Below are positions 1 to 59,382 of a stretch of 59,382 bases of DNA, one piece after another (the first letter of the stretch is position 1; each line of letters starts with the position of its first letter). The stretch is from assembly GCA_002712005.1 (NCBI GenBank), contig PASP01000003.1, positions 1 to 59,382 on the forward strand, written 5' to 3'. Origin of the DNA: Halobacteriovoraceae bacterium (GTDB taxonomy: Bacteria; Bdellovibrionota; Bacteriovoracia; Bacteriovoracales; Bacteriovoracaceae). The notes below the pieces were generated by a model that was not told the DNA's origin, did no database searches, and worked only from the letters and a program-made list of their open reading frames with translations. A program made the position numbers and the translations under genes.

Positions 1-55
1 AACATCGGCGAAGGTAGTGCTCGGGAGACTGAGTGTGAGAATAGCAAGATGCACC
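1..55 (+). rRNA. rrf: 5S ribosomal RNA, 3' end (partial)
   Basis: The first ~55 bases align by eye with the 3' half of bacterial 5S rRNA: the GGTAGTG segment, the helix IV hairpin with CTCGGGAG, the GAGAATAG loop E region and a closing GATGC strand. The 5' half lies outside the window, so an rRNA operon presumably ends here. A strong terminator follows directly. The 3' end is estimated to within a few bases. Confidence 0.8.
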
Positions 56-65
56 ATTTATAAAA

Positions 66-95
66 AGCTCGTTCTTAGGAACGGGCTTTTTTTTT
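66..95 (+). terminator. Intrinsic terminator of the 5S/rRNA operon
   Basis: AGCTCGTTC and GAACGGGCT form a 9-bp stem (one G-U pair) around a TTAG loop, followed by a run of nine T. It sits about 10 bp after the 5S rRNA end and would terminate the rRNA operon. Confidence 0.9.
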
Positions 96-239
96 GCCTA
101 AAAATCAAAAATTACGATTAGATTCTGTGAATGAACTGCTTTTGATAAGAGATATGTACTTGGTGGCCAAAATATGGTCAGGTAAGTAAATATTTAAGGT
201 CAGAGATCTTAAACAGTTATTTGGTGGTAGATTGTGATT

Positions 240-953
240 ATGAAAAGTCTACTTATTCCATTTCTCTTCTTAAAATTCCTTATTTCTACGACTTTATATG
301 CTGGATCCTATGGAGTATCTGGGGATCGTTCCTTATTTCACAAGCAAATTATCTTAGATGCTGCTTATGAAAAGTATGAGGTATCTTCATTCTTAGATGA
401 TGAAGTAACTCTATTTAGTGAGGAACAAGCCCAATCTCTTTTTAGAGAGCTTTCAAAAATTGATTATATGAAATTTGATTATCTCCATGATGGTTGCTTT
501 GCAAGAGCACAAGAATTTTCTTTAATTGGTAAAGAAAATGGGATTGAAATGGGGAAGGTATTTTTATCAGATAGAGAGGATAGTCCTTCATTATATCCAG
601 TATCATGGCAGAATGAAGGGGCTAGGCTTGCTCCAATTCCCTATGGGTTTATGGGTTGGAAATATCATGTTGCCGTGTATATTCTTGTGAATATTGATGG
701 TAAAGATATTCCTTATATTCTAGATGTAGGGGTTGCAGATAAGGCGATACCGCTTAAAAAGTGGGTAAGAGGCTTAGGGGCAACGGAAGAGACTCATCAA
801 ATTAAATTTAGAGATAGAGGATATATATTTGCGGATAGTCGTCATCCTATGGGAGATTATAGCAATATAGCTGGCCAGCTAAGAGATCAAGAGCTTATTC
901 GCGAGATGGGAATAAGTGAATTTCTCTTTCAAAGAGAAAGTGGTTGGTTATAA
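240..953 (+). CDS. Exported protein-glutaminase-like (protein deamidase) protein
   Basis: A signal peptide (residues 1-21, ending LYA) precedes a domain resembling bacterial protein-glutaminases, which deamidate protein-bound glutamine. The likely Cys-His-Asp triad is visible: Cys86 in DGCFARA, His143 in WKYHVAVYI and Asp162 in YILDVGV. These match the family layout of DGCYARA, then W-x-YHVA, then an Asp-containing strand. An alternative GTG start lies at 234; ATG 240 is preferred because it starts directly on the MKS signal peptide. The gene stands alone, with about 140 bp of apparently empty sequence on each side. If exported it would act on proteins in the periplasm or outside the cell, for example in prey or host. 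Fold assignment is from motifs only. Confidence 0.6.
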   Translation: MKSLLIPFLFLKFLISTTLYAGSYGVSGDRSLFHKQIILDAAYEKYEVSSFLDDEVTLFSEEQAQSLFRELSKIDYMKFDYLHDGCFARAQEFSLIGKENGIEMGKVFLSDREDSPSLYPVSWQNEGARLAPIPYGFMGWKYHVAVYILVNIDGKDIPYILDVGVADKAIPLKKWVRGLGATEETHQIKFRDRGYIFADSRHPMGDYSNIAGQLRDQELIREMGISEFLFQRESGWL

Positions 954-1084
954 ATCAATATTTGATGTTTATAGTCGGTGAATTTTTAAATATCTACACA
1001 ATCTATTAACATGGCAAAGCATAACTCAAATGGAATCTGTTTTAGTATAGAGATAATAGATTAACCTTTAAAAAAGGATAAAAC

Positions 1085-1597
1085 ATGAACTCTCTAACTG
1101 ATACGTCGTCTTTGACTAGTAAACAGAAGATATTCAAGAACCTATTGGGTGCATTTCTTGTCATAATTGGTGCTTCTCACTTTATTGTTCAAAAAGAATT
1201 TATTAATCAAGTACCCATGTGGTTACCCATGGACTATGAACTCGTTGTTCTTATTTCTGGGGCGATTGAAATTATTCTCGGGGTATTACTCATAGCTGTT
1301 CCTAGAAAAGGAGTTACACTGGGCTGGATTATTGCCACTTATTTTGTAATGATCTTTCCTGGTAATGTTTCTCAATATGTTAATCAAAAAGATGCTTTTG
1401 GTTTAAATACTGATACTTTAAGACTTTATAGATTATTTCTACAACCTATTCTTATTGCATGGACTCTGTGGGCAACTAATGCTTGGGGAAATCTCATTCA
1501 TAAGCAAGGGGGTTGGCATAATGATAGTGATTCATCAAAGAGTAAGAATTCTAGAAATAAATCACATAAGGGGAGTGGCCACGCTCAAGCTTCCTAA
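1085..1597 (+). CDS. DoxX-like integral membrane protein
   Basis: 170 residues with about four hydrophobic segments (roughly 20-38, 55-75, 82-98, 118-136) and the pattern GxSHF...P.W.P...SG..EI..G, seen in the DoxX/COG4270 family of small membrane proteins. The last 30 residues are Ser/Lys/His-rich and probably cytoplasmic. A ribosome-binding site (AAAAAAGGA) precedes the ATG by 6 bases. It appears monocistronic, with a strong terminator just downstream. The biochemical role of this family is poorly defined, and no cysteine pair or cofactor motif is visible to refine it. Confidence 0.65.
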   Translation: MNSLTDTSSLTSKQKIFKNLLGAFLVIIGASHFIVQKEFINQVPMWLPMDYELVVLISGAIEIILGVLLIAVPRKGVTLGWIIATYFVMIFPGNVSQYVNQKDAFGLNTDTLRLYRLFLQPILIAWTLWATNAWGNLIHKQGGWHNDSDSSKSKNSRNKSHKGSGHAQAS

Positions 1598-1638
1598 TAA
1601 TAAATCTTATGATTCTTTTTAGACTCTATAGATATTAG

Positions 1639-1669
1639 CTACAGGCCTAAAAAAGGCCTGTAGTTTTTT
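1639..1669 (+). terminator. Intrinsic terminator after the DoxX-like gene
   Basis: A perfect 9-bp inverted repeat, CTACAGGCC/GGCCTGTAG, with a 7-base loop is followed by six T. It separates the DoxX-like gene from the rimM operon. Confidence 0.92.
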
Positions 1670-1691
1670 GTAAAAAGAGATATCAAAGGAT

Positions 1692-2213
1692 ATGAGTAAA
1701 TTAATTGAACTAGGGAGCTGTCGTAAGCCCCATGGCATCAAAGGTGCATTTTCATTCTATCTAATCAATTCTGAAAGTAGCTCTCTTAAAAGTGGTCAAA
1801 AAATAACTCTCGTCCCTTTGGACGGGAAAAGCTCCATTAGAGAAGAAGGCGAAGAATTCGAAATTGAAACCATTAACTTTGGTAATAAAACAATTGTTCG
1901 ACTAAAAAATATTGCTGATCGAAATGAAGTCGAAAATATGATTCCCTTTTCCATATTTATTAAAAGAGAAGACCTTCCCGATTTTGAAGAGGATAATTTC
2001 TATTTAAATGATCTCATTGGATTATCTGTTAAGAAATGGGAAAGTAAGGATCTTGTTGGAGAGGTTGTTGATATTGGAACTAATGGTGTGCAAGATATTT
2101 TAAAGATCAATACGAGCGGGAAGATTATAGATATTCTCCTGGTTGATGCCTTTGTTAAAGAAATCAATTGGGATGAAGAAACCGTCTATATTGTGATGCC
2201 GGAGATAATTTGA
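1692..2213 (+). CDS. rimM: Ribosome maturation factor RimM
   Basis: 173 residues, normal RimM length. The N-terminus (IELGSCRKPHGIKGAF) is the family's G-x-hGhkGe signature, residues ~95-105 (EEDNFYLNDLIG) match the FYxxDLIG hinge, and the C-terminal PRC-barrel part has LVDAFVKEI and ends in a short strand. RimM binds ribosomal protein S19 in the 30S head and assists 16S rRNA processing. It is first in an operon with trmD, overlapping it by 4 bases, the order found in many bacteria. An AAAGGA ribosome-binding site lies just upstream. Confidence 0.95.
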   Translation: MSKLIELGSCRKPHGIKGAFSFYLINSESSSLKSGQKITLVPLDGKSSIREEGEEFEIETINFGNKTIVRLKNIADRNEVENMIPFSIFIKREDLPDFEEDNFYLNDLIGLSVKKWESKDLVGEVVDIGTNGVQDILKINTSGKIIDILLVDAFVKEINWDEETVYIVMPEII

Positions 2214-2962
2214 AGCGAATATGGATTATAAGTTTATTTCCTGAGTTCTTTCGACCTCTTTTTGAAACAGGAGTGGTCGGCTCTGCTATGCGTGGTGAAA
2301 GAGGCCTTATGCCTGAACTCACTTTTTTAAATCCTTCCGATTATAATGAAAAAGGTTTTAAGGGTGTAGATGCCGCTCCATATGGTGGCGGTGCAGGCCA
2401 GGTTATGCGTGCAGATGTTTTAGAAATGACGCTTATGAAAGGTGTTATTGAAAAAGGACATTATGGAGAGCTTTTGGACGAAGCTCTTGAGTCTCTTCAT
2501 ATCTGTTATCTTGGTCCTAGGGGTGAGACCTTTCATTCAGAATTGGCCAAAAAAATGTGTGAACAATATCTTCAACAGGAAAAAGGTAAAGATCTTGTCT
2601 TTATTTGTGGTCGTTATGAAGGTATTGATGAAAGATTTATTGAAAAATATGTTAATCAGCACCTTTCATTGGGGGACTTTGTTCTCTCTGGAGGGGAGTT
2701 GGCCCTATTGCCTATTCTGGATGCGATACTGAGATTCTATCCTGGAGTATTAGGCAATAGTGCGAGCGCAGAAGAAGAGTCATTTAGTAATGGCCTTCTA
2801 GAATACCCACAGTATACAAGGCCCCAGATTGCCTGTGATCGAGAGGTTCCCTCAATACTAAGTTCGGGACACCATGAAAAGGTAAAGAAGTGGCGAAATG
2901 AGCAATCAATCAAGATGACAAAGCGTTATCGACCTGATTTATTACGTGTTGATAAAAAGTAA
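2210..2962 (+). CDS. trmD: tRNA (guanine-N1-)-methyltransferase TrmD
   Basis: SPOUT-class enzyme making m1G37 in tRNAs that read CNN and some other codons, which prevents frameshifting. The start is TTG inside a TTGA overlap with rimM. Diagnostic segments are SLFPEFF at the N-terminus, APYGGGAG (~residue 57-64), YLGPRGETF, and the knot region LVFICGRYEGIDERF followed by GDFVLSGGELA. The catalytic Asp/Arg region EYPQYTRP is present near the C-terminus. At 250 residues it is full length. Confidence 0.96.
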   Translation: MKRIWIISLFPEFFRPLFETGVVGSAMRGERGLMPELTFLNPSDYNEKGFKGVDAAPYGGGAGQVMRADVLEMTLMKGVIEKGHYGELLDEALESLHICYLGPRGETFHSELAKKMCEQYLQQEKGKDLVFICGRYEGIDERFIEKYVNQHLSLGDFVLSGGELALLPILDAILRFYPGVLGNSASAEEESFSNGLLEYPQYTRPQIACDREVPSILSSGHHEKVKKWRNEQSIKMTKRYRPDLLRVDKK

Positions 2963-2993
2963 TCATTAATATTCAAAAAAAGCAGTAGGGCCC

Positions 2994-3557
2994 ATGAAAT
3001 TATATACTGGACTTGTGCATAGTCCCATTAAAAATAAGAACGGTGAATTGGTAACAACTTCTGTTACCAATATGGACGTTCACGATATAAGTAGAAGTTG
3101 TAAGACCTTTGGTGTTGAGCAATATCATATTATAACTCCTCTACAGGTTCAGCATCAGCTTATTCAGCGTATTCTTGGTCACTGGGAAAGAGATGAAAAT
3201 GGAGCTTATAATCCAGATAGGCAAGATGCCCTTGGTATTGCTCGATTAAGTCATTCGATTGAAGATTCAATTAAAGTTATTGAAGAAAAAGAGGGGATAC
3301 GTCCCTATATCTGCGTTACGGGAGCTAACTTTGAAAGTTTTGACCTTAAGGCAGAAGAGGTAAAAGAGAAGGCCACTCTTGACAAACGTCCTATTTTCCT
3401 GTTATTTGGTACAGGCTGGGGACTACATGCAAAAGCTCTTGAATTGGCCGATTACCATATCGAGCCATTATATGGAGCTCATCCAGAAGGGTATAATCAT
3501 CTTTCTGTAAGGTCAGCTGTGGCCATCTATCTCGATCGTATTATGGTAAGATCCTAA
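2994..3557 (+). CDS. SAM-dependent RNA methyltransferase, SPOUT superfamily (COG4752-like)
   Basis: 187 residues starting TGLVHSPIKNKNGE and containing TNMDVHDISRSCKTFGV, then VTGA and a knot-type LLFGTGWGLH. This matches the small SPOUT family (Pfam Methyltrn_RNA_4) that often sits between trmD and rplS. The position here is the same, 31 bases after trmD and before the rplS leader. The family is assigned to RNA methylation by fold; the modified nucleotide is not known to me. The start is an ATG 10 bases after a GCAGTAGGG sequence. Confidence 0.8.
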   Translation: MKLYTGLVHSPIKNKNGELVTTSVTNMDVHDISRSCKTFGVEQYHIITPLQVQHQLIQRILGHWERDENGAYNPDRQDALGIARLSHSIEDSIKVIEEKEGIRPYICVTGANFESFDLKAEEVKEKATLDKRPIFLLFGTGWGLHAKALELADYHIEPLYGAHPEGYNHLSVRSAVAIYLDRIMVRS

Positions 3558-3613
3558 TTCGCTCAAAAGCTAGATTTGCCTCTGTAGTCGATAAACTAAG
3601 GTTAATTTAAGAA

Positions 3614-3675
3614 CCTTCATAGTGAAGGGTCCTCTGGTAAACCTCTTTTAAGCATCTTTCCGATAATGGAGATGC
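3614..3675 (+). promoter_or_regulatory. Candidate rplS (L19) mRNA leader with two hairpins
   Basis: The 129-bp gap before rplS contains two inverted repeats. CCTTCA/TGAAGG (3614-3628) has a 3-base loop. GCATCT/AGATGC (3652-3675), extended by CC/GG, has a GATAAT loop and ends immediately before the GGGAG ribosome-binding site of rplS. Such hairpins could form an L19 autoregulatory leader. This is inference: no known L19 leader consensus was matched. Confidence 0.4.
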
Positions 3676-3686
3676 GGGAGAAAAGC

Positions 3687-4052
3687 ATGAATCTTTTAGA
3701 TGTTGTTAAACAAGACCACCTATCTAAAAACGTAGAAACTCAACCTAAGTTCAAGTCAGGGGACACAGTTGCTGTTCACTCTAGAATTAAGGAAGGGGAC
3801 AAAAGTCGTATCCAGGTTTTCAAAGGGACTGTAATCTCAATTAAGAAAGCTGGAGATCTTGAAGGACATTTTCGTGTAAGAAAAGTTTCTTCTGGAATTG
3901 GTGTTGAGAGGGTTTTCCCTTTTCATAGTCCAAACGTAGAGAAAATTGAAGTTGTTCAAAGAGGTAAATCTCGTCGTTCTAAACTTTACTATCTACGTGA
4001 CCGTTCAGGTAAGTCTGCTCGTATCGCAATTGATTACGATAAGAAAGACTAA
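3687..4052 (+). CDS. rplS: 50S ribosomal protein L19
   Basis: The chosen start (ATG after GGGAGAAAAGC) gives a 121-residue protein beginning [11 protein letters not shown], the usual L19 N-terminus; a longer ATG at 3666 overlaps the leader hairpin and lacks a ribosome-binding site. Family segments are [49 protein letters not shown] and the basic [22 protein letters not shown] near the C-terminus. L19 lies at the 30S-50S interface. The gene follows the RNA methyltransferase and is closed by a terminator, though rnhB continues 70 bp later. Confidence 0.97.
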
Positions 4053-4080
4053 TTTGATTAAAGATTTTATTTTAAAAGAG

Positions 4081-4109
4081 GGCCTTCTTTCGAGAAGGCC
4101 TTTTTTTTT
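4081..4109 (+). terminator. Intrinsic terminator after rplS
   Basis: GGCCTTCT and AGAAGGCC form an 8-bp stem with a stable TTCG tetraloop and a tail of nine T. The rnhB ribosome-binding site starts 2 bases after the T-run, so some readthrough or a promoter hidden elsewhere is needed for rnhB expression. Confidence 0.93.
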
Positions 4110-4126
4110 CAAGGAGTATGAAGTTA

Positions 4127-4837
4127 GTGTTTATTGAACTTGAATGGATGCAGAATTTAGACGACTTAAAAAAGAGCGAATTTAGATTGGCCGGTCTAGA
4201 TGAAGTGGGACGTGGCCCTTTAGCTGGCCCAGTTATTTCAGGAGTCGCCTATTTTTGTGGCACAAAGAAATCACTTCTTGCTCATTTAGAAAAACTCGTT
4301 GAATTGAAAGTTACCGATTCAAAGAAATTAACGACTAAGAAAAGAAGAAAGATTATCTCTGATATCGGGATTGATTTAGAAAGTTTAGAAATTGGAAAAG
4401 AAATACCCTTAAAAATATTCAATGAAGAGATTTCTCTTTATTTAGACGAAGCGAGCCACTCTGAAATAGATCAAATTAATATTTTACAAGCTTCTCTGAC
4501 TTCGATGGCAAGATGCGCTCACTGCTTTGCCGATAAAAGTGATTCTCTCATGTTGGCCTTTTTTGATGGTAATAAAATACCGGACCAACTTTCGAGTAAG
4601 ATTAAAGCGGCCAGTTTAATCAAAGGGGATAGTAAATCAGCCCTGATTGGATTGGCCTCTATTGTGGCAAAAGAATTTCGCGACTTTCATATGGAGAAAC
4701 TTGCTAAGATTTATCCTGGTTACGGATTTGAAAAACATGCAGGTTATCCTACTCAACAGCATCGAGAGGCCATAAAGTCATTAGGTGTAACTCCAATTCA
4801 TCGTAAGTCATTTAAGGGTGTAAAAGAATATTTATGA
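4127..4837 (+). CDS. rnhB: Ribonuclease HII
   Basis: RNase HII cleaves RNA in RNA-DNA hybrids and single ribonucleotides in DNA. The metal-binding motif AGLDEVGRGPLAGPV (Asp-Glu) is intact, followed by VTDSKKL, an Asp in FFDGNK, and the C-terminal KGDSKSALIGLASIVAKEFRD that supplies the other acidic residues. GYPTQQH and HRKSF near the end are family features. GTG 4127 is preferred because the AAGGAG site at 4111-4116 is then 10 bases away; ATG 4118 (239 residues) would leave only one base. It overlaps the next gene by 4 bases. Confidence 0.95.
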   Translation: MFIELEWMQNLDDLKKSEFRLAGLDEVGRGPLAGPVISGVAYFCGTKKSLLAHLEKLVELKVTDSKKLTTKKRRKIISDIGIDLESLEIGKEIPLKIFNEEISLYLDEASHSEIDQINILQASLTSMARCAHCFADKSDSLMLAFFDGNKIPDQLSSKIKAASLIKGDSKSALIGLASIVAKEFRDFHMEKLAKIYPGYGFEKHAGYPTQQHREAIKSLGVTPIHRKSFKGVKEYL

Positions 4838-5181
4838 AGTCCTTTGAAAAGCTTGAGAGTACTTACTCTTACTTTGTTCATGAGCAAAATACTCCGTTAC
4901 TCATATCCTCAAGCTTATTAAGAAAGAGAAATATGGGTCAAATTGATGTGAGCTGGATCTCAAAGGATTACCTCTATGTTGCAGAGTGTAAGAGTGGTCA
5001 TTATCTTTCCCACACTATTTCGAAGACTCAATTAAAGAGATTAAAGAATTCGCTACATTTTTTGGCCAGTTTATTTAATAAAAGTGCTAAACTATTAGAA
5101 GTGAAGTCACAGGAAGAATTTGCAAAATCTTATCCTTCGGCTTACCCTTTTAAAGTATGCAAAATTATGGAGTTAACGTGA
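4834..5181 (+). CDS. PD-(D/E)XK-like small protein (YraN position)
   Basis: 115 residues directly after rnhB, where many bacteria carry yraN. The pattern MGQIDVSWISKDYLYVAECKSG resembles the GEIDLI...VFVEVK core of YraN and other restriction-endonuclease-like folds: an Asp about 13 residues before E-x-K. YraN-type N-terminal motifs are otherwise not obvious, so it is either a divergent YraN or another PD-(D/E)XK member. ATGA overlap with rnhB and GTGA overlap with the next gene indicate co-translation. Nuclease activity is inferred, not shown. Confidence 0.5.
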   Translation: MKSFEKLESTYSYFVHEQNTPLLISSSLLRKRNMGQIDVSWISKDYLYVAECKSGHYLSHTISKTQLKRLKNSLHFLASLFNKSAKLLEVKSQEEFAKSYPSAYPFKVCKIMELT

Positions 5182-5663
5182 CTCTCAAGTCTTTAGTCAT
5201 TATCTTATTTTTTAGTTTTTTCTCTTTAAGCAAAGTACACGCTCAGATTGACCCTAGAGCGAAGGCGATCGGAACCATGGCGGTTTATGGAACTGTTGGG
5301 GGGGCTCTCCTAGGGACAGCTTCTTTAGCATTTGGTACAGATGGTCGTTCTGTGGCCAAGGGAGCTAGTTTAGGTCTTTATGCTGGACTTGTTTTTGGCT
5401 CGTATGTGGTTCTTTCTTATGCTTATAGAAAACATCAAAGACAAAATCCTCAACCTCAAGATAATTATTATCCCGGTGTCGATAGTCCTTACGAGCAAGG
5501 GCCAGGTGGATCTGATCAATCTTCACTAAATAAGAGTAAGGGTTGGAATCCTCAAGAAGCTTTAAAATTAGAAGCCCAGCGTGATATTGCATCTACTGGG
5601 CCTAGTGTGCTTAGAAAACAGGATTTAAGTTTTGTCTTCCCTGTTTTGAATTTATCTTTTTAA
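5178..5663 (+). CDS. Exported glycine-zipper protein, unknown function
   Basis: Starting at the GTG that overlaps the previous stop as GTGA, the product begins with a clear signal peptide (about 22 residues, ending VHAQ). It continues with a Gly/Ala-rich segment (GTVGGALLGTASLAFG...GASLGLYAGLVFGS) typical of glycine-zipper membrane-embedding regions. The remainder is Pro/Gln/Asn-rich and soluble, about 161 residues in all. I do not recognise a family. The operon position after rnhB suggests only shared transcription. Confidence 0.65.
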   Translation: MTLKSLVIILFFSFFSLSKVHAQIDPRAKAIGTMAVYGTVGGALLGTASLAFGTDGRSVAKGASLGLYAGLVFGSYVVLSYAYRKHQRQNPQPQDNYYPGVDSPYEQGPGGSDQSSLNKSKGWNPQEALKLEAQRDIASTGPSVLRKQDLSFVFPVLNLSF

Positions 5664-5689
5664 ATTATCTAAATCGAATAAGAGTTGGT

Positions 5690-6076
5690 CTAGTTTTCGA
5701 AGGTACGTCTTTTTCCCATAAATCTTTGACTCAGATTCATTGTTTGATCATCATCAAATTGGTCTTCAATAATTTCTAGAAAGTCCATATCGTAGAGTTT
5801 GAATACTTTTAGAAATTCAATCTTTACATTACTCATTTTGATTTGTTCTCTTCTGCGGTTGATTGACTTAATTGTATCAACGAACATTCCAATTCCAGAG
5901 GATCCTACGAAGTCGAGACCATGCATATCGATCGTAATTGTACTCGATGGGTTTTCTCGAGTTAGAGACTCTAGTTCTTGTTGAAAAGGAGAGTTATTCT
6001 CGAAATCAAGACCTCCTTCCATATGAACTGTAATATTTCCTAAAGCATCAGTGCTCACTCTTGCTTTCATTGTCAT
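5690..6076 (-). CDS. STAS-domain protein (anti-sigma-factor antagonist type)
   Basis: 128 residues with one STAS domain: an N-terminal strand (LGNITVHMEGGLDF) and the central ITIDMHGLDFVGSSGIGMF motif, in which one of the two serines corresponds to the phosphorylated serine of SpoIIAA/RsbV. A C-terminal acidic tail (EDQFDDDQT) follows. Such proteins are switched by a partner kinase/phosphatase and sequester an anti-sigma factor or act in other partner-switch modules. No kinase or sigma gene is adjacent, so the partner is unknown. AAGGAG lies 9 bases before the ATG. It is convergent with the preceding operon. Confidence 0.8.
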   Translation of the reverse strand: MTMKARVSTDALGNITVHMEGGLDFENNSPFQQELESLTRENPSSTITIDMHGLDFVGSSGIGMFVDTIKSINRRREQIKMSNVKIEFLKVFKLYDMDFLEIIEDQFDDDQTMNLSQRFMGKRRTFEN

Positions 6077-6274
6077 GACCGAAACTCCTTCTTTTTCCGT
6101 GGACTATCTGAATCTAGGAATTAGGATATCAAGTATGTGACCATGTGCGTTAGTGGGAATTTTCTTCTTTCTTTAGTTAAAATGAGTATTATTAAGGAGT
6201 TATATCTTATAAAAGTTAAAAATAATTTTTAAAGCTATTCGGTCTTTGTCGGCTTTTGTAAGGAAAGGAATATC

Positions 6275-7114
6275 ATGAAACCACTACTGAAACTCATATC
6301 AACTCCCATTGGAAACCTAAATGATCTTTCTGAGCGGGCCATAGAGAGTTTTAAGGAAGGGACCTTTTTCTTGGCCGAAGATACACGAGAGCTTTTTAAA
6401 TTATTAGATCTTATGGGTATTGATAAGAAATCTAAATTTGTTGAAAGCTTCAATGATCACGACCAGGCCAAAGTAAAATCCTTAGTGGATAAATACTTTG
6501 ATAAGGAATCATTAAATATTGTTTCCGATGCGGGAAGTCCTGTTCTAAGTGATCCGGCCTATCCTCTAGTGAAAGAATGGGTAAATAGGGGGGGGCGAGT
6601 AGAGTCGATTCCTGGTCCAAGTGCTGTAACCGTGGCTTTAGAAGTAAGTGCCATGGCCCCTATTCCCTTTAGTTTTCATGGCTTTCTACCAAGAAAAAGC
6701 GGGGCCATTAAAGACTATATTGGAAAGCTTCGCTCAAAGGAGACTCATATCTTCTTTGAGTCTCCTCATAGAATTGAGGGAACCTTAGAACTTATCTCAA
6801 AAGAATTCTCAAGTTACGAAGTTTGTGTTGTACGTGAATTGACCAAGAAATTTGAACAGCATCTTCGCTTTAAAGCAACTGATTGGGATTTAGTAAAAGA
6901 AGATCTTGTTCAAAAGGGAGAGTTTGTGATCTTGCTTCGAAACGAAGGGGGGGATCAAAATAGTCCTGATGACATTTCAAATGCAGAGCTTACCAAATTA
7001 GCTGAAAAGTATATGGCCAAGCCAAGCCCCAAAGGTTTAGCTAAAATCCTCTCTGAGATAACCGGGGAAAATGTAAATGATATTTATAAAAAGGTTAGTT
7101 TCTCGAAAAAATAG
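6275..7114 (+). CDS. rsmI: 16S rRNA (cytidine1402-2'-O)-methyltransferase RsmI
   Basis: 279 residues. Signature segments are LISTPIGNLNDLSERA at the start, AEDTRELFKLL, SFNDHDQ, VSDAGSPVLSDPAYPLV, and IPGPSAVTVALEVSA, followed by FHGFLPRK and FESPHRI. These are the tetrapyrrole-methylase fold motifs of RsmI, which methylates the ribose of C1402 in the ribosomal P site. AAGGAAAGG precedes the ATG. It is monocistronic, in its own interval between the divergent STAS gene and a 189-bp gap. Confidence 0.95.
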   Translation: MKPLLKLISTPIGNLNDLSERAIESFKEGTFFLAEDTRELFKLLDLMGIDKKSKFVESFNDHDQAKVKSLVDKYFDKESLNIVSDAGSPVLSDPAYPLVKEWVNRGGRVESIPGPSAVTVALEVSAMAPIPFSFHGFLPRKSGAIKDYIGKLRSKETHIFFESPHRIEGTLELISKEFSSYEVCVVRELTKKFEQHLRFKATDWDLVKEDLVQKGEFVILLRNEGGDQNSPDDISNAELTKLAEKYMAKPSPKGLAKILSEITGENVNDIYKKVSFSKK

Positions 7115-7303
7115 GTACTTAGGTTCTTCGTATTTTTAAATACTTATCCTTTAGAAGCCGTAAGATCTTGATTCTTTAAGGTTTTTACCCTGGCACACCG
7201 ATAAGGCAATTATACGAGTTTAAAAGAATCATTTTTTGCCCATAGCCGGAAATTTGGTCTTTTGAACAAAGGCCTTCAAAATAGAAGGTGAGAGGAATGA
7301 AAA

Positions 7304-8068
7304 ATGATTGTACGAATTGTAGGTGGACATGGTGGAGTTTCACCAGGTTTTAAAAATACTTCATATCTAATTGATGGCAAACTTCTTATAGATGCAGGTT
7401 CTGTAGCTTCAGGACTTCATATCGATGAGCAAGTCCATATCGATCATATCTTAATTTCTCATAGTCATTTGGATCATATTAGCGACTTGGCCTTCATGGC
7501 CGATAATTGCTTTGGTCTTAAAGGGCGACCCTTTGAGATCTATACCAGTGATGAGGCCAGAACATCAATTATGAAACATATGCTCAATGATGAGATATGG
7601 CCTGACTTCACCAAACTACCAAATGCAAAAGATCCTACTCTTAGATTTCATACAGTTGAGTCGGGTTCGACTATAGAGCTTGGACCCTATAAAGTTACGA
7701 TGATTAGGGTTAATCATCCCGCTGGTGGGCATGGATTTATTATTGAAAAGAATGGTTCTTCCTTAGTTTTTACTCAAGATACCGGTCCAACCGATGCAAT
7801 CTGGGAAGAAGCTAAGAAATGTGAAAACTTAAAAGCTATCTTTACGGAAGTGTCCTTTCCGAACTCTCTCCAAGGGGTGGCCAATGCAAGTTTTCATCAC
7901 ACTCCGCAAACCCTTGATAAAGAATTAGAAAAAATGCCTACAGATGTTCCTGTTTTCTTAGGACATATAAAACCTAATTATCAGAATCAATTAAATGATG
8001 AGGTTGATGCGCTGGGGCATGATCGAGTCACTTTACTCTCATCTGATGATGTAAGCTTTGTATTTTAA
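7304..8068 (+). CDS. Metallo-beta-lactamase-fold hydrolase (class II cyclic-nucleotide phosphodiesterase-like)
   Basis: 254 residues with the metal-binding motif HSHLDH at about residue 52-57, GGHGFII around 147, and Asp/His ligands at TQDTG and GHIKPN near the C-terminus. The N-terminal VSPGFKNTSYLIDGKLLIDAG and the HSHLDHISDL context resemble class II cAMP phosphodiesterases (CpdP/PDE1 type) more than ribonuclease Z or glyoxalase II. The substrate cannot be fixed from sequence. GAAGGTGAGAGG supplies a ribosome-binding site. It appears to be a single-gene unit, with 108 bp before accD. Confidence 0.7.
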   Translation: MIVRIVGGHGGVSPGFKNTSYLIDGKLLIDAGSVASGLHIDEQVHIDHILISHSHLDHISDLAFMADNCFGLKGRPFEIYTSDEARTSIMKHMLNDEIWPDFTKLPNAKDPTLRFHTVESGSTIELGPYKVTMIRVNHPAGGHGFIIEKNGSSLVFTQDTGPTDAIWEEAKKCENLKAIFTEVSFPNSLQGVANASFHHTPQTLDKELEKMPTDVPVFLGHIKPNYQNQLNDEVDALGHDRVTLLSSDDVSFVF

Positions 8069-8176
8069 AGATCTTAGAGAAAATCTTCGCTAAATAATCT
8101 ACAAAAATAGGTTGTCACTTTCTCTCCCTTCACGCATCATGAACTCGTTTATAAAAATTTATATACGGAGATTCCT

Positions 8177-9028
8177 ATGGGCTGGTTCGAAGGCGTTAAG
8201 AGTCCTAAACTCAAAAGTTCTAAAAAAACTGCAACTCATACACCCAGTGGATTGTGGAAAAAATGTAATAATTGTGGAGAGATCCTTCAAACAGATCGTC
8301 TCAAAGATACCTATCAAGTTTGTCCCTACTGTGATCACCACTTTCGTTTAAGTGCCTATGATAGAATTGAACTTCTCACTGATGATGGTTCTTTTGAATT
8401 TATGGGACAAGAGCTAGGAAGTACCAATCCTTTAAATTTCCAAGATAAAATGTCCTATAAAGATCGTCTTGAAAAGGCCTATGAAAAAACAGGTCTTAAA
8501 GATGGAACTCTTTGTGGTATCGGTAAAATAAACGGAACTGATGTGGCCCTCGGAGTAATGAACTTTCAATTTATGGGAGGTTCTATGGGTGTGGTTACTG
8601 GAGAAAAAATTGCTTGGGTAATGGATCAAGCTTATGAAAAGAAAATTCCAGCTATCGTTGTTTGTTGCTCTGGTGGAGCACGAATGCAAGAAGGAATTCT
8701 CTCACTCATGCAAATGGGAAAAACATCTGCTTCTCGCCAACGACTAAAGAATGAAGGGATTCCTTATATCAGCTTGCTTACAGATCCAACAACTGGTGGG
8801 GTCGCTGCATCTTTTGCTGTATTAGGAGATGTGAATATCGCTGAGCCTAAGGCCTTAATTGGTTTTGCTGGTCCAAGGGTGATTGAGCAGAGTATTCGAC
8901 AAACTCTACCCGATGGTTTTCAAAGAAGTGAATTCTTAAGAGATCACGGATTTATTGATCGAATTGTTCATCGTCATAAACTTAAAGAAGAGTTGAGCTT
9001 CTTTATCCAAATGTTCAAAAAGAATTAA
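8177..9028 (+). CDS. accD: Acetyl-CoA carboxylase carboxyltransferase subunit beta
   Basis: Transfers CO2 from carboxybiotin to acetyl-CoA to make malonyl-CoA for fatty acid synthesis, in complex with AccA. The N-terminal zinc ribbon is intact (Cys30, Cys33, Cys49, Cys52). The crotonase-fold body contains GGSMGVVTGEKI, CCSGGARMQEGILSLMQM, LTDPTTGGVAASFA and FAGPRVIEQ. Length 283 is normal. GGAGATTCCT precedes the ATG. folC follows 9 bases later, an accD-folC order seen in many bacteria. Confidence 0.96.
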   Translation: MGWFEGVKSPKLKSSKKTATHTPSGLWKKCNNCGEILQTDRLKDTYQVCPYCDHHFRLSAYDRIELLTDDGSFEFMGQELGSTNPLNFQDKMSYKDRLEKAYEKTGLKDGTLCGIGKINGTDVALGVMNFQFMGGSMGVVTGEKIAWVMDQAYEKKIPAIVVCCSGGARMQEGILSLMQMGKTSASRQRLKNEGIPYISLLTDPTTGGVAASFAVLGDVNIAEPKALIGFAGPRVIEQSIRQTLPDGFQRSEFLRDHGFIDRIVHRHKLKEELSFFIQMFKKN

Positions 9029-9037
9029 GAAAGATCG

Positions 9038-10393
9038 ATGATTTCAAATAAATTTAAAATAGATGATGCAGCTTCAGAAATGAAGCTGCTTTCTTTTATA
9101 GACGACCTATTGGGCGTTGAAAAGTTTAGTCCTGATCCTGAGCGCTTAACAAAGTGGTTTAGTCATTTTAAAGAAGAATTTAACCGATTAAATATTCCAT
9201 CAATCATTGTAGCAGGGACCAATGGTAAAGGAGAGGTCTCTCTCATTCTTGAAAGGTATGCTCTAGAAAATAATTTATATGTTCATTTATGGAATTCTCC
9301 TCATATTATTTCAGTAAGAGAACGCTTTTCTCATAATGGAAATGCCATAAGCGCGATCGAACTCTTAGATTATTTTGAAAAATCAAAGGATCTCACAAAG
9401 AAGCTGAGTTACTATGAATTTCTTTTCTTTGTTTTTTGTCAGTCTAGTCTTGATAAGATTCAGGCCAATCCAAATCAGCAGCATATCTTAATTTTTGAAG
9501 TCGGCTTGGGGGGAAGATTAGATGCAACTAACTTCTTTGATAGTGAGCTTGCTATTTTGACCTCTATCTCAAGAGATCATACAGAGTTTCTTGGAAATCG
9601 CTTAGCAGATATTTTGAATGAGAAGATCCAAGTTACTCGATCAAATGGATATTTGGTCTGTGGTGTTGAACAACCTATGCTGAAAACAAAGATTAAATCT
9701 TATGTAGGAGAAAGAGATATATCTTTGAAGGACGTAACGGATCATTTGAGGGAAGGAGAAACGTTTAAAAATTTGAACTTTCATAAAAAGAATCAATTGA
9801 TGGCCAAGGAAGCCTTCCATATTTTTTGGAAGCACATTCTGAAGAGGAATGATGCAGTGAAAACTTCTTTTAAGGAAACCGTTTGGGGACGTCCATTAAG
9901 GATGACATATAAGGGGTGTCAGTTTATCCTTTTAGGGTCACATAATTTGGATGGTATTAGACATTTGGCGAAATGGACAAATGAACTGAATCAAATGATT
10001 ACTGATTCGAGTAATGACTCAAACACAAGTCATCATTGTAGTCATAGTTCATCAAACTTCTATTTTGACGAAGCTTGGTTAAGCTTTAGTCGTCAAAATG
10101 AAGATGACTTAAGAGATTGCTTAGATCTTATTTTTAAGTCTCCTTGTCTTGGAAGAGAGGTCAGTTTGACTTCCTTTAATCATCCTAGAGCGACAAAGTG
10201 GGAGTCTCTTATGGATTGCGCCAAGTCTTTAAGAGGTGAGAATAATAAAAAGGTTACGTTTGAAGAAAATTTTAATCATCTTTTGGGAAAGCTTGAAAAG
10301 AAACGTGATAGGAAAGTCCTCCTTGCTGGCTCCTATTATTTCTTGGGTAGCTTTATATCCTCTTTGCCTACTGATTCTTATCAGTTCGAATAG
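9038..10393 (+). CDS. folC: Folylpolyglutamate synthase / dihydrofolate synthase
   Basis: Mur-ligase-family enzyme adding glutamate to dihydropteroate and folates. The P-loop is VAGTNGKGE (about residues 58-66), NSPHI is the folate loop, the Mg/ATP region is FEVGLGGRLDATN, and ISRDHTEFLG supplies the His-Asp pair. The central region (about residues 320-340) contains a Ser/Asn/His-rich insertion that looks variable. The 3' end overlaps the start region of lptD. With the downstream PabA-type amidotransferase this suggests folate synthesis clustered around lptD. Confidence 0.93.
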   Translation: MISNKFKIDDAASEMKLLSFIDDLLGVEKFSPDPERLTKWFSHFKEEFNRLNIPSIIVAGTNGKGEVSLILERYALENNLYVHLWNSPHIISVRERFSHNGNAISAIELLDYFEKSKDLTKKLSYYEFLFFVFCQSSLDKIQANPNQQHILIFEVGLGGRLDATNFFDSELAILTSISRDHTEFLGNRLADILNEKIQVTRSNGYLVCGVEQPMLKTKIKSYVGERDISLKDVTDHLREGETFKNLNFHKKNQLMAKEAFHIFWKHILKRNDAVKTSFKETVWGRPLRMTYKGCQFILLGSHNLDGIRHLAKWTNELNQMITDSSNDSNTSHHCSHSSSNFYFDEAWLSFSRQNEDDLRDCLDLIFKSPCLGREVSLTSFNHPRATKWESLMDCAKSLRGENNKKVTFEENFNHLLGKLEKKRDRKVLLAGSYYFLGSFISSLPTDSYQFE

Positions 10394-12740
10394 TTTTGCT
10401 CGTCAAAGTTTTCAATTCAATGCTGGTGATAATGTTCAGGTCCTTTCGGATAAAGCCTATAGAAAGAGTTTAGATAATCTCTATGAAGCCGTTGGGAATG
10501 TGATTATTACCCAAGGACCTAACTCCATATATGGAGAAAAGGCCACCCTTAGTTTCGAGACTGGGGAAGTTAATGTTGTAGGAAATGTTCGATACGTTGG
10601 TCCTGGATTTACGATGTATGGTTCTAGAATGACCTATAATCTCAATACTCAGCAACTTTCTGTTAATAATGCTCGCGTACTTTCTGATAATTATGTCATC
10701 TTAGGAAATACTCTTTCAAGAACTGGTCCGAATGAGATTTATGGGAAGGATGCTGAATATACTACCTGTCGTGACTGTCCTGAATCTTGGACTGTCTTTG
10801 GAAAAGAAGTTCGTATTACAGTTGGAGAATATATTCGCATTAAGCATGCTTTTATAAAAGTTAAAGGGGTTGTTGTGATGTACTTCCCCTATATTATTCT
10901 TCCTATTAAGAAAGATCGACAAACTGGACTTCTCTTTCCTAGTTTCGGTTTAAATATTGATGAAGGGGCTAGGTTTCAACAGCCTTTCTTTTGGAATATA
11001 TCTCCTCATGCTGATGCTACGGTTACACCTAGTTTTTTTGGAAACCGAGGTTGGGGTTCTGAATTAGAATTTAGACATGACCCTTTTGATGGACTTCAGT
11101 ATCAAACGAGAGGTCTTTTTACTAATGATACAATTTATAGGCCAGGAAAGTCGGAACGTACGAAAAGTGGTCGCAGCGAATTTCGCTATCTCGGTCAATG
11201 GGAGCATCACTATTCCGATAAAGAAAACTTTAATCATCATTTTAATTTTACGAAATTACGAGATTATGACTTAAGTCGAGATTATCAATTCTATACGGAT
11301 GATAAACTTCTTTCTCCTGACTCTGGTCTTGAAACTTTTTTTGATTACCGCGAAGATCTATTTAATTTTAATATTTTTTCTGGTTTTAGAACAAATCACT
11401 TATACAGAGAAGCACGTGAGTTTGATAATCGATATGTCCAGATCTTGCCCAAACTCTCTTTCGATATGGCCCCTATCACTCTTTTTGAAAGTGATATTCC
11501 CATGTTAAATCGTTTAAGTTTTTCTCTTGATTCTGATTTTACTATGTTTAGACAGAATCATCTTCAAGAAGACGAATATATTAGAAATGCGAATCGACTC
11601 AATGCTGTTCCTAGACTTCTATGGAATTTTGGTGATCTCGGGCCGATTAGTGCAAAAACACAGATAGAGCTTGATTATCAAGACTATCGTTTTGATCATC
11701 TCGAAAGAGGGAAGAGTTTTCGTAAATATGGTGTTGTTTATGAGACGGAATTCTCTCTTGTTCTCGATAAAATATTTGGTCTTGCCTATAAAGAAGAGAT
11801 CCCCAAGGAGTCGGTAGTAGAAGGTCGGGATCCAAGAGACTCTGAAGATGAAAAAAATGAAAATCTAACGAAAGAAGCAGGCTCATCCTTAATAGGAGAG
11901 TTGCCCCCTGTTCAAAGTGTGAGCGATGAAAAATATAAGATTATCAAAAATAGTTACCGTCATAGACAAGAATTTAAATTAAAGCACTATTTCTTATCTA
12001 AACAGTTTTATAAAGGTAACTCTGATTTCTATGACCAAATCCAATCCAATGATGGTCGTTTTGATACGGTGGATACGATTCGTTCTCAAGAGTTCCAGGC
12101 CATTAATGAGACCTCACGTACAACTCTTCCTATTAACAATACTTTAGAAATTCAATGGAATAATACGGTTACGAAGAAATCAGTGGCCAGTGCTGATCTT
12201 TTGGAAGATGGTAAAAGTATTCGGAATAACTTTAATTACTCAAATATTAGTTACTTTAATGTATCTCAGGGTTTTGATCTTCATAGAGACACTGATGCCC
12301 TAGGAAATGCCCTCAGCTTTAAAGATCGTCTTACCCGTCTTTATATTAATACAGGGTTTAGCTTGAAAAAAACGAGTTTCTCTCTTCAAGAGTATTATTA
12401 TTACTCTACAGGTGAACATATTACGAGGGCCAATGTAAGCCGAGCATTCTCTTTTGGTAATCTTACTTCTGGACTACGCTATAATTCTTTCCGAACTCCA
12501 GTTGATAAGTTCTATACTCTTGGTGGGAATTTATATATTTCAGATGAAGTCTATTTAACTGGAAACTGGGAATATAATATTGATGAAAAACGTTCCTATC
12601 AGACAAACTATGGAGTTACTTATCGTCCTAGTAATGATTGTTGGATGCTTCAAGTTGATTATAATCGAACCATTGCCCAACGAAGTTTTGGATTTAATTT
12701 TCTCATAAATTTTAGTGAGAAAGGCTTTGCAGGTATGTAG
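10305..12740 (+). CDS. lptD: LPS-assembly protein LptD
   Basis: Outer-membrane barrel that inserts lipopolysaccharide into the outer leaflet. After a signal peptide ending NSFA comes an OstA-type N-terminal domain (VQVLSDKAYRKS, AVGNVIITQG, YGEKATLSF, GNVRYVGPG), the segment YTTCRDCPESW with the cysteine pair, then KVKGVVVMYFPYIILPIK..TGLLFPSFG. A long strand-rich barrel ends NFLINFSEKGFAGM. GTG 10305 gives a compact signal peptide of about 34 residues; the frame stays open to GTG 10236, giving 834 residues. Either way it starts inside folC. An acidic loop (~520-550) is probably surface exposed. Confidence 0.93.
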   Translation: MIGKSSLLAPIISWVALYPLCLLILISSNSFARQSFQFNAGDNVQVLSDKAYRKSLDNLYEAVGNVIITQGPNSIYGEKATLSFETGEVNVVGNVRYVGPGFTMYGSRMTYNLNTQQLSVNNARVLSDNYVILGNTLSRTGPNEIYGKDAEYTTCRDCPESWTVFGKEVRITVGEYIRIKHAFIKVKGVVVMYFPYIILPIKKDRQTGLLFPSFGLNIDEGARFQQPFFWNISPHADATVTPSFFGNRGWGSELEFRHDPFDGLQYQTRGLFTNDTIYRPGKSERTKSGRSEFRYLGQWEHHYSDKENFNHHFNFTKLRDYDLSRDYQFYTDDKLLSPDSGLETFFDYREDLFNFNIFSGFRTNHLYREAREFDNRYVQILPKLSFDMAPITLFESDIPMLNRLSFSLDSDFTMFRQNHLQEDEYIRNANRLNAVPRLLWNFGDLGPISAKTQIELDYQDYRFDHLERGKSFRKYGVVYETEFSLVLDKIFGLAYKEEIPKESVVEGRDPRDSEDEKNENLTKEAGSSLIGELPPVQSVSDEKYKIIKNSYRHRQEFKLKHYFLSKQFYKGNSDFYDQIQSNDGRFDTVDTIRSQEFQAINETSRTTLPINNTLEIQWNNTVTKKSVASADLLEDGKSIRNNFNYSNISYFNVSQGFDLHRDTDALGNALSFKDRLTRLYINTGFSLKKTSFSLQEYYYYSTGEHITRANVSRAFSFGNLTSGLRYNSFRTPVDKFYTLGGNLYISDEVYLTGNWEYNIDEKRSYQTNYGVTYRPSNDCWMLQVDYNRTIAQRSFGFNFLINFSEKGFAGM

Positions 12741-13390
12741 TGAAAGCTCTTCATCTTCTCTTTATAGATTTTAATGATTCATTTTCTTTTAATATCATCC
12801 AATGTTTAAAGAATTTAGGTCATCGAGTTGATATCCTTAATCACGATAGGGTTGATGATTATGATTTATCGCTCTTTAGCTCTTATGACATCGTTGTTTT
12901 AGGGCCAGGGCCCGGTCATATTGATGACTATCCTAAATTTAAAAAATTACTTTCCTATCTCTTATTTAAAGATGAAGTTTTATTTCTTGGGATTTGTTTA
13001 GGACATCAATTCCTAGGGGATCAATTTGGACTTCAGTTACAACGATTAGATAGTCCACTTCATGGTCGTAGCTTATCCATTGATCAATCGTGTGATTATT
13101 TGGGTATTAAAAAAAATGATATTAAGGCCATGTTTTATAATAGTTGGACTCTAAAGGATACTTCTCCCTCGGAGAATCATTTTAATATCCGAGTTATTTG
13201 GGAAAATGAAATGGTGACGATAGTTGAGACACCTCTTTCTCTTGGATTACAATTTCACCCAGAATCTGTAGGAACATCTTGCCCAATTTTGATTTTGGAC
13301 TATGCGTTAAGTATTGTTTATAATAAATCAGATGAAAGGCCAAATGAGAGTAACTGGGCTCTACGACCAGCGAACTATTCAACTTCTTAA
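12740..13390 (+). CDS. pabA: Class I glutamine amidotransferase, PabA/TrpG family
   Basis: Releases ammonia from glutamine for aminodeoxychorismate or anthranilate synthase. It carries IDFNDSFSFNI at the N-terminus, the oxyanion-loop VVLGPGPGHIDD, the nucleophile Cys86 in GICLGHQ, and His-Glu in LQFHPES. The start is a GTG sharing one base with the lptD stop. No component I gene (pabB/trpE) is in the window. Proximity to folC favours folate (PabA) over tryptophan, but a TrpF-like gene downstream keeps TrpG possible. Confidence 0.85.
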   Translation: MKALHLLFIDFNDSFSFNIIQCLKNLGHRVDILNHDRVDDYDLSLFSSYDIVVLGPGPGHIDDYPKFKKLLSYLLFKDEVLFLGICLGHQFLGDQFGLQLQRLDSPLHGRSLSIDQSCDYLGIKKNDIKAMFYNSWTLKDTSPSENHFNIRVIWENEMVTIVETPLSLGLQFHPESVGTSCPILILDYALSIVYNKSDERPNESNWALRPANYSTS

Positions 13391-13982
13391 AGAAAATAAG
13401 ATCTACAGCTTAGGCTTTGATCTTAGGCCTAAGTCTCTAAACTTTATTCAATCATACCGTCTTATTGAACTTCTAAAAGAGGTTCAGCTTGGTGAGGTGT
13501 ATTTACACTTTGAAAATGAAAAAGACTTTATGATTAAAGATATTTTGGAAAAAGTTTCCGAAGTTTATTCAGGTAAAGTAGTTCTAGAGTTTTCTGATTA
13601 CCAAAATAAAGAATACTATGATCAATTCAAGAAGTCCTATGTATTGAGTTTTGATGCATTCAGGGGCGATTTAAGAGATTGTTGTGGTCAATATTTCCAT
13701 GGTTTTGCTTTTCACTACGAATATTTAGAAGGTATTCATAGTCGTGGGCATTTTACCAATTGGATTACTCAATACTATCGTTCACTTTCTTTTTTAAACC
13801 GACAAGTCTCTCACTACCTTTGTCGACAGTGGGACTCAGATATTTTCCCTTCTCTTTTTGAACTTCTCGATTTTGATTATGTCAGTTTATCCGTAAATCG
13901 TGACGTCGAGGTTTGTTTTCGAAATGTTGATCTCAAGCTTTTTAGCAAACAGGTCGATTATATACGAAAACATAATTTCTAA
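13344..13982 (+). CDS. TrpF-like (phosphoribosylanthranilate isomerase-fold) protein, divergent
   Basis: 212 residues from the ATG at 13344, overlapping the 3' end of pabA by 47 bases. The opening MRVTGLYDQRTIQLLKENKIYSLGFDLRPKS follows the TrpF pattern (K-x-CGh...A...G.dhlGF.f.p.SpR), but the catalytic cysteine position is threonine (VTG instead of KhCG). The expected C-terminal phosphate-binding SGGl motif is not evident. The middle contains CCGQYFHGFAFHYEY, without a family match. It may be a repurposed or inactive TrpF barrel. The adjacent amidotransferase supports an aromatic or folate context. Confidence 0.45.
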   Translation: MRVTGLYDQRTIQLLKENKIYSLGFDLRPKSLNFIQSYRLIELLKEVQLGEVYLHFENEKDFMIKDILEKVSEVYSGKVVLEFSDYQNKEYYDQFKKSYVLSFDAFRGDLRDCCGQYFHGFAFHYEYLEGIHSRGHFTNWITQYYRSLSFLNRQVSHYLCRQWDSDIFPSLFELLDFDYVSLSVNRDVEVCFRNVDLKLFSKQVDYIRKHNF

Positions 13983-14004
13983 GTCTAGAACTAAGGACAG
14001 GCTC

Positions 14005-14775
14005 ATGAGAATTCTCATCTCTAATGATGATGGCGTTTACGCCCCCGGGATTAATACATTATATAAGACTTTAGCAAAAGAGCATGAAGTCTTCGTTGTA
14101 GCTCCTCTTGAAGAGCGATCGACTACTGGTCATACACTATCTTTAGATAACCCACTAAGAGTGACTAAAATTTCTGACGACGAAGATATCTTTGGATGTT
14201 CGGGATTTCCTGCTGATTGCACATTAATGGGAATTGCTCATCTAATGCAAGAAAGACCTGATATTGTTATATCTGGTATTAATAGAGGTGCTAATTTAGG
14301 GCAAGATATTTATTATTCGGGGACTATGGCAGCTGCAAGGGAAGCTGTTTTTAGAAATATTCCTGCCATTGCCGTTTCTACGGTCTGTGATTTCAAAAAA
14401 AATCCTGAGCATCCTATCCATTATTCAAGTGCTGCTCATTTTATCCTAAATCTATTGCGCAAAGATATTCTAAAGCTTATTCCACAAGATCATGTCTTGA
14501 ATGTTAATGTTCCAGATGTGGCCGAAGAGGATATCAAAGGTACTAAATTAACAGAATTGGGAATGCGTTGGTATTCCGAAGAAATCGCTCCAAGAAAGGA
14601 CTTTAGAGGTAGAGAGTATTTTTGGATTGGAGGAGTTTATAAAGGACATTGTGCTACAGAGGGAAGTGATTGTGTGGCCGTCGATAATAATTATGTATCT
14701 GTTAGTCTACTTAACCTTTTAGGGAGACCTGCCGAAAAGTTAGCACAATGGAATGAATTAATTAAAGAATTATGA
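14005..14775 (+). CDS. surE: 5'/3'-nucleotidase SurE
   Basis: 256 residues from ATG 14005 (AAGGACAGG upstream). An upstream extension is in frame but has no ribosome-binding site and overlaps the previous gene. Motifs are MRILISNDDG (Asp8-Asp9 metal site), APLEERSTTGHTLSL, SGINRGANLGQDIYYSGTMAAAREA, and NVNVPD near the C-terminus. SurE dephosphorylates nucleoside 5'- and 3'-monophosphates. It overlaps the NlpD-like gene by 4 bases, matching the surE-(pcm)-nlpD order of many proteobacteria. Confidence 0.96.
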   Translation: MRILISNDDGVYAPGINTLYKTLAKEHEVFVVAPLEERSTTGHTLSLDNPLRVTKISDDEDIFGCSGFPADCTLMGIAHLMQERPDIVISGINRGANLGQDIYYSGTMAAAREAVFRNIPAIAVSTVCDFKKNPEHPIHYSSAAHFILNLLRKDILKLIPQDHVLNVNVPDVAEEDIKGTKLTELGMRWYSEEIAPRKDFRGREYFWIGGVYKGHCATEGSDCVAVDNNYVSVSLLNLLGRPAEKLAQWNELIKEL

Positions 14776-15437
14776 AAGTTTTTAGTAAAAGATTCCTATT
14801 TATCCTTGGTTTAGTACTTAATCTTTTAAGTCAGCTTTCTTCATGTTCTGGCCTTAAAAGTGGTAAGTACGTACAGCTTAAAAATGGTGATTCACTTGCC
14901 TCTGTTGCCGAGACCTATCAAGTACCTAAATGGAAGCTTGAAATGGCCAATAAAGGCCGCAAGATCGCTAGTGGACAATGGATCTTTGTACCTTTAAGTC
15001 GCGGTTTACTTTCTGGGACTAATAATATTACTTCTGACTATATTTCCTATAATGGCGAGTTTGCATGGCCTGTGCCTTCTTCGCAAAGAGTGACTTCAAA
15101 ATTTGGAAAGCGTTGGGGAAGAAATCATGAAGGGATTGATATTGCTGCCCGTGTAGGAACTTCAATTGTTGCAGTAGATGATGGAGTCGTCATCTATTCT
15201 GGAAATGATTTATCAGGTTATGGGAATTTAACTGTACTCTCTCATGCTGGTGGAGTTTTCACTGTATATGCACACGCGAAAAAGAATTTTACGCAAAAGG
15301 TTCAAAGAGTACACAAAGGTCAAGTTATTGCTCAAGTCGGAATGACTGGACGTACCACTGGTCCTCATTTACATTTTGAAGTACGTCATGATTCAAAGGC
15401 CATAGATCCGCTTGATTTTATGGCCTACGAAGAGTGA
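14772..15437 (+). CDS. nlpD: NlpD-like lipoprotein, LysM plus M23 peptidase domain
   Basis: A lipoprotein signal with lipobox LSSC (Cys25) is followed by a LysM peptidoglycan-binding repeat (KNGDSLASVAETYQVP..., about 36-75). A C-terminal M23 domain (about 95-215) has HEGIDIA and GPHLHFEVR. The first zinc-ligand motif is HEGID (H-x3-D) and the second is HLH, so both appear intact, unlike many degenerate NlpD proteins that only activate amidases. It may therefore be an active DD-endopeptidase anchored in a membrane. It is translationally coupled to surE through ATGA and convergent with the exonuclease gene (13-bp overlap). Confidence 0.88.
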   Translation: MKVFSKRFLFILGLVLNLLSQLSSCSGLKSGKYVQLKNGDSLASVAETYQVPKWKLEMANKGRKIASGQWIFVPLSRGLLSGTNNITSDYISYNGEFAWPVPSSQRVTSKFGKRWGRNHEGIDIAARVGTSIVAVDDGVVIYSGNDLSGYGNLTVLSHAGGVFTVYAHAKKNFTQKVQRVHKGQVIAQVGMTGRTTGPHLHFEVRHDSKAIDPLDFMAYEE

Positions 15438-16012
15438 TATCGTTTCACAATTTCTAAGTACATTTTTGCCGTGTTAATGGCATCTTCAAGCGCCGTATGG
15501 GCCACATCACCAAATCCAAGCTCTTTCATCAATTCACTGCCTGAAGTACATTTTTGAGGGAGGTGCCCTAGATCTATCATAGAGTACGCCACAGAGCTTA
15601 AGTCCAGTTGTCTATGCTCAAAGTATTTTCTCATGGTATTCCAACCTAAGTCTCTATTAAGAAAGGGAAGGTCTATTGCGGCCATACTTTTTCCAAATAG
15701 AGTAATTTTACTTTGATCAAAGAATTTGAGCATTTCTTGTGAACTTAAGTAATTGAGAAGCTTTTCTTTAAACTCACTTATGGTCAAACCCTCACTATGA
15801 GCTTTTCTTATAAGTTGTTCATTATTTTCTACTACCCAGGGATCGAGGTCATCTTTTAATTCTTCAAAGCTAGGACATTGAACAAAACAATGAAAAGTCA
15901 GGTCAGTGGCCAAGCTTTTTGTTTCTGTACAGAAGGGAACACAGGCAAACTCAATGATTAAGTCATGCTCTCTTAAACCTGTAGCCTCTAAGTCAAAAGA
16001 TAAGTATTTCAT
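15425..16012 (-). CDS. DEDD-family 3'-5' exonuclease
   Basis: 195 residues. ExoI motif FDLEATG (D-x-E at residues 7-9), ExoII around LFGKSMAAIDLPFLNRD, and ExoIII HTALEDA (H-x4-D) make a complete DEDDh active site, as in oligoribonuclease, ExoX and DnaQ. The short length fits a stand-alone exonuclease; the specific substrate cannot be told. It is the last gene of a minus-strand group with the ferredoxin and the lipoprotein. Confidence 0.82.
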   Translation of the reverse strand: MKYLSFDLEATGLREHDLIIEFACVPFCTETKSLATDLTFHCFVQCPSFEELKDDLDPWVVENNEQLIRKAHSEGLTISEFKEKLLNYLSSQEMLKFFDQSKITLFGKSMAAIDLPFLNRDLGWNTMRKYFEHRQLDLSSVAYSMIDLGHLPQKCTSGSELMKELGFGDVAHTALEDAINTAKMYLEIVKRYHSS

Positions 16013-16032
16013 AGATACCTTTAAAGAAAATG

Positions 16033-16281
16033 TTATAGATAAGAAATTTCAATTATATCACCATCACTTAAATTTTTCATAAAGATTTGACAGGAAAGTT
16101 GTTCTTTACTGTTAATCCTCACGAGACATTTATTACAAATGCCTTCTCCATAGCAGCTATAGGCAATAGGAATTTCTTTATGACATAGATACTCTAGTAA
16201 ACTCAGCTTTGAGTCCCTTTTTTCTAGGCCAAGAATGAATTCTTTTCCCGATGCATTACCTATTAATTTTACTGATGACAT
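16033..16281 (-). CDS. Small [2Fe-2S] ferredoxin-like protein
   Basis: 82 residues with four cysteines, Cys43, Cys49, Cys52 and Cys64, in the order C-x5-C-x2-C-x11-C. The context YSCYGEGICNKCLVRI and LSCQ is that of plant/adrenodoxin-type ferredoxins, but the loop before the last cysteine is about 20 residues shorter than usual. It probably carries electrons to an unidentified partner. The start overlaps the end of the upstream lipoprotein gene by 13 bases, so it is co-translated. Confidence 0.75.
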   Translation of the reverse strand: MSSVKLIGNASGKEFILGLEKRDSKLSLLEYLCHKEIPIAYSCYGEGICNKCLVRINSKEQLSCQIFMKNLSDGDIIEISYL

Positions 16282-17561
16282 GATTGGAAATAGGAAGTGC
16301 GTTCGTCTTGAACAAAAATTGTAGATCTGGATTTCTCCTTTAAATTAAAGGAGGCCATAGTATGAATTTGTCCAATTTCTTTTGCATGATAGACAGGGAA
16401 ATTGAGTGAAAGAAAGTAATTGAGTTCTTTAGGGGTTCCTCGTTTGGATTCGTAGAGCATTCGAGGGGGATTGGTTAAGAAGAGATGGCGAGCGTAACTT
16501 GTATACTCGATGAGCTCTTCCAGATTTTTTGACTTGAAATAACCATATTGAAAAAGGTGATAGAGAAGTTGGCCTGAGTCTCGTGAATCAAAAGCTACAC
16601 TTGTAAAGGATTTCTGTTCGTCTTCATAATGACATAAGGGAGTATTGAATTTGGGAACTTCTACAACTGATCTCGCAATAAGTGAGTGTGCCTTTTTTAA
16701 GGTACCTGAGCTACTTGCAACTATGATGAAGTCTCCATTCTTAGCGGTTATCGCAAAAATATTTTCATGAAGATTGTCATCATGAATAATGAAAATACCT
16801 GATTCATAAAGTTTAGAGTCGAAATTACAAACGGCCTTTGGCGTTTCTTTAATATTGAATAAAGGGGCCTTTTCAATTTTCTGATATCTAACTTGAATAG
16901 GAGTAAAAAGATTCTGATTGATAGGAAAAGTTTCTCCTTTTTGCAAAGGTTTATTTAATCTAAAATATTTTCTTTTTTGAGATTTAGATAAGTGATCTCT
17001 TTGCTTTTCAAGATATTCACTGAATTGCTTTTGTACGGTCATTTTCTTAGGAAAATGAGACTTTGCTTTCTTTAATAACTGATTTTGAGATAATTTAGAG
17101 AGCTTATTATCTTTAAGGACATTAATAGCGTGAATGAAATTATTTTGATCCTCGTGAAGATCATAATAATATTGTTGTCCTCCCTCATTTACAAAAAGCT
17201 GTAGTCTAGAGTTCCAACCTGTAGAGTCCGGTCTAACTATGCTGTTATAAAGTATATAAAAAAGCCCGAGTTCGGAAATAGAATACTGATTATGGCGAGT
17301 CATTGAGTTTATAATTTTGGAAAACTCATCTCTACCTGACTCTGAGCTGTGAACGATATTATAAGTTTCTCTTTGAGTGCTATTTTTAGCTTTAGGGCTA
17401 CAATAGAGTTCTTTATCTTTGAGCTGTGATTTGAGAATGAGTTCTTCTGAATCTTGTTTCTCTAAATATTTGATATAAGAAGAGCAAGAATAAAAGAAAA
17501 GAAGGGATAAGAATAAAATAGGTCCTTTAATCGATATAATATAGGCCTTCGACTGAATCAT
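16269..17561 (-). CDS. Lipoprotein, unknown function
   Basis: From the ATG at 17561 the product starts with a lipoprotein signal ending in FFYSC (lipobox cysteine at about residue 26), then about 405 residues of mixed soluble sequence. A longer frame extends to 17624, but its extra 21 residues are basic and precede the signal. The conserved look of SVAFDSRDSGQLLYHLFQYGYF and TPLCHYEDEQ suggests a folded domain I do not recognise. It overlaps the upstream hypothetical gene by 35 bases. Likely anchored in the inner or outer membrane. Confidence 0.6.
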   Translation of the reverse strand: MIQSKAYIISIKGPILFLSLLFFYSCSSYIKYLEKQDSEELILKSQLKDKELYCSPKAKNSTQRETYNIVHSSESGRDEFSKIINSMTRHNQYSISELGLFYILYNSIVRPDSTGWNSRLQLFVNEGGQQYYYDLHEDQNNFIHAINVLKDNKLSKLSQNQLLKKAKSHFPKKMTVQKQFSEYLEKQRDHLSKSQKRKYFRLNKPLQKGETFPINQNLFTPIQVRYQKIEKAPLFNIKETPKAVCNFDSKLYESGIFIIHDDNLHENIFAITAKNGDFIIVASSSGTLKKAHSLIARSVVEVPKFNTPLCHYEDEQKSFTSVAFDSRDSGQLLYHLFQYGYFKSKNLEELIEYTSYARHLFLTNPPRMLYESKRGTPKELNYFLSLNFPVYHAKEIGQIHTMASFNLKEKSRSTIFVQDERTSYFQSCHQ

Positions 17562-18084
17562 GGTCGGAATCGTGCTTATCTGACGTATTCTTTTTTGATT
17601 TCTGTTTCTCTTGGGGTAATTCAATTTCTAAAACCTTCTGGCCATGACTATCTTTTGCTTCTGAGCTTTTAAGAACCGATTTATTCTTTTTTGTAATTTC
17701 TAAGTTATTATCCTCGTTCATTGGGAATTGAGCAAGGTTTTGATGGGAATACGTATGATCGTTATAATTGTGTTCTCTATATTCGTTATTCTTTTGAATC
17801 TCTTCGTTCTCCCAGTCATTAGGGAAGTCAGATACCTTCATCTGTGAAGCAATCTTAGAAAGAGGTTTAAGGCTTACGATTACCCACATTCCAGCAACAG
17901 AATTATTATTAACGGCCTGAGTTTTTATGTCAACTAACTTGAAATCCATTTTAGTCAACTTTTGAATAAGTTGATCAAAAGACTTTTCTCTGTAGCCATG
18001 CTTTCTATCAGGAGGTGCAGGAATGAAGTACGTAAAGGTTTGAACAGGATAACTTAAAAATAACTGCTTAATTTTACTTATCAT
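17527..18084 (-). CDS. Hypothetical protein with structured N-terminus and charged tail
   Basis: 185 residues. The first ~90 (FTYFIPAPPDRKHGYREKSFDQLIQKL...VAGMWVIVSLKP) look like a compact alpha/beta domain; the remainder is low-complexity, rich in Asn, Glu, Lys, Asp and His. No family is recognised. It is the first gene of the four-gene minus-strand group that ends at the exonuclease, and it starts 152 bp from the candidate small RNA on the opposite strand. Confidence 0.55.
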   Translation of the reverse strand: MISKIKQLFLSYPVQTFTYFIPAPPDRKHGYREKSFDQLIQKLTKMDFKLVDIKTQAVNNNSVAGMWVIVSLKPLSKIASQMKVSDFPNDWENEEIQKNNEYREHNYNDHTYSHQNLAQFPMNEDNNLEITKKNKSVLKSSEAKDSHGQKVLEIELPQEKQKSKKNTSDKHDSDHDSVEGLYYID

Positions 18085-18200
18085 AAGAGAAGACCCTATA
18101 GAGATTTACTTTAAATGTTTATCGTCATGACAAGTAGATAGCTTTTGTTATCATTGAGGAATAATTTTCCGAAGGAATATTATGCCTTTTGTAATAAATG

Positions 18201-18229
18201 TTTTGAGGAATTCAAAAATCATATATAAT
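18201..18229 (+). promoter_or_regulatory. Putative sigma-70 promoter of the small RNA
   Basis: A perfect -10 TATAAT (18224-18229) is preceded by TTTTGA at 17-bp spacing (18201-18206), or by TTGAGG at 15 bp. Transcription would begin near 18236, exactly at the start of the first hairpin of the candidate small RNA. Confidence 0.6.
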
Positions 18230-18235
18230 AAAAAT

Positions 18236-18311
18236 GTAAGTTATAGGATGTGACTTACCAGACAGGCAGGAAGCCGAAAAGAGAGGGGCCTTTGCAGGGG
18301 GCCCCTTTTTT
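18236..18311 (+). ncRNA. Candidate CsrA/RsmA-binding small RNA
   Basis: About 76 nt with no coding potential, its own promoter and an intrinsic terminator. Hairpin 1 pairs GTAAGT (18236-18241) with ACTTAC (18253-18258), displaying ATAGGATGT in the loop, close to the CsrA consensus ACARGGAUGU. Hairpin 2 pairs GGC with GCC (18265-18275) around AGGAA. The third stem is the terminator. AGGA in hairpin loops is the hallmark of CsrB/RsmX/Y-type RNAs that titrate CsrA, though two sites is at the low end. The prophage attachment core begins inside the terminator stem, and integration leaves this RNA intact. Confidence 0.45.
18285..18311 (+). terminator. Intrinsic terminator of the small RNA (contains the attL core)
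   Basis: GGGGCC (18285-18290) pairs with GGCCCC (18300-18305) around a 9-base loop, followed by TTTTTT. The attachment core starts at 18289, so the last two bases of the left stem arm and everything downstream are repeated at the right prophage end. Confidence 0.88.
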
Positions 18312-18315
18312 ATTT
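18289..18315 (+). repeat. attL core repeat (27 bp)
   Basis: This is identical over 27 bp to 53842-53868. It begins CCTTTGCAGGGGGCCCC and continues through six T and ATTT. It covers the loop, right arm and T-tract of the small RNA terminator, so the bacterial site is restored as a functional terminator on this side. Confidence 0.92.
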
Positions 18316-18365
18316 AAACCGCTTTTATCTCAACAACTTACCCCATAAATTCAATACTCAATTTA

Positions 18366-18401
18366 GGTGTGCAAATGGTGTGCAAAACATCACGCACACC
18401 T
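18366..18401 (+). other. Putative integrase arm-type sites, left arm
   Basis: Two direct copies of GGTGTGCAA start 11 bp apart (18366 and 18377), with an inverted partial copy GCACACCT at 18394-18401. The same 11-bp-phased pair occurs 57 bp inside attR. Matching repeats near both prophage ends are what arm-binding sites for a lambda-type integrase look like. Confidence 0.6.
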
Positions 18402-18495
18402 AGCTTCTCAATCCTCTATTTTTCAACACAACAACAGAAACAACTCGAAGAGTAGGTCGAGAATTTTCGCAGGAGTGAAGGGAGAGTTATGAGAA

Positions 18496-19248
18496 GTGGA
18501 AGGAAAAACTATTGTAGTTTGGTTTTCGTGTGGAGCAGCAAGCGCTGTTGCACTATCGAAAACAATTGAAAAATACGGTGAAAAAAATAATATTATAGCC
18601 TGCAATAATCCAATTGATGAGGAAGATAGGGACAATCAAAGATTCCTTAAAGAGGTGGCCAAATACCTTGGAGTTAAAATCCACTTTGTTCGTTCCAAGA
18701 ACTACCCTTTTCAATCATGTAAAGATGTTTGGGAATATCGAAGATTCATGTCTGGCCCTTACGGGGCACCATGTACCCAAGAATTGAAAAAAAGAGCCCG
18801 TCAAGATTGGGAAAAGGCTAATCCACATGACTATATAGTGCTCGGTTTTACTGCTGAGGAAAAAAATAGGCATGAAAGGTTCATCTTAAGCGAAAAAGAT
18901 AATCTCTTACCCATACTTATTCAAGAATCAATCACTAAAAAAGACTGTTACAGGATAGTGGATTCATGGGGAATAGAACTTCCTAGAATTTACAAGCTTG
19001 GGTATCCGAACGCTAACTGCATTGGGTGCGTAAAGGCATCTGGTGTTTCATATTGGCAACTCGTTAGGAAGCAGCATCCTGAAATATTTAAAGAAAGGTG
19101 CGAGCAATCAAGAAGAATAGGTGCAAAACTTGTTAAATACAAAAAAAATAGAATCTTCCTAGATGAGTTACCTATTGATGCAAAAGGGAGAAAGTTAAAA
19201 AACCTAGACTTCGAGTGTGGATTATTTTGTGAAGAGGGTGGTTTGTAA
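18496..19248 (+). CDS. PP-loop / PAPS-reductase-like phage protein
   Basis: 250 residues with VVWFSCGAASAVA at the N-terminus, a variant PP-loop (S-x-G-x-x-S) that binds ATP in adenine-nucleotide alpha-hydrolases such as PAPS reductase. Later cysteines occur at GAPCTQELK, NANCIGCVK (C-x2-C) and FECGLFC, possibly a metal or Fe-S site. Many phages carry such proteins, and their real substrate is unknown; sulfate reduction is unlikely here. The start is a GTG preceded by GGGAGAG. It is the first gene inside attL and overlaps the next gene by one base. Confidence 0.7.
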   Translation: MEGKTIVVWFSCGAASAVALSKTIEKYGEKNNIIACNNPIDEEDRDNQRFLKEVAKYLGVKIHFVRSKNYPFQSCKDVWEYRRFMSGPYGAPCTQELKKRARQDWEKANPHDYIVLGFTAEEKNRHERFILSEKDNLLPILIQESITKKDCYRIVDSWGIELPRIYKLGYPNANCIGCVKASGVSYWQLVRKQHPEIFKERCEQSRRIGAKLVKYKKNRIFLDELPIDAKGRKLKNLDFECGLFCEEGGL

Positions 19249-19598
19249 TGGATTATTTCAAGCACTACTCAACGGCCTCAGATAGTCGATTGATTTCTAT
19301 TGTGTTATCGGATGGCACCAAGCCTGGGCACTATGTTTATTTTCTAACAGAAAAAGATTTTACAATTGGTGATTTTGTAAAGGTTGGAGTGACTTCTCTT
19401 TTAAGGCAAAGATTGTCAATGATGCAGACTGGAAACCCTAGAATATTGGGGTTTGCAAAAATTCTCGAACTTGAGTCTGGAGCAAAGGCGCGAAAACTGG
19501 AGGCCACATTTAAGAGAGATTTCAAGCATCAAAAAGAACTTAATGAGTGGTTTCGAATTAATGAAGATATTTTGGGGGTGCTGAATGAAATGGTTTAA
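19248..19598 (+). CDS. GIY-YIG-like (T5orf172/MUG113) protein with replication-protein N-terminus
   Basis: 116 residues. Residues ~28-110 follow the T5orf172 pattern: HYVYFLT, VKVGVTS, a rather basic RLSMMQTGNP, KARKLEATFKRDF and a closing NEWFRI. This is a degenerate GIY-YIG nuclease fold. The first 12 residues (MDYFKHYSTASD) instead match the start of the next gene (MKWFKHYTNAQT), as if the N-terminus was captured from a replication gene. It overlaps the next gene by 14 bases. Nuclease activity is uncertain. Confidence 0.6.
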   Translation: MDYFKHYSTASDSRLISIVLSDGTKPGHYVYFLTEKDFTIGDFVKVGVTSLLRQRLSMMQTGNPRILGFAKILELESGAKARKLEATFKRDFKHQKELNEWFRINEDILGVLNEMV

Positions 19599-20340
19599 AC
19601 ATTATACTAACGCCCAAACGAGCTCTTCTTTGGATGATATTATCAATGAATTTGGCTTTGAGGGGTATGGTCGATATTGGCGATTACTAGAATTTTTGTC
19701 ATTAAATTTCGATGGAGAATCGACTTCTTTTCGGTTTCATAATCGAACACTACGCGATTGTCTTCGGTTTAAAAGTAAGTTGAAACTGCGTTGCTACTTG
19801 GTTGCAATCGGGTTACAAACTGGTTTCAAAGTAGTAGAAACTAAAGATCATTTTGAAATTGAAGCACCTATCTTATTGAGTTTAAAGAGCAGGGACTTCA
19901 AAAAAGCGCGCCCCAATCGCGACCAAGAGTCGCCTAGAATAGAAGCAGATAAAGATAAAGATAAAGAAGAGAGAAGAGAAGAAAAGAAAGAGCTGCCGAC
20001 TCTCAAGCAAAAGCCCTTAAGTTTGGTTGATGAATACAATCAACAATGCGCAATCCCAAATAATCTAAATTCAATGTCACATCACCTAACTGCTGGACAG
20101 TTAAAAAATCTCCATAGCCTTGAAGGCCATCCCGAACTTTTGGATGAAAAAGCATGGAGTAATTATTTTTCAAGAATCGGCAAGAGTGAATTTTTAACGA
20201 AAAAGAAAAAACCACCAGTGGACTTTGCTTGGGCAATAGAGCCCGAAAATGTGAGCAAGGTACTCATGGGTAGGTATGACAATAATCAAAGCACAGCAAG
20301 CGACTTCGATAGTGTTAGGGAGGCATTTTTAAATGGATAA
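19585..20340 (+). CDS. Phage replication initiation protein, O-like (DUF4373-type N-terminus)
   Basis: 251 residues. The N-terminal ~95 (WFKHYTNAQ...FGFEGYGRYWRLLEFLS) are the winged-helix Lin1244/DUF4373-type domain found in phage replication initiators and replisome organisers. A highly charged linker (about 115-135, KDKDKEERREEKKE) leads to a C-terminal region. In lambda-like phages such proteins bind the origin and recruit a helicase loader, and the next gene is a loader candidate overlapping by 8 bases. The phage origin may lie within this gene, but I see no clear iterons. Confidence 0.65.
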   Translation: MKWFKHYTNAQTSSSLDDIINEFGFEGYGRYWRLLEFLSLNFDGESTSFRFHNRTLRDCLRFKSKLKLRCYLVAIGLQTGFKVVETKDHFEIEAPILLSLKSRDFKKARPNRDQESPRIEADKDKDKEERREEKKELPTLKQKPLSLVDEYNQQCAIPNNLNSMSHHLTAGQLKNLHSLEGHPELLDEKAWSNYFSRIGKSEFLTKKKKPPVDFAWAIEPENVSKVLMGRYDNNQSTASDFDSVREAFLNG

Positions 20341-20677
20341 GCAAAAAAAATTCTTCATAAACCAGATTTCAAGGTTAGCAAGCGTTTACGGTAAAGACTG
20401 CTACCCCCTTGAGGTTATTAATTCAATCTATTCGGTCATAGGGCACTACAAGCCTGAGAAGCTTGAGAAAGCAATCACCAGAGTAATTGGGGATCATCCA
20501 AACCCAAGATACGCTCCTGGACTTTCCAAGATTGAAGCCGAGCTTGCGAAGATGGCCGACGAAGATCAGGCCTACAGGCGTGAAGCAAGTGTTTTACCTC
20601 GTGGAGTTGATGGAGAAAAGGCCAGTACGGAATTAGGAAAAATTTTAAAGGCCAATTTTGGAAACAAGGGCGCTTAG
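20333..20677 (+). CDS. Putative helicase loader (lambda P / G39P position)
   Basis: 114 residues, mostly helical: FINQISRLASVYGK, VINSIYSVIGHYKPEKLEKAITRVIGDHPNPRYAPGLSKIEAEL. A helical module ending in a proline-containing loop and an L-x-x-IE segment resembles G39P-type helicase loaders and related phage P-like proteins. It directly follows, and overlaps, the initiator gene. The similarity is by pattern and location, so the assignment is tentative. Confidence 0.4.
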   Translation: MDKQKKFFINQISRLASVYGKDCYPLEVINSIYSVIGHYKPEKLEKAITRVIGDHPNPRYAPGLSKIEAELAKMADEDQAYRREASVLPRGVDGEKASTELGKILKANFGNKGA

Positions 20678-20788
20678 TCTCTCGGGGGAAAAATGGAATC
20701 GGCAACACTTTTACATTATCCGCTAGAGCGTACACAGCAAACAATTCAATTTGAGCTGTGCCATGATTTTCCCAATCGGGGGGGAAGT

Positions 20789-21145
20789 ATGGAAACGCCA
20801 CAGGTTATTTTCTGGCAAATGCTCTATGAGTTAATGGAGCAAAAGGGTATTGAAAATGAACGGCAATTCGCACACGAAATAGACATACCCCCCACTACAG
20901 TAAACCAATGGACACGAGCGCAGGCCGTAGTCAAAGAACACTCGCATATTCGTAAATTGTGCCAGTTTTTCAAAGTGCCTTACGAATATTTGATGTTTGG
21001 AATTGGGATAGACGCAGATGAACTCAATGAAATTGTCGAGCGTCAAAATAAGCAGATTGAAGAGTTAAGACTAAGGCTTGGTTTTGTTGAAGGTGAGCGT
21101 GACCTTTACGCAAGACAGCTAGATATGTTTGGGGGTAATCAATGA
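20789..21145 (+). CDS. XRE-family helix-turn-helix regulator
   Basis: 118 residues from ATG 20789 (GGGGGAAGT upstream). Another in-frame ATG at 20693 is also preceded by GGGGGA and would add 32 residues without recognisable structure. The HTH is ENERQFAHEIDIPPTTVNQWTRAQAV, followed by an acidic helix and a C-terminal coiled coil (IVERQNKQIEELRLRLGFVEGE) likely used for dimerisation. Its place between replication and lysis genes suggests control of the middle or late switch. Confidence 0.65.
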   Translation: METPQVIFWQMLYELMEQKGIENERQFAHEIDIPPTTVNQWTRAQAVVKEHSHIRKLCQFFKVPYEYLMFGIGIDADELNEIVERQNKQIEELRLRLGFVEGERDLYARQLDMFGGNQ

Positions 21146-21876
21146 AATGGTTATTTAGAAAAATTAAAGAATTCTTTTTCGGCAAAAAGCCAAGTGTTCC
21201 CACTCAAAACGATGTTCCAGTTGATGACCAAATCGATGTTCCCGATCACGTAACTACACCTACTACGGGTGGAAATGTCGTTGATCGTATTAATAACGGA
21301 AATCCAAAGAATCCAGATCACACTTTTCTATTTTGGAACCTTGAGTTTGACGAAGATAAAATCTCAACAATCAAGTGGTATGCAAATCAGTATACGAAAA
21401 ATTTAGAGCGTTATTCTTTCGTGACTGCCAGGACAGGCGTTCCCGAGTGGTTTATTTACCTTCTGCATTTAAGAGAAAGCTCACTTCGTTTTGATAGAGC
21501 TCTTCACAATGGTGATGATGTAATTGGAAACGGGCGCCTGACTTATCGTGTACCCACAGATAGAGGCCCTTTCTCTTCATGGGAAGAGTCAGCTATTGAT
21601 GCTCTTAAACTTAAAAAATATCACAAGATTACAGATTGGAGCTTGAGCAATATTTTACCAAAGCTTGAGGCTTGGAACGGTCTAGGTTATCGCTACAAGA
21701 TTGGAGACAAGGGCAAGGTTGAATATTCGCCTTTTATTGTCGCTGGATCTAGCTTTCATGATGAGACTTCGAAATATGTTCGGGACCATGTTTACGATGC
21801 TCACGCAGAAGAAAAACAATTGGGAACCTTTGTTGTATTACGTGGGCTAATGGCCTTCGCAGATTTAAAACTTTAA
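21142..21876 (+). CDS. Phage endolysin (lysozyme-family muramidase)
   Basis: 244 residues. The C-terminal ~150 carry the phage/cyanobacterial lysozyme pattern: VPEWFIYLLHLRESSLRF (candidate catalytic Glu112), HNGDD, WEESAIDALKL, WNGLGYR and SPFIVAGSSFH. The N-terminus (MKWLFRKIKEFFFGKK) is amphipathic and basic, not a classical signal, followed by a Pro/Thr/Asp linker, so export would need a holin or the helix itself. It overlaps the regulator by 4 bases and precedes a holin candidate. Confidence 0.75.
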   Translation: MKWLFRKIKEFFFGKKPSVPTQNDVPVDDQIDVPDHVTTPTTGGNVVDRINNGNPKNPDHTFLFWNLEFDEDKISTIKWYANQYTKNLERYSFVTARTGVPEWFIYLLHLRESSLRFDRALHNGDDVIGNGRLTYRVPTDRGPFSSWEESAIDALKLKKYHKITDWSLSNILPKLEAWNGLGYRYKIGDKGKVEYSPFIVAGSSFHDETSKYVRDHVYDAHAEEKQLGTFVVLRGLMAFADLKL

Positions 21877-21893
21877 ACATTTCTGGTGAAAGT

Positions 21894-22181
21894 ATGAAAA
21901 AATCAATCTTTTGCGCTTTTTGTGCAATTCTATTTCTTGCAATCAATATCTATTTAAACACTGAGGTGGTGAGAGCTATATTTGGCCACCTATTTTATGA
22001 AATCCCTTTCTGGGGTGCATGGTGGTTGATGCTATCAATTTCAATTCTATTTGCCAGTAACTCTGGAAAGAAACTAGAGGATAAGCTAGAGATCTTTGTG
22101 AGGTCGGCTGTAGCGATTTTTTTCAACTCAGTAAATTTATATGTAGTAGTGCCGATTGCATTGGATTTAATTGGTAAGTAA
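21894..22181 (+). CDS. Small membrane protein, holin candidate
   Basis: 95 residues with three hydrophobic segments (about 5-22, 38-55, 67-90). It lies 17 bases after the endolysin stop, the standard place for a holin. No named holin family is recognised. The N-terminal segment could be read as a signal peptide, but the following hydrophobic stretches make a polytopic protein more likely. GGTGAAAGT precedes the ATG. Confidence 0.45.
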   Translation: MKKSIFCAFCAILFLAINIYLNTEVVRAIFGHLFYEIPFWGAWWLMLSISILFASNSGKKLEDKLEIFVRSAVAIFFNSVNLYVVVPIALDLIGK

Positions 22182-22208
22182 AGAGATTTTTATAAGGGAG
22201 TTGACGGG

Positions 22209-22427
22209 ATGATTAGTGGGAAATTAAAAGATATCTACTGAACGGAGATAGAAATTAGCGAGAGTAGAAGTGGATATTTCCGTATGGATTTTAAGGGAGA
22301 TTCATTAAAAAAGAAAGATGATGGATTAGGTAACGAAATACCAATATGCATATCTCTTAACGAAAACCAAGCGAGAATGTTGCAATGTTGTATCAACAGC
22401 TATTTTGAAGAGGTATCCAATGAGTAA
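22209..22427 (+). pseudogene. Small phage gene interrupted by an in-frame TGA
   Basis: AAGGGAG is followed by ATG 22209, ten codons (MISGKLKDIY) and TGA at 22239. The same frame then stays open for 61 more codons (TEIEISESRSG... to ...CCINSYFEEVSNE) and ends overlapping the next gene's ATG. The combined product would be about 72 residues. A shorter independent product could start at ATG 22284 (47 residues). A TGG-to-TGA or CGA-to-TGA change would explain it. The function is unknown. Confidence 0.5.
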
Positions 22428-22854
22428 TAGAGAATTAACGAGATCGAAGTTTTTAGAGATTGCTACATCCGAATGTGACGACATTAAAGCAAAAGCAAAA
22501 GTAAGTTACTTGTGCAAAGAACTACAGCGCCAAGGATACCTCACACCAGAACCAGAAGAACCTAAGAAGCTGACTCATATTGAAGCGGCTGCTGTGATCG
22601 GTAGAGGTGGGAAGGTTGTAAGCGAGGGGGGCTATGTAGAACAGCCTGATTCAAACGGTGACATAGAGTTATATAGGAGTGTGATTTACACCGAGATCAA
22701 AAAGACAATAGAGATAGATACAACGGTGTGGGTTAATGTAAATAGTTCTGGGTGTTACCCTTACTCTAGTAGAAAGCAAGCAGATCACTTTGCAGGGTGT
22801 ACTCGTATAGCCTGTGTCCCTGTCAGAATTAAAGAAACCGTGGAGGTTGAGTGA
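22420..22854 (+). CDS. Hypothetical phage protein
   Basis: 144 residues from ATG 22420, preceded by GAAGAGG. The N-terminal ~45 residues are helical (MSNRELTRSKFLEIATSECDDIKAKAKVSYLCKEL), and the C-terminal half looks like a small beta domain containing SSGCYPYSSRKQADHFAGCTRIACV. No family is recognised. The start overlaps the interrupted upstream frame, and the stop overlaps the next ATG as TGATG. It belongs to a run of tightly packed small accessory genes. Confidence 0.55.
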   Translation: MSNRELTRSKFLEIATSECDDIKAKAKVSYLCKELQRQGYLTPEPEEPKKLTHIEAAAVIGRGGKVVSEGGYVEQPDSNGDIELYRSVIYTEIKKTIEIDTTVWVNVNSSGCYPYSSRKQADHFAGCTRIACVPVRIKETVEVE

Positions 22855-23021
22855 TGAAAAATGAAGAACCATTGGTTTTATTTATTGGAGTAATCATAGG
22901 GTTTATGTTTTCTATTTTGTTCGTGTTTATGCTAACTGTCCCAGAAAATAAAGTAACAGATCAAAAACCCTTTGAGTTAGATCGCAAGATTTACCAATGC
23001 AAGCAAGTAGAGGTGGAGTGA
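22854..23021 (+). CDS. Small single-span membrane protein
   Basis: 55 residues. A transmembrane helix at about 7-29 (LVLFIGVIIGFMFSILFVFML) follows a short acidic N-terminus, and the C-terminal 25 residues are soluble with one cysteine. Start and stop both overlap neighbours (TGATG and GAGTGATGG), showing translational coupling. It could be a lysis accessory such as an inner-membrane spanin, since the next gene is a coiled-coil protein, but this is only positional. Confidence 0.5.
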   Translation: MKNEEPLVLFIGVIIGFMFSILFVFMLTVPENKVTDQKPFELDRKIYQCKQVEVE

Positions 23022-23389
23022 TGGACGTAATGGAGCAAAAGATGCAGGAGCAAATCGAGGGAAGTATCAGCGAGAATGAGAGGTTGATTAACGAACTCGC
23101 CCAAGCGAACGAGAGGATTAAGGAGCTAGGGTTAAAGAATCAGAAGTTCGCAAGAGAAAAGGGCGATTTAAGAATTAGATTGCAAGAGCTTAAGCGTGAA
23201 TTAGAAGCTAAAGACAAGGAAAACAGAAAACTATCGGCAGCATTTCATCAAATGAAAAACAATGCCAAACAGCTCTTTGATATGTCTGACAGATTTCATA
23301 GCTCGATCGAATCCAACTTAATAATGGCTAAGGATTGGTGTGACAATCTGTGTGGGACTAAGGAGGTAAACGATGAAGACGTTTTTTGA
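23021..23389 (+). CDS. Coiled-coil phage protein
   Basis: 122 residues from ATG 23021 (AGGTGGAGTG upstream). Residues ~10-85 form a nearly continuous heptad-rich coiled coil (ENERLINELAQANERIKEL, LRIRLQELKRELEAKDKE), then a short tail with two cysteines in KDWCDNLCG. There is no signal peptide or membrane segment. The function is unknown; it overlaps the next gene by 17 bases. Confidence 0.55.
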   Translation: MDVMEQKMQEQIEGSISENERLINELAQANERIKELGLKNQKFAREKGDLRIRLQELKRELEAKDKENRKLSAAFHQMKNNAKQLFDMSDRFHSSIESNLIMAKDWCDNLCGTKEVNDEDVF

Positions 23390-23579
23390 CTGTGTTGAAA
23401 GTCTGGGAATAACTGTTGTTACTACAGACATGAAAACTATCTGGGATGACCAACAAAAAGAGATCGACCACCTCAAAAAGCAAAAAGAAATCTTGAGGGA
23501 GTGTGTGGAAAGTTTAGGTTGGCACGCTAACGCAAAAGATACCCTGACTAAACTCGAAGCAATGGAGAAAGAGGGATGA
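23373..23579 (+). CDS. Hypothetical small phage protein
   Basis: 68 residues, preceded by an excellent ribosome-binding site (AGGAGGTAAACG). It contains two related segments, DCVESLGITV and ECVESLGWHA, flanking a Lys/Glu-rich helix, an internal partial repeat. No family is recognised. The stop overlaps the ATG of the interrupted frame at 23576. Confidence 0.5.
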   Translation: MKTFFDCVESLGITVVTTDMKTIWDDQQKEIDHLKKQKEILRECVESLGWHANAKDTLTKLEAMEKEG

Positions 23580-23692
23580 TTGATTACGGAATAGAACAAA
23601 TGAGCGAATAGGAAATGCTTCTTGAAGCCGAAAAAGAACTAGACGCTATTTTGAGAAAAGCACTAGGGTGGGGTAACTATGACCACAAATAG
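23576..23692 (+). pseudogene. Tiny phage gene interrupted by an in-frame TAG
   Basis: ATG 23576 overlaps the previous stop. It reads 11 codons (MIDYGIEQMSE), then TAG at 23609, then 26 further codons in frame (EMLLEAEKELDAILRKALGWGNYDHK) to a second TAG. The amphipathic sequence is coherent across the stop, and Q, W, E or K at the interrupted position would restore a 38-residue protein. It could be a nonsense mutation or simply a chance frame. Confidence 0.4.
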
Positions 23693-23711
23693 AAAAAATG
23701 GAGAGAGAGGG

Positions 23712-23903
23712 ATGACAGTAAAAGCGTGTTTGGTGGTATTTGAAAATGCCGACTCTTGCCTGTGTAAAACAGAAAAAGAAGCTAATGACTTCGTTAAAGA
23801 TCAAAAAAGCCGCTCTCATTGGAATGATCTAGGCTTTAAAGAAATAAAACAAATAGAGGTCAGTGAAAATGAATTTAATAATAATGCAGAATGGGAATGG
23901 TAA
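23712..23903 (+). CDS. Hypothetical small phage protein
   Basis: 63 residues from ATG 23712, which has GGAG 8 bases upstream. An in-frame ATG at 23679 would add MTTNRKNGERG and belongs to a repeated junction sequence. The sequence (KACLVVFENADSCLCKTEKEANDFVKDQ) resembles small phage alpha/beta proteins of unknown role and ends in an acidic/aromatic tail NNNAEWEW. Confidence 0.5.
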   Translation: MTVKACLVVFENADSCLCKTEKEANDFVKDQKSRSHWNDLGFKEIKQIEVSENEFNNNAEWEW

Positions 23904-23935
23904 GTGACCACGAATAGGCCAATAGAGAGTTAGAT

Positions 23936-24088
23936 ATGATTAGTTTTGAATTTCAAAGAAAGTTTTGGGGCAAGGGAAATTCTAATCAAGGTTACTGTCG
24001 TGAGAAGTGGTGGTGCTTTTTAGGTATCACCGTTATTCATAGGAAACCATTAGGAATAAGAGGATTAATTAAAAATGACCACGAATAA
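23936..24088 (+). CDS. Small basic aromatic phage protein
   Basis: 50 residues, rich in Trp, Lys and Arg (FQRKFWGKGN, REKWWCFLGI). A short decayed-looking frame at 23904 (MTTNRPIES, then stop) ends 5 bases before this ATG and may act as a leader for coupled translation. The last four codons (NDHE then TAA) come from the same 13-bp junction repeat that starts the next gene, so the two genes overlap by 14 bases. The function is unknown. Confidence 0.45.
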   Translation: MISFEFQRKFWGKGNSNQGYCREKWWCFLGITVIHRKPLGIRGLIKNDHE

Positions 24089-24662
24089 CGAAATACAAAA
24101 AGCAGTCAAGATCGTAGCGGATACCCCTATGGATAAAATTGGATTCCCTTGCTACTCCATCACTAAGACTGGTAGGGTTTTTAGTTGTAAAAGAAAAAGC
24201 AAAGTAGAGCTAAAGCCAACTGATAGAAACGGATACAAGGCCGTTACGCTTGTAAGGCGCGATGGTAAACCAAAAACGGTAAACATTCATAGATTGATGG
24301 CAATAGTTTTTCTAGGAGACAGAGGTAAAGGTATGCAGGTTAATCACATTAACGGGAACAAGCATCATAACTTTTTATCAAATCTAGAATGGACTACCCC
24401 TTCCCAAAACTCTCGCCATGCCATTGCTAATGGATTAACAAAACCAAAAATAGGGGAGGATAGTCATTTTTCAAAGCTAAATATTGGGCAAGTTTTATTA
24501 ATAAAAAAGATGACAGAAAAGGGTTTAAGCCAAAGAAATATAGCTAAAAAGTTTAAAATATCACAAGCTACTGTTTCAGATATAAAAACAGGTAAAAGAT
24601 GGGCTAAAGCCATCGAGGCACTACGCAATGAACGCCCTGTGAATACCGGGGAGTTGAAATGA
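24075..24662 (+). CDS. HNH homing endonuclease (NUMOD4-HNH-HTH)
   Basis: 195 residues. NUMOD4-like start (PCYSITKTGRVFSCKRK), then the HNH core NIHRLMAIVFLGD...QVNHINGNKHHNFLSNLEWTTPSQNSRHA with both metal-side histidines and the Asn, then a C-terminal helix-turn-helix (LSQRNIAKKFKISQATVSDIKTG) for DNA binding. Such genes are selfish free-standing endonucleases inserted between phage genes. The first residues (MTTNN) come from the repeated junction sequence, consistent with insertion at a gene boundary. Confidence 0.85.
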   Translation: MTTNNEIQKAVKIVADTPMDKIGFPCYSITKTGRVFSCKRKSKVELKPTDRNGYKAVTLVRRDGKPKTVNIHRLMAIVFLGDRGKGMQVNHINGNKHHNFLSNLEWTTPSQNSRHAIANGLTKPKIGEDSHFSKLNIGQVLLIKKMTEKGLSQRNIAKKFKISQATVSDIKTGKRWAKAIEALRNERPVNTGELK

Positions 24663-24982
24663 TGCAATACGATTGTATTAAATGTAAATCCCCTTTGATG
24701 AAGGTTAAGGATGCTAATTCTTGGGAAGAAGTAAAAGGCATGGCTGTTACTGAAATTTTAACAAAAGATCGTCAGGGTCATAAAAGTGGTGAATCAATGA
24801 CCTGCCGTGTATGTGGATTTAGATTTGTTGGATATAACAGGGAGCGCTTTTGGTATAAAGTTGAATCTTTTTCCAATACAAGCGAAGAGAGTCAAAAAAT
24901 GAAAGTAGACTATCTTGAGTTAGTAATTGCTTTTAATGTTTCGTGGTTACTTTCTTGCCTTTTAGGCTTAACGATATTTTAA
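24659..24982 (+). CDS. Zinc-ribbon protein with C-terminal membrane segment
   Basis: 107 residues with C-x2-C at CIKCK and C-x2-C at CRVCG, forming a probable zinc ribbon, and a hydrophobic C-terminus (LVIAFNVSWLLSCLLGLTIF) that could anchor it in the membrane. It overlaps the HNH gene by 4 bases. No specific family is recognised. Confidence 0.5.
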   Translation: MMQYDCIKCKSPLMKVKDANSWEEVKGMAVTEILTKDRQGHKSGESMTCRVCGFRFVGYNRERFWYKVESFSNTSEESQKMKVDYLELVIAFNVSWLLSCLLGLTIF

Positions 24983-24990
24983 GGAAAAGT

Positions 24991-25182
24991 ATGACTAACT
25001 ATATTAACCGCCCAGAAGCCGAACAGACAAGATTCCTAAGAGAACAGGAAAAGCTCAAAAAGAAAAGATCCTGTTTAAAATGCGATAAGGAATTCAAGTC
25101 AGTGGCCAATAGAATTTGTGATGATTGTAAACGTGGTGAAAGCTGGGGTACTCAGAGCGAAGCGCTTGCTATATTCTGGTAG
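24991..25182 (+). CDS. Small zinc-ribbon phage protein
   Basis: 63 residues from ATG 24991 (AAGGAAAAGT upstream). CLKCDKEFKSVANRICDDCKRG is a four-cysteine zinc ribbon of a type common in phage regulators and accessory proteins. The N-terminus is basic and helical. Role unknown. Confidence 0.55.
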   Translation: MTNYINRPEAEQTRFLREQEKLKKKRSCLKCDKEFKSVANRICDDCKRGESWGTQSEALAIFW

Positions 25183-25206
25183 GCATTTAATTAAAAGAGG
25201 TGATTT

Positions 25207-25413
25207 GTGAATCTGAGTGAGAAAGAAAAACAATTAATTTTACGTCTCAGGCAGCTTAGTACAACTTATCCTGTAAGCTGTGACCACATAATTGATGGTG
25301 CTAAGGCCATCATTGAGATTGCTGCAATGAAAGCAATAGAGTTGCCTGAGATAAAGGCAGAAGTGTTATCATCATTAAATACGCTCCCCCGTATCAATAA
25401 AGAATCTAGTTAG
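25207..25413 (+). CDS. Hypothetical small helical phage protein
   Basis: 68 residues, GTG start after AGAGGTGATTT. Entirely helical-looking (LSEKEKQLILRLRQLS, IIDGAKAIIEIAAMKAIE). No recognised domain. It sits just ahead of ninG. Confidence 0.45.
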   Translation: MNLSEKEKQLILRLRQLSTTYPVSCDHIIDGAKAIIEIAAMKAIELPEIKAEVLSSLNTLPRINKESS

Positions 25414-25434
25414 CTAATCCCGTAAATTGGGAAC

Positions 25435-25878
25435 ATGGCGAAAAAGAAACCTAAATTAGGAAGCCTTAAAACAAAGGCGTGGAAGCTTCTAAGCGAAATC
25501 ATTAGGCGAGAAGCCGCAGACGAAAACGGAATCTGTGAGTGTGTCACTTGCCACAAAAGAGAGCACTGGAAACGTATGCAGGCCGGACACTTCGTACCAG
25601 GTCGAACCAATTCAATCTTATTCGAAGAAATAGGTATTCACGTTCAATGCGTGAAATGCAACGTCATGCTATCAGGAAACCTTATTCCTTACTACGAGTT
25701 CATGGAAGAGAAGTATGGCCGTCATGTCATTGCTCACCTTAAAGAACTTAGAGGTCAAACCAGAAAGATTTCAGTACCCGAATATCAGGCGATGATAGAA
25801 GAGTACAAGGAAAGGATTGCTACGATTAACAGCGTTAAAGTAGAAAAAAATAACACGGAGCGAAGCGTTGAGCTTTAA
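25435..25878 (+). CDS. ninG: NinG/Rap-like recombination endonuclease
   Basis: 147 residues with the NinG zinc/HNH-like core: CVTCHKREHWKRMQAGHFVPGR, then HVQCVKCNVMLSGNLIPYYEFM. The cysteines and AGHF histidine match lambda Rap (NinG), a Holliday-junction/branched-DNA endonuclease acting in phage recombination. It immediately precedes the terminase genes and overlaps the small subunit by 11 bases. Confidence 0.8.
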   Translation: MAKKKPKLGSLKTKAWKLLSEIIRREAADENGICECVTCHKREHWKRMQAGHFVPGRTNSILFEEIGIHVQCVKCNVMLSGNLIPYYEFMEEKYGRHVIAHLKELRGQTRKISVPEYQAMIEEYKERIATINSVKVEKNNTERSVEL

Positions 25879-26278
25879 AAAAGGCGAACAACGTCCTGCT
25901 AAAGCCGGTAGAAAAAAAGGGACTCCAAATAAGCGCACAAATAAGGTCATAGAGCTTCTTAAAGGTGAGGGCTATGATCCGCTATTAGAAGCTGTAAAAC
26001 TCTTGCAGGAGCCCTATAAAAGCTCTACCGAACTCTGTGTTGATTATGAAGACTACGTTGAATTTTGTAGAGATAATGACCAAGATCCGATGAAACTCTC
26101 TAATTTTCTTGAGCAGAAACAATCCCAACAATTAACAGCAAAAGAAAAGCTTGATGGCCATATTAAGCTTATCAAATATGTTTACCCAGCTAGAAAAGCG
26201 ATTGAAGTAAGCATGGATGAAGGGAAAGTTGCACCTGTTCTTAATATCTCTCTAACGCCACCTAAAGAGAATGAGTGA
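25868..26278 (+). CDS. terS: Terminase small subunit
   Basis: 136 residues, TTG start preceded by CGGAGCGAAGCG. The N-terminus GRKKGTPNKRTNKVIELLK is a DNA-binding motif seen in many small terminases and related phage proteins. The central helices (KLSNFLEQKQSQQLTAKEKLDGHIKLIKYVYP) would oligomerise. Its position directly before, and overlapping, the large subunit supports the call. Confidence 0.7.
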   Translation: MSFKKGEQRPAKAGRKKGTPNKRTNKVIELLKGEGYDPLLEAVKLLQEPYKSSTELCVDYEDYVEFCRDNDQDPMKLSNFLEQKQSQQLTAKEKLDGHIKLIKYVYPARKAIEVSMDEGKVAPVLNISLTPPKENE

Positions 26279-27659
26279 ATTAACTTTCGTTCCTTTTTCT
26301 AAGCAAAACGACTTCATGTATCGCTTGCTTGAAAAGAAAGATTGCAGGGCCATTGGTGCCTTTGCTGGTAAGCGTGGTGGAAAGACTGAGGTTGGTGCAG
26401 TTTCTACGGGTGCCCTTATTGAGGATAACTTTGCCCGTGATTGGGATAGCGTTGATCCTTACGTTGCTGTTATTTCAGCACCAACTTACGATATGTTAAA
26501 AAGGCTTTCTTGGAAGAAGTTTCAAAGTTACTGGAAGCCATTTATAAAGCACGACACGAAAAGCCCTCTTGAAATGTATTGGTGGGATTCAAATGAAGAA
26601 CAAGAAAAAATCATCTACGGAATATCTGCAGACAATCCTGGTAGAATCGAAGGGGTAAAGGCCTCAGTTATTTGGATTGATGAAGTCTTTCAAGTGAGTG
26701 AGCAATTCTTTCTTGAGTGTCTTGCTCGTACGGCCGATTGCGGTGGTGTAGTAATCTGCACAGGCTCTCTAGGTGTTCAATTCGTAAACCCAAAGCAGCA
26801 TTGGGCATATAAGTATTTCAAAAAGAATCAATTTGAAGGCTTTGCCTGTATTGAGTGGGCAAGCTCGGAAAACCCCCACTTCTCAAAAGATGAGATCGAA
26901 AGACTCAGAGGGATACTTGATCCTAAAACATTTAAGGCCATGTTCACGATCACTTGGGATCTTACTCCAAAGAGTGCTGTCTATGACGAGTGGAGTGAGG
27001 CCAATGAAATTACAGGTTATAAGTACAATCCAAACCTAGAAACCTATATTTGTATCGATTGGGGTTGGACTCACCCCATGTCTTGCGGCTTTTACCAGTA
27101 CGATAGAGAAAAAGATCATGTCTATAAGTTTGATGAAATCTTTGGATCAAAAATAAAGATCGATACTCTTTATGATGAAATTCTCAAAAGACCTTGGATA
27201 AAAACAGTCAAAAAAACAAGAATAGAGACTGCTCCAAATGGCGAAAAGCAAGAGATTCAATATGATTTTATCACCAATATTACAGATTGGGGTTGTGATA
27301 TCGCAGGAAACCAAGAACGTGAACAGACGGGTAGATCAAACGTAAAACATTACAGAGATAAGTACGGTGTAACTTTCAAAAGAAGAAAAAGTGGCATCCT
27401 TTACGGAATTGCCATTGTGAGAAGTTACATAAAAAACGCTGTTGGTGCTACACGTTTCTTTGTTGATACAGAAAAGTGCCCTGAAACCATTGCCGGTATT
27501 AAGAGATATAAATTCCCAGAAAAAGATGGTGAGATCACCAATGAAAATCCTGAAAAAATAGATGATGATGCTGTAGACGAAACAAGATACTACTTTGTTA
27601 ACATTCTTGACTTTAATAGAAAGGTAAATCTTTCAAGCAACTCGGTGGGAGTCTACTAA
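26271..27659 (+). CDS. terL: Terminase large subunit (packaging ATPase/nuclease)
   Basis: 462 residues. Walker A GKRGGKT at 33-39, Walker B VIWIDEV near residue 135, and a coupling motif CTGSLGV. The C-terminal RNase H-like nuclease begins CIDWGWTHP with acidic metal ligands, followed by DWGCDIAGNQE and DDDAVDETRY. It cuts concatemers and drives DNA into the prohead through the portal. It overlaps the small subunit by 8 bases. A DNA methyltransferase gene separates it from the portal gene. Confidence 0.93.
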   Translation: MSELTFVPFSKQNDFMYRLLEKKDCRAIGAFAGKRGGKTEVGAVSTGALIEDNFARDWDSVDPYVAVISAPTYDMLKRLSWKKFQSYWKPFIKHDTKSPLEMYWWDSNEEQEKIIYGISADNPGRIEGVKASVIWIDEVFQVSEQFFLECLARTADCGGVVICTGSLGVQFVNPKQHWAYKYFKKNQFEGFACIEWASSENPHFSKDEIERLRGILDPKTFKAMFTITWDLTPKSAVYDEWSEANEITGYKYNPNLETYICIDWGWTHPMSCGFYQYDREKDHVYKFDEIFGSKIKIDTLYDEILKRPWIKTVKKTRIETAPNGEKQEIQYDFITNITDWGCDIAGNQEREQTGRSNVKHYRDKYGVTFKRRKSGILYGIAIVRSYIKNAVGATRFFVDTEKCPETIAGIKRYKFPEKDGEITNENPEKIDDDAVDETRYYFVNILDFNRKVNLSSNSVGVY

Positions 27660-27727
27660 ACGCCATCCCGTACATCTTCACCTATTACGTTTTCATAGTG
27701 TCACACTTAAAGGAAAAAAGGTGTTGT

Positions 27728-28423
27728 ATGCTTAATCTTTTAAATGGTGACTGTTTGGAGTTAATGAAAACTATTCCAGATAAGTCAGTTGATATGATTT
27801 TAACCGATCCGCCTTATGATATATCACTGGGTGGTGGAGGTTGTCTTAAGGGCAGAGCTTATAAGGATGAAATATCAGACCTTTCGATAAATAATGGGTT
27901 TGATGTGCAATTGTTTTTAGATTTGTTAACTTGTAAATTTAAAAGCAAGCAGCAATTTAACCTTGTCGTCTTTTGCTCCAGAACTCAAATCATAGAATAT
28001 TTAAAATATGCAGATCTGAATTCAATTCAGTATGGTGTAGGTGTTTGGCATAAAAGTAATCCTATACCTCATTGTAACAACACATATCTAAGTGATGTAG
28101 AATATATTATTTACCTAAAAGGTAAGTCGGTTAAGATAGGTGGTGATTATTCAACAAAATCTCAAGTCTATAAGAGTGCTACCAATCGGAAAGACAAGAG
28201 GAATTTTAAACATCCGACAATAAAACCAATCCCTTTATTAGAAAAGTATTTAATAAACCATTCATCGGAATGTGATGTTGTTTTTGATCCGTTTATGGGA
28301 AGTGGCTCAACCGGAGTGGCCTGCAAAAACTTAAATAGAAAATTCATCGGTATTGAGAAAGATGAAGCATATTTCAATATCGCAAAAGATAGAATCGAAA
28401 ATCATGAGGTGACTAATGCTTAG
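27728..28423 (+). CDS. Phage DNA methyltransferase (DPPY, beta-class N4/N6)
   Basis: 231 residues from ATG 27728. The order is catalytic motif IV TDPPYD (26-31) first and SAM-binding motif I DPFMGSGSTG near residue 197, typical of beta-class amino-methyltransferases. With DPPY both N6-adenine and N4-cytosine are possible. There is no restriction enzyme nearby, so it is an orphan probably protecting phage DNA from host restriction. It overlaps portal by 8 bases and interrupts the terminase-portal order, a common insertion place for accessory genes. Confidence 0.85.
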   Translation: MLNLLNGDCLELMKTIPDKSVDMILTDPPYDISLGGGGCLKGRAYKDEISDLSINNGFDVQLFLDLLTCKFKSKQQFNLVVFCSRTQIIEYLKYADLNSIQYGVGVWHKSNPIPHCNNTYLSDVEYIIYLKGKSVKIGGDYSTKSQVYKSATNRKDKRNFKHPTIKPIPLLEKYLINHSSECDVVFDPFMGSGSTGVACKNLNRKFIGIEKDEAYFNIAKDRIENHEVTNA

Positions 28424-29900
28424 ATTAGATGTTTGTAAAGACAGGCAAAAGCTTATTAACTTCTTTCAAGAGGAAGGGGCATATGAGCATAAGAGAATTG
28501 AAGAGTCTAAGCTAGAGTGCGATATATACGAAGGGCGCATTAAAGAAAGAGTAAAGAGTCGTCTTCTTAGTAAATATGATAAAGAAACCGTTGATGAAAT
28601 GGAGATTGTCTCTTTCATTAATATGGCCAAGAGAGTGGCCAAGCAAGAGGCATCGATCTACAAAGAAGCACCTGTTCGAAGGTTTCAAGGTGCAAAAGAT
28701 GATTCAAATATCAATAACTGGTATTCTCTAACAGGGGTTAAGTCTAAGTTTCTTAAGTCTAATAGATTCTTTAAGCTTCAAAACCAAAATGTAATTTACG
28801 TTGTTCCTAAAGATGGTCGCCCAGAAATTAAGGTTTTAAAAAAGCACCAAGTTCATGTCTATATGAATGAAGGTGAGAAGGTTTATCTTCTCCCAAACTA
28901 TTCCATGACTGCCAATTACATGAAGGAAGAAGAGTTTAAAAGAAACACTCGATTCACGGTATGGAGTAAGGATTATAACTTTATCATGGATGGAAATGGT
29001 GAACTCGTTTCTAATGGTGAAGAAGAAGTTGATATTAAAAACCCCATTTCTCCAAAGCTTCCTTTTATTGATGTGGTTTATGATTTCGAGGATTCGTATT
29101 GGTCGGGAGAAGATTCTGGTCTAGCTGAATTTACAATTTCAGTTAACTGCGTATTTTCGGACATTCTCTACATTATGAAAATGCAAGGCTTTGCCATTGG
29201 TGCAATTACGGGCGCTGATGAAGTCTTATCAGCGATTCAGACCCAAAAAGTAGGCGCTGGGCGTTGGTTGAAGCTCCCCACTGTTCCTTCGTCAACAGGT
29301 GAAGGGGATACTCAAGCCGATGTTAAATTTATTTCCCCTAGTCCTGATCTCGAAGCATCGCTTTCTATCTTAGAGAGTCTTATCTATGCCTTTCTAACAA
29401 GTCGTGGCGTTGATCCTAAGAGCTTTTCATTAAGCGGAGATGGACAAAGCTTCTCTAGTGGTTGGGAAAGGCTTTTAAGTCTTATTGAGAAGTTCGAAGC
29501 ATCCATGGAAGACCTTGATCTATATCGGGGTGTTGAGATGCAATACTTGGAAATTGTTAAGGCCTACTGCATTGCCTATTCAGGAAATAATGAGGTTTTA
29601 AGTGAGGAATTCCAAGTAAGTGAAGCTAGTTCTATTACTGCTACAATCGAGTATGCTCGGCCTGAAATGATCGAAACTACGAGTGAGAGAAATGAGCGCA
29701 TCAATGAAGAAGTAAAACTCGGTTCTAAGTCAAAAATTCAAGGCTTCATGGAAATGAGAAGAATTGAAGATCGAGAAGAAGCTATCGAAGAACTCTATAA
29801 GATAAAGGATGACAATGAAGAGTGGGATAGTATTTTTAAACAGGAAGCGCCTAAGACAAATCAAATTGAAAGCGAAATCGAGGAAGAAGAAGAGGAATAA
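28416..29900 (+). CDS. Portal protein
   Basis: 494 residues. It is the portal by position (after terminase, before head genes) and by sequence: an N-terminal alpha/beta wing, the long central helix region (LEASLSILESLIYAFLTSRGVDPKSFSLSGDGQSFSSGWERLLSLIEKFEASMEDL), and a very acidic C-terminal tail (IESEIEEEEEE). The dodecameric portal forms the DNA entry channel. It overlaps the methyltransferase gene by 8 bases. Confidence 0.85.
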   Translation: MLRLDVCKDRQKLINFFQEEGAYEHKRIEESKLECDIYEGRIKERVKSRLLSKYDKETVDEMEIVSFINMAKRVAKQEASIYKEAPVRRFQGAKDDSNINNWYSLTGVKSKFLKSNRFFKLQNQNVIYVVPKDGRPEIKVLKKHQVHVYMNEGEKVYLLPNYSMTANYMKEEEFKRNTRFTVWSKDYNFIMDGNGELVSNGEEEVDIKNPISPKLPFIDVVYDFEDSYWSGEDSGLAEFTISVNCVFSDILYIMKMQGFAIGAITGADEVLSAIQTQKVGAGRWLKLPTVPSSTGEGDTQADVKFISPSPDLEASLSILESLIYAFLTSRGVDPKSFSLSGDGQSFSSGWERLLSLIEKFEASMEDLDLYRGVEMQYLEIVKAYCIAYSGNNEVLSEEFQVSEASSITATIEYARPEMIETTSERNERINEEVKLGSKSKIQGFMEMRRIEDREEAIEELYKIKDDNEEWDSIFKQEAPKTNQIESEIEEEEEE

Positions 29901-30500
29901 ATGATCCCACAACCAACCTTTGACGATTCATCACACAGGGTAACACTTGAGATTGACTTGAACGAGGTCTTAGGGGGGAGTGTTGACGATGCGACCGCTT
30001 TAAGTGCTGGTACCGAGATTGTTGATAGGATTGTCGAATTTGCTAGAAATGGGAGAAATGCTGCTGGTAAGTCGTTTAAGCATTACGATGAAGACTATGT
30101 TGAGAGCGAAGAGTTTCAAGCTGCTGGGAAGTCTAAATCAAATGTAAATATGACTCTCTATGGTGATATGCTTGCCCAGCTTAATGTGATTGAGGTTAAT
30201 AGTGGGAGAATTACTCTAGGTTGGGAAGATGAGACACAGGCGAAAAAGGCCTATGCTCACATGACAGGATTTAAAGGCCATCCAACTATTAAAAACGGCA
30301 CGAAAAGAGAGTTTCTAGGGGTATCTCAAAAGCTCTTAGATGAGATTAAGGATCAATTCAGCGTTGAGGATAGAGATACCAATGAAAGCGCAAGCGTTGC
30401 TCTTTCTCTATTAGAATCCTTAAGGCAAGGCCAGCAATCCGAAAATGACGAACGCTTATATGATTTCCTCTTTGGAGGGCTTACTAATGACGAAAATTAG
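29901..30500 (+). CDS. Putative head-morphogenesis / neck protein
   Basis: 199 residues immediately after portal. The middle part (NAAGKSFKHYDEDYVES, NMTLYGDMLAQLNVIEV, HMTGFKGHPTIKNGTKREFLGVS) has the look of phage virion-morphogenesis proteins, in which a G-x-h-tG-L...-R-x-FLG pattern recurs. No firm family assignment is possible. It ends overlapping the next gene by 14 bases. Confidence 0.45.
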   Translation: MIPQPTFDDSSHRVTLEIDLNEVLGGSVDDATALSAGTEIVDRIVEFARNGRNAAGKSFKHYDEDYVESEEFQAAGKSKSNVNMTLYGDMLAQLNVIEVNSGRITLGWEDETQAKKAYAHMTGFKGHPTIKNGTKREFLGVSQKLLDEIKDQFSVEDRDTNESASVALSLLESLRQGQQSENDERLYDFLFGGLTNDEN

Positions 30501-31005
30501 ATTCAAAGGTTTCGATAAAGCACAGAAGCAATCAAAGCAAAAGATTTTAAACGCCATAACTAATCCCAAGTTTCTCCAAGCTGTTGGTGATAAAGCATTG
30601 GCAAATATGAAGCAAGACTTAAGGTTAGGGAAAGATCCTGTCACAAGAAAAAGGCATTCAGCACCTCTTAAGCAATCAACAATTACTAAGCGCCAAAAGA
30701 TGGCCAAGAAAAATAAGGTTTCCGCTTTCTATAAGAAATCTAGGGCCCTCGTCTTTACAGGAGAGTTGATAGAATCTCTTGCCTATAAAATAAGAAGTGG
30801 GCGCCCATTTATCGAGTTTATCGCCAAAGGAACTCACAAGCCTTATTCAGGATCAAAACAAACCATTTCTAACCAAAGACTTCTGGAAATTCACAACAAA
30901 GGCGAAGGTCAAAAGAAACGTAGAATGATTGGGCTTCATGAGCAATCTAAGAGATCCGTTATTGAAGAGACCAGAAAAGTATTGAGAAGATTATTAAGAA
31001 AATGA
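30487..31005 (+). CDS. Virion-morphogenesis-like basic protein
   Basis: 172 residues from ATG 30487 (TTTGGAGGG upstream). Very basic, with SRALVFTGELIESLAYKI, FIEFIAKGTHKPYSG and IHNKGEGQKKRRMIGLHEQSKRSV. These recall the HK97 gp10/Mu gpG group of connector or tail-completion proteins, in which TG-x-L...HN.G......R.f.G recurs. A terminator follows, closing the packaging/portal transcript segment. Confidence 0.5.
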   Translation: MTKIRFKGFDKAQKQSKQKILNAITNPKFLQAVGDKALANMKQDLRLGKDPVTRKRHSAPLKQSTITKRQKMAKKNKVSAFYKKSRALVFTGELIESLAYKIRSGRPFIEFIAKGTHKPYSGSKQTISNQRLLEIHNKGEGQKKRRMIGLHEQSKRSVIEETRKVLRRLLRK

Positions 31006-31076
31006 GCCCTGAATTCACAAGGCCCATTTGTAGGGTGTTAGCTTTTCTTTTGTGGGGAAAGTTTTACTAACAAGAT

Positions 31077-31103
31077 GACTCTATTATAGGAGTCTTTTTT
31101 TTT
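31077..31103 (+). terminator. Intrinsic terminator before the scaffold-capsid genes
   Basis: GACTC/GAGTC (31077-31094) pair around an AT-rich loop and are followed by nine T. The 200-bp gap (31006-31205) holds this terminator and presumably a promoter for the scaffold-capsid unit; I see no convincing -35/-10 pair there. Confidence 0.7.
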
Positions 31104-31205
31104 GCTCTGTTTATCCGCTTAAAAGTATCACTAACGCATAATTCTATTTGTTCCTCGAAAATAAAAACTAATTGAAAGTAACCAGTTTTTACAAAGGGGA
31201 AAAAT

Positions 31206-31781
31206 TTGAGTGAAGAAAACGTAGATCAATCGGGCGGTGCCCCTGTTGACGGCGGTGGTGCTGGCGTTGACGTGACCGAACTACAAAAACAACTTGATGC
31301 ACTTAAAGCAAAAAATGAAGAGCTTATGGGCGATGTTAAAAGCAAGTCTCGTAAACTCAAAAGCTTTGAGGAAAAACAAGTTGAGCTCGAAGAAAAAAGA
31401 CTGCAAGAGGAAGGGAAGTATAAAGAACTTCTTGAACTTGAGAAGAAGAAAAATCTTGGTCTAGGGCAAAAGTTCAAAACTAGATTAATGGATTCTCAAA
31501 TCAAAGAGGCCGCCAAGGCAGCAGGATGCACGAACGTCAATGCTTTCATGAAGCTCGTAGGAAACTATGAGGACTCTGTAAAGTTCAATGATGATTTCGA
31601 AGCTGATAGCGAAAGTCTTGGATCTTTCATTAACGAACTCAAGGATGAGTACAAAGAACTTGCACTTTTTAAATCCGATGTAAAAGCCCCTGCTGACGCA
31701 GGGACGGGTGACGCTAAACCAGCACCCAAGACTTCAAAACAGGCCGCTGTGGACACGTTTATGAAGTTATTAGGGGCGTAA
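31206..31781 (+). CDS. Head scaffolding protein
   Basis: 191 residues, TTG start after AAAGGGG. The composition is typical of scaffolds: a Gly/Pro-rich disordered N-terminus, a long charged coiled coil (about 23-90), then TRLMDSQIKEAAKAAGC and a C-terminal helix (SKQAAVDTFMKLLG) likely binding the capsid protein. It directly precedes the major capsid gene by 15 bases. Confidence 0.75.
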   Translation: MSEENVDQSGGAPVDGGGAGVDVTELQKQLDALKAKNEELMGDVKSKSRKLKSFEEKQVELEEKRLQEEGKYKELLELEKKKNLGLGQKFKTRLMDSQIKEAAKAAGCTNVNAFMKLVGNYEDSVKFNDDFEADSESLGSFINELKDEYKELALFKSDVKAPADAGTGDAKPAPKTSKQAAVDTFMKLLGA

Positions 31782-31796
31782 CTCAGGAGTTAGAAA

Positions 31797-32681
31797 ATGG
31801 CAAAACCAGCTAGTATTGCAGATTTAAAATCACAAAAAGCAACTCAGGTAGACCTGTTCTCAGGTGATATCGAGAGCGCAAAAAGAAGTGAAGTAGTCCT
31901 TCTTAACTTAATCGATGACCAGTCACAAAGGGCCCTACCAGGTGTAGATTCTTTCGTTCTTTTTGATATGGAAGATCACGGGATTGAAGACACTAAGACA
32001 GATGGAACTAAGCAATCTGATCTTTCAGGTGGAACAAAGCCAACTACATTGGCAATTAATGCGTTTAAAACTGTTCCAGGTTATTTCAAGTATGTCTTTG
32101 GTGAACACTCAAGACTTAATTGGGTACAGGAATTTGTTTCAAACGCACCAGAAGTTGCAATTTTAGACGTTGAAAAAGCCGCTATTGCTGCCCTTCGTGG
32201 TATCGGTGCTGTTAACTATCGTCAATTAAGTGGATCTTCTGCCGATGGTACACCTAATCAAGTTCCTGACGTTGATGATATGAAGTATGCGATTACTCTT
32301 CTTACTAAAACCAAAAAACTTAAGAAAATGAATCTTAGAGCTATTGGTGACACTGGGATGAGTATTGAGCTTCCAAATATCTTTGGACTTTATGACAAAG
32401 AAGCTTCAAGTGAACTTGGTGATCTTGCTAAGACTAAAGGTTATATAAGAGAAGTACTTGGTGTTCCATTCTTTGAATCTCAAGAAATGGCCGCTGCTGA
32501 ATTTATCGTATTTGAAAGACGTGCTGTTGCCTATGCAATTAGAACAATGGCCGAATTAAGATTTCAAGCGATTGCCTCGGAGTCTCAAGATTATTACGGT
32601 GTCAATATTTCTTACGGTGTAGTAGCCCGTCAAGATAATAGGGCCGTAGTAATGCAAGCCGGAGCTGCTTACGCTGCTTAA
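31797..32681 (+). CDS. Major capsid protein (HK97 fold)
   Basis: 294 residues, no N-terminal delta domain, consistent with the separate scaffold gene. It sits in the capsid position between scaffold and head-tail genes. Features include LNLIDDQSQRALPGVDSFVLFD, an Ala-rich spine helix region (LDVEKAAIAALRGIGAVN), and a C-terminal ISYGVVARQDNRAVVMQAGAAYAA. CAGGAG lies 8 bases before the ATG. A terminator follows the stop directly, as expected for a highly expressed gene. Confidence 0.8.
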   Translation: MAKPASIADLKSQKATQVDLFSGDIESAKRSEVVLLNLIDDQSQRALPGVDSFVLFDMEDHGIEDTKTDGTKQSDLSGGTKPTTLAINAFKTVPGYFKYVFGEHSRLNWVQEFVSNAPEVAILDVEKAAIAALRGIGAVNYRQLSGSSADGTPNQVPDVDDMKYAITLLTKTKKLKKMNLRAIGDTGMSIELPNIFGLYDKEASSELGDLAKTKGYIREVLGVPFFESQEMAAAEFIVFERRAVAYAIRTMAELRFQAIASESQDYYGVNISYGVVARQDNRAVVMQAGAAYAA

Positions 32682-32689
32682 TTTTAATG

Positions 32690-32712
32690 GGCCTCTTTCG
32701 GGGGGCCTTTTT
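32690..32712 (+). terminator. Intrinsic terminator after the capsid gene
   Basis: GGCCTC pairs with GGGGCC (one G-U) around TTTCGG, followed by TTTTT. It starts 9 bases after the capsid stop codon and probably lowers expression of the downstream connector genes relative to capsid. Confidence 0.75.
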
Positions 32713-32725
32713 CTTTTGGGGAATT

Positions 32726-32899
32726 ATGAAAGATAGAATTGTTGAAATTGCAAATATTAGAGCGGAAATTAGAAAATGTGAGGAAGAACTTGATTCCTTA
32801 ACTGAAAAACTCACAAAAAGAAAAGAAGAGCTTTCAAAAGATGAACTCTTTAATTCGCTCAATAATGAATACATGGAACTTCAAAAAAAAGAACCATGA
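32726..32899 (+). CDS. Small coiled-coil phage protein
   Basis: 57 residues from ATG 32726 (GGGGAATT upstream); a longer frame from 32687 would overlap the terminator and begins with a hydrophobic stretch encoded by it. The sequence is a single heptad-rich helix (RAEIRKCEEELDSLTEKLTKRKEEL). Function unknown; it sits between capsid and connector genes. Confidence 0.5.
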   Translation: MKDRIVEIANIRAEIRKCEEELDSLTEKLTKRKEELSKDELFNSLNNEYMELQKKEP

Positions 32900-32955
32900 A
32901 CTTTTAACGTCATTCACCATGAAGATGGATGAGTTAATAACGGACGAGGGTGAAA

Positions 32956-33420
32956 ATGTATAAAATGTTAACATTGCCAAATATTGATAAAATCTGTGAC
33001 CAGGTAAATGAAGAAGGTCTTGAGATTGTTAAGATTGAACAAGTGCGTGGACACTTGAAGGCCTTATGCAAAAAAGGTGATAAGAACTCTTCCAAGTCAT
33101 TTGTAAAGAAATTACAAGGCCCTAATCAGCACACACTTATTGACTTTATAAATACCCGTGAAGGGGAAATAGAGCACATGGTTTTTCTTGCCGGTGGAGC
33201 TACTGTTTTAGTGGCGAGATTCGATAAAAACAAGTTTGAAAAGCTTGGCAAGGCCGAAGAAGAAAGAATTGCAAAGGAAGAGGAAGAAAGAATTGCAAAA
33301 GAAAAGGCCGAGAAAGCCAATGAAATAAAACAAGAAATTAAAATTCTTGAAGAGCAAAAAAAAAGAACTCGAAAAAGAAAAAGAGAAATAAATGATTTTT
33401 GCACTAATCGAGGCTGTTAA
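32956..33420 (+). CDS. Head-region hypothetical protein with charged helical C-terminus
   Basis: 154 residues from ATG 32956 (GAGGG upstream). The N-terminal ~95 residues form a mixed domain (VEL-like strands, GGATVLVARFD), followed by a long Glu/Lys-rich helix containing a tandem EEERIAKE repeat and a basic end (KKRTRKRKR). It overlaps the next gene by 29 bases. No family recognised; likely a virion or head-completion protein by position. Confidence 0.5.
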   Translation: MYKMLTLPNIDKICDQVNEEGLEIVKIEQVRGHLKALCKKGDKNSSKSFVKKLQGPNQHTLIDFINTREGEIEHMVFLAGGATVLVARFDKNKFEKLGKAEEERIAKEEEERIAKEKAEKANEIKQEIKILEEQKKRTRKRKREINDFCTNRGC

Positions 33421-34072
33421 AATTGCTCAGACTAATGAACTTGTCAGAATCAATGCGAAGGATTCATTCGCTAATGGAGCCGATGAGATTACAAAAGTCG
33501 AAATAAGACCTAAGACAGGCGAAGCTTGGGTTGATGTGAGTGAAGCGGATCATCTACTCGATTGGATCTATGACACAGAAGAAATAGTTACAGCATCCGT
33601 TAGAATTAACGACACTGTGGAGAAATCTATTTCTTTTGAAATAGTTTCAGAAGAAACGGATAAGCTATTTTCTAGTGACAAGGACTTATATGCCCTTGAA
33701 ACTGAAATAAGAAACCTTATCCCCTGCGAGTATTCAACTTGGAACTATAAGCATAGAGAAGCGCAAAAGGCCATTTTAGAAGAACTCAACACAAGAGGTC
33801 TTAGAGATAGTGAAGGTAAAGAGATCACAAAACAAAATATCGAGATCACAAAAGAGCTTAACGCTTGGTCTAAATATTTAACTCTTTATCTGATCTATTT
33901 TGACAAGGCATCTAGCCAAGAAAGTATCTATTGGGAAAAAGCAATGAGATACAAAAGGGCATCCGACAAAGCAAGCAATGACCGACTATTTTTAACTCTT
34001 GATAAAAATGGCGCTGGTGATAACGAGGTTGTTAATCTCGGAATTGATTCTGCTAGAGTGGTGAGAAGATGA
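33392..34072 (+). CDS. Putative head-tail connector protein
   Basis: 226 residues. The N-terminal ~90 residues look like an immunoglobulin-like beta domain (VEIRPKTGEAWVDVSEADHLLDWIYDTEEIVTASVRIND). The helical C-terminal ~120 residues (DLYALETEIRNLIP, KYLTLYLIYFDKASSQESIYWEKAMRYKRASDKA) resemble the helical bundle of phage adaptor proteins. It overlaps the tail-terminator candidate by 4 bases. Confidence 0.5.
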   Translation: MIFALIEAVKIAQTNELVRINAKDSFANGADEITKVEIRPKTGEAWVDVSEADHLLDWIYDTEEIVTASVRINDTVEKSISFEIVSEETDKLFSSDKDLYALETEIRNLIPCEYSTWNYKHREAQKAILEELNTRGLRDSEGKEITKQNIEITKELNAWSKYLTLYLIYFDKASSQESIYWEKAMRYKRASDKASNDRLFLTLDKNGAGDNEVVNLGIDSARVVRR

Positions 34073-34470
34073 TTCAAGTCTTAAATTTTATCGATGAGGC
34101 CATGGGAAAAATTAAGTGTAAGGAAGACTTAAATAGTACCAGTGATAAGCATATCGATTCTAATTACTTCGAAATTACAGATTTTTCATTAGAGCCACTA
34201 ACCACGCATCCAGGTCAAGTCGTTACCGATATTGCGACTTTCAATGTGAGCATATTTAACCGAGTCAGAAATACAAGAGACTTCTTTGAGAAGTTCGGGC
34301 AAGCCCAGCAAGTACGGGTGAAAGTAGCAAACCCCATTCTTGCAAAAAAATATGGGATAACAAATGTAGAGCTTGGATCACTGGTTTCAGACGTCATTGG
34401 CGAGGAAGAAACGCAGCGATCATTTGTTTTTAACGTAAGACTAAGAATAAATAGTGAGGGAATACTATGA
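34069..34470 (+). CDS. Putative tail terminator protein
   Basis: 133 residues, located between a connector-like gene and the tail tube, the usual place for the tail terminator (lambda gpU-like). The composition is alpha/beta, with alternating strands (DIATFNVSIFNR, QVRVKV, SFVFNVRLRIN). The assignment rests on position and size only. ATGA overlaps link it to both neighbours. Confidence 0.45.
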   Translation: MIQVLNFIDEAMGKIKCKEDLNSTSDKHIDSNYFEITDFSLEPLTTHPGQVVTDIATFNVSIFNRVRNTRDFFEKFGQAQQVRVKVANPILAKKYGITNVELGSLVSDVIGEEETQRSFVFNVRLRINSEGIL

Positions 34471-35087
34471 GCGGTGATATTACAAAAATTAAAACGATTC
34501 CTTGTTGGGTATTTTTTGGGGGTGTTAATTACGGCTATACAGATGCACCTGTTGAAGTGTCCGCAGAAGTAGTTAAAAAAGAGGTTCAAGCCGACCAAAC
34601 AGGCGATGAAATACTTCTAAGTATTGTTCAAGGTACCAACTTGAGAGTTGTTACTACATTTAAGGAACATAATAAAGAAAATTTAAAAAGCCTCTACGTT
34701 AGCGGTGGTTTGGGTACTGAATTCACTGATGGTGTTTTTTCAATTGATCCTGAAACCAATACTACTGAGGCATTATGTACAGCAGCTTCTGGTGACTGGA
34801 CTCCATCTACACCTGTTATTGGTATAGGCTCAGCAACTAGAGGGCTTAACTTGGCCACATCGGCAAAAGAGCTAAAGCTTGTTCCGATTGATCCTGCTGA
34901 GAGGGAAAACACGCTTGTAGCATGGAAAGCTTCACCCTCACCAGGTGGCTTTACATATTCAGGAACAGAAGAATCTATGATTGAAGTTGAATTTTCTATT
35001 CTTTCAGATTCAACAAAACCGGCAGGAGTTGATAAGGCCTTTATTGGTGATCCTGACAATATGCCTAACTACTACTCAGAAGCTTAA
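34467..35087 (+). CDS. Major tail tube protein
   Basis: 206 residues immediately before the frameshifted tail chaperone, the canonical tail tube position. The sequence is strand-rich, with few charged helices (VEVSAEVVKKEVQADQTGDEILLSIVQGTNLRVVTTFKE, TGLVPIDP-type LKLVPIDPAERENTLVAWKASPSPGG). It resembles long-tailed phage major tail proteins. No sheath gene is present, so the tail should be non-contractile. Confidence 0.7.
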   Translation: MSGDITKIKTIPCWVFFGGVNYGYTDAPVEVSAEVVKKEVQADQTGDEILLSIVQGTNLRVVTTFKEHNKENLKSLYVSGGLGTEFTDGVFSIDPETNTTEALCTAASGDWTPSTPVIGIGSATRGLNLATSAKELKLVPIDPAERENTLVAWKASPSPGGFTYSGTEESMIEVEFSILSDSTKPAGVDKAFIGDPDNMPNYYSEA

Positions 35088-35097
35088 GGGGAAATGA

Positions 35098-35645
35098 ATG
35101 AGTGAAACTATTTGTTTAGATAGAATTTTAAAATTTAAGGTTGATGGAATTGAGTGCTCTTTGCGTGAGCCTACAATGACGGAATCTGGTGAATTCGCTA
35201 ATAAGGCAAAAGAGGCCAAGGAAATGAGTGAGGAAGAATCACTTAGGGCCATTAAGGATTTTTTAATTACTCTTGGTGCCACCGAAGAATTCGTTAATAA
35301 GCTATCTTTTAGACAATTAAATCTCATTCAAACCAAGCTATCTGAAAAGGGAAACGAGTAGAGGGGTTTCACTTAAGAAGGGCGATCGTCGCCCGTTTCT
35401 TTGGTTCTATTCGTGACGTTGAAACCCTACCGGTCAGGCTTATAAATGAATATTACGAGTGTATTCAAAAGATTGAAGCCTATGAAGATTATAGGGCGTG
35501 TTTAAATAGTTGGTTCCCAAATATGCCCAAGAATGATCGTAAGAAAAGGCTGGAAGAGCTACTTAAACGTGCCGGCATTGATAATAAAAAAGAGGTTAAG
35601 GTCAACAGCTTTAAGGAATTGGCCAAATACGTAAACGGGGGCTAG
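35098..35645 (+). CDS. Tail assembly chaperone G-GT with programmed -1 frameshift
   Basis: The 0-frame product (87 residues, 35098-35361) ends GNE-stop. Just before the stop is the heptamer GGGAAAC (35349-35355), in the correct X XXY YYZ register. Slipping -1 there opens a frame that continues to TAG 35643-35645 (VEGFHLRRAIVARFFGSIRD...), giving a fusion of about 182 residues. A 6-bp hairpin GGGCGA/TCGCCC (35380-35394) lies downstream as a possible stimulator. Position between tail tube and tape measure matches lambda G/GT, where both forms are needed to assemble the tail on the tape measure. Confidence 0.85.
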
Positions 35646-35647
35646 GG

Positions 35648-37504
35648 ATGGCAAACCCAGAATTAGAACTAGAAATTATCTTAGATGATGGATCTGTAAA
35701 AAAGGCCTTCGCTAATGTAGAAAGAAGTGCAAAAAGCACGTCCGAAAAAACCAAGAAATCATTTACGAGTTCTTTTTCAGGTATAAATACTGCCATACTT
35801 GGTATAGGTGCAAGCCTTCTTACCGCCTTTGCTGGAAAGCAGTTAATTGATGCTGCCAAAGTGCAACAACAGGCAGTTGAAGATTTTAATACTTCTTTAC
35901 GTCTATCAGGTAAGTTTTCAAAAGAAGCATCTTTAGGTTTTCAAGAATACGCTAGTCAGCTACAGGCAAATAGCGTTGTCGGTGATGAAGTCATCCTTAA
36001 AAATGCTGCTCTTATCCAAAACCTTGGAAAATTAGAAAACGATGCTTTAAAAGGTGCTACTCAGGCAGCTTTAGATATGAGTGCCGCCCTTGGGATAAGC
36101 TTAGCAAGTGCGTCTACCCTTGTTGGCAAAGCTGCTGCTGGTGAGATTAGCTCTTTCACTAGATACGGTGTTGTTATTGAAAAAGGTGCCACCAATGCAG
36201 AAACCTTTGCCAATGCCCTTACCAGGTTAAACGATTCTTTTGGTGGCGCTGCTGCTGCAAAGGTGAATACCTATCAAGGTGCCAGTGAACAACTTTCAAA
36301 TACCTATGGAGACTTGTTGGAATCTGCAGGTGACTTTGTTGTTCAAAACCCTTTAGTCGTTGAAGCTTTCAAGCTTGCATCTAAAGAAATTTCAAATCTA
36401 ATTACCAGCGTTAAAGGTTTTCTTGGAAACGGTGGGATCAATGAAATAAATAATGAACTCATACGAACCGCCTTTGTAATAAACGACAATGTTATTATCC
36501 CATTTCAAAAGTTGCTTGATGTAGGAGACTTTGTATTTAGTTCTCTTGTCTCGGGCGTTCAAACAATCATAAATGGCTTTACTGCTTTAGGAAGCGTAAC
36601 TGCGGATCTTTTAAATCTTGCTGGTGTTGAAAACGACTTTACTAGAGCACTACAGCGGATGCACAAAACCACCAATGAATTAACCATTGAAATGGCCAAT
36701 GATGCAGCAAATGCCTTTAACAATATCTTTGAAAATGAATCTACTGGTATGGAGGTTTATTTAAACAAGATAGCTCAAAAGCAAAGAGAAATCATTGCTA
36801 ATAATAGTCTAATTACTCCAGAAACTCAAAATATTGAACAAGAGGCGCCTGATATTGCATCCAATGAAGATGCTAATTTTTTTGATTCTTTCAAAGAAGG
36901 ATTCACTGATTTTGGCCCAATGATTAAGGATAGCGAAAAACAGCTAGAAGCATTTGAGAGCAAAATTCAAGCTTTTGGTAAAAAAACTAAAGACTCTCTG
37001 TTAAATGGTTTCGCCTCGTCAGCTGCCAATGCATTTAGTGGATTTGGTGCAGCACTTGTTAATGGAGAAAATGCCCTTGGTGCTTTTGCGGATGCGCTTT
37101 TTCAGTCTATTGCACAACAAGCGGTAGCACTTGGTACAAGTTTTATGCTTCAAGGTGCTGCTATGTTATTTAGTCCAAACCCAAAGGATAATGCTAGTGC
37201 GCCTGGTCTTATAGCCGGTGGTGCGGCCTTAGCAACTTTCGGGGGTGCGCTTGGTGCAATCGCAGGAGGATCAACCTCAAGTGCTTCTAGTGCTGCTACA
37301 AACCCTACGAACCCATACCAAACCGATACCGTTACTGATTCTTCACTTGTCGAAGAAGAAAGTGAACAGGCCGAACCTCAGACTGTTGTTAATTTTAATT
37401 TCAGCGGTGACTACCTAGATACTGAGGATTCAAGATTAAGAATCGCTAGTCTTATGCAACAGGCCGTTAATGAAGACAATATAACCATAGGTGGAATTGC
37501 ATGA
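35648..37504 (+). CDS. Tape measure protein
   Basis: 618 residues. It starts 2 bases after the chaperone stop. Typical composition: Ala/Ser/Gly-rich with long helices, a phage tape-measure-like segment QVQQQAVEDFNTSLRLSGKFS...VGDEVILKNAALIQNLGKLENDALKGATQAALDMSAALG, and C-terminal hydrophobic stretches (LIAGGAALATFGGALGAIAGG). At roughly 1.5 angstrom per residue the tail would be about 90 nm long. It also contains an acidic hydrophilic C-terminus. Confidence 0.9.
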   Translation: MANPELELEIILDDGSVKKAFANVERSAKSTSEKTKKSFTSSFSGINTAILGIGASLLTAFAGKQLIDAAKVQQQAVEDFNTSLRLSGKFSKEASLGFQEYASQLQANSVVGDEVILKNAALIQNLGKLENDALKGATQAALDMSAALGISLASASTLVGKAAAGEISSFTRYGVVIEKGATNAETFANALTRLNDSFGGAAAAKVNTYQGASEQLSNTYGDLLESAGDFVVQNPLVVEAFKLASKEISNLITSVKGFLGNGGINEINNELIRTAFVINDNVIIPFQKLLDVGDFVFSSLVSGVQTIINGFTALGSVTADLLNLAGVENDFTRALQRMHKTTNELTIEMANDAANAFNNIFENESTGMEVYLNKIAQKQREIIANNSLITPETQNIEQEAPDIASNEDANFFDSFKEGFTDFGPMIKDSEKQLEAFESKIQAFGKKTKDSLLNGFASSAANAFSGFGAALVNGENALGAFADALFQSIAQQAVALGTSFMLQGAAMLFSPNPKDNASAPGLIAGGAALATFGGALGAIAGGSTSSASSAATNPTNPYQTDTVTDSSLVEEESEQAEPQTVVNFNFSGDYLDTEDSRLRIASLMQQAVNEDNITIGGIA

Positions 37505-38265
37505 TTATGACCAAGCCGGCCTTTTTGTATGGGTATGTGATTAATGCGGATACGACTTATATTAACTTTAGGGAAGACATTGTTGAGTTAACGGCAAGGG
37601 TTAAACCTGGTCGCTATACTTTTACTGATCTTGCGGCTGAGATTGCTACAGCTATGAGCTTGGCCGGTAATCAGATTTATACCGTAACCACAGATCGAGT
37701 AAATAGAAGATTTACGATTAGTGCTGATAATAATTTTGAAATTCTTTTCGATACCGGATCAAATAAAGGACTTTCTCCTAGCTCAATCATTGGCTTTGGA
37801 ACAATGGATTACACAGGTGTTAATACTTATACGGGATCTACTACAGGCAAGATTTATAGCCCTACTTTTTGGCCTCAATCTCATACGGGAACAAAGCATT
37901 GGAAGGGCTACAAAGATGCTTCAATTATAGAAACTGGTGATGGTGACGTTGAAACCTTCGCCCCTTCTGGTCTTGTTTCCTACATGGAGATGGAATTTAA
38001 GTTTATCACTGATCTTAATCCAGGAGATCCATGGGATGCAAATGAAAATGCAGTTGATGAGGTCTTAGATTTTCTATCGTACGCCATAACGAAAGGATAC
38101 ATGGAATACATGGAAAACAGAGATACGGTAGAAGAATATCAAACCGTTGTGCTTGATTCTACACCACAGAGCAAGGACGGGATTTTATTCAAGTTATTAC
38201 CTCAAGGAAGTGGTTGGCCAGATTGGTATAGGACGGGAAAGCTTGTATTTAGGGAGCGTGTTTAA
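37501..38265 (+). CDS. Putative distal-tail / tail-tip protein
   Basis: 254 residues between tape measure and fibre, overlapping the tape measure by 4 bases and the fibre by 1. The sequence is strand-rich (NADTTYINFREDIVELTARVKPGRYTFTDLAAEIATAM, FTISADNNFEILFDTGSN), and the end EYQTVVLDST...WYRTGKLVFRERV resembles phage tail-tip proteins in general style only. ATG 37501 is used; 37507 is an alternative. Confidence 0.45.
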   Translation: MIMTKPAFLYGYVINADTTYINFREDIVELTARVKPGRYTFTDLAAEIATAMSLAGNQIYTVTTDRVNRRFTISADNNFEILFDTGSNKGLSPSSIIGFGTMDYTGVNTYTGSTTGKIYSPTFWPQSHTGTKHWKGYKDASIIETGDGDVETFAPSGLVSYMEMEFKFITDLNPGDPWDANENAVDEVLDFLSYAITKGYMEYMENRDTVEEYQTVVLDSTPQSKDGILFKLLPQGSGWPDWYRTGKLVFRERV

Positions 38266-40691
38266 TGGCCGTTAATAATGGACAAGATGCAAGTGAAGAA
38301 ATTCTAAACGATGCCTTTTTATCTCGAACTACAAACACTTCTACAACTGGGAAATTGGCCCTTCGAAATGCAGATTCAGCAGACGTTGAAGATGTTCAAG
38401 GTAAAATTAATGAGCTTCTTTCTGGTAAAACCTCTAGCGATACAAAAAACGCCCAGCAAGACGCAAGACTTGATTCATTAGAGTCATCTCTACCTTTATC
38501 AAACTTTAACGCAGCAGTAGAGCCTGCCGCCTCTAACGATACCACAGAAGGTTATTCTCTTGGTTCTTATTGGTATAACGCAGTTAAAGGTCATCTATAT
38601 ATATGTACCGATGCAGCAGAAGACGCTGCCCTTTGGAACGATATCAATGTCGTTAAAATAAAAGATTGGACGGCAACGACCAAGTACCTTCAAAATGAAA
38701 CCGTATTAAATGATGGAGTGATCTATAGGGCGATTACTACCTTTACAAGTGGTGCTACTTTTGACGAGGCAAACTGGCAGGCTATCGGAGCTGCTGGCGG
38801 TGGCGGTGGTGGAAGCCTTAGCACTTTTTATTCAGAAACCTTTGAGGAATTTACGGATGGATCAGAATTTCCATGTCTTGATGGTGGAGTGATTGGTGGC
38901 GGTACTCCTATAGCTTCTTTTGTATCCATCGAAGAAACCGAACCTCTTAATGGTGATAAGTCTATCAAGTTCACGATCCCCTCAAGCGGTACAGGAAAGT
39001 ATTGTCTTCTCGATTCATCTCTACAAATTCCAGTTCCAAGATATGCAAGAAACGGGAAGTCCGCTTTAAGATTCGTAGCCGATGGAACAGCAGATTATGG
39101 CGATATCTCATTATTTCTTTGGGATACAACGAACGCTGAAACCATTAAAGACAAAGACGGAAACACACTATTTATAAACCCAAGAGCTAATATTGGAAAT
39201 ACTCTCTATTTTAATACTAACGGAACGGAAGCTCTTCAATGGGGTGCTTTCATTAATAGAGATAACTCAGGCGCTACACTAATAGTTGATAACGTAGAGA
39301 TTCAAGGGAATCCTGATAAGAATATTAGTGTTTTTAACAGTAGTTCTATAATTTCCGAGTCCGCTGAACTTGTTGCTAACGATGGAAGTTCTTTAACATT
39401 TAATACTGGAACAAATTATGTAGCTCCTAATATATCTTACTCTCAAAAAGGCGAGTATTTAATAGGCAGCTTCTCTTTTAGAAATGGTAACGGTGGAGCT
39501 GTAACTGGAACAGCAGGGTTTGTAAAAGTTAACCTGCCAAATGGATACGAATATGACACTTCAAAAATGCAATCCGTTACTGGTGGTATATTTGATGTAG
39601 GTGGAGGTAGAGGCGGCGACGGTAGTGAGAATTTAATGGTGTCACCTGTCGGAGACACCTCGTTACGGTTCATTATGGAAGACGGGGGGTCGTTAGCTGT
39701 CTCTGACTTGATTGCTGATTATGTTATCACCGTATCATTTAAAGTCCCCATCAAAGGATGGAGCGACAAAGAGGATAATGTAATCGTTGCAGGGACGAAT
39801 GATGATGCGCTAGATAGGAAGACTTTTCACAGAAGTTCAAACCAAAGCATTCCTAATGCTACATGGACTACTATTGTACTTGATAGTGCCGATTCTCAAA
39901 ACGTAGGCGGCCATGTTGAATATGATACTGGAACGGGAGTCTTATCTGTCAACACTTCAGGTTGGTATGACACTGTTGTTTCAGCTAAGTTTAGCTCTTT
40001 TACAAATTACGGTTATGTCGATTTCTATAATGTGGAAGCAGGCGTAAGCATTCACTATGGGCAGCGAAGGTTTTCGTCAGAAGAAGGTGTCATTAAGAGT
40101 CCAAGGACAGTGTATCTGGAGGCTGGAAAAACTTATCTTATGCGATGCTATCAAGACTCAGGGAGTAACTTAAATATTCATGGTAATGTCGCCACCACTT
40201 ATATGTCTATCAACTACAACCCTTCTTATAAAGAAACTATTCTCATGTATCTTGATGAGAGTAGGGTTAGTGGAACGTATATACTAGACGCCTCAGATAC
40301 CTATAGTGTTCCGGCAACGACTGAAACCGCATTAAGGGAGTTAACCGAGCTTGAAAAAAGCGGGAATGGGTTGTCTTATAATCCTGTTAACGGAGAGTGG
40401 GAAGGTTTAGTCTCAGGCAGGTATGCTTTTAATATAAGTGCATATTTTTCAGCATTAAACTCGATTACCAATGGGGCTGTTTTTGTTTTCATAGAAAAGG
40501 GTGGCAGTTATTATGAAACCTCACTAGAAACCTTGGCGAACGGTGGAGAGGTTTGGGGTGGCGGCTATATTGAGCTTGAAATCACCAAAGGGGAAACATT
40601 TTCTACAGGGGTATGGCACAATACAGGTGGAGCGAAAACATTATCTGCTACTAGAAATAGAACTAGAGTAACGTATCACCGCATACTCTAA
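38265..40691 (+). CDS. Tail fibre / receptor-binding protein with jelly-roll modules
   Basis: 808 residues. An N-terminal tail-attachment region has a coiled segment (KINELLSGKTSSDTKNAQQDARLDSLESSL), a carbohydrate-binding-like module (YSLGSYWYNAVKGHLYIC...ENETVLNDGVIYRAI...W.AIG), then a poly-glycine hinge near residue 178. The C-terminal half contains at least two C1q/TNF-like jelly-roll segments (SIPNATWTTIVLD...GWYDTVVSAKF and GEWEGLVSGRYAFNISAYF), typical of host-recognition tips. It probably binds the cell surface of the host. Confidence 0.7.
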   Translation: MAVNNGQDASEEILNDAFLSRTTNTSTTGKLALRNADSADVEDVQGKINELLSGKTSSDTKNAQQDARLDSLESSLPLSNFNAAVEPAASNDTTEGYSLGSYWYNAVKGHLYICTDAAEDAALWNDINVVKIKDWTATTKYLQNETVLNDGVIYRAITTFTSGATFDEANWQAIGAAGGGGGGSLSTFYSETFEEFTDGSEFPCLDGGVIGGGTPIASFVSIEETEPLNGDKSIKFTIPSSGTGKYCLLDSSLQIPVPRYARNGKSALRFVADGTADYGDISLFLWDTTNAETIKDKDGNTLFINPRANIGNTLYFNTNGTEALQWGAFINRDNSGATLIVDNVEIQGNPDKNISVFNSSSIISESAELVANDGSSLTFNTGTNYVAPNISYSQKGEYLIGSFSFRNGNGGAVTGTAGFVKVNLPNGYEYDTSKMQSVTGGIFDVGGGRGGDGSENLMVSPVGDTSLRFIMEDGGSLAVSDLIADYVITVSFKVPIKGWSDKEDNVIVAGTNDDALDRKTFHRSSNQSIPNATWTTIVLDSADSQNVGGHVEYDTGTGVLSVNTSGWYDTVVSAKFSSFTNYGYVDFYNVEAGVSIHYGQRRFSSEEGVIKSPRTVYLEAGKTYLMRCYQDSGSNLNIHGNVATTYMSINYNPSYKETILMYLDESRVSGTYILDASDTYSVPATTETALRELTELEKSGNGLSYNPVNGEWEGLVSGRYAFNISAYFSALNSITNGAVFVFIEKGGSYYETSLETLANGGEVWGGGYIELEITKGETFSTGVWHNTGGAKTLSATRNRTRVTYHRIL

Positions 40692-40700
40692 AGGACACTC

Positions 40701-41051
40701 ATGGAAGAGTTAACGAGTAATATTCCCCAATTAATTGATTACCTTTTCAAGGGGGTAATCGCTATTGGGTTGTATCACTTTAAAGATATTAAGAAGTCGA
40801 TGGAGACTATGACTGAATCCATCAATAAGTTAAATCTGCAAGTGGCACGAATGTTTGAAAAGCACGACACAAAAGAAAAGCAGATTGAAATAATCAATGA
40901 AACGCTTCATAGATTAGAAGGGGAAAACAAAACCCTTCGTGAAAAAATGCATGAGATCAACAATAACTACACCCCTAAGATACAAATGCACGATGAAAAG
41001 TTTAAGGCCATACACGTAAGGCTTGATAGCGTAGAGCGGAGAGTAAAATAG
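40701..41051 (+). CDS. Coiled-coil protein with N-terminal hydrophobic segment
   Basis: 116 residues: a short N-terminal hydrophobic helix (LIDYLFKGVIAIGLYHF) followed by a long coiled coil (MESMTESINKLNLQVARM-like heptads and ETLHRLEGENKTLREKMHEI). This architecture is shared by XhlA-type hemolysin accessory proteins and some tail proteins. It lies between the fibre and the baseplate hub, so a virion role is also possible. Confidence 0.45.
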   Translation: MEELTSNIPQLIDYLFKGVIAIGLYHFKDIKKSMETMTESINKLNLQVARMFEKHDTKEKQIEIINETLHRLEGENKTLREKMHEINNNYTPKIQMHDEKFKAIHVRLDSVERRVK

Positions 41052-43559
41052 ATGGCGCTAAATCTTAGCGATACAGCTTTAAACTACATTGATTCAGAGT
41101 TAATCCAAGGAAATATCATCCTTGAGATTGATGGCTTTTCTGAAAGATACGGTAGTCGAAAAGTTACTAAGATGGCGACCATTGGCGAGTTTAAAATTGG
41201 TGACGGTACAAAAATCGGTGGTTCTATTCTGGATAAGGATTCTAGGGCCTATATTTCTTTAAGTGGAACACAAAATAATATCACTCAAAAACTAGATCAA
41301 GAAAGCGGTGGCGCCTCAAGTGTTTCTAGTTTCAAAGTTCGATTGAGTGACAAGGGGGGAGAGCTATCTAATAAGTTTTCACCTGGTATTACTGTTCCCG
41401 ACATCTTAGGAAACGAAGCCACGGTATATTGGCAGTCAGTAGGTGCAAAGCATCCCGTTGATAGTGCAAAGCTCTTTGTGGGCGTGATCTCTTCATGTTC
41501 ATTTGGTCAAGGTTATGTCGATTTAAGGGTAGACCATCCCGAGCAGATTAAGAGGCAGTATCTACTACCCCCACAATCGAGTGAGCTTATCGCTGATATT
41601 GACTCAAGCACTACTAATATAAATGTAGGCGAAATGGTTATGACAGGTTCAAGCGTGACCGTAAATCCTGAAATACCAGGTGCGCCCCCTGAATACGTGC
41701 CAGGGCCGGTTGAAAATAATTATGATGGCCTAAAAATGTACGTAAGAATTGAAGATGAGATAATTAGGCATCGTGGGATAATGGAAAATGGGGATCTCTT
41801 AAATGCAGAAAGAGCTCAACTTGGAACCTTGGCCGTATCTCATGATGAAGATTCTGAAATCACTTCATTTTACAGGCTAGAGGGTGGGGCCATAGATTTG
41901 GCGCTTAAACTTATCTTGTCTGATAAAGATAATAAATCCTTTGCTTCTCTCACGCCTATTGCCACGGTTTACATGGCACCAGGTTTAAGCTTGAGAAATT
42001 CAATTCTTTTTGACGAGAAAGACATTCAAGAAAAGCTTGGCCTTGTGATTGGTGACATTGTTCAACTCTCGGGTATTAGCATGATAGGTCCTGGAAGTGG
42101 AACAAACACAAGAAAAGGGATCATAACGGGATTTGGTCAAACTGCGTTAGGCTCGTACGTGACTGTCGAGACTGAAAATGGTTTTTCCATCAAGCCTCAA
42201 AGTGAGTTCGTTGTTCCTGTGAGCTTTAAATCAAAATATAACGTCTTGCCTTTTGGCTGTGGGCTAAAACCTTACCAAGTTGATGTAATGCAATTTGAGC
42301 TTTTAAACTCAACCTATCTAGGACAATTCTTTGAGTATGATTTTTATATCGAAGATGAGATCAATGCTAAAGAGTTCATAGATAAACAGATTCTTTTCCC
42401 AAGTGGGCTATTTTCACTTCCAAGAAAGGGAAGGGTTTCTGTAGGGATTCATGCGCCTCCATTGATAGGTGAAAACTCAAAGACGATTAACTTGGGAAGT
42501 GTAGTAAACGCAAGCAGTCTTTCATTGAGTAGAAGCATTAATACGGATTTCTACAATTCTATTATTTACAGATATAACAAAGCAGCAATTAAAGATAAGT
42601 TTCTCACTTCCCAAGTGGGCTTAAGTACAGATTCTACAAATAGAATCGAAGTTGGCGAGCGTACTCTAGTTATTGAATGTGGGGGTATCAGGAATACCTC
42701 AGCAAATAAAGTTAAGATCAAAACCATTTCCAATAGAATCTTTGAAAGATACCAGTTTGGCGCTGAGACTCTTAGTGTTGATGTTAAGTTTCAAACAGGT
42801 TTTACTGTAGAAGTTGGTGATACCGTGGTTTTAGATGGTGAAAGCCTCGATCTAACCGATATCAACACAGCATCAAAGAACTTCATTGAAAGAACAATGG
42901 AAGTGATGAATAAGTCTTTAAATCTAAAGACGGGTAAAATCACACTATTATTATCTGATACAAAGTATGGAACAAATAAAAGATATGCTACTTTTTCACC
43001 AGCTTCTTTTGTTGATGAGCAAAGCAGCGAAACCGAAATCTTTATTCAAAACTCTTTTGGTACTTCATTAACCGCAAGAGAGAAAGACAAGTGGACTGAC
43101 TACATAGGTCAACAGGTCGCTGTAAGAAGCCCAGATTTCTCATTTTACGAAGTTAGGCAGCTTATAGCTATAAACTCAAGGTTTAACTCTGTGACCTTGG
43201 ATTTACCTCTTTCTGCAATCCCAGATAAAGGTTATATTTTAGAGTGCCCAATTTATGATGATGAATCCTTTCTTAATATGAAAAAATGGAAGGCCCTTCA
43301 TGGATTCTTTAATCCTCAGGCACTACTATTAAGCGGATCGACCTCAAGATTTACACCCACTGACATTACACTATTCACAATAGGAAATCCGATAGCAATT
43401 CATAACGAGGATTTCTCAGAGTTTATTGAAACCACTGTTAAAGACATTACAGAAACGGAAGTTATCTTAAATAACGAAAGTGAGTTCCCAATAACATCTT
43501 CTCACGTTGTTGAGTTGATTGGATTTAAAGACGGTGGGGCTCCCTACGCATACTATTAA
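41052..43559 (+). CDS. Large baseplate/tail-hub protein
   Basis: 835 residues starting one base after the preceding stop. It is strand-rich throughout, with an N-terminal domain (IQGNIILEIDGFSERYGSRKVTK) and a section of long extended sheets (VDVKFQTGFTVEVGDTVVLDGESLDLTD) that resemble tail-hub or tip-associated proteins. The recurring Gly-Asp-x-V turns suggest OB-like beta barrels. Size and position (after the fibre, before small tip proteins) fit a hub. No lysozyme or peptidase motif was seen. Confidence 0.55.
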   Translation: MALNLSDTALNYIDSELIQGNIILEIDGFSERYGSRKVTKMATIGEFKIGDGTKIGGSILDKDSRAYISLSGTQNNITQKLDQESGGASSVSSFKVRLSDKGGELSNKFSPGITVPDILGNEATVYWQSVGAKHPVDSAKLFVGVISSCSFGQGYVDLRVDHPEQIKRQYLLPPQSSELIADIDSSTTNINVGEMVMTGSSVTVNPEIPGAPPEYVPGPVENNYDGLKMYVRIEDEIIRHRGIMENGDLLNAERAQLGTLAVSHDEDSEITSFYRLEGGAIDLALKLILSDKDNKSFASLTPIATVYMAPGLSLRNSILFDEKDIQEKLGLVIGDIVQLSGISMIGPGSGTNTRKGIITGFGQTALGSYVTVETENGFSIKPQSEFVVPVSFKSKYNVLPFGCGLKPYQVDVMQFELLNSTYLGQFFEYDFYIEDEINAKEFIDKQILFPSGLFSLPRKGRVSVGIHAPPLIGENSKTINLGSVVNASSLSLSRSINTDFYNSIIYRYNKAAIKDKFLTSQVGLSTDSTNRIEVGERTLVIECGGIRNTSANKVKIKTISNRIFERYQFGAETLSVDVKFQTGFTVEVGDTVVLDGESLDLTDINTASKNFIERTMEVMNKSLNLKTGKITLLLSDTKYGTNKRYATFSPASFVDEQSSETEIFIQNSFGTSLTAREKDKWTDYIGQQVAVRSPDFSFYEVRQLIAINSRFNSVTLDLPLSAIPDKGYILECPIYDDESFLNMKKWKALHGFFNPQALLLSGSTSRFTPTDITLFTIGNPIAIHNEDFSEFIETTVKDITETEVILNNESEFPITSSHVVELIGFKDGGAPYAYY

Positions 43560-43567
43560 GAGGATTT

Positions 43568-44110
43568 ATGGCCGATAAGGTTGGAGAAGCAAGAGCAGAT
43601 ATTTACTCACTAGAGGTAGTGAGAAAGGCATCGATCTCGGAAGCGACAGCACAGAAGATTGCCGGAGCAATTAACTTTGTTAACAATCGTCAATACGACA
43701 CACACCAGTTTAATTTCAACGGGCTTTATAAACTTGGTGTAGGTGTGGTAGGTGCAGACGGTTACTTACCTGTTTTATTTGATATGGAAATTACAGGTAT
43801 CTCTATGGTTAATCGTCTAAGCGGTACAAGCTCCTACACTGAAATTGATCTTCAATGGTTTAGTGGTTCTAACTCAAACGAAGGTTCGATCTTTTCAACG
43901 CTTCCAAGAATTTCCAATGAAGCATCCGATAATTGTTATCTGATATGGGATGAAATTAATGATATTGGCGTCTCAAATCCTGCTGGAACAACTCTACCCG
44001 TATTAACTAAAACGGAATTCAATGCAGGGGATGCCATCTTTTGTAAAATTAATAGCGCCATGCCGGACGCAGAAGACTGTGCTTTATATATTCATTTTAG
44101 ACCAAGGTAA
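43568..44110 (+). CDS. Putative tail-tip / minor virion protein
   Basis: 180 residues, beginning ADKVGEARADIYSLEVVRKASISEATAQKIAGAINFVN. The N-terminal helix is followed by a beta-rich C-terminal domain (DMEITGISMVNRLSGTSSYTEIDLQWFSGSN) like a small jelly roll. AGAGGA precedes the ATG. It is the first of four consecutive genes encoding small beta proteins at the end of the tail module. Confidence 0.5.
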   Translation: MADKVGEARADIYSLEVVRKASISEATAQKIAGAINFVNNRQYDTHQFNFNGLYKLGVGVVGADGYLPVLFDMEITGISMVNRLSGTSSYTEIDLQWFSGSNSNEGSIFSTLPRISNEASDNCYLIWDEINDIGVSNPAGTTLPVLTKTEFNAGDAIFCKINSAMPDAEDCALYIHFRPR

Positions 44111-44112
44111 GT

Positions 44113-44445
44113 ATGACAAGTTTTCCAAGAAAGACTCCTGTGGGTGCCACAACACAGTTTATTGAATCTTTAGAAACAAATCATGGCATTACTTTAAGAG
44201 AAAATAATGGTGCCTCACCTGTTAGCTCGGGTGGTGGTAGAAATATCTATCTAACCGTTCCAAGTGGGCATTATGCAAAAGTAAGTAGCTATGCAGGGGC
44301 ATCGGTTCTAGTTCAAGGTCGTTATAGTGTCTCACTAAGGGGAAATATCGATGAAGGAAGTGACCAAAAGATTGTTTCAGACTTTCTATTAACCGAAGGG
44401 CAAGTTGTTAACGGTACTTTCTTCTATTTGTTGTACGAGGTTTAG
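44113..44445 (+). CDS. Small beta-rich tail protein, paralogue 1
   Basis: 110 residues. Contains VPSGHYAKVSSY and, near the end, EGQVVNGTFFYLLYE. It shares this layout with the next two genes (P-[AS]-G-[KH]-x-A followed by strands and a late amphipathic strand). Probably a tail-tip decoration or receptor-binding protein arisen by duplication. Confidence 0.5.
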   Translation: MTSFPRKTPVGATTQFIESLETNHGITLRENNGASPVSSGGGRNIYLTVPSGHYAKVSSYAGASVLVQGRYSVSLRGNIDEGSDQKIVSDFLLTEGQVVNGTFFYLLYEV

Positions 44446-44775
44446 ATGGCAAGCTATGGAGTTAATAAAGTTGTAAATATTTACGCTGTTGAATTTAGAG
44501 ATACCTCTGGGGCATCATCGAGCTATTCCTACACTTGCCCAGCAGGAAAAAGAGCAGAAGTTTCTCTGGGCGTAAATGCCAGCTCTAGCGCATCGGGAAG
44601 CTATTCAACTGAGGTTTTAGTTAAGGGAATATCTGTTTTCTCAGACACGGGAGCCTGTAATTTTTCAAAAGGCATGATTTACTTAAATGCTGGTGAGTCG
44701 GTTAGTATTACTAATGATCTCAGTTCTGGAAGGGCTGCACGTGGATTCATTAACGCTTTAGAGTACGAGGCATAA
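44446..44775 (+). CDS. Small beta-rich tail protein, paralogue 2
   Basis: 109 residues, starting directly after the previous stop. CPAGKRAEVSLGVNASSSASG and AGESVSITNDLSS match the pattern of paralogues 1 and 3. No N-terminal signal or coiled coil. The tandem arrangement suggests a virion tip with several interchangeable copies. Confidence 0.5.
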   Translation: MASYGVNKVVNIYAVEFRDTSGASSSYSYTCPAGKRAEVSLGVNASSSASGSYSTEVLVKGISVFSDTGACNFSKGMIYLNAGESVSITNDLSSGRAARGFINALEYEA

Positions 44776-45081
44776 ATGGCAAGTCTAATAGGAGAACCGG
44801 CAGTAGGTTATTTTTTCCAAGATTGGAATTCTAGCGGTAGCGATGGAGATTTCAATTACAATGTTCCAGCTGGAAAATATGCAAGACTTACACTTAAGGA
44901 TTTTCATATAAGAGTAAGTGGTGGATTCATGGATCTAGGTTTTGGTATTTTTCAAGCGACAAGTGCTACAAGTGGAGATCCTGACGAGTGGAACAATTTC
45001 GTTGTTGTGGGCCCTACAAATATTAAAATCTATTCAGGCGCACAGGCTAAAATATTCATCACGCTACATAATACGCCTTAG
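44776..45081 (+). CDS. Small beta-rich tail protein, paralogue 3
   Basis: 101 residues starting directly after the previous stop. NVPAGKYARLTLKDFHIRVSGG and SGAQAKIFITLHN correspond to the shared motifs of the two preceding genes, but the loops differ. Last gene of the tail block. Confidence 0.5.
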   Translation: MASLIGEPAVGYFFQDWNSSGSDGDFNYNVPAGKYARLTLKDFHIRVSGGFMDLGFGIFQATSATSGDPDEWNNFVVVGPTNIKIYSGAQAKIFITLHNTP

Positions 45082-45166
45082 TAACCTATCAAGCGTACAA
45101 GCAGCGATTAATAAACCCACCTCTTTCATAATCAATACACGATGAACCACTTACAAAGGGTGAGAT

Positions 45167-45442
45167 ATGCAAGGTATTGAACAAATTAATGAACTATTTG
45201 ACGGGTTAGACGTAATTGCTGAAACTGCCGGCAAGGTTTACTAGGATAAGAAGATTGATGTAGCTGATTTACCTCACGCTATTGAAATGCTTGTTAAAGC
45301 TGAAACTCTTATGGAAGCTTTTAAAGGTCTTTCTCAAATCAAGGAAGAGGCCAAGGATCTTCAAAGCGAAGAAATGCTAGTTATTGCCACTCGTATGATT
45401 CAGGTAGGTAATAAGTACGAAGCTGCTAGAAAAGGTGCTTAA
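45167..45442 (+). pseudogene. Small phage gene with an in-frame TAG (codon 26)
   Basis: ATG 45167 (AAGGGTGAG upstream) reads 25 codons (MQGIEQINELFDGLDVIA...GKVY), then TAG at 45242. The same frame continues for 65 codons (DKKIDVADLPHAIEML...YEAARKGA) to TAA 45440. The protein is coherent across the stop, with phase-compatible helices. The downstream part has no in-frame start near it and no ribosome-binding site. CAG-to-TAG is the simplest change. Function unknown; it precedes lysis-like small genes. Confidence 0.6.
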
Positions 45443-45443
45443 G

Positions 45444-45512
45444 ATGATAGGGGAGTTCTTCCCCTATTTACTTTTACTCTTATTACTCGTGATATTGGGG
45501 AAATATGCTTGA
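45444..45512 (+). CDS. Tiny hydrophobic membrane peptide
   Basis: 22 codons starting one base after the preceding stop: MIGEFFPYLLLLLLLVILGKYA. This is one transmembrane helix with almost no soluble part. Stop and next start overlap (ATGCTTGA). It could be a lysis-associated peptide or a translational coupler. Its size gives low certainty that it is a real gene. Confidence 0.35.
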   Translation: MIGEFFPYLLLLLLLVILGKYA

Positions 45513-45720
45513 GACAATTACATTAGCTTTTAAGGCAATTATCGAAATCCCTAAGATTTTAAATCGAATGGAAACAACGATTGGTCAAGTGCAAGATTCT
45601 AGGGTTGATCGTGAATTGATCGAAGTAAAAGAGCAGTTAAACATTCTAACTAATAGGCTAAAAGATGCGCCAACTCGTGAAGAGATGCTTAATATTGTCG
45701 CTGCTATTAACAATAGTTAG
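45505..45720 (+). CDS. Coiled-coil small protein
   Basis: 71 residues, an amphipathic N-terminal helix (TITLAFKAIIEIPKILNRM) and a heptad-rich segment (RELIEVKEQLNILTNRL). Its 3' third overlaps, in another frame, the start of a lipoprotein gene, an arrangement reminiscent of nested spanin pairs, although this protein lacks a clear transmembrane helix. Confidence 0.45.
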   Translation: MLETITLAFKAIIEIPKILNRMETTIGQVQDSRVDRELIEVKEQLNILTNRLKDAPTREEMLNIVAAINNS

Positions 45721-45964
45721 CTGCAATGATGACATGAAACCCCCTTTAGTTGAACTTTGTGGAGTCACAAAGGAAAAAGACTTTGCTTGTAATGATATGA
45801 GAAAGAAGGAAGGGGAGCAAAAATATTACAGGGCCCCAATTGTAGGGGATCTTTGCACCTCACCAGATGATTATAAACAAACAAAAATATGGGTAACTGA
45901 AAAAGTTACCGATCTGGTCAAGTGTGAAAGAGAGTTAAAGAGATTAAAAAGACGTTGTAATTGA
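45665..45964 (+). CDS. Small lipoprotein, possible outer-membrane spanin
   Basis: 99 residues with a type II signal: a basic start, hydrophobic LILSLLL core and lipobox IVSC (Cys20). After lipidation about 80 residues remain, with several cysteines (LCGVTK, FACND, DLCTS, VKCERE, RRCN) that could form disulfides in the periplasm. The start is buried in the preceding gene in a different frame, like Rz1 within Rz. A phage-encoded periplasmic lipoprotein in a late region most often acts in outer-membrane disruption. It is positional inference. Confidence 0.45.
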   Translation: MRQLVKRCLILSLLLTIVSCNDDMKPPLVELCGVTKEKDFACNDMRKKEGEQKYYRAPIVGDLCTSPDDYKQTKIWVTEKVTDLVKCERELKRLKRRCN

Positions 45965-45994
45965 TCTTTCGTTAACCTCGTTCTACAAAGACCT

Positions 45995-46267
45995 ATGCTT
46001 ATAAAGGTCTTCTCGCCATATATTTCTGAATATTCGTTTGAAATCATTGAATACAAGGTTTTGAAAATATCCAAACAGCTTGGAAGGCCAGCAATCCTAG
46101 TTGAATCAAAAGATGGTTTTAAGTTTTCTTTTGTGAATTTAGAACTTCTTGGTTGGAGAGTGTCCTATTGGGAAGAAGATGATTCAGTCACCTATGGGCC
46201 TATTGGTGAAAAGAGTCTTGAAATAATACAGGCCCTCTACGAGAAAGGGCCTAAAAGAATTAAATAG
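45995..46267 (+). CDS. Hypothetical protein
   Basis: 90 residues, alternating strands and helices (EIIEYKVLKISKQLGRPAILVESKDGFKFSFVNLELLGW). No Shine-Dalgarno sequence is obvious, and the ATG lies in the loop of a small inverted repeat, AAGACCT/AGGTCTT. It stands apart from the tail block and just before the minus-strand moron, so it may be an accessory gene. Confidence 0.4.
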   Translation: MLIKVFSPYISEYSFEIIEYKVLKISKQLGRPAILVESKDGFKFSFVNLELLGWRVSYWEEDDSVTYGPIGEKSLEIIQALYEKGPKRIK

Positions 46268-46301
46268 GATTACCAGTTAATTAAATATTGATTTTAATAT
46301 A

Positions 46302-46763
46302 CTAGGCGGCCTTATCCTTATCTTCAATCACTCCATTAACGGTATTCTTGAAATCAAATGGCTTACTGATATCTTTAATTGTAAAACTTGTATCATTTCC
46401 AGTTGAGAAAATTATATTACCAGCACCAAACATTCGTTGAGATAATGATTGCTTTACTTGGATATCATTGATTTTGTGAATCATTGTTTCGGAAACGTTT
46501 CTAGCAAGTATCCCACTTCCCAAATATACTTTCTTAGTTGTTATCCTGTAATCTTTTACATAATTAGATAAGGATTTCCATAATAGGGGAACCATTAAAA
46601 ATACACCAATAGGGATCGGGTTCCCTTTGTCTGAACCTCCTAAAAGGTGTGCAGTTATTATCATGACCCCCATAAGAAATATAAACGATTGGGGAAGTAT
46701 ACTAATCCAATGGATTTTTGCTTTTTGGAGAACTTTTTCATCACTACTTAAATTTAGACTCAT
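46302..46763 (-). CDS. bPH2-domain membrane protein (moron)
   Basis: 153 residues from the second ATG (46763), which has AAGGA 9 bases upstream; the first ATG leaves no spacing. Two transmembrane helices (about 20-40 and 51-70) precede a pleckstrin-homology-like bPH2 domain (YRITTKKVYLGSGILARNVSETMIHKINDIQVKQSLSQRMFGAGNIIFST), as in YdbS/YdbT proteins. It is the only minus-strand gene between tail and immunity regions and has its own promoter, so it is probably expressed from the prophage. Confidence 0.75.
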   Translation of the reverse strand: MSLNLSSDEKVLQKAKIHWISILPQSFIFLMGVMIITAHLLGGSDKGNPIPIGVFLMVPLLWKSLSNYVKDYRITTKKVYLGSGILARNVSETMIHKINDIQVKQSLSQRMFGAGNIIFSTGNDTSFTIKDISKPFDFKNTVNGVIEDKDKAA

Positions 46764-46776
46764 TAACATTTCCTTT

Positions 46777-46805
46777 TGTATAGTTTTCTACATTATCGCT
46801 CACAA
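46777..46805 (-). promoter_or_regulatory. Promoter of the bPH2 moron
   Basis: On the minus strand, TTGTGA (46805-46800) and TATACA (46782-46777) are separated by exactly 17 bp. Transcription would start about 7 bases after the -10, leaving a very short leader to the ATG at 46763. Confidence 0.55.
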
Positions 46806-46926
46806 CCGTTATTTACTTTAAAAATACATGGTCAAGATTTCTTGTACTTTCTAGGTAAAGATATTTTATAGGCAAATGTTTCGTTTTCTAAATTATTCCG
46901 ATCTGATTATCTATAAACCATCTTAA

Positions 46927-47127
46927 TTGGTCGATAATTTATATGTGATTGAAAAAGTTAAAAACTTAAGCATTTCTATTCGTAGGCTATACTACGATCG
47001 TGAGAGAGTAATCAAATTAGATAAAGATTACTTAATATTCATTTGTGAGAATGGGCATATTTATCGAATTGAGAAAATCAGTAAGGAAAAGGATAGACCG
47101 CCATTAAAAATTGTCACACTAGACTGA
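46927..47127 (+). CDS. Hypothetical small protein convergent with the repressor
   Basis: 66 codons if started at TTG 46927; a GTG at 46945 is another option. No ribosome-binding site is clear. The sequence (YLIFICENGHIYRIEKISKEKD) looks like a small beta domain. It overlaps the 3' end of the CI gene by 9 bases on the opposite strand. It may be a spurious frame. Confidence 0.3.
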   Translation: MVDNLYVIEKVKNLSISIRRLYYDRERVIKLDKDYLIFICENGHIYRIEKISKEKDRPPLKIVTLD

Positions 47128-47481
47128 CTCTTTTCTTCTTTTGTTTTCAACGTCTAAAAAGCTATCGGCTTGGTCAATTAAGTCTTGGATCATTTCAGTG
47201 TTGTTAATCATGCTTGATTTTTGAAAGAGCTCAACTAGGAGCTGGTCACGGGATTGGACTAATTGAGATTCTGAGGTTCCAAAGAGTTCCGACTCTGTTA
47301 AGCCAGTTGCCTTTATAAGTTTATTGACCGTGCTTTCTCTAACGGTCCCTATATTGCCGGACTCTATTTCTTGATAGCCTCTTGTTGAAAGGTCGCAATA
47401 CTCGGCCATCTCAGCTTGGGTAAATCCCTTAGCTTTCCTAAATGCCCGAATGTTGGTTCCTAATCTTTTTACAATTTGCAT
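47119..47481 (-). CDS. CI-like repressor (XRE helix-turn-helix)
   Basis: 120 residues. The N-terminal HTH is TNIRAFRKAKGFTQAEMAEYCDLSTRGYQEIESG, with a helical C-terminus (LLVELFQKSSMINNTEMIQDLIDQADSFLD) probably for oligomerisation. There is no LexA-type self-cleavage domain, so induction must differ from lambda. Read leftward, opposite a Cro-like gene. Its -10 lies 8 bases before the ATG, so the mRNA would be essentially leaderless. It overlaps the gene at 46927 by 9 bases. Confidence 0.75.
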   Translation of the reverse strand: MQIVKRLGTNIRAFRKAKGFTQAEMAEYCDLSTRGYQEIESGNIGTVRESTVNKLIKATGLTESELFGTSESQLVQSRDQLLVELFQKSSMINNTEMIQDLIDQADSFLDVENKRRKESV

Positions 47482-47488
47482 CAATACC

Positions 47489-47494
47489 CATTAT
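47489..47494 (-). promoter_or_regulatory. -10 element of the repressor promoter
   Basis: Minus-strand TATAAT ends 8 bases before the repressor ATG (47481), so the transcript would begin at or beside the start codon. No good -35 is present at 17 bp, as expected for an activated PRM-like promoter. Confidence 0.5.
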
Positions 47495-47499
47495 AAGTG

Positions 47500-47576
47500 T
47501 GTGTAAAAATTACTAAACACAAATAAACTTCATAAATATATTGTTAAGCACATTAAAAATGTGTATATTTAACACA
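47500..47576. promoter_or_regulatory. Operator palindromes between repressor and Cro genes
   Basis: Repeated TGTGT/ACACA half-sites: TGTGT 47500-47504 with ACACA 47517-47521; CACAT 47549-47553 with ATGTG 47559-47563; TGTGT 47560-47564 with ACACA 47572-47576. The two right sites overlap the Cro promoter, the left lies beside the repressor promoter, as in a lambda-type switch. Confidence 0.6.
47541..47569 (+). promoter_or_regulatory. Early rightward promoter for the Cro-like gene
   Basis: TTGTTA (47541-47546) and TATATT (47564-47569) are separated by 17 bp. The -10 is embedded in operator palindromes, so CI or Cro binding would occlude it. The transcript would lead into the Cro-like gene and the recombination genes. 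Confidence 0.65.
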
Positions 47577-47602
47577 CGGAAACAAAAGATATGCGAGGAA
47601 GC

Positions 47603-47818
47603 ATGGCGATTAAGAATTTTGACAATACAAAATTAAAAGAAATGCTAGAGAATTCTGGCCAGAGGGTAAAGTTTGTAGCTGATAAGATTGGCGTCTCTAA
47701 GTACACACTTTACGGATATTTGAATGGATATGCGTCGCCATCGCTTCCTGTAGCAATGCTTCTGGCTCAGCACTTTAATTGTGAGATAGAGGACTTTCAG
47801 GCAAGCAAGGCTGCCTAA
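47603..47818 (+). CDS. Cro-like XRE regulator
   Basis: 71 residues from ATG 47603 (GAGGAAGC upstream; another ATG at 47591 adds MRGS). HTH: RVKFVADKIGVSKYTLYGYLNGYASPS, followed by ALA/LL helices and DFQASKAA. Divergent to the repressor across the operator region. In this role it would repress the repressor gene during lytic growth. Confidence 0.7.
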   Translation: MAIKNFDNTKLKEMLENSGQRVKFVADKIGVSKYTLYGYLNGYASPSLPVAMLLAQHFNCEIEDFQASKAA

Positions 47819-47896
47819 GAAATAAACCAAATTAAAACTTATTGAAATAGATATTGAAAATATTGCACGGATTCGTGCGTAAAAAATGAGGGCACT

Positions 47897-48208
47897 ATGA
47901 ATAATTATGAAAAAGAGAAAATGGCAGTACATCTTATCGACTCTCTCTCTATTGAAGAAATGGATACAAGTAGAGAGATCCTGCAAGCCACCCTCAGTTA
48001 TGTAGCAAGAACAATATTAAAAGAAACCTATGACGTGGAAGCCTCTAGTGAAGACCTAGAAAGCAAGTTTGGGAATACACCAGAGACAATCCTAGAGGAA
48101 GTTGAATCCCTTATTGAAAAGAGAATAGGGCAAAGGCTTTCTTTTCACGACGATGGAACAGTTACAAATGAAGTTGATCTTAATCACTTCGATCTTAGGA
48201 GGGCATAG
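47897..48208 (+). CDS. Hypothetical early phage protein
   Basis: 103 residues, helical and acidic (REILQATLSYVARTILKETYDVEASSEDLESKFGNTPETILEEVESLIEKRIG). It is the first gene of the early recombination group, two bases upstream of the exonuclease gene. GAGGGCACT precedes the ATG. Function unknown. Confidence 0.5.
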   Translation: MNNYEKEKMAVHLIDSLSIEEMDTSREILQATLSYVARTILKETYDVEASSEDLESKFGNTPETILEEVESLIEKRIGQRLSFHDDGTVTNEVDLNHFDLRRA

Positions 48209-48210
48209 GC

Positions 48211-49026
48211 ATGAAAAAACTAATGAGCAATAGTGAGTACCACTCAAATGAAGCAATCGGATCTACCCTTCTCAAGGGGATTCATAGCAAAACAGTTTTA
48301 CACGCAATAAATAAAAAGTTTGAAGAAACGCCTAGTTTAATTCTTGGTAGCGCTACTCATGCAGCAATTTTGGAGCCGGAAACTTTTAAGAAAGAATATG
48401 CCGTTGCTCCAAAGGTTGACAGAAGAACAAAGGAAGGAAAAGCAATGTGGGCATCTTTTGTAGCTGAGTCGAATGGTAAAACTGTTCTTACAGAAGACCA
48501 AAGCTTAGTCGTTGACAGTATTTCACACTCTGTTCTTTCTCATCCAGTAGCAAAAAAGGTTTTAACTGGTGGCGAGTCTGAATCCTCTTACTTTGCACAG
48601 GACGAGAAAACGGGGCTCATGCTTAAGTGTCGGCCTGACTATGTAAATGGTGGCGCATTGATTGATCTTAAGACAACTAGAGATGCAAGCTTTGAGGGAT
48701 TCTCTAAACAAATTGGACAACTTGGTTATCACCTCCAAGCTGCCTTTTATTTAGACGTTTTCAATAAGGCCAATGGCACGGACTTTAAAGACTTCTTTTT
48801 TGTTGCCGTTGAGAATGTAGCCCCTTATGGAGTAGCAGTTTATCAACTCGATGAAGCTCATATTGATGCCGGACGTGCAGCATACAGAGCAGCACTAGAC
48901 CAATATGCTGAATACTTAGAAGCAAAGCTCAATGATAATGATATCGATGTTCTTTATGGATATCCTTGCGAGATTCAAAAAATTCAAGTTCCTTACTATT
49001 TCTTAGACCAAATCAAGGCGGTTTAA
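48211..49026 (+). CDS. RecE-like 5'-3' exonuclease (PD-(D/E)XK, DUF3799-type)
   Basis: 271 residues with the exonuclease VIII family features: SEYHSNEAIGSTLLKGI, LGSATHAAILEPETF, then LKCRPDYVNGGALIDLKTTRDASFEGF (Asp and D-x-K core) and QLGYHLQAAFYLDVF (helix with the conserved tyrosine/glutamine). It resects dsDNA for phage single-strand annealing. One base lies between its stop and the annealing-protein gene. Confidence 0.85.
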   Translation: MKKLMSNSEYHSNEAIGSTLLKGIHSKTVLHAINKKFEETPSLILGSATHAAILEPETFKKEYAVAPKVDRRTKEGKAMWASFVAESNGKTVLTEDQSLVVDSISHSVLSHPVAKKVLTGGESESSYFAQDEKTGLMLKCRPDYVNGGALIDLKTTRDASFEGFSKQIGQLGYHLQAAFYLDVFNKANGTDFKDFFFVAVENVAPYGVAVYQLDEAHIDAGRAAYRAALDQYAEYLEAKLNDNDIDVLYGYPCEIQKIQVPYYFLDQIKAV

Positions 49027-49027
49027 T

Positions 49028-49804
49028 ATGGCCAATGAAATTATTGAAGTTAAAAACGAAATCAAGTCTGAATTATCTCTAACTGGTGGTGACATTCAAC
49101 GTGTTGCGGATCACCTTAAAGTTGTTAAAGATGCTGTAAAAAATATTATGAATGAAGGGATAAATAGTGACTATGCCATTATTCCGGGTACGCCCAAAAA
49201 GTCTCTTTTAAAACCAGGCGCAGAAAAACTAATGAGACTGTTTGGCCTTGGCGTGAGATTTCAAAAAGTTTCAGATGAGTGCCAGTTTGACTTAGTTGAA
49301 AACTTTGCAATGTTCACCTATGTAGCTGAGGTTTATCACCTTAAAACTGGGCTTACTATAGCTCAATGCGAGGCAACAGCTAACTCTCAAGAGAAGAAGT
49401 ACGCCACCAAGACGGTATGGACTAATAACGTAAAAACCACTGTGCCAATGCCCGTAGCTGATATTTTAAATACGCTTAAAAAAATGGCGCAAAAAAGAGC
49501 AATGGTTGGTGCTGTCATAATCGCAGTTGGGGCAAGTGATTACTTTTCACAAGATGAGGACGAAATTTCAGCACAACAACCAGAAAGAAAGCAAGCTGAA
49601 AAAGTAAGCCAAGACCGATTCAATGGCGGTGATGATGCAGGATCATACGTTATGAAAGTAGGTCCTAGAAAAGGGAAGACTTTAAACGAGCTAGGAATTG
49701 AGCAAGTGAAAAAAGACCTTAACTATTGGGCATCAAGAGCTACTGATGGCCCAGCAATGGAATTCGTAAACAAAGCAAGAGAATTCACTAGAGGTGCAGC
49801 ATGA
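49028..49804 (+). CDS. Putative single-strand annealing recombination protein
   Basis: 258 residues carrying NEGINSDYAIIPGTPKKSLLKPGAEKLMRLFGLGV. This motif, DY-x-x-IPGT-x-K-x-x-L-x-KPGAEKL, recurs in a phage family of uncertain function near recombination genes. It sits between exonuclease and SSB, the slot used by RecT/Beta/Erf proteins. A C-terminal acidic/basic linker leads to a short module VMKVGPRKGKTLNELG. It overlaps ssb by 4 bases. Annealase function is inferred from position. Confidence 0.55.
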   Translation: MANEIIEVKNEIKSELSLTGGDIQRVADHLKVVKDAVKNIMNEGINSDYAIIPGTPKKSLLKPGAEKLMRLFGLGVRFQKVSDECQFDLVENFAMFTYVAEVYHLKTGLTIAQCEATANSQEKKYATKTVWTNNVKTTVPMPVADILNTLKKMAQKRAMVGAVIIAVGASDYFSQDEDEISAQQPERKQAEKVSQDRFNGGDDAGSYVMKVGPRKGKTLNELGIEQVKKDLNYWASRATDGPAMEFVNKAREFTRGAA

Positions 49805-50214
49805 TTAACAAGGTTCAATTGATCGGACGAGCAGGAGCCGACCCATCCTTAAAATACACAGCAAGTTCAAAAGCAGTATGTGGACTATCCCTCGCAACAA
49901 CAGAAGCATGGAAAGACAAAGACGGGAATAAAAAAGAAAGCACAGAATGGCATAGGCTCGTGGTTTGGGGCAAGGGTGCTGAGACTGTAAACAAGTACGT
50001 CAAAAAGGGAAGTCTCCTTTACATAGAAGGAACACTCAAAACTAGGTCTTGGGAAGATAGTAATGGTCAAAAGAAATTTAGCACAGAGATTCACGTTAAG
50101 GATTTCAAATTTCTCTCGTCAAATACGCAAAACGATAATTCTACTCAAGATAATAGTGAAAGCATTGTAACTGAGGAAGATCATGGCTTTACGGTTGATG
50201 ATCTACCTTTCTAG
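49801..50214 (+). CDS. ssb: Single-stranded DNA-binding protein
   Basis: 137 residues. An OB fold spans residues 1-105 (INKVQLIGRAGADPSLKYT, VCGLSLATTEAW, STEWHRLVVWGKGAETVNKYVKKGSLLYIEGTL, FKFL), then a short linker and the acidic tip DDLPF used to recruit partners. It belongs to the early recombination operon and should protect ssDNA generated by the exonuclease. Confidence 0.94.
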   Translation: MINKVQLIGRAGADPSLKYTASSKAVCGLSLATTEAWKDKDGNKKESTEWHRLVVWGKGAETVNKYVKKGSLLYIEGTLKTRSWEDSNGQKKFSTEIHVKDFKFLSSNTQNDNSTQDNSESIVTEEDHGFTVDDLPF

Positions 50215-50222
50215 GGGTTGTT

Positions 50223-51287
50223 ATGAATGAACTAGTTGTAATTAACGAATCAAAAGAAAAAGAAATTGAAATATTCTCCACACCAAAAGGGCTCGAGCCA
50301 ATATTGGTTGAGATAAGAAAACAGCTTGATGAATTTGTTCCAGATATGACCACCAATAAGGGACGCAACGAAATCAGAACAATGGCCCAAAAGGTTAGAA
50401 ATACCAAGTCATACATTGATGGAAAAGGTAAGGATCTCGTAGCTGAATTAAAAGATATCCCAAAAAAAATTGATGCTGAAAGAAAAAGAGTAAGGGATAC
50501 ACTCGATAAATGGCGAGATGAAGTGAGAAAACCTTTAACCGATTGGGAAAATGCTGAAAAGGAAAGGGTTAAGTTCTACGAGAATAAACTAAGGGCACTA
50601 GAGGGCTATCTCGTTCCAAATATGGAATTACCTTCTGATCTACTAAAGACAGATTTAAGTGATATTGAAAATTATGAAATCACAGATGAGTGGAAAGAGT
50701 TCAAAGAAAAAGGCCTAGAACTTAAGCAAAAAGGTATAGATGCTCATACTGCCGCTTTAGAAAAAGTCATAAAAGCAGAAAAAGAGAGAGAAGAACTCGA
50801 AAGACTTAGAAAGGCCGAGGAAGAAAGGAAAATAAAAGAACACGAAGAAAACCTTAAGAAAGAAGCGGCAGAAAAAGCAAGGCGAGAAGCAGAAGAAAAG
50901 GCCTTGAAAGAAAAAGAAGAGTATGAGCGTAAGCAAAGAGAGCATGAAGAGCAGATCAAAAGACAAGAGAAAGAAAGGGCTGAAGCAGAAAAACGTGCAG
51001 AACAAGCCAGACTAGATGCTATTGAAAAAGAAAAGCAGTTGAAGCTCCAAGCCGAACGTGAAAAGCAAGAGGCTATTGAAGCCGAAAAAAGAAGACAGGC
51101 ACAAGAAGAAGAAAAAAAGAGAAAAGAAAAGGAAGAGCGTCAGGCCAATGTTAAGCATAGAAAGAAGATCAATAACGAAGCTCTTAAGTGTTTAATGAAA
51201 ATTGATGGCGTTTCTGAGTCTCTAGGAAAACAAATCATTGAGGCAGTTGCAAAAAATGAAATATCAAACGTCAAAATTCAATACTAA
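50223..51287 (+). CDS. Long coiled-coil early phage protein (DUF1351-like)
   Basis: 354 residues. The N-terminal ~140 residues (IFSTPKGLEPILVEIRKQLDEFVPDMTTNKGRNEIRTMAQKVRNTKSYIDGKGKDL) form a domain seen in phage proteins encoded beside RecT/SSB systems. A charged Glu/Lys/Arg coiled coil (about 180-325) follows, and a C-terminal helix-hairpin-like segment (LMKIDGVSESLGKQIIEAVAKNEI) could bind DNA. Its reverse strand also stays open, only because the coding is low complexity. Confidence 0.6.
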   Translation: MNELVVINESKEKEIEIFSTPKGLEPILVEIRKQLDEFVPDMTTNKGRNEIRTMAQKVRNTKSYIDGKGKDLVAELKDIPKKIDAERKRVRDTLDKWRDEVRKPLTDWENAEKERVKFYENKLRALEGYLVPNMELPSDLLKTDLSDIENYEITDEWKEFKEKGLELKQKGIDAHTAALEKVIKAEKEREELERLRKAEEERKIKEHEENLKKEAAEKARREAEEKALKEKEEYERKQREHEEQIKRQEKERAEAEKRAEQARLDAIEKEKQLKLQAEREKQEAIEAEKRRQAQEEEKKRKEKEERQANVKHRKKINNEALKCLMKIDGVSESLGKQIIEAVAKNEISNVKIQY

Positions 51288-51395
51288 CCATTACGACTCA
51301 CGCCCATTTGTGGCCCTGTGCTGCTTATCGGGTGTGATCTGGTACATGGGGATAAGACTAGTAATTTATTTAGTAGGGTAGGAAGGGGTTAAACT

Positions 51396-51661
51396 TTGGT
51401 TAATTTTAATGATCTATATACACAATATGAAGAGTGGTTCCTTGGGAGAGTGAGCAAGCGAAGCTGCAAGCCAAGTCAGTTTGTAACGACTTCTATAATC
51501 AGCTAATTGGGAAAATTGAGCTTAATGATCTGCACAAGTTAAATTTAGATAAGCTTACAAGAGAAAATCAGGAGCTTAAAAAACAGATTAACCATGATGA
51601 ACAAGTGAAAGCATTAAGAATTAAAAAGAGCCAAATGAAAATTCTGAGGTACTTAAAATGA
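51396..51661 (+). pseudogene. Frameshifted small phage gene
   Basis: TTG 51396, preceded by GGAAGGGG, reads MVNFNDLYTQYEEWFLGR and then leaves frame, ending at TAA 51504. In the -1 frame from about 51449 the sequence continues coherently (SEQAKLQAKSVCNDFYNQLIGKIEL...) to the stop at 51661. Restoring one base near 51450 would give about 88 residues ending in a coiled coil. There is no canonical slippery heptamer, so mutation or a base error is likelier than recoding. Confidence 0.5.
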
Positions 51662-51774
51662 ACAATAATCAAACCTTAATCATAATAATTAGCTTTATTG
51701 CCAGCTACTCAGTTTTAATAATTGGAGTTACTTGCTCAATAAAGAACGCATTGAACGGAAAGTGTAATGAGTAA
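51658..51774 (+). CDS. Tiny single-span membrane protein
   Basis: 38 residues, one transmembrane helix (LIIIISFIASYSVLIIGVT) and a short polar end. It overlaps both neighbours at start/stop (ATGA-type), consistent with coupled translation. Function unknown. Confidence 0.45.
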   Translation: MNNNQTLIIIISFIASYSVLIIGVTCSIKNALNGKCNE

Positions 51775-51901
51775 AAAGCAAGATGAAGGAATAGATAAAA
51801 TTCTTTCAATCCTAACCAGAATCGGAGTCGATAGCGAAAGCGAAGAAGGTTTCGAGTTAATAGAAAGAGTTCGTGATGAGCTTGTTAGTATGGGGGAGTG
51901 A
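51767..51901 (+). CDS. Tiny acidic phage protein
   Basis: 44 residues (MSKKQDEGIDKILSILTRIG...ERVRDELVSMGE), helical and acidic, overlapping the previous gene by 8 bases. A further 12-codon frame begins at its stop (51901-51939) and could be a coupler to the next gene. Function unknown. Confidence 0.45.
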   Translation: MSKKQDEGIDKILSILTRIGVDSESEEGFELIERVRDELVSMGE

Positions 51902-51935
51902 TGGGAGAGTATATGTTTAGAGAGGATATAGAATC

Positions 51936-52298
51936 ATGAGCCATTTAGAGATTGTTAAAGAGGTTTTACACGAGAAATTTAAAGGCAAGAGTGTTAACCC
52001 TGATAATAACGGTTGCCTCTATCGAAACGAAAACGGCAAAAGGTGCGTTGTGGGATGCTTTATCCCGGATGATAGCCCTATTTTTGATAATCACAACCAA
52101 GATGAAGCTATTGTTATTGAAGACTGGGGCTTGGCTAACCGTATGCCGCTAACGATGAAAGGGCTTCAAAAATGGCAAGAGATACACGACACGTTAGATC
52201 AATCAAAATCTGTGAATGAACAAAGAGACATATTAATTAACGCATATACGGAGCTAGAAGAAAGGTATCTTAACAAAAGCTTCAATGGAAAATTATGA
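51936..52298 (+). CDS. Hypothetical phage protein (CVVGCFIPDD type)
   Basis: 120 residues. The segment GCLYRNENGKRCVVGCFIPDD resembles a recurrent phage motif (YRnxxGkrCavGclIpDd) with two cysteines, followed by a helical tail. Family function unknown to me. It is the last gene before the terminator that precedes the integrase. Confidence 0.6.
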   Translation: MSHLEIVKEVLHEKFKGKSVNPDNNGCLYRNENGKRCVVGCFIPDDSPIFDNHNQDEAIVIEDWGLANRMPLTMKGLQKWQEIHDTLDQSKSVNEQRDILINAYTELEERYLNKSFNGKL

Positions 52299-52355
52299 AA
52301 GGGCCTAAAGATATTTTAAGAGCATATCAAGGTAAAAAATAATCCCATAACGGGA

Positions 52356-52416
52356 ACCCCCGTCTTAATGTAACCAAAATGGTTGTGTTTGTTGTTGTTG
52401 ACGGGGGTATTTTTTT
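52356..52416 (+). terminator. Terminator ahead of the integrase gene
   Basis: ACCCCCGTC (52356-52364) and GACGGGGGT (52400-52408) form a 9-bp GC-rich stem with a long loop (35 bases), followed by A and a T-run. It would end the early operon or attenuate transcription into int. Confidence 0.7.
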
Positions 52417-52456
52417 ACATAAAACAATGACTTAACGCAAAAGGAAATGAAATAGC

Positions 52457-53764
52457 ATGAACACTCAGTTACTTTCTCCGATTCAATTACGAAAGATCAT
52501 GGAGAATGACGCTATGAGTGTATTTATTACTTATGCGACTCGTACTAAATGTAAAAAGTGTGGGAGCAAAAAATTTTTTCAAGTTGAAGATGAAGATGAT
52601 GGCCACAATATTCCTCAGTGTGCAAAGTGCTTCGTGGGGAAACCTCTTCTTTATCGGGTAGGTTTTTCTATTCCTGAATTGGGGACGAATCGATTTAAGA
52701 AAGTCTTCAAATCAAAAAACGAAGTTGGGGAAAGATTAGATACTTTAACCAAGGCCAAGAATTACAAATCATTTATTGAAAACAAGCTAAAAAAAGAAGG
52801 CCTTAATTTTGATCCAAGAGAAATTGGAACAGAGAGCGAAAGGAAAATCTTTGTAATCGAGTTTCTTTCTCAAGAGTATGTTAAGTATCAGTACAAACGA
52901 CTCAAGAAAGAACAAATAACCCCAGGTGGGCTTGCCAAAAAACTAGGAATTTTAAAAAACCAAGTTATCCCCATTTTTGGGAAATGTAATGTGAAACAAA
53001 TCAATCACTCATTAGTTGAAAGATATCTAATGAACGCAGTTGTTTCCGACTCAATGTATAATGAAATTATCAAAGAGCTTAGAGCAATACTGAATTTTGC
53101 AGCTGTAAACACTTTGATTCAAGCAGTTCCGCCACTTCCAAAGCTTCAAAGGCAAAAGACTTTTAAGGTTGAGGATTTCTATACAGAGGCCGAAAGAAAT
53201 CTGGTCATAGGAAATATTAAGAAGAGATCCCATCAAATCGCTATTCTTATGCTTACTCACTATGTCGCAAGGCAGTCAGAGATAAGATGCTTAAGGTGGA
53301 AAGATATCAATTTTAAATACGAGACAATCTCTTTTAGCCGTCATATTTCAGAAGGTAAGGGGTTAGCTAGGACTCAAGAGCTAGACGGCCTAAAATCGTC
53401 ACCAGAGGCCAAGTTAATTTATCCTTTCTTCCCAGGTTTAAGAGAAATGTTAATCGAAATGACTCCAAGTCTTAGCGGTGAGGATCTTGTTTTTCAAGGT
53501 CGTGGTGGAAACTATCTTGGTAAGAATGTTCTATGGAGCGCATGGACAAGATCAGTAGATGATTTAATTGAAAAGAAACAACTAAACAAAAAAGTTGATT
53601 TACATAGAGGTACGAGAAGTTCAACTCTGAGTATCTTGCTTGAGAAAGGTCACTCAATGCAAGAGTTGAATGAATTGTATGGTGGTAATTTACGGACGAT
53701 GGAAAAACACTATGCTAAACGCAAGATGCAAAATGTAGTTTCCATTTTTGAAAAGGGAGTGTAG
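52457..53764 (+). CDS. int: Tyrosine-recombinase integrase with N-terminal zinc ribbon
   Basis: 435 residues. An unusual N-terminal zinc ribbon (Cys32, Cys35, Cys55, Cys58) precedes a core-binding domain (about 130-220) and the catalytic domain. The Arg-I region is ARQSEIRCLRW, box II is DLHRGTRSST (the usual H-x-x-R reads R-x-x-R unless shifted), and the tyrosine nucleophile is in MEKHYAKR near the C-terminus. It lies 78 bp from attR with arm-type repeats between, and would catalyse integration into the small RNA terminator. Confidence 0.88.
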   Translation: MNTQLLSPIQLRKIMENDAMSVFITYATRTKCKKCGSKKFFQVEDEDDGHNIPQCAKCFVGKPLLYRVGFSIPELGTNRFKKVFKSKNEVGERLDTLTKAKNYKSFIENKLKKEGLNFDPREIGTESERKIFVIEFLSQEYVKYQYKRLKKEQITPGGLAKKLGILKNQVIPIFGKCNVKQINHSLVERYLMNAVVSDSMYNEIIKELRAILNFAAVNTLIQAVPPLPKLQRQKTFKVEDFYTEAERNLVIGNIKKRSHQIAILMLTHYVARQSEIRCLRWKDINFKYETISFSRHISEGKGLARTQELDGLKSSPEAKLIYPFFPGLREMLIEMTPSLSGEDLVFQGRGGNYLGKNVLWSAWTRSVDDLIEKKQLNKKVDLHRGTRSSTLSILLEKGHSMQELNELYGGNLRTMEKHYAKRKMQNVVSIFEKGV

Positions 53765-53765
53765 T

Positions 53766-53785
53766 GGTGTGCAACTGGTGTGCAA
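53766..53785 (+). other. Putative integrase arm-type sites, right arm
   Basis: Two GGTGTGCAA copies start 11 bp apart (53766 and 53777), directly after the integrase stop codon. They copy the spacing of the pair near attL exactly. Confidence 0.6.
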
Positions 53786-53841
53786 TTGCAAAACACTCCC
53801 AAAAAGCCGAATGATTCTAGCGGTTTACTAGAAAAGAAGTT

Positions 53842-53868
53842 CCTTTGCAGGGGGCCCCTTTTTTATTT
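53842..53868 (+). repeat. attR core repeat (27 bp)
   Basis: Identical to 18289-18315. Here the bases to its left are AAGTT rather than GAGAGGGG, so the left arm of the terminator stem is missing and no hairpin forms. It starts 78 bp after the integrase stop and ends 4 bp before the scoB stop codon. Confidence 0.92.
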
Positions 53869-53872
53869 CATT

Positions 53873-54481
53873 TTAGGGAAGTTTACAATCCTCCTCCCTA
53901 ACTCCAGAAGCCAATTTAATAATTTCAAAAGTTTTTCCATTAGGTCTAAAGTGTCCAAGTTCTGTAATGACATCATCGACAACATTTTTTCCTGTTAAGG
54001 GGAGTGATGTTTTCTTTAAGAGTTTTACTTCTCCATGTTTATTAAAATGGGTCATCATAATGAAGATTTTTTTAGCACCATTAACTAAGTCCATAGCACC
54101 TCCCATTCCTGTAACTTTCTTTCCTGGGATCATCCAGTTCGCTAAGTTTCTTTCGCAATCTACTTCCATAGCACCAAGAATACAGTAATCGATATGTCCA
54201 CCTCTTATCATTCCGAAGCTTAATGATGAATCGAAATAGGAGGCAGCTTGATTAATACTTATTGTTTCTTTTCCTGCATTTATAAGTGTCGGAGAGACAT
54301 CCTTTTTTGAAGGTCTCCCAGAAACTCCAAGTACACCATTTTCGGAATGAATCATGATCTCTTTTGAAGGATCAATATTCTCAGCAACGAGTGAGGGAAG
54401 TCCTATTCCTAAGTTTACACTGGAGCCCTTTTCAAGAAGGGTTGCAACATATTTGGCCATTTCATCTTTAGTCCAACTCAT
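53873..54481 (-). CDS. scoB: 3-oxoacid CoA-transferase subunit B
   Basis: 202 residues. It contains the catalytic glutamate motif SENG (IMIHSENGVLGV), GIGLPSLVAENI near the start, and MGGAMDLV, as in ScoB/AtoA-type subunits that move CoA between succinyl-CoA or acetyl-CoA and acetoacetate or another 3-oxoacid. It is paired with the subunit A gene 25 bases upstream. Its stop lies 4 bp from attR, and its native terminator was apparently the one split by the prophage. Confidence 0.92.
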   Translation of the reverse strand: MSWTKDEMAKYVATLLEKGSSVNLGIGLPSLVAENIDPSKEIMIHSENGVLGVSGRPSKKDVSPTLINAGKETISINQAASYFDSSLSFGMIRGGHIDYCILGAMEVDCERNLANWMIPGKKVTGMGGAMDLVNGAKKIFIMMTHFNKHGEVKLLKKTSLPLTGKNVVDDVITELGHFRPNGKTFEIIKLASGVREEDCKLP

Positions 54482-54506
54482 ATTTTAAGCCTTTTCGTAA
54501 TTGTAT

Positions 54507-55202
54507 TTACGATTCATTTGTTTTTAAAAATTCAATATCATTGGCGTAATTTTGTCCTTGGTAGATTCGTTGAACAAAAATTCCCGGTAAATGAATATTT
54601 TCAGGTTCTATTTCTCCATACTCAACAAGTTCTTCAACTTCTACGATTGCTGTTTTTGCTGCCATCGCCATTAAAGGAGAAAAATTTCGTGCTGTTTCTT
54701 TAAACCAAAGATTCCCAAAAGAATCTCCTTTTTGAGCCTTTATAATGGCAAAGTCTGCTTCAAGTGCTGTTTCTAAAATACAGGGACGGTCAAAGTCTTT
54801 TACTTCTTTACCTTCGGCCACTAGGGTTCCATAGCCCGTTGGAGTGTAGAAAGCTCTTATTCCCATACCTGCTGCTCTAATCCGTTCAGAAAATGTTCCT
54901 TGGGGGACAAGTTCGACTTCAATCTCCTTGTTCATCATTCTCTTTTCTAGGTCTGGATTCCCTCCGACATAGGAACAGATTGCTTTAGATATTTTATCTT
55001 GAATAAGAATTTCAACTAATCCTCTGCCGCTATTTCCAATATTATTGGAGATAACAGTGAGATCATTGATATTCATCTTGGCAAGTGCATGTATTGAATT
55101 TTCAGGAATTCCACAAAGGCCAAATCCACCAGACATAATTGTGGAACCGGATTTGATATCAAAGAGAGCATCCTGTGCATTTGAGAAAACTTTTGATTTC
55201 AT
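54507..55202 (-). CDS. scoA: 3-oxoacid CoA-transferase subunit A
   Basis: 231 residues with GSTIMSGGFGLCGIPENSI (CoA-binding glycine signature), NNIGNSGRGLVEIL, SYVGGNPDLE, and IRAAGMGIRAFYTPTGYGT. Typical ScoA/AtoD features. It forms a heterotetramer with ScoB. Operon neighbour upstream is a class III aminotransferase, so the acid may come from amino-acid breakdown. Confidence 0.92.
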   Translation of the reverse strand: MKSKVFSNAQDALFDIKSGSTIMSGGFGLCGIPENSIHALAKMNINDLTVISNNIGNSGRGLVEILIQDKISKAICSYVGGNPDLEKRMMNKEIEVELVPQGTFSERIRAAGMGIRAFYTPTGYGTLVAEGKEVKDFDRPCILETALEADFAIIKAQKGDSFGNLWFKETARNFSPLMAMAAKTAIVEVEELVEYGEIEPENIHLPGIFVQRIYQGQNYANDIEFLKTNES

Positions 55203-55222
55203 AATATTACCTATTGCTTTAC

Positions 55223-56446
55223 CTACTTAGATAGAAGTTTGTTTAACGTTTTTAATGAAGACTTGAGAAGTCTTATGGGTGTATTTAAATGGGGAGCTAG
55301 AATTAAATTCTCTCGAATAATAGAGGCATAGATTCCATTTTCGATTAAGGACTCAATGGTTAGTTTATCTTGGATCTCAATGGCCATTAGATGTCCAATA
55401 TGACGAACTTTAAACCCTCTGAAAGAAAGATCTCTAGCGAACTCGGTAAGGATCATGAGGATTTCATCCGCATGTTTTTGAAACGACCTTTGTTCGGTTA
55501 GATCTAAAGTCGCTTTTATAGCACTAAGGCCTAATGGGTGGGCATAGTGAGTAAGACCACAGGAAAGAATTTTATCATCATATCTTTTGGAGAGTTTGTT
55601 ACAAACGAGAACACATCCAATTGGAAAAAAGCCTCCGCTAATTGCTTTAGCACATACAATAAAGTCTGGTTTAAGAAAGGGATAGTGATCAATACCAAAG
55701 AATGGTCCCGTTCTATAAACTGCACAGACGACTTCATCCATAATTATTTTAATTTTATATTTATTAGCTAAGGATTGTATCTTTTTATAATAGAGAGGGT
55801 GGGGGATATAGACACCATTTCCACCTGTAATCGTTTCAAGACAGAATGCAGCTATTTTATTAGATCCGTGTTTAAGGATAATTCTTTCTATACCTTCGCC
55901 TTTTGGATCTTCTTCTGGGCCAGGAATTCTTACTGTCCATTGTCTTGGAAGTAAATGTTCATCATTTCGCCAGTCTCCAGTAACACTTAGCGCCCCCATT
56001 GTGGCACCGTGATAGGACTTTTTACGGGCCAATATAATATTTTTACCCGTTAACTGTCTTGCCATTTTTAAAGCATTCTCTATCCCCTCGCTGCCACTTA
56101 GGGTATAGAAGCATTTGTAGTCTTTGCTTAATTTCCCTGTTTGAGGAGAATATCGTTTAGCCTTTTCAATGAGTCGAAGTGAGACTTCTTTTTTGAGGTC
56201 AAAAGTATGTTTGGGGAGTGCAATAGAGAATAAACTCATCTGCTTTTTTATGGCCTCCGTAATCATTTTATTTCGAAGTCCAAAGCTGGCCTGATAACTC
56301 ATAGAGGAAAGATCGACTATCTTTTTGAGATGAGGACGATAAGTTGATCCTTCAACGATATGAAAGGCGTGAGGTGAGTTTTTGCTAAGCTCTAAGGTTG
56401 TAGGAGCTTTTTGTTTGGACCACGTAATAAAATAAGGTAATTCCAT
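55223..56446 (-). CDS. Class III (ornithine/acetylornithine-type) aminotransferase
   Basis: 407 residues, PLP fold type I. The PLP-phosphate loop is SGSEGIENALKMAR, then YHGATMGALSVTG, the Asp in IIMDEVVCAVYRTG, and the PLP lysine in CAKAISGGFFPIG. This class uses terminal amino groups of substrates such as ornithine, lysine, gamma-aminobutyrate or diaminobutyrate; the substrate is not determined by these motifs. It is co-transcribed with the CoA-transferase genes downstream and the C45-type gene upstream. Confidence 0.85.
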   Translation of the reverse strand: MELPYFITWSKQKAPTTLELSKNSPHAFHIVEGSTYRPHLKKIVDLSSMSYQASFGLRNKMITEAIKKQMSLFSIALPKHTFDLKKEVSLRLIEKAKRYSPQTGKLSKDYKCFYTLSGSEGIENALKMARQLTGKNIILARKKSYHGATMGALSVTGDWRNDEHLLPRQWTVRIPGPEEDPKGEGIERIILKHGSNKIAAFCLETITGGNGVYIPHPLYYKKIQSLANKYKIKIIMDEVVCAVYRTGPFFGIDHYPFLKPDFIVCAKAISGGFFPIGCVLVCNKLSKRYDDKILSCGLTHYAHPLGLSAIKATLDLTEQRSFQKHADEILMILTEFARDLSFRGFKVRHIGHLMAIEIQDKLTIESLIENGIYASIIRENLILAPHLNTPIRLLKSSLKTLNKLLSK

Positions 56447-56490
56447 TTTTAGTACCTCAGCTTATCTTCCTATAAGCTATAAACTATAAA

Positions 56491-57552
56491 TTAGAGCTTA
56501 TGAGTTCGTTCACAATAGTTACTGTCTTCTAGCTTGCAGCCTCTCCAAACAAAGAATTCTTTTGTTTGGTGATTGAAAACCCCACCGCCACAAGTTATAG
56601 AAGGGTCTTGAGCTCCACTTTGGTAGTGTCCGCATAAGCTCTTAGGATAGTTGTCATGACTTTGGAGAGCATCGATGAGGTTTTGTCCATTGACTAGGGA
56701 GTCGATCTTTTCTTCCATTACTTTATAGCGATCAAAAGAAGTAGAATTTCGTGATATGGCCTCTTCTTGTTTCTTTGCTTCTTCATTTAAACAATGATTT
56801 GTATGAAATATCGCTTTATTTTCTTCCTCTTCATCAATTTTATGACTGCGCTGCTGAAACTGGGGTGATATTTCCCAATTTTCCCAAGTTTTACCATTGG
56901 AGAGGATGTAGTTATGACCAGATGTTGGTGAAGCATTAAGAAGAGAATCTTTGGCCTCATGTATTTGACCTGCTTGTAATATTTTTCTAACCATCGCTGG
57001 CCATATCACTCCGGCTTTGGCCTTTTGCGTGTTGATATTATTGACTCCTATAAAAAGAGAGTGTTTATTGGCCCCCATCATTCCCAAGCAGCCCACAAGT
57101 GAGTACACTATCCATTGACCTGGAAGTTCTATAGTGCAGACGTAATTCTTAGCTGAAGAGTGCATATCCCATGTTTGACCACTTATATTCTCTTCTTTTT
57201 TTAGGCCAACACTTGTACAGCCCTGGTCAGTTAAATTGATATCTCTAAAGTCAGTATAATTATTAAGAATGATAATATCAGTTAGGCTACTATCTGAGCC
57301 TTTAATAATTCCTTCTAATTCTTTGTATAGTTCAGGATAGTTCACTTGAGTATGTTGGGCCTGTAATTGAGCCAGCTCATCAAGATGACTTTTAAGAGCT
57401 GGATTTTTTTGTATCATTAAGTCTCTTCTAATTTGGGAGAGCTCTTTGATTTCTTGACGAAATTCTTCACCATGAGCCTTTCCCCATATAACTGGGGATT
57501 TATTTAGCTCATACTGAATGTGGGGGAAATTACAATCTGTTGTCTTGGACAT
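56491..57552 (-). CDS. C45-type acyltransferase/peptidase (penicillin acyltransferase-like)
   Basis: 353 residues. The N-terminal nucleophile motif is GCTSVG (Cys at about residue 111), followed by GQTWDMH, as in the acyl-CoA:6-aminopenicillanate acyltransferase / peptidase C45 family. Those enzymes self-cleave at Gly-Cys to expose the Cys as N-terminal nucleophile. Further family traits are LVGCLGMMGAN and FIGVNNI. It would transfer or remove an acyl group from an amine. Intergenic spacing of 10 bases from the fusion gene supports an operon. Confidence 0.75.
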   Translation of the reverse strand: MSKTTDCNFPHIQYELNKSPVIWGKAHGEEFRQEIKELSQIRRDLMIQKNPALKSHLDELAQLQAQHTQVNYPELYKELEGIIKGSDSSLTDIIILNNYTDFRDINLTDQGCTSVGLKKEENISGQTWDMHSSAKNYVCTIELPGQWIVYSLVGCLGMMGANKHSLFIGVNNINTQKAKAGVIWPAMVRKILQAGQIHEAKDSLLNASPTSGHNYILSNGKTWENWEISPQFQQRSHKIDEEEENKAIFHTNHCLNEEAKKQEEAISRNSTSFDRYKVMEEKIDSLVNGQNLIDALQSHDNYPKSLCGHYQSGAQDPSITCGGGVFNHQTKEFFVWRGCKLEDSNYCERTHKL

Positions 57553-57562
57553 ATTTTACCTT

Positions 57563-59382
57563 TTATTTTAAAAATTCCCTGATTTCACTATCACTTGGGT
57601 CTAGTTTGAAACAACTTTGAAAAGTACTAAGTTTTTCCATTAAGGAATACGAGAGAGGAGGTGTCAGAAGGCCATGGGATCTTCCTTTAATCTTTGACTT
57701 AAATTCCTTTCTTTTGCCAAGAATTTCATTCTTATTTTCAAGAAGTATATTCATTGATTTCATATACTGTGTCAGGGCAAATTGATCTCCATCCCATGTT
57801 GATATCATCATTAAGGGTTTAGAAATATAATATTCATCTTTCAAAAAGCACAGTCCCATTTGTCCACCAAGAAATACCATGGTCATATCAGGAGTAAGGT
57901 CCTCATCATTCGATATGAAGTAGTGATTTTCACTAAAATGAAATTGCTGGGATGCTGATTCATTATAGATAAGTGGTATCTTGTATTCTTGAGCTTTCTT
58001 TTTTAATTCACGCAAGAACTCAAGAGGGACACCTTCTTGGTCCATTTGCCTGACGGGCTCAATCCAGATTCCTTTTAGATGAGAATTTTTAAGATGGGTT
58101 TCCAAGTTTTTGAGAATGGTCTTGTAGTTTTTATCATCAGGATGGGGAAGATGTTGAACTGGAAAGTAGAGTTCGTCTTCACTTGTAAAGTGATGTTGGG
58201 AAAGGGAGCGAGAAAAATTACTACCTTTACCAAAGAGATGTCCTTCAAATGATAAGAAGTAAGACTCTTTTGCGAAACTTGTAGGGTCTTTAAATAGAAT
58301 AGATTTTATAATCTTGTCTACACACTCAGATTGACCAGAGGTCGTGTAAAGGTGACGCATTTCTTTTGGGAACTGGTTGGATATCTGATCGAGTTCATTA
58401 AGAAATTGATGGCCTACAAAGTTAGAGAGGCAAACCTTATTTACCAATTGAGGAATCTGTTCTTGAATGAATTCAAAATTTAAATCTTTAGTCGTTAAAT
58501 TTCCATTTATGCGATTACTAAGTGTACCTTTTTCTTCAGTATTCCATTTGAGTTCTTGCTTGTAATAGAGAACATCTCGAAAAGGAGCATGATCTGGATA
58601 ATCCTCTTTGATAAAAAATTGTTCGTATGCACCTAAAGATAGATTTATAAGTACCATATGAGAGGGGAGCCGGTCTCGGTTTCTACCTTTGATAAATTGA
58701 TACTTACCTTCCATCGCTATTAACGTAAGAGAATATTTTAGAAACTTTCCGATACTCATTCCTTGAACGGTAGGAAGTACAGTTGTATCTATCATGTAGA
58801 GGGAGTTCTCTTTTCCAAAATCAGGATCACTTCTCAATCCTCTCTCATAGGGGTAGAGCTCTATGGGACCTGCAAAGGCTATGGCAGCTAATTCATCATC
58901 TTTTTGTATTCCAAGGCAAACAGAATTCTTATCATGAGCTGTTTTTTTAAAGTAGCTGATATCTGTTTGTCGTGTTGGTTCATAAGAAGCTTTTTCAATA
59001 TCAATTATTTTCGATTTATACTGTTCAAAATTTTGAGCATTGATTTGAATGAGTTTTAAGTTGGTTCCAAACTTCTTGGAAAAACTATCTAGTTCCGTTT
59101 TAATAAAGTCTTGTGCTTGAATGGAAGAGTGCTCGGTCTTCATCGCGACCATTTGTTCATGCCACTTGGACCATCCATTATATGTTTCTTTAGCAGATCC
59201 TACTTTTAGTGTGGGAAGTTCTACTTTTTCATTTTGATAAATTCTCTTAATGATATTTCTTAATTGATTAAAGAGGAATTGAATGTCTTCTGCGCTAAAG
59301 GCCGTATTTAGTCTAAATCTTAAAGTTTTTGCCCCGGCTGGATAGAAGAGTAGACCGTGTTCAAATCTTAATTTAATGAATT
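57563..59382 (-). CDS. Large aminotransferase-GNAT-aminotransferase-like fusion (5' end outside window)
   Basis: The frame stays open to the right window edge, so it has no start here (an internal ATG at 59152 is not the true start). The first ~45 visible residues (LRFEHGLLFYPAGAKTLRFRLNTAFSAEDIQF) are the C-terminal end of a class III aminotransferase. A linker, a GNAT acetyltransferase domain (VCLGIQKDDELAAIAFAGP, VQGMSIGKFL) and a second aminotransferase-like domain (SGQSECVDKIIKSILF, IEPVRQMDQEG) follow. In the second domain the Asp-Glu-Val is replaced by NES and the PLP lysine region reads FLGGQMGL, so it is probably inactive. At least 605 residues are visible. Confidence 0.7.
   Translation of the reverse strand, partial: FIKLRFEHGLLFYPAGAKTLRFRLNTAFSAEDIQFLFNQLRNIIKRIYQNEKVELPTLKVGSAKETYNGWSKWHEQMVAMKTEHSSIQAQDFIKTELDSFSKKFGTNLKLIQINAQNFEQYKSKIIDIEKASYEPTRQTDISYFKKTAHDKNSVCLGIQKDDELAAIAFAGPIELYPYERGLRSDPDFGKENSLYMIDTTVLPTVQGMSIGKFLKYSLTLIAMEGKYQFIKGRNRDRLPSHMVLINLSLGAYEQFFIKEDYPDHAPFRDVLYYKQELKWNTEEKGTLSNRINGNLTTKDLNFEFIQEQIPQLVNKVCLSNFVGHQFLNELDQISNQFPKEMRHLYTTSGQSECVDKIIKSILFKDPTSFAKESYFLSFEGHLFGKGSNFSRSLSQHHFTSEDELYFPVQHLPHPDDKNYKTILKNLETHLKNSHLKGIWIEPVRQMDQEGVPLEFLRELKKKAQEYKIPLIYNESASQQFHFSENHYFISNDEDLTPDMTMVFLGGQMGLCFLKDEYYISKPLMMISTWDGDQFALTQYMKSMNILLENKNEILGKRKEFKSKIKGRSHGLLTPPLSYSLMEKLSTFQSCFKLDPSDSEIREFLK

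Follow-up and report, generated by a model that had tools for sequence, protein, structure and literature searches.

A class III aminotransferase fused to an acetyltransferase and a degenerate aminotransferase domain, in a candidate operon for lysine degradation through acetylated beta-lysine

Barker's group is said to have described in Pseudomonas a degradation route that leads from lysine through beta-lysine, N6-acetyl-beta-lysine, 3-oxo-6-acetamidohexanoate and 4-acetamidobutyryl-CoA to GABA. To our knowledge, there are no agreed genes for two of its steps, the transamination of N6-acetyl-beta-lysine and the deacetylation of 4-acetamidobutyryl-CoA. The closest described gene set is that of Bacillus subtilis, which runs kamA-yodP-yodQ-yodR-yodS-yodT and encodes, after kamA, a GNAT acetyltransferase, a deacylase, a CoA-transferase of two subunits, and YodT, a class III aminotransferase. 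The functions of KamA and YodT in B. subtilis are unproven (PMC6522883). In several organisms the gene for lysine 2,3-aminomutase is found clustered with that for beta-lysine acetyltransferase, the two serving lysine degradation (PMC2821294), and these enzymes also constitute the route to the compatible solute N6-acetyl-beta-lysine (PMC4685198). Our literature search found no description of a 4-acetamidobutyryl-CoA deacetylase, of N-acetyl-beta-lysine genes or of a fusion of aminotransferase, acetyltransferase and pseudoenzyme. Here we describe an operon that, on balance, probably degrades lysine by the acetylated beta-lysine route, with an aminotransferase (AT1) that is probably completed by a degenerate aminotransferase domain (psiAT) of the same protein. 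If this is true, genes would become available for a lysine route characterized mostly by biochemistry, the transaminase and deacetylase steps among them, and a homodimeric enzyme would, after duplication, provide a clean example of complementary loss.

The window, the whole stretch of DNA that was analysed, comprises the first 59,382 bases of a contig of 127,112 bases (G000:C6:1-59382). It ends inside the fusion gene, which lies on the minus strand and is open to the window end: the 3' part (57563..59382) holds codons 418-1022 and the stop, and the first 417 codons lie beyond. An earlier note on this DNA therefore dealt with codons 418-1022 only, and had named retrieval of the full gene as a check. 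The complete gene (57563-60631 of contig C6, minus strand) has 1022 codons, an ATG start and no internal stop; it is therefore a single reading frame, and a frame break separating several genes is rejected. Its product consists, in order, of AT1 (an intact class III aminotransferase), a GNAT domain and psiAT. The same architecture was seen again in 50 homologues of complete or almost complete length, from three phyla, and is therefore no assembly artefact. AlphaFold2 modelled a full-length homologue (L042, 1030 aa) confidently across the entire chain (pLDDT 91.9, pTM 0.93). The three domains that the note had read from the truncated gene thus stand, on the complete gene, the Pfam and family matches and the predicted fold.

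AT1 (aa 1-465; Pfam Aminotran_3, E 3e-40) has the class III fold with both the PLP lysine and the Asp of the DEV motif. K326, K327, D289 and the FHGR arginine R157 are found in 51/51 sequences from three phyla, and E261 is invariant in nine aligned sequences; the PLP lysine K326, D289 and R157 are encoded beyond the window end. The C-terminal part within the window (aa 418-470; 59222..59380, minus strand) carries the RFR motif of carboxylate-binding arginines, R438 and R440, again in all 51. AT1 of homologue L042 superposes on 2ord with Z 36.6 and rmsd 2.5 over 379 residues, and the nearest solved structures are lysine epsilon-aminotransferase, ArgD and GABA-AT. The Mycobacterium tuberculosis lysine epsilon-aminotransferase (2cin) and the eukaryotic-type GABA transaminase (1ohv) share with AT1 the fold and the AKK, FHGR, EGGD and RFR motifs. 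AT1 nevertheless falls far below the cut-offs of the GABA transaminase models (TIGR00699, 86.1 of 567.15 bits; TIGR00700, 47.9 of 506.65 bits) and of the L-lysine 6-transaminase model (TIGR03251, 89.8 of 520.8 bits), which counts against the reading that we favour.

The GNAT acetyltransferase domain (about aa 505-714; 58489..59119, minus strand) has a QxxGxG/A-like acetyl-CoA loop. The window's own copy matches Pfam with E 0.0096, under the gathering score, and it is through family members that the domain is placed in the GNAT superfamily: Acetyltransf_1 matches at E <= 0.01 in 11 of 18 homologues (best 6e-7). When a profile of the domain was compared with the PDB, acetyltransferases ranked top, none of them significant (best E 0.023). 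The beta-lysine N6-acetyltransferase model AblB (TIGR03827) gave no match for the fusion GNAT, another point against the favoured reading. A search of the whole genomes G000 and G018 with this model also gave none, and a separate AblB acetyltransferase elsewhere in the window's genome was thus rejected as a pathway member.

The last domain, psiAT (aa 716-1022; 57566..58486, minus strand), has no Pfam match in the window protein alone, but Aminotran_3 matches in 28 of 44 psiAT-family sequences (best 4e-11), and a PDB search with the psiAT profile retrieves transaminases at 5e-11. The predicted structure of the window's domain (pLDDT 90.1) resembles class III transaminases with Z 25.8 and rmsd 3.4 over 302 residues. 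Since it aligns to residues 57 to 411 of E. coli GABA-AT, psiAT lacks the N-terminal segment, about the first 57 residues. The earlier note had claimed that this domain lacks the PLP lysine and the DEV aspartate, and had proposed structure prediction as a check; both the class III fold and the losses are now documented. The position of the catalytic Asp reads Y-N-E (aa 889-891; 57959..57967, minus strand), with Asn at aa 890 in 45 and Asp in 1 of 51 sequences. The position of the PLP lysine reads L-G-G (aa 921-923; 57863..57871, minus strand), and no Lys occurs among the residues listed at these columns for the 51 sequences from three phyla. In a test of whether psiAT is a recent duplicate of AT1, the psiAT profile scored AT1 at up to 30 bits, a YodT-like enzyme at 26 and AT2, the second aminotransferase of the operon, at up to 24.

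Class III enzymes carry a loop, S-T-x-x-G, whose Thr in the solved homodimers binds the PLP phosphate of the other subunit; this residue is Thr297 in E. coli GABA-AT and Thr330 in lysine epsilon-aminotransferase. In psiAT the partner loop KPLMMISTWDGDQF (aa 938-951; 57779..57820, minus strand) contains I943-S-T-W-D-G-D949, including T945, W946 and G948, in 51/51 sequences, and the motif matches the STWGGN/NTWxGD loop of the 2cin and 1ohv enzymes; hhalign placed this loop only approximately, and its register is set by the motif match and spacing. AT1, for its part, mostly fails to offer this Thr to a partner: the column (aa 356) holds Thr in 6 of 51 sequences. Each half thus retains the residues lost by the other, Lys and Asp in AT1 and the partner loop in psiAT, a complementary pattern that is expected if psiAT is an obligate second subunit of AT1. 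The 2cin and 1ohv enzymes, in contrast, are homodimers with two complete sites. We propose that AT1 would hold PLP through its Lys and Asp, that psiAT would serve as the second subunit which a class III transaminase requires, and that the psiAT Thr loop would reach the phosphate of AT1's PLP, making one composite active site per chain. AT1 and psiAT would then probably be a pseudo-dimer sharing that site, and the confident model of L042 over its full chain fits such a fixed arrangement; we infer that the site lies either within one chain or between two. For psiAT the earlier note had suggested a separate channelling module. A partner half fits better, as psiAT keeps exactly the loop whose Thr AT1 has mostly lost.

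A scaffold role, in which psiAT binds a ligand, AT2 or the C45 hydrolase of the operon while AT1 forms a normal homodimer, would account for the fact that the AT1 loop is not simply decaying: it reads A-S-x-x-R-G, with S355, R358 and G359 in 51/51. We consider it improbable, because what psiAT keeps invariant is precisely the partner loop of class III enzymes, AT1 is without the Thr in 45/51 and the AlphaFold2 chain is confident overall (pTM 0.93). The altered AT1 loop (aa 355-362, encoded beyond the window end) has a conserved pattern of its own, S..RG..H, and the retention of S355, R358 and G359 indicates some other duty; the loop might fill psiAT's empty PLP pocket. Comparable arrangements are known among fold type I PLP enzymes, where in the glycine decarboxylase P-protein and in SPTLC1/SPTLC2 of serine palmitoyltransferase a half or subunit without PLP lysine supports the other. 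The likeness is one of arrangement, with no sequence relationship claimed; unlike the fusion, these enzymes are other than class III and have no GNAT between their halves. That the fusion is a homodimer divided into two complementary incomplete halves with an acetyltransferase between them, an arrangement that may pass intermediates, and that the C45 hydrolase is a 4-acetamidobutyryl-CoA deacetylase, is a joint proposal to which we give an even chance.

Four further genes follow the fusion on the minus strand. The first encodes a C45 (penicillin-acyltransferase-like) autoproteolytic acyltransferase/hydrolase (56491..57552; NCBIfam C45_proenzyme 150.4 bits, cut-off 85) whose nucleophile Cys112 is kept in 56/57 sequences, and which we propose as a candidate 4-acetamidobutyryl-CoA deacetylase/thioesterase. 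AT2 (55223..56446) is a complete class III aminotransferase with K267, D237 and T299 in 49/49 sequences and YHGA instead of FHGR, and is proposed, from these sequence features, as the putative N6-acetyl-beta-lysine transaminase. Last come the two 3-oxoacid CoA-transferase subunits, both over their model cut-offs: CtfA (54507..55202; TIGR02429 259 bits, cut-off 128.5) and CtfB (53873..54481; TIGR02428 252.7 bits, cut-off 243.55), the final operon gene. Upstream of the fusion lie thrS and a D-Ala-D-Ala ligase gene, the latter scoring 341 bits on the true Ddl model, above its cut-off of 310; both stand before the fusion in Bacteriovoracia, hold no such place in the planctomycete and myxococcal clusters, and were rejected as pathway members. 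The operon company named in the earlier note, an acyltransferase of this kind, a second aminotransferase and a CoA-transferase, is thus upheld by the model matches, and the neighbourhood search that it advised retrieved the same operon elsewhere.

Searched for across 84,980 species genomes, the fusion turned up at 60 loci, mostly in Bacteriovoracaceae and their relatives, but also in Pirellulales/Planctomycetes (e.g. Botrimarina hoheduenensis Pla111) and in Myxococcota (Enhygromyxa salina and others). The order fusion-C45-AT2-CtfA-CtfB recurs in nearly all Bacteriovoracaceae loci of sufficient length. Three planctomycete loci read fusion-C45-AT2-CtfA-KamA, and that of B. hoheduenensis (L079) continues with CtfB and a thiolase (acetyl-CoA C-acyltransferase), so that aminomutase, acetyltransferase, transaminase, CoA-transferase, thiolase and deacylase stand in a single cluster, adjoined by a succinylglutamate-semialdehyde-type aldehyde dehydrogenase. 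In a myxococcal cluster (L098) an aldehyde dehydrogenase lies directly upstream. The neighbourhood in G018 (L029/L099) holds a CoA-transferase pair, a thiolase and, in the place of AT2, a YodT-family aminotransferase (PRK06917, 399 bits). Two Bacteriovorax-like loci (L081, L082) keep fusion, C45, CtfA and CtfB without AT2 between. A dapB-like gene, probably with dapA ahead, is found near the fusion in G018 (L029/L099:1-1201) and a dapF-like gene in G033 (L102:12949-13728), these genes being named by eye from sequence.

In the window's genome the KamA-family enzyme, which is over the KamA-family cut-off, is encoded on another contig, outside the operon; it is 65-68% identical to the copies inside the planctomycete clusters (Botrimarina 65%). 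Although unlinked, KamA co-occurs with the fusion in the window's family. In the phylum, with 291 genomes examined, fusion and KamA are found together in 43; just the fusion is present in 6, just KamA in 4 and neither in 238 (Fisher p 4e-40, from a count that ignores relatedness and so overstates the evidence, as relatives share ancestry); two distant matches, G219 and G242 (E about 1e-12, 390-aa frames), were taken to be ordinary aminotransferases and excluded from the count. Across many genera of one family, a genome has either both the fusion and this KamA or neither. Of the six genomes with the fusion alone, two have a completeness below 90%, and the remaining four come from other families. 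Two relatives with 5.6-Mb genomes, G252 and G262, have KamA without the fusion, G252 in two copies.

The best curated model for this KamA is lysine 2,3-aminomutase AblA (TIGR03820), with 283.9 bits against a cut-off of 525.4, a low score that counts against lysine as the substrate; the co-occurring KamA and the fusion GNAT both lie outside the AblA and AblB models. Since KamA also scores 221 and 204 bits on the glutamate and arginine 2,3-aminomutase models, the cluster might degrade another omega-amino compound, be it glutamate or arginine through another 2,3-aminomutase, ornithine or polyamines. This seems rather unlikely to us: lysine 2,3-aminomutase is KamA's best model and only solved match, and on comparison with the Clostridium subterminale enzyme (2a5h) the positions of Asp293, Asp330 and Arg134 are kept, including both Asp residues that bind the lysine epsilon-amine. 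In addition, the cluster of two distant relatives has lysine-biosynthesis-like genes as neighbours. The names of several carriers are those of marine genera, e.g. Halobacteriovorax, and as a lysine 2,3-aminomutase and a beta-lysine acetyltransferase together constitute the solute route (PMC4685198), the system could instead make N6-acetyl-beta-lysine as a compatible solute, like ablA/ablB of methanogens. We hold this to be very improbable, as it leaves two aminotransferases, the 3-oxoacid CoA-transferase, the thiolase and the C45 hydrolase unexplained and as G008 has a separate AblB. The latter (G008:C1:887685-888479, L110; 304 bits, over the cut-off) lies beside a sodium/solute symporter-like gene, and the two genes may belong to an osmolyte system that draws on the same KamA.

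For degradation of lysine, every step has a candidate: KamA, GNAT, AT2, CtfAB, thiolase, C45 and semialdehyde dehydrogenase. We infer the substrates, the step order and the composite site as follows. A KamA-type radical-SAM aminomutase would convert lysine to L-beta-lysine, and the fusion's GNAT would acetylate N6, which would prevent cyclization of the 3-oxo acid formed later. AT2 would then take off the C3 amine to give 3-oxo-6-acetamidohexanoate, the CoA-transferase would activate this acid, and thiolase cleavage would yield acetyl-CoA and 4-acetamidobutyryl-CoA. C45 would strip both the acetyl group and CoA to release GABA, and AT1/psiAT would form a semialdehyde by transamination of GABA or of a different omega-amino acid in the route. 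A BKACE cleavage enzyme replacing CoA-transferase and thiolase was rejected, with none in three genomes. Several thiolases are present in the window's genome, together with an SSADH-family gene (G000:C15:416795-418132, L115; 672 bits, over the cut-off) that is interrupted close to its 3' end by a single in-frame TAA, from assembly error or decay. This stop counts against the proposal, as does the position of KamA and thiolase outside this genome's operon.

The assignment of AT1/psiAT as a GABA transaminase candidate is the least certain. It is made because the carboxylate arginines are kept, bacterial GabT (TIGR00700) has no strong match in 22 genomes and AT2 has YHGA. The other class III enzymes of the window's genome are ArgD, HemL, a HemL-like protein and one in a 2339-aa ORF. 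Within the same pathway, AT1/psiAT could instead be the N6-acetyl-beta-lysine transaminase, acting on the product of its fused GNAT and leaving GABA to AT2 or another enzyme; the fusion would then place consecutive steps together, and the fusion does stay in the L081 and L082 operons, which are without AT2. We regard this division of labour as unlikely, since the FHGR arginine and RFR motif of AT1 are typical of omega-amino-acid transaminases, the solved structures closest to it are those of lysine epsilon-AT, ArgD and GABA-T, and AT2, which is without the FHGR arginine, is replaced by a YodT-family enzyme in G018.

The earlier note knew no described pathway with this gene set, but the set plus KamA and thiolase fits the acetylated beta-lysine route and resembles B. 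subtilis kamA/yodPQRST. KamA, a GNAT, a class III aminotransferase, a two-subunit CoA-transferase and an amide hydrolase are common to the systems, in line with the expected order of lysine-to-GABA chemistry. Unlike in the kamA-yod genes, the GNAT is here fused between an extra aminotransferase and a degenerate partner, and the amide hydrolase is a C45 Ntn-hydrolase instead of a YodQ-type deacylase. The operon most likely serves lysine degradation by an established type of chemistry, with components that are in part new. It suggests that lysine, perhaps taken from prey protein, is used as a fuel by predatory Bacteriovoracaceae through the acetylated beta-lysine route.

Next to the operon, the window contains a prophage of ~35.6 kb (18289-53868) with terminase-, portal-, tape-measure- and integrase-like genes (integrase 52457-53764). 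A perfect direct repeat of 27 bases, CCTTTGCAGGGGGCCCCTTTTTTATTT, marks its two boundaries, with copies at 18289 and 53842, and this repeat resembles a transcription terminator at the ctfB end of the operon.
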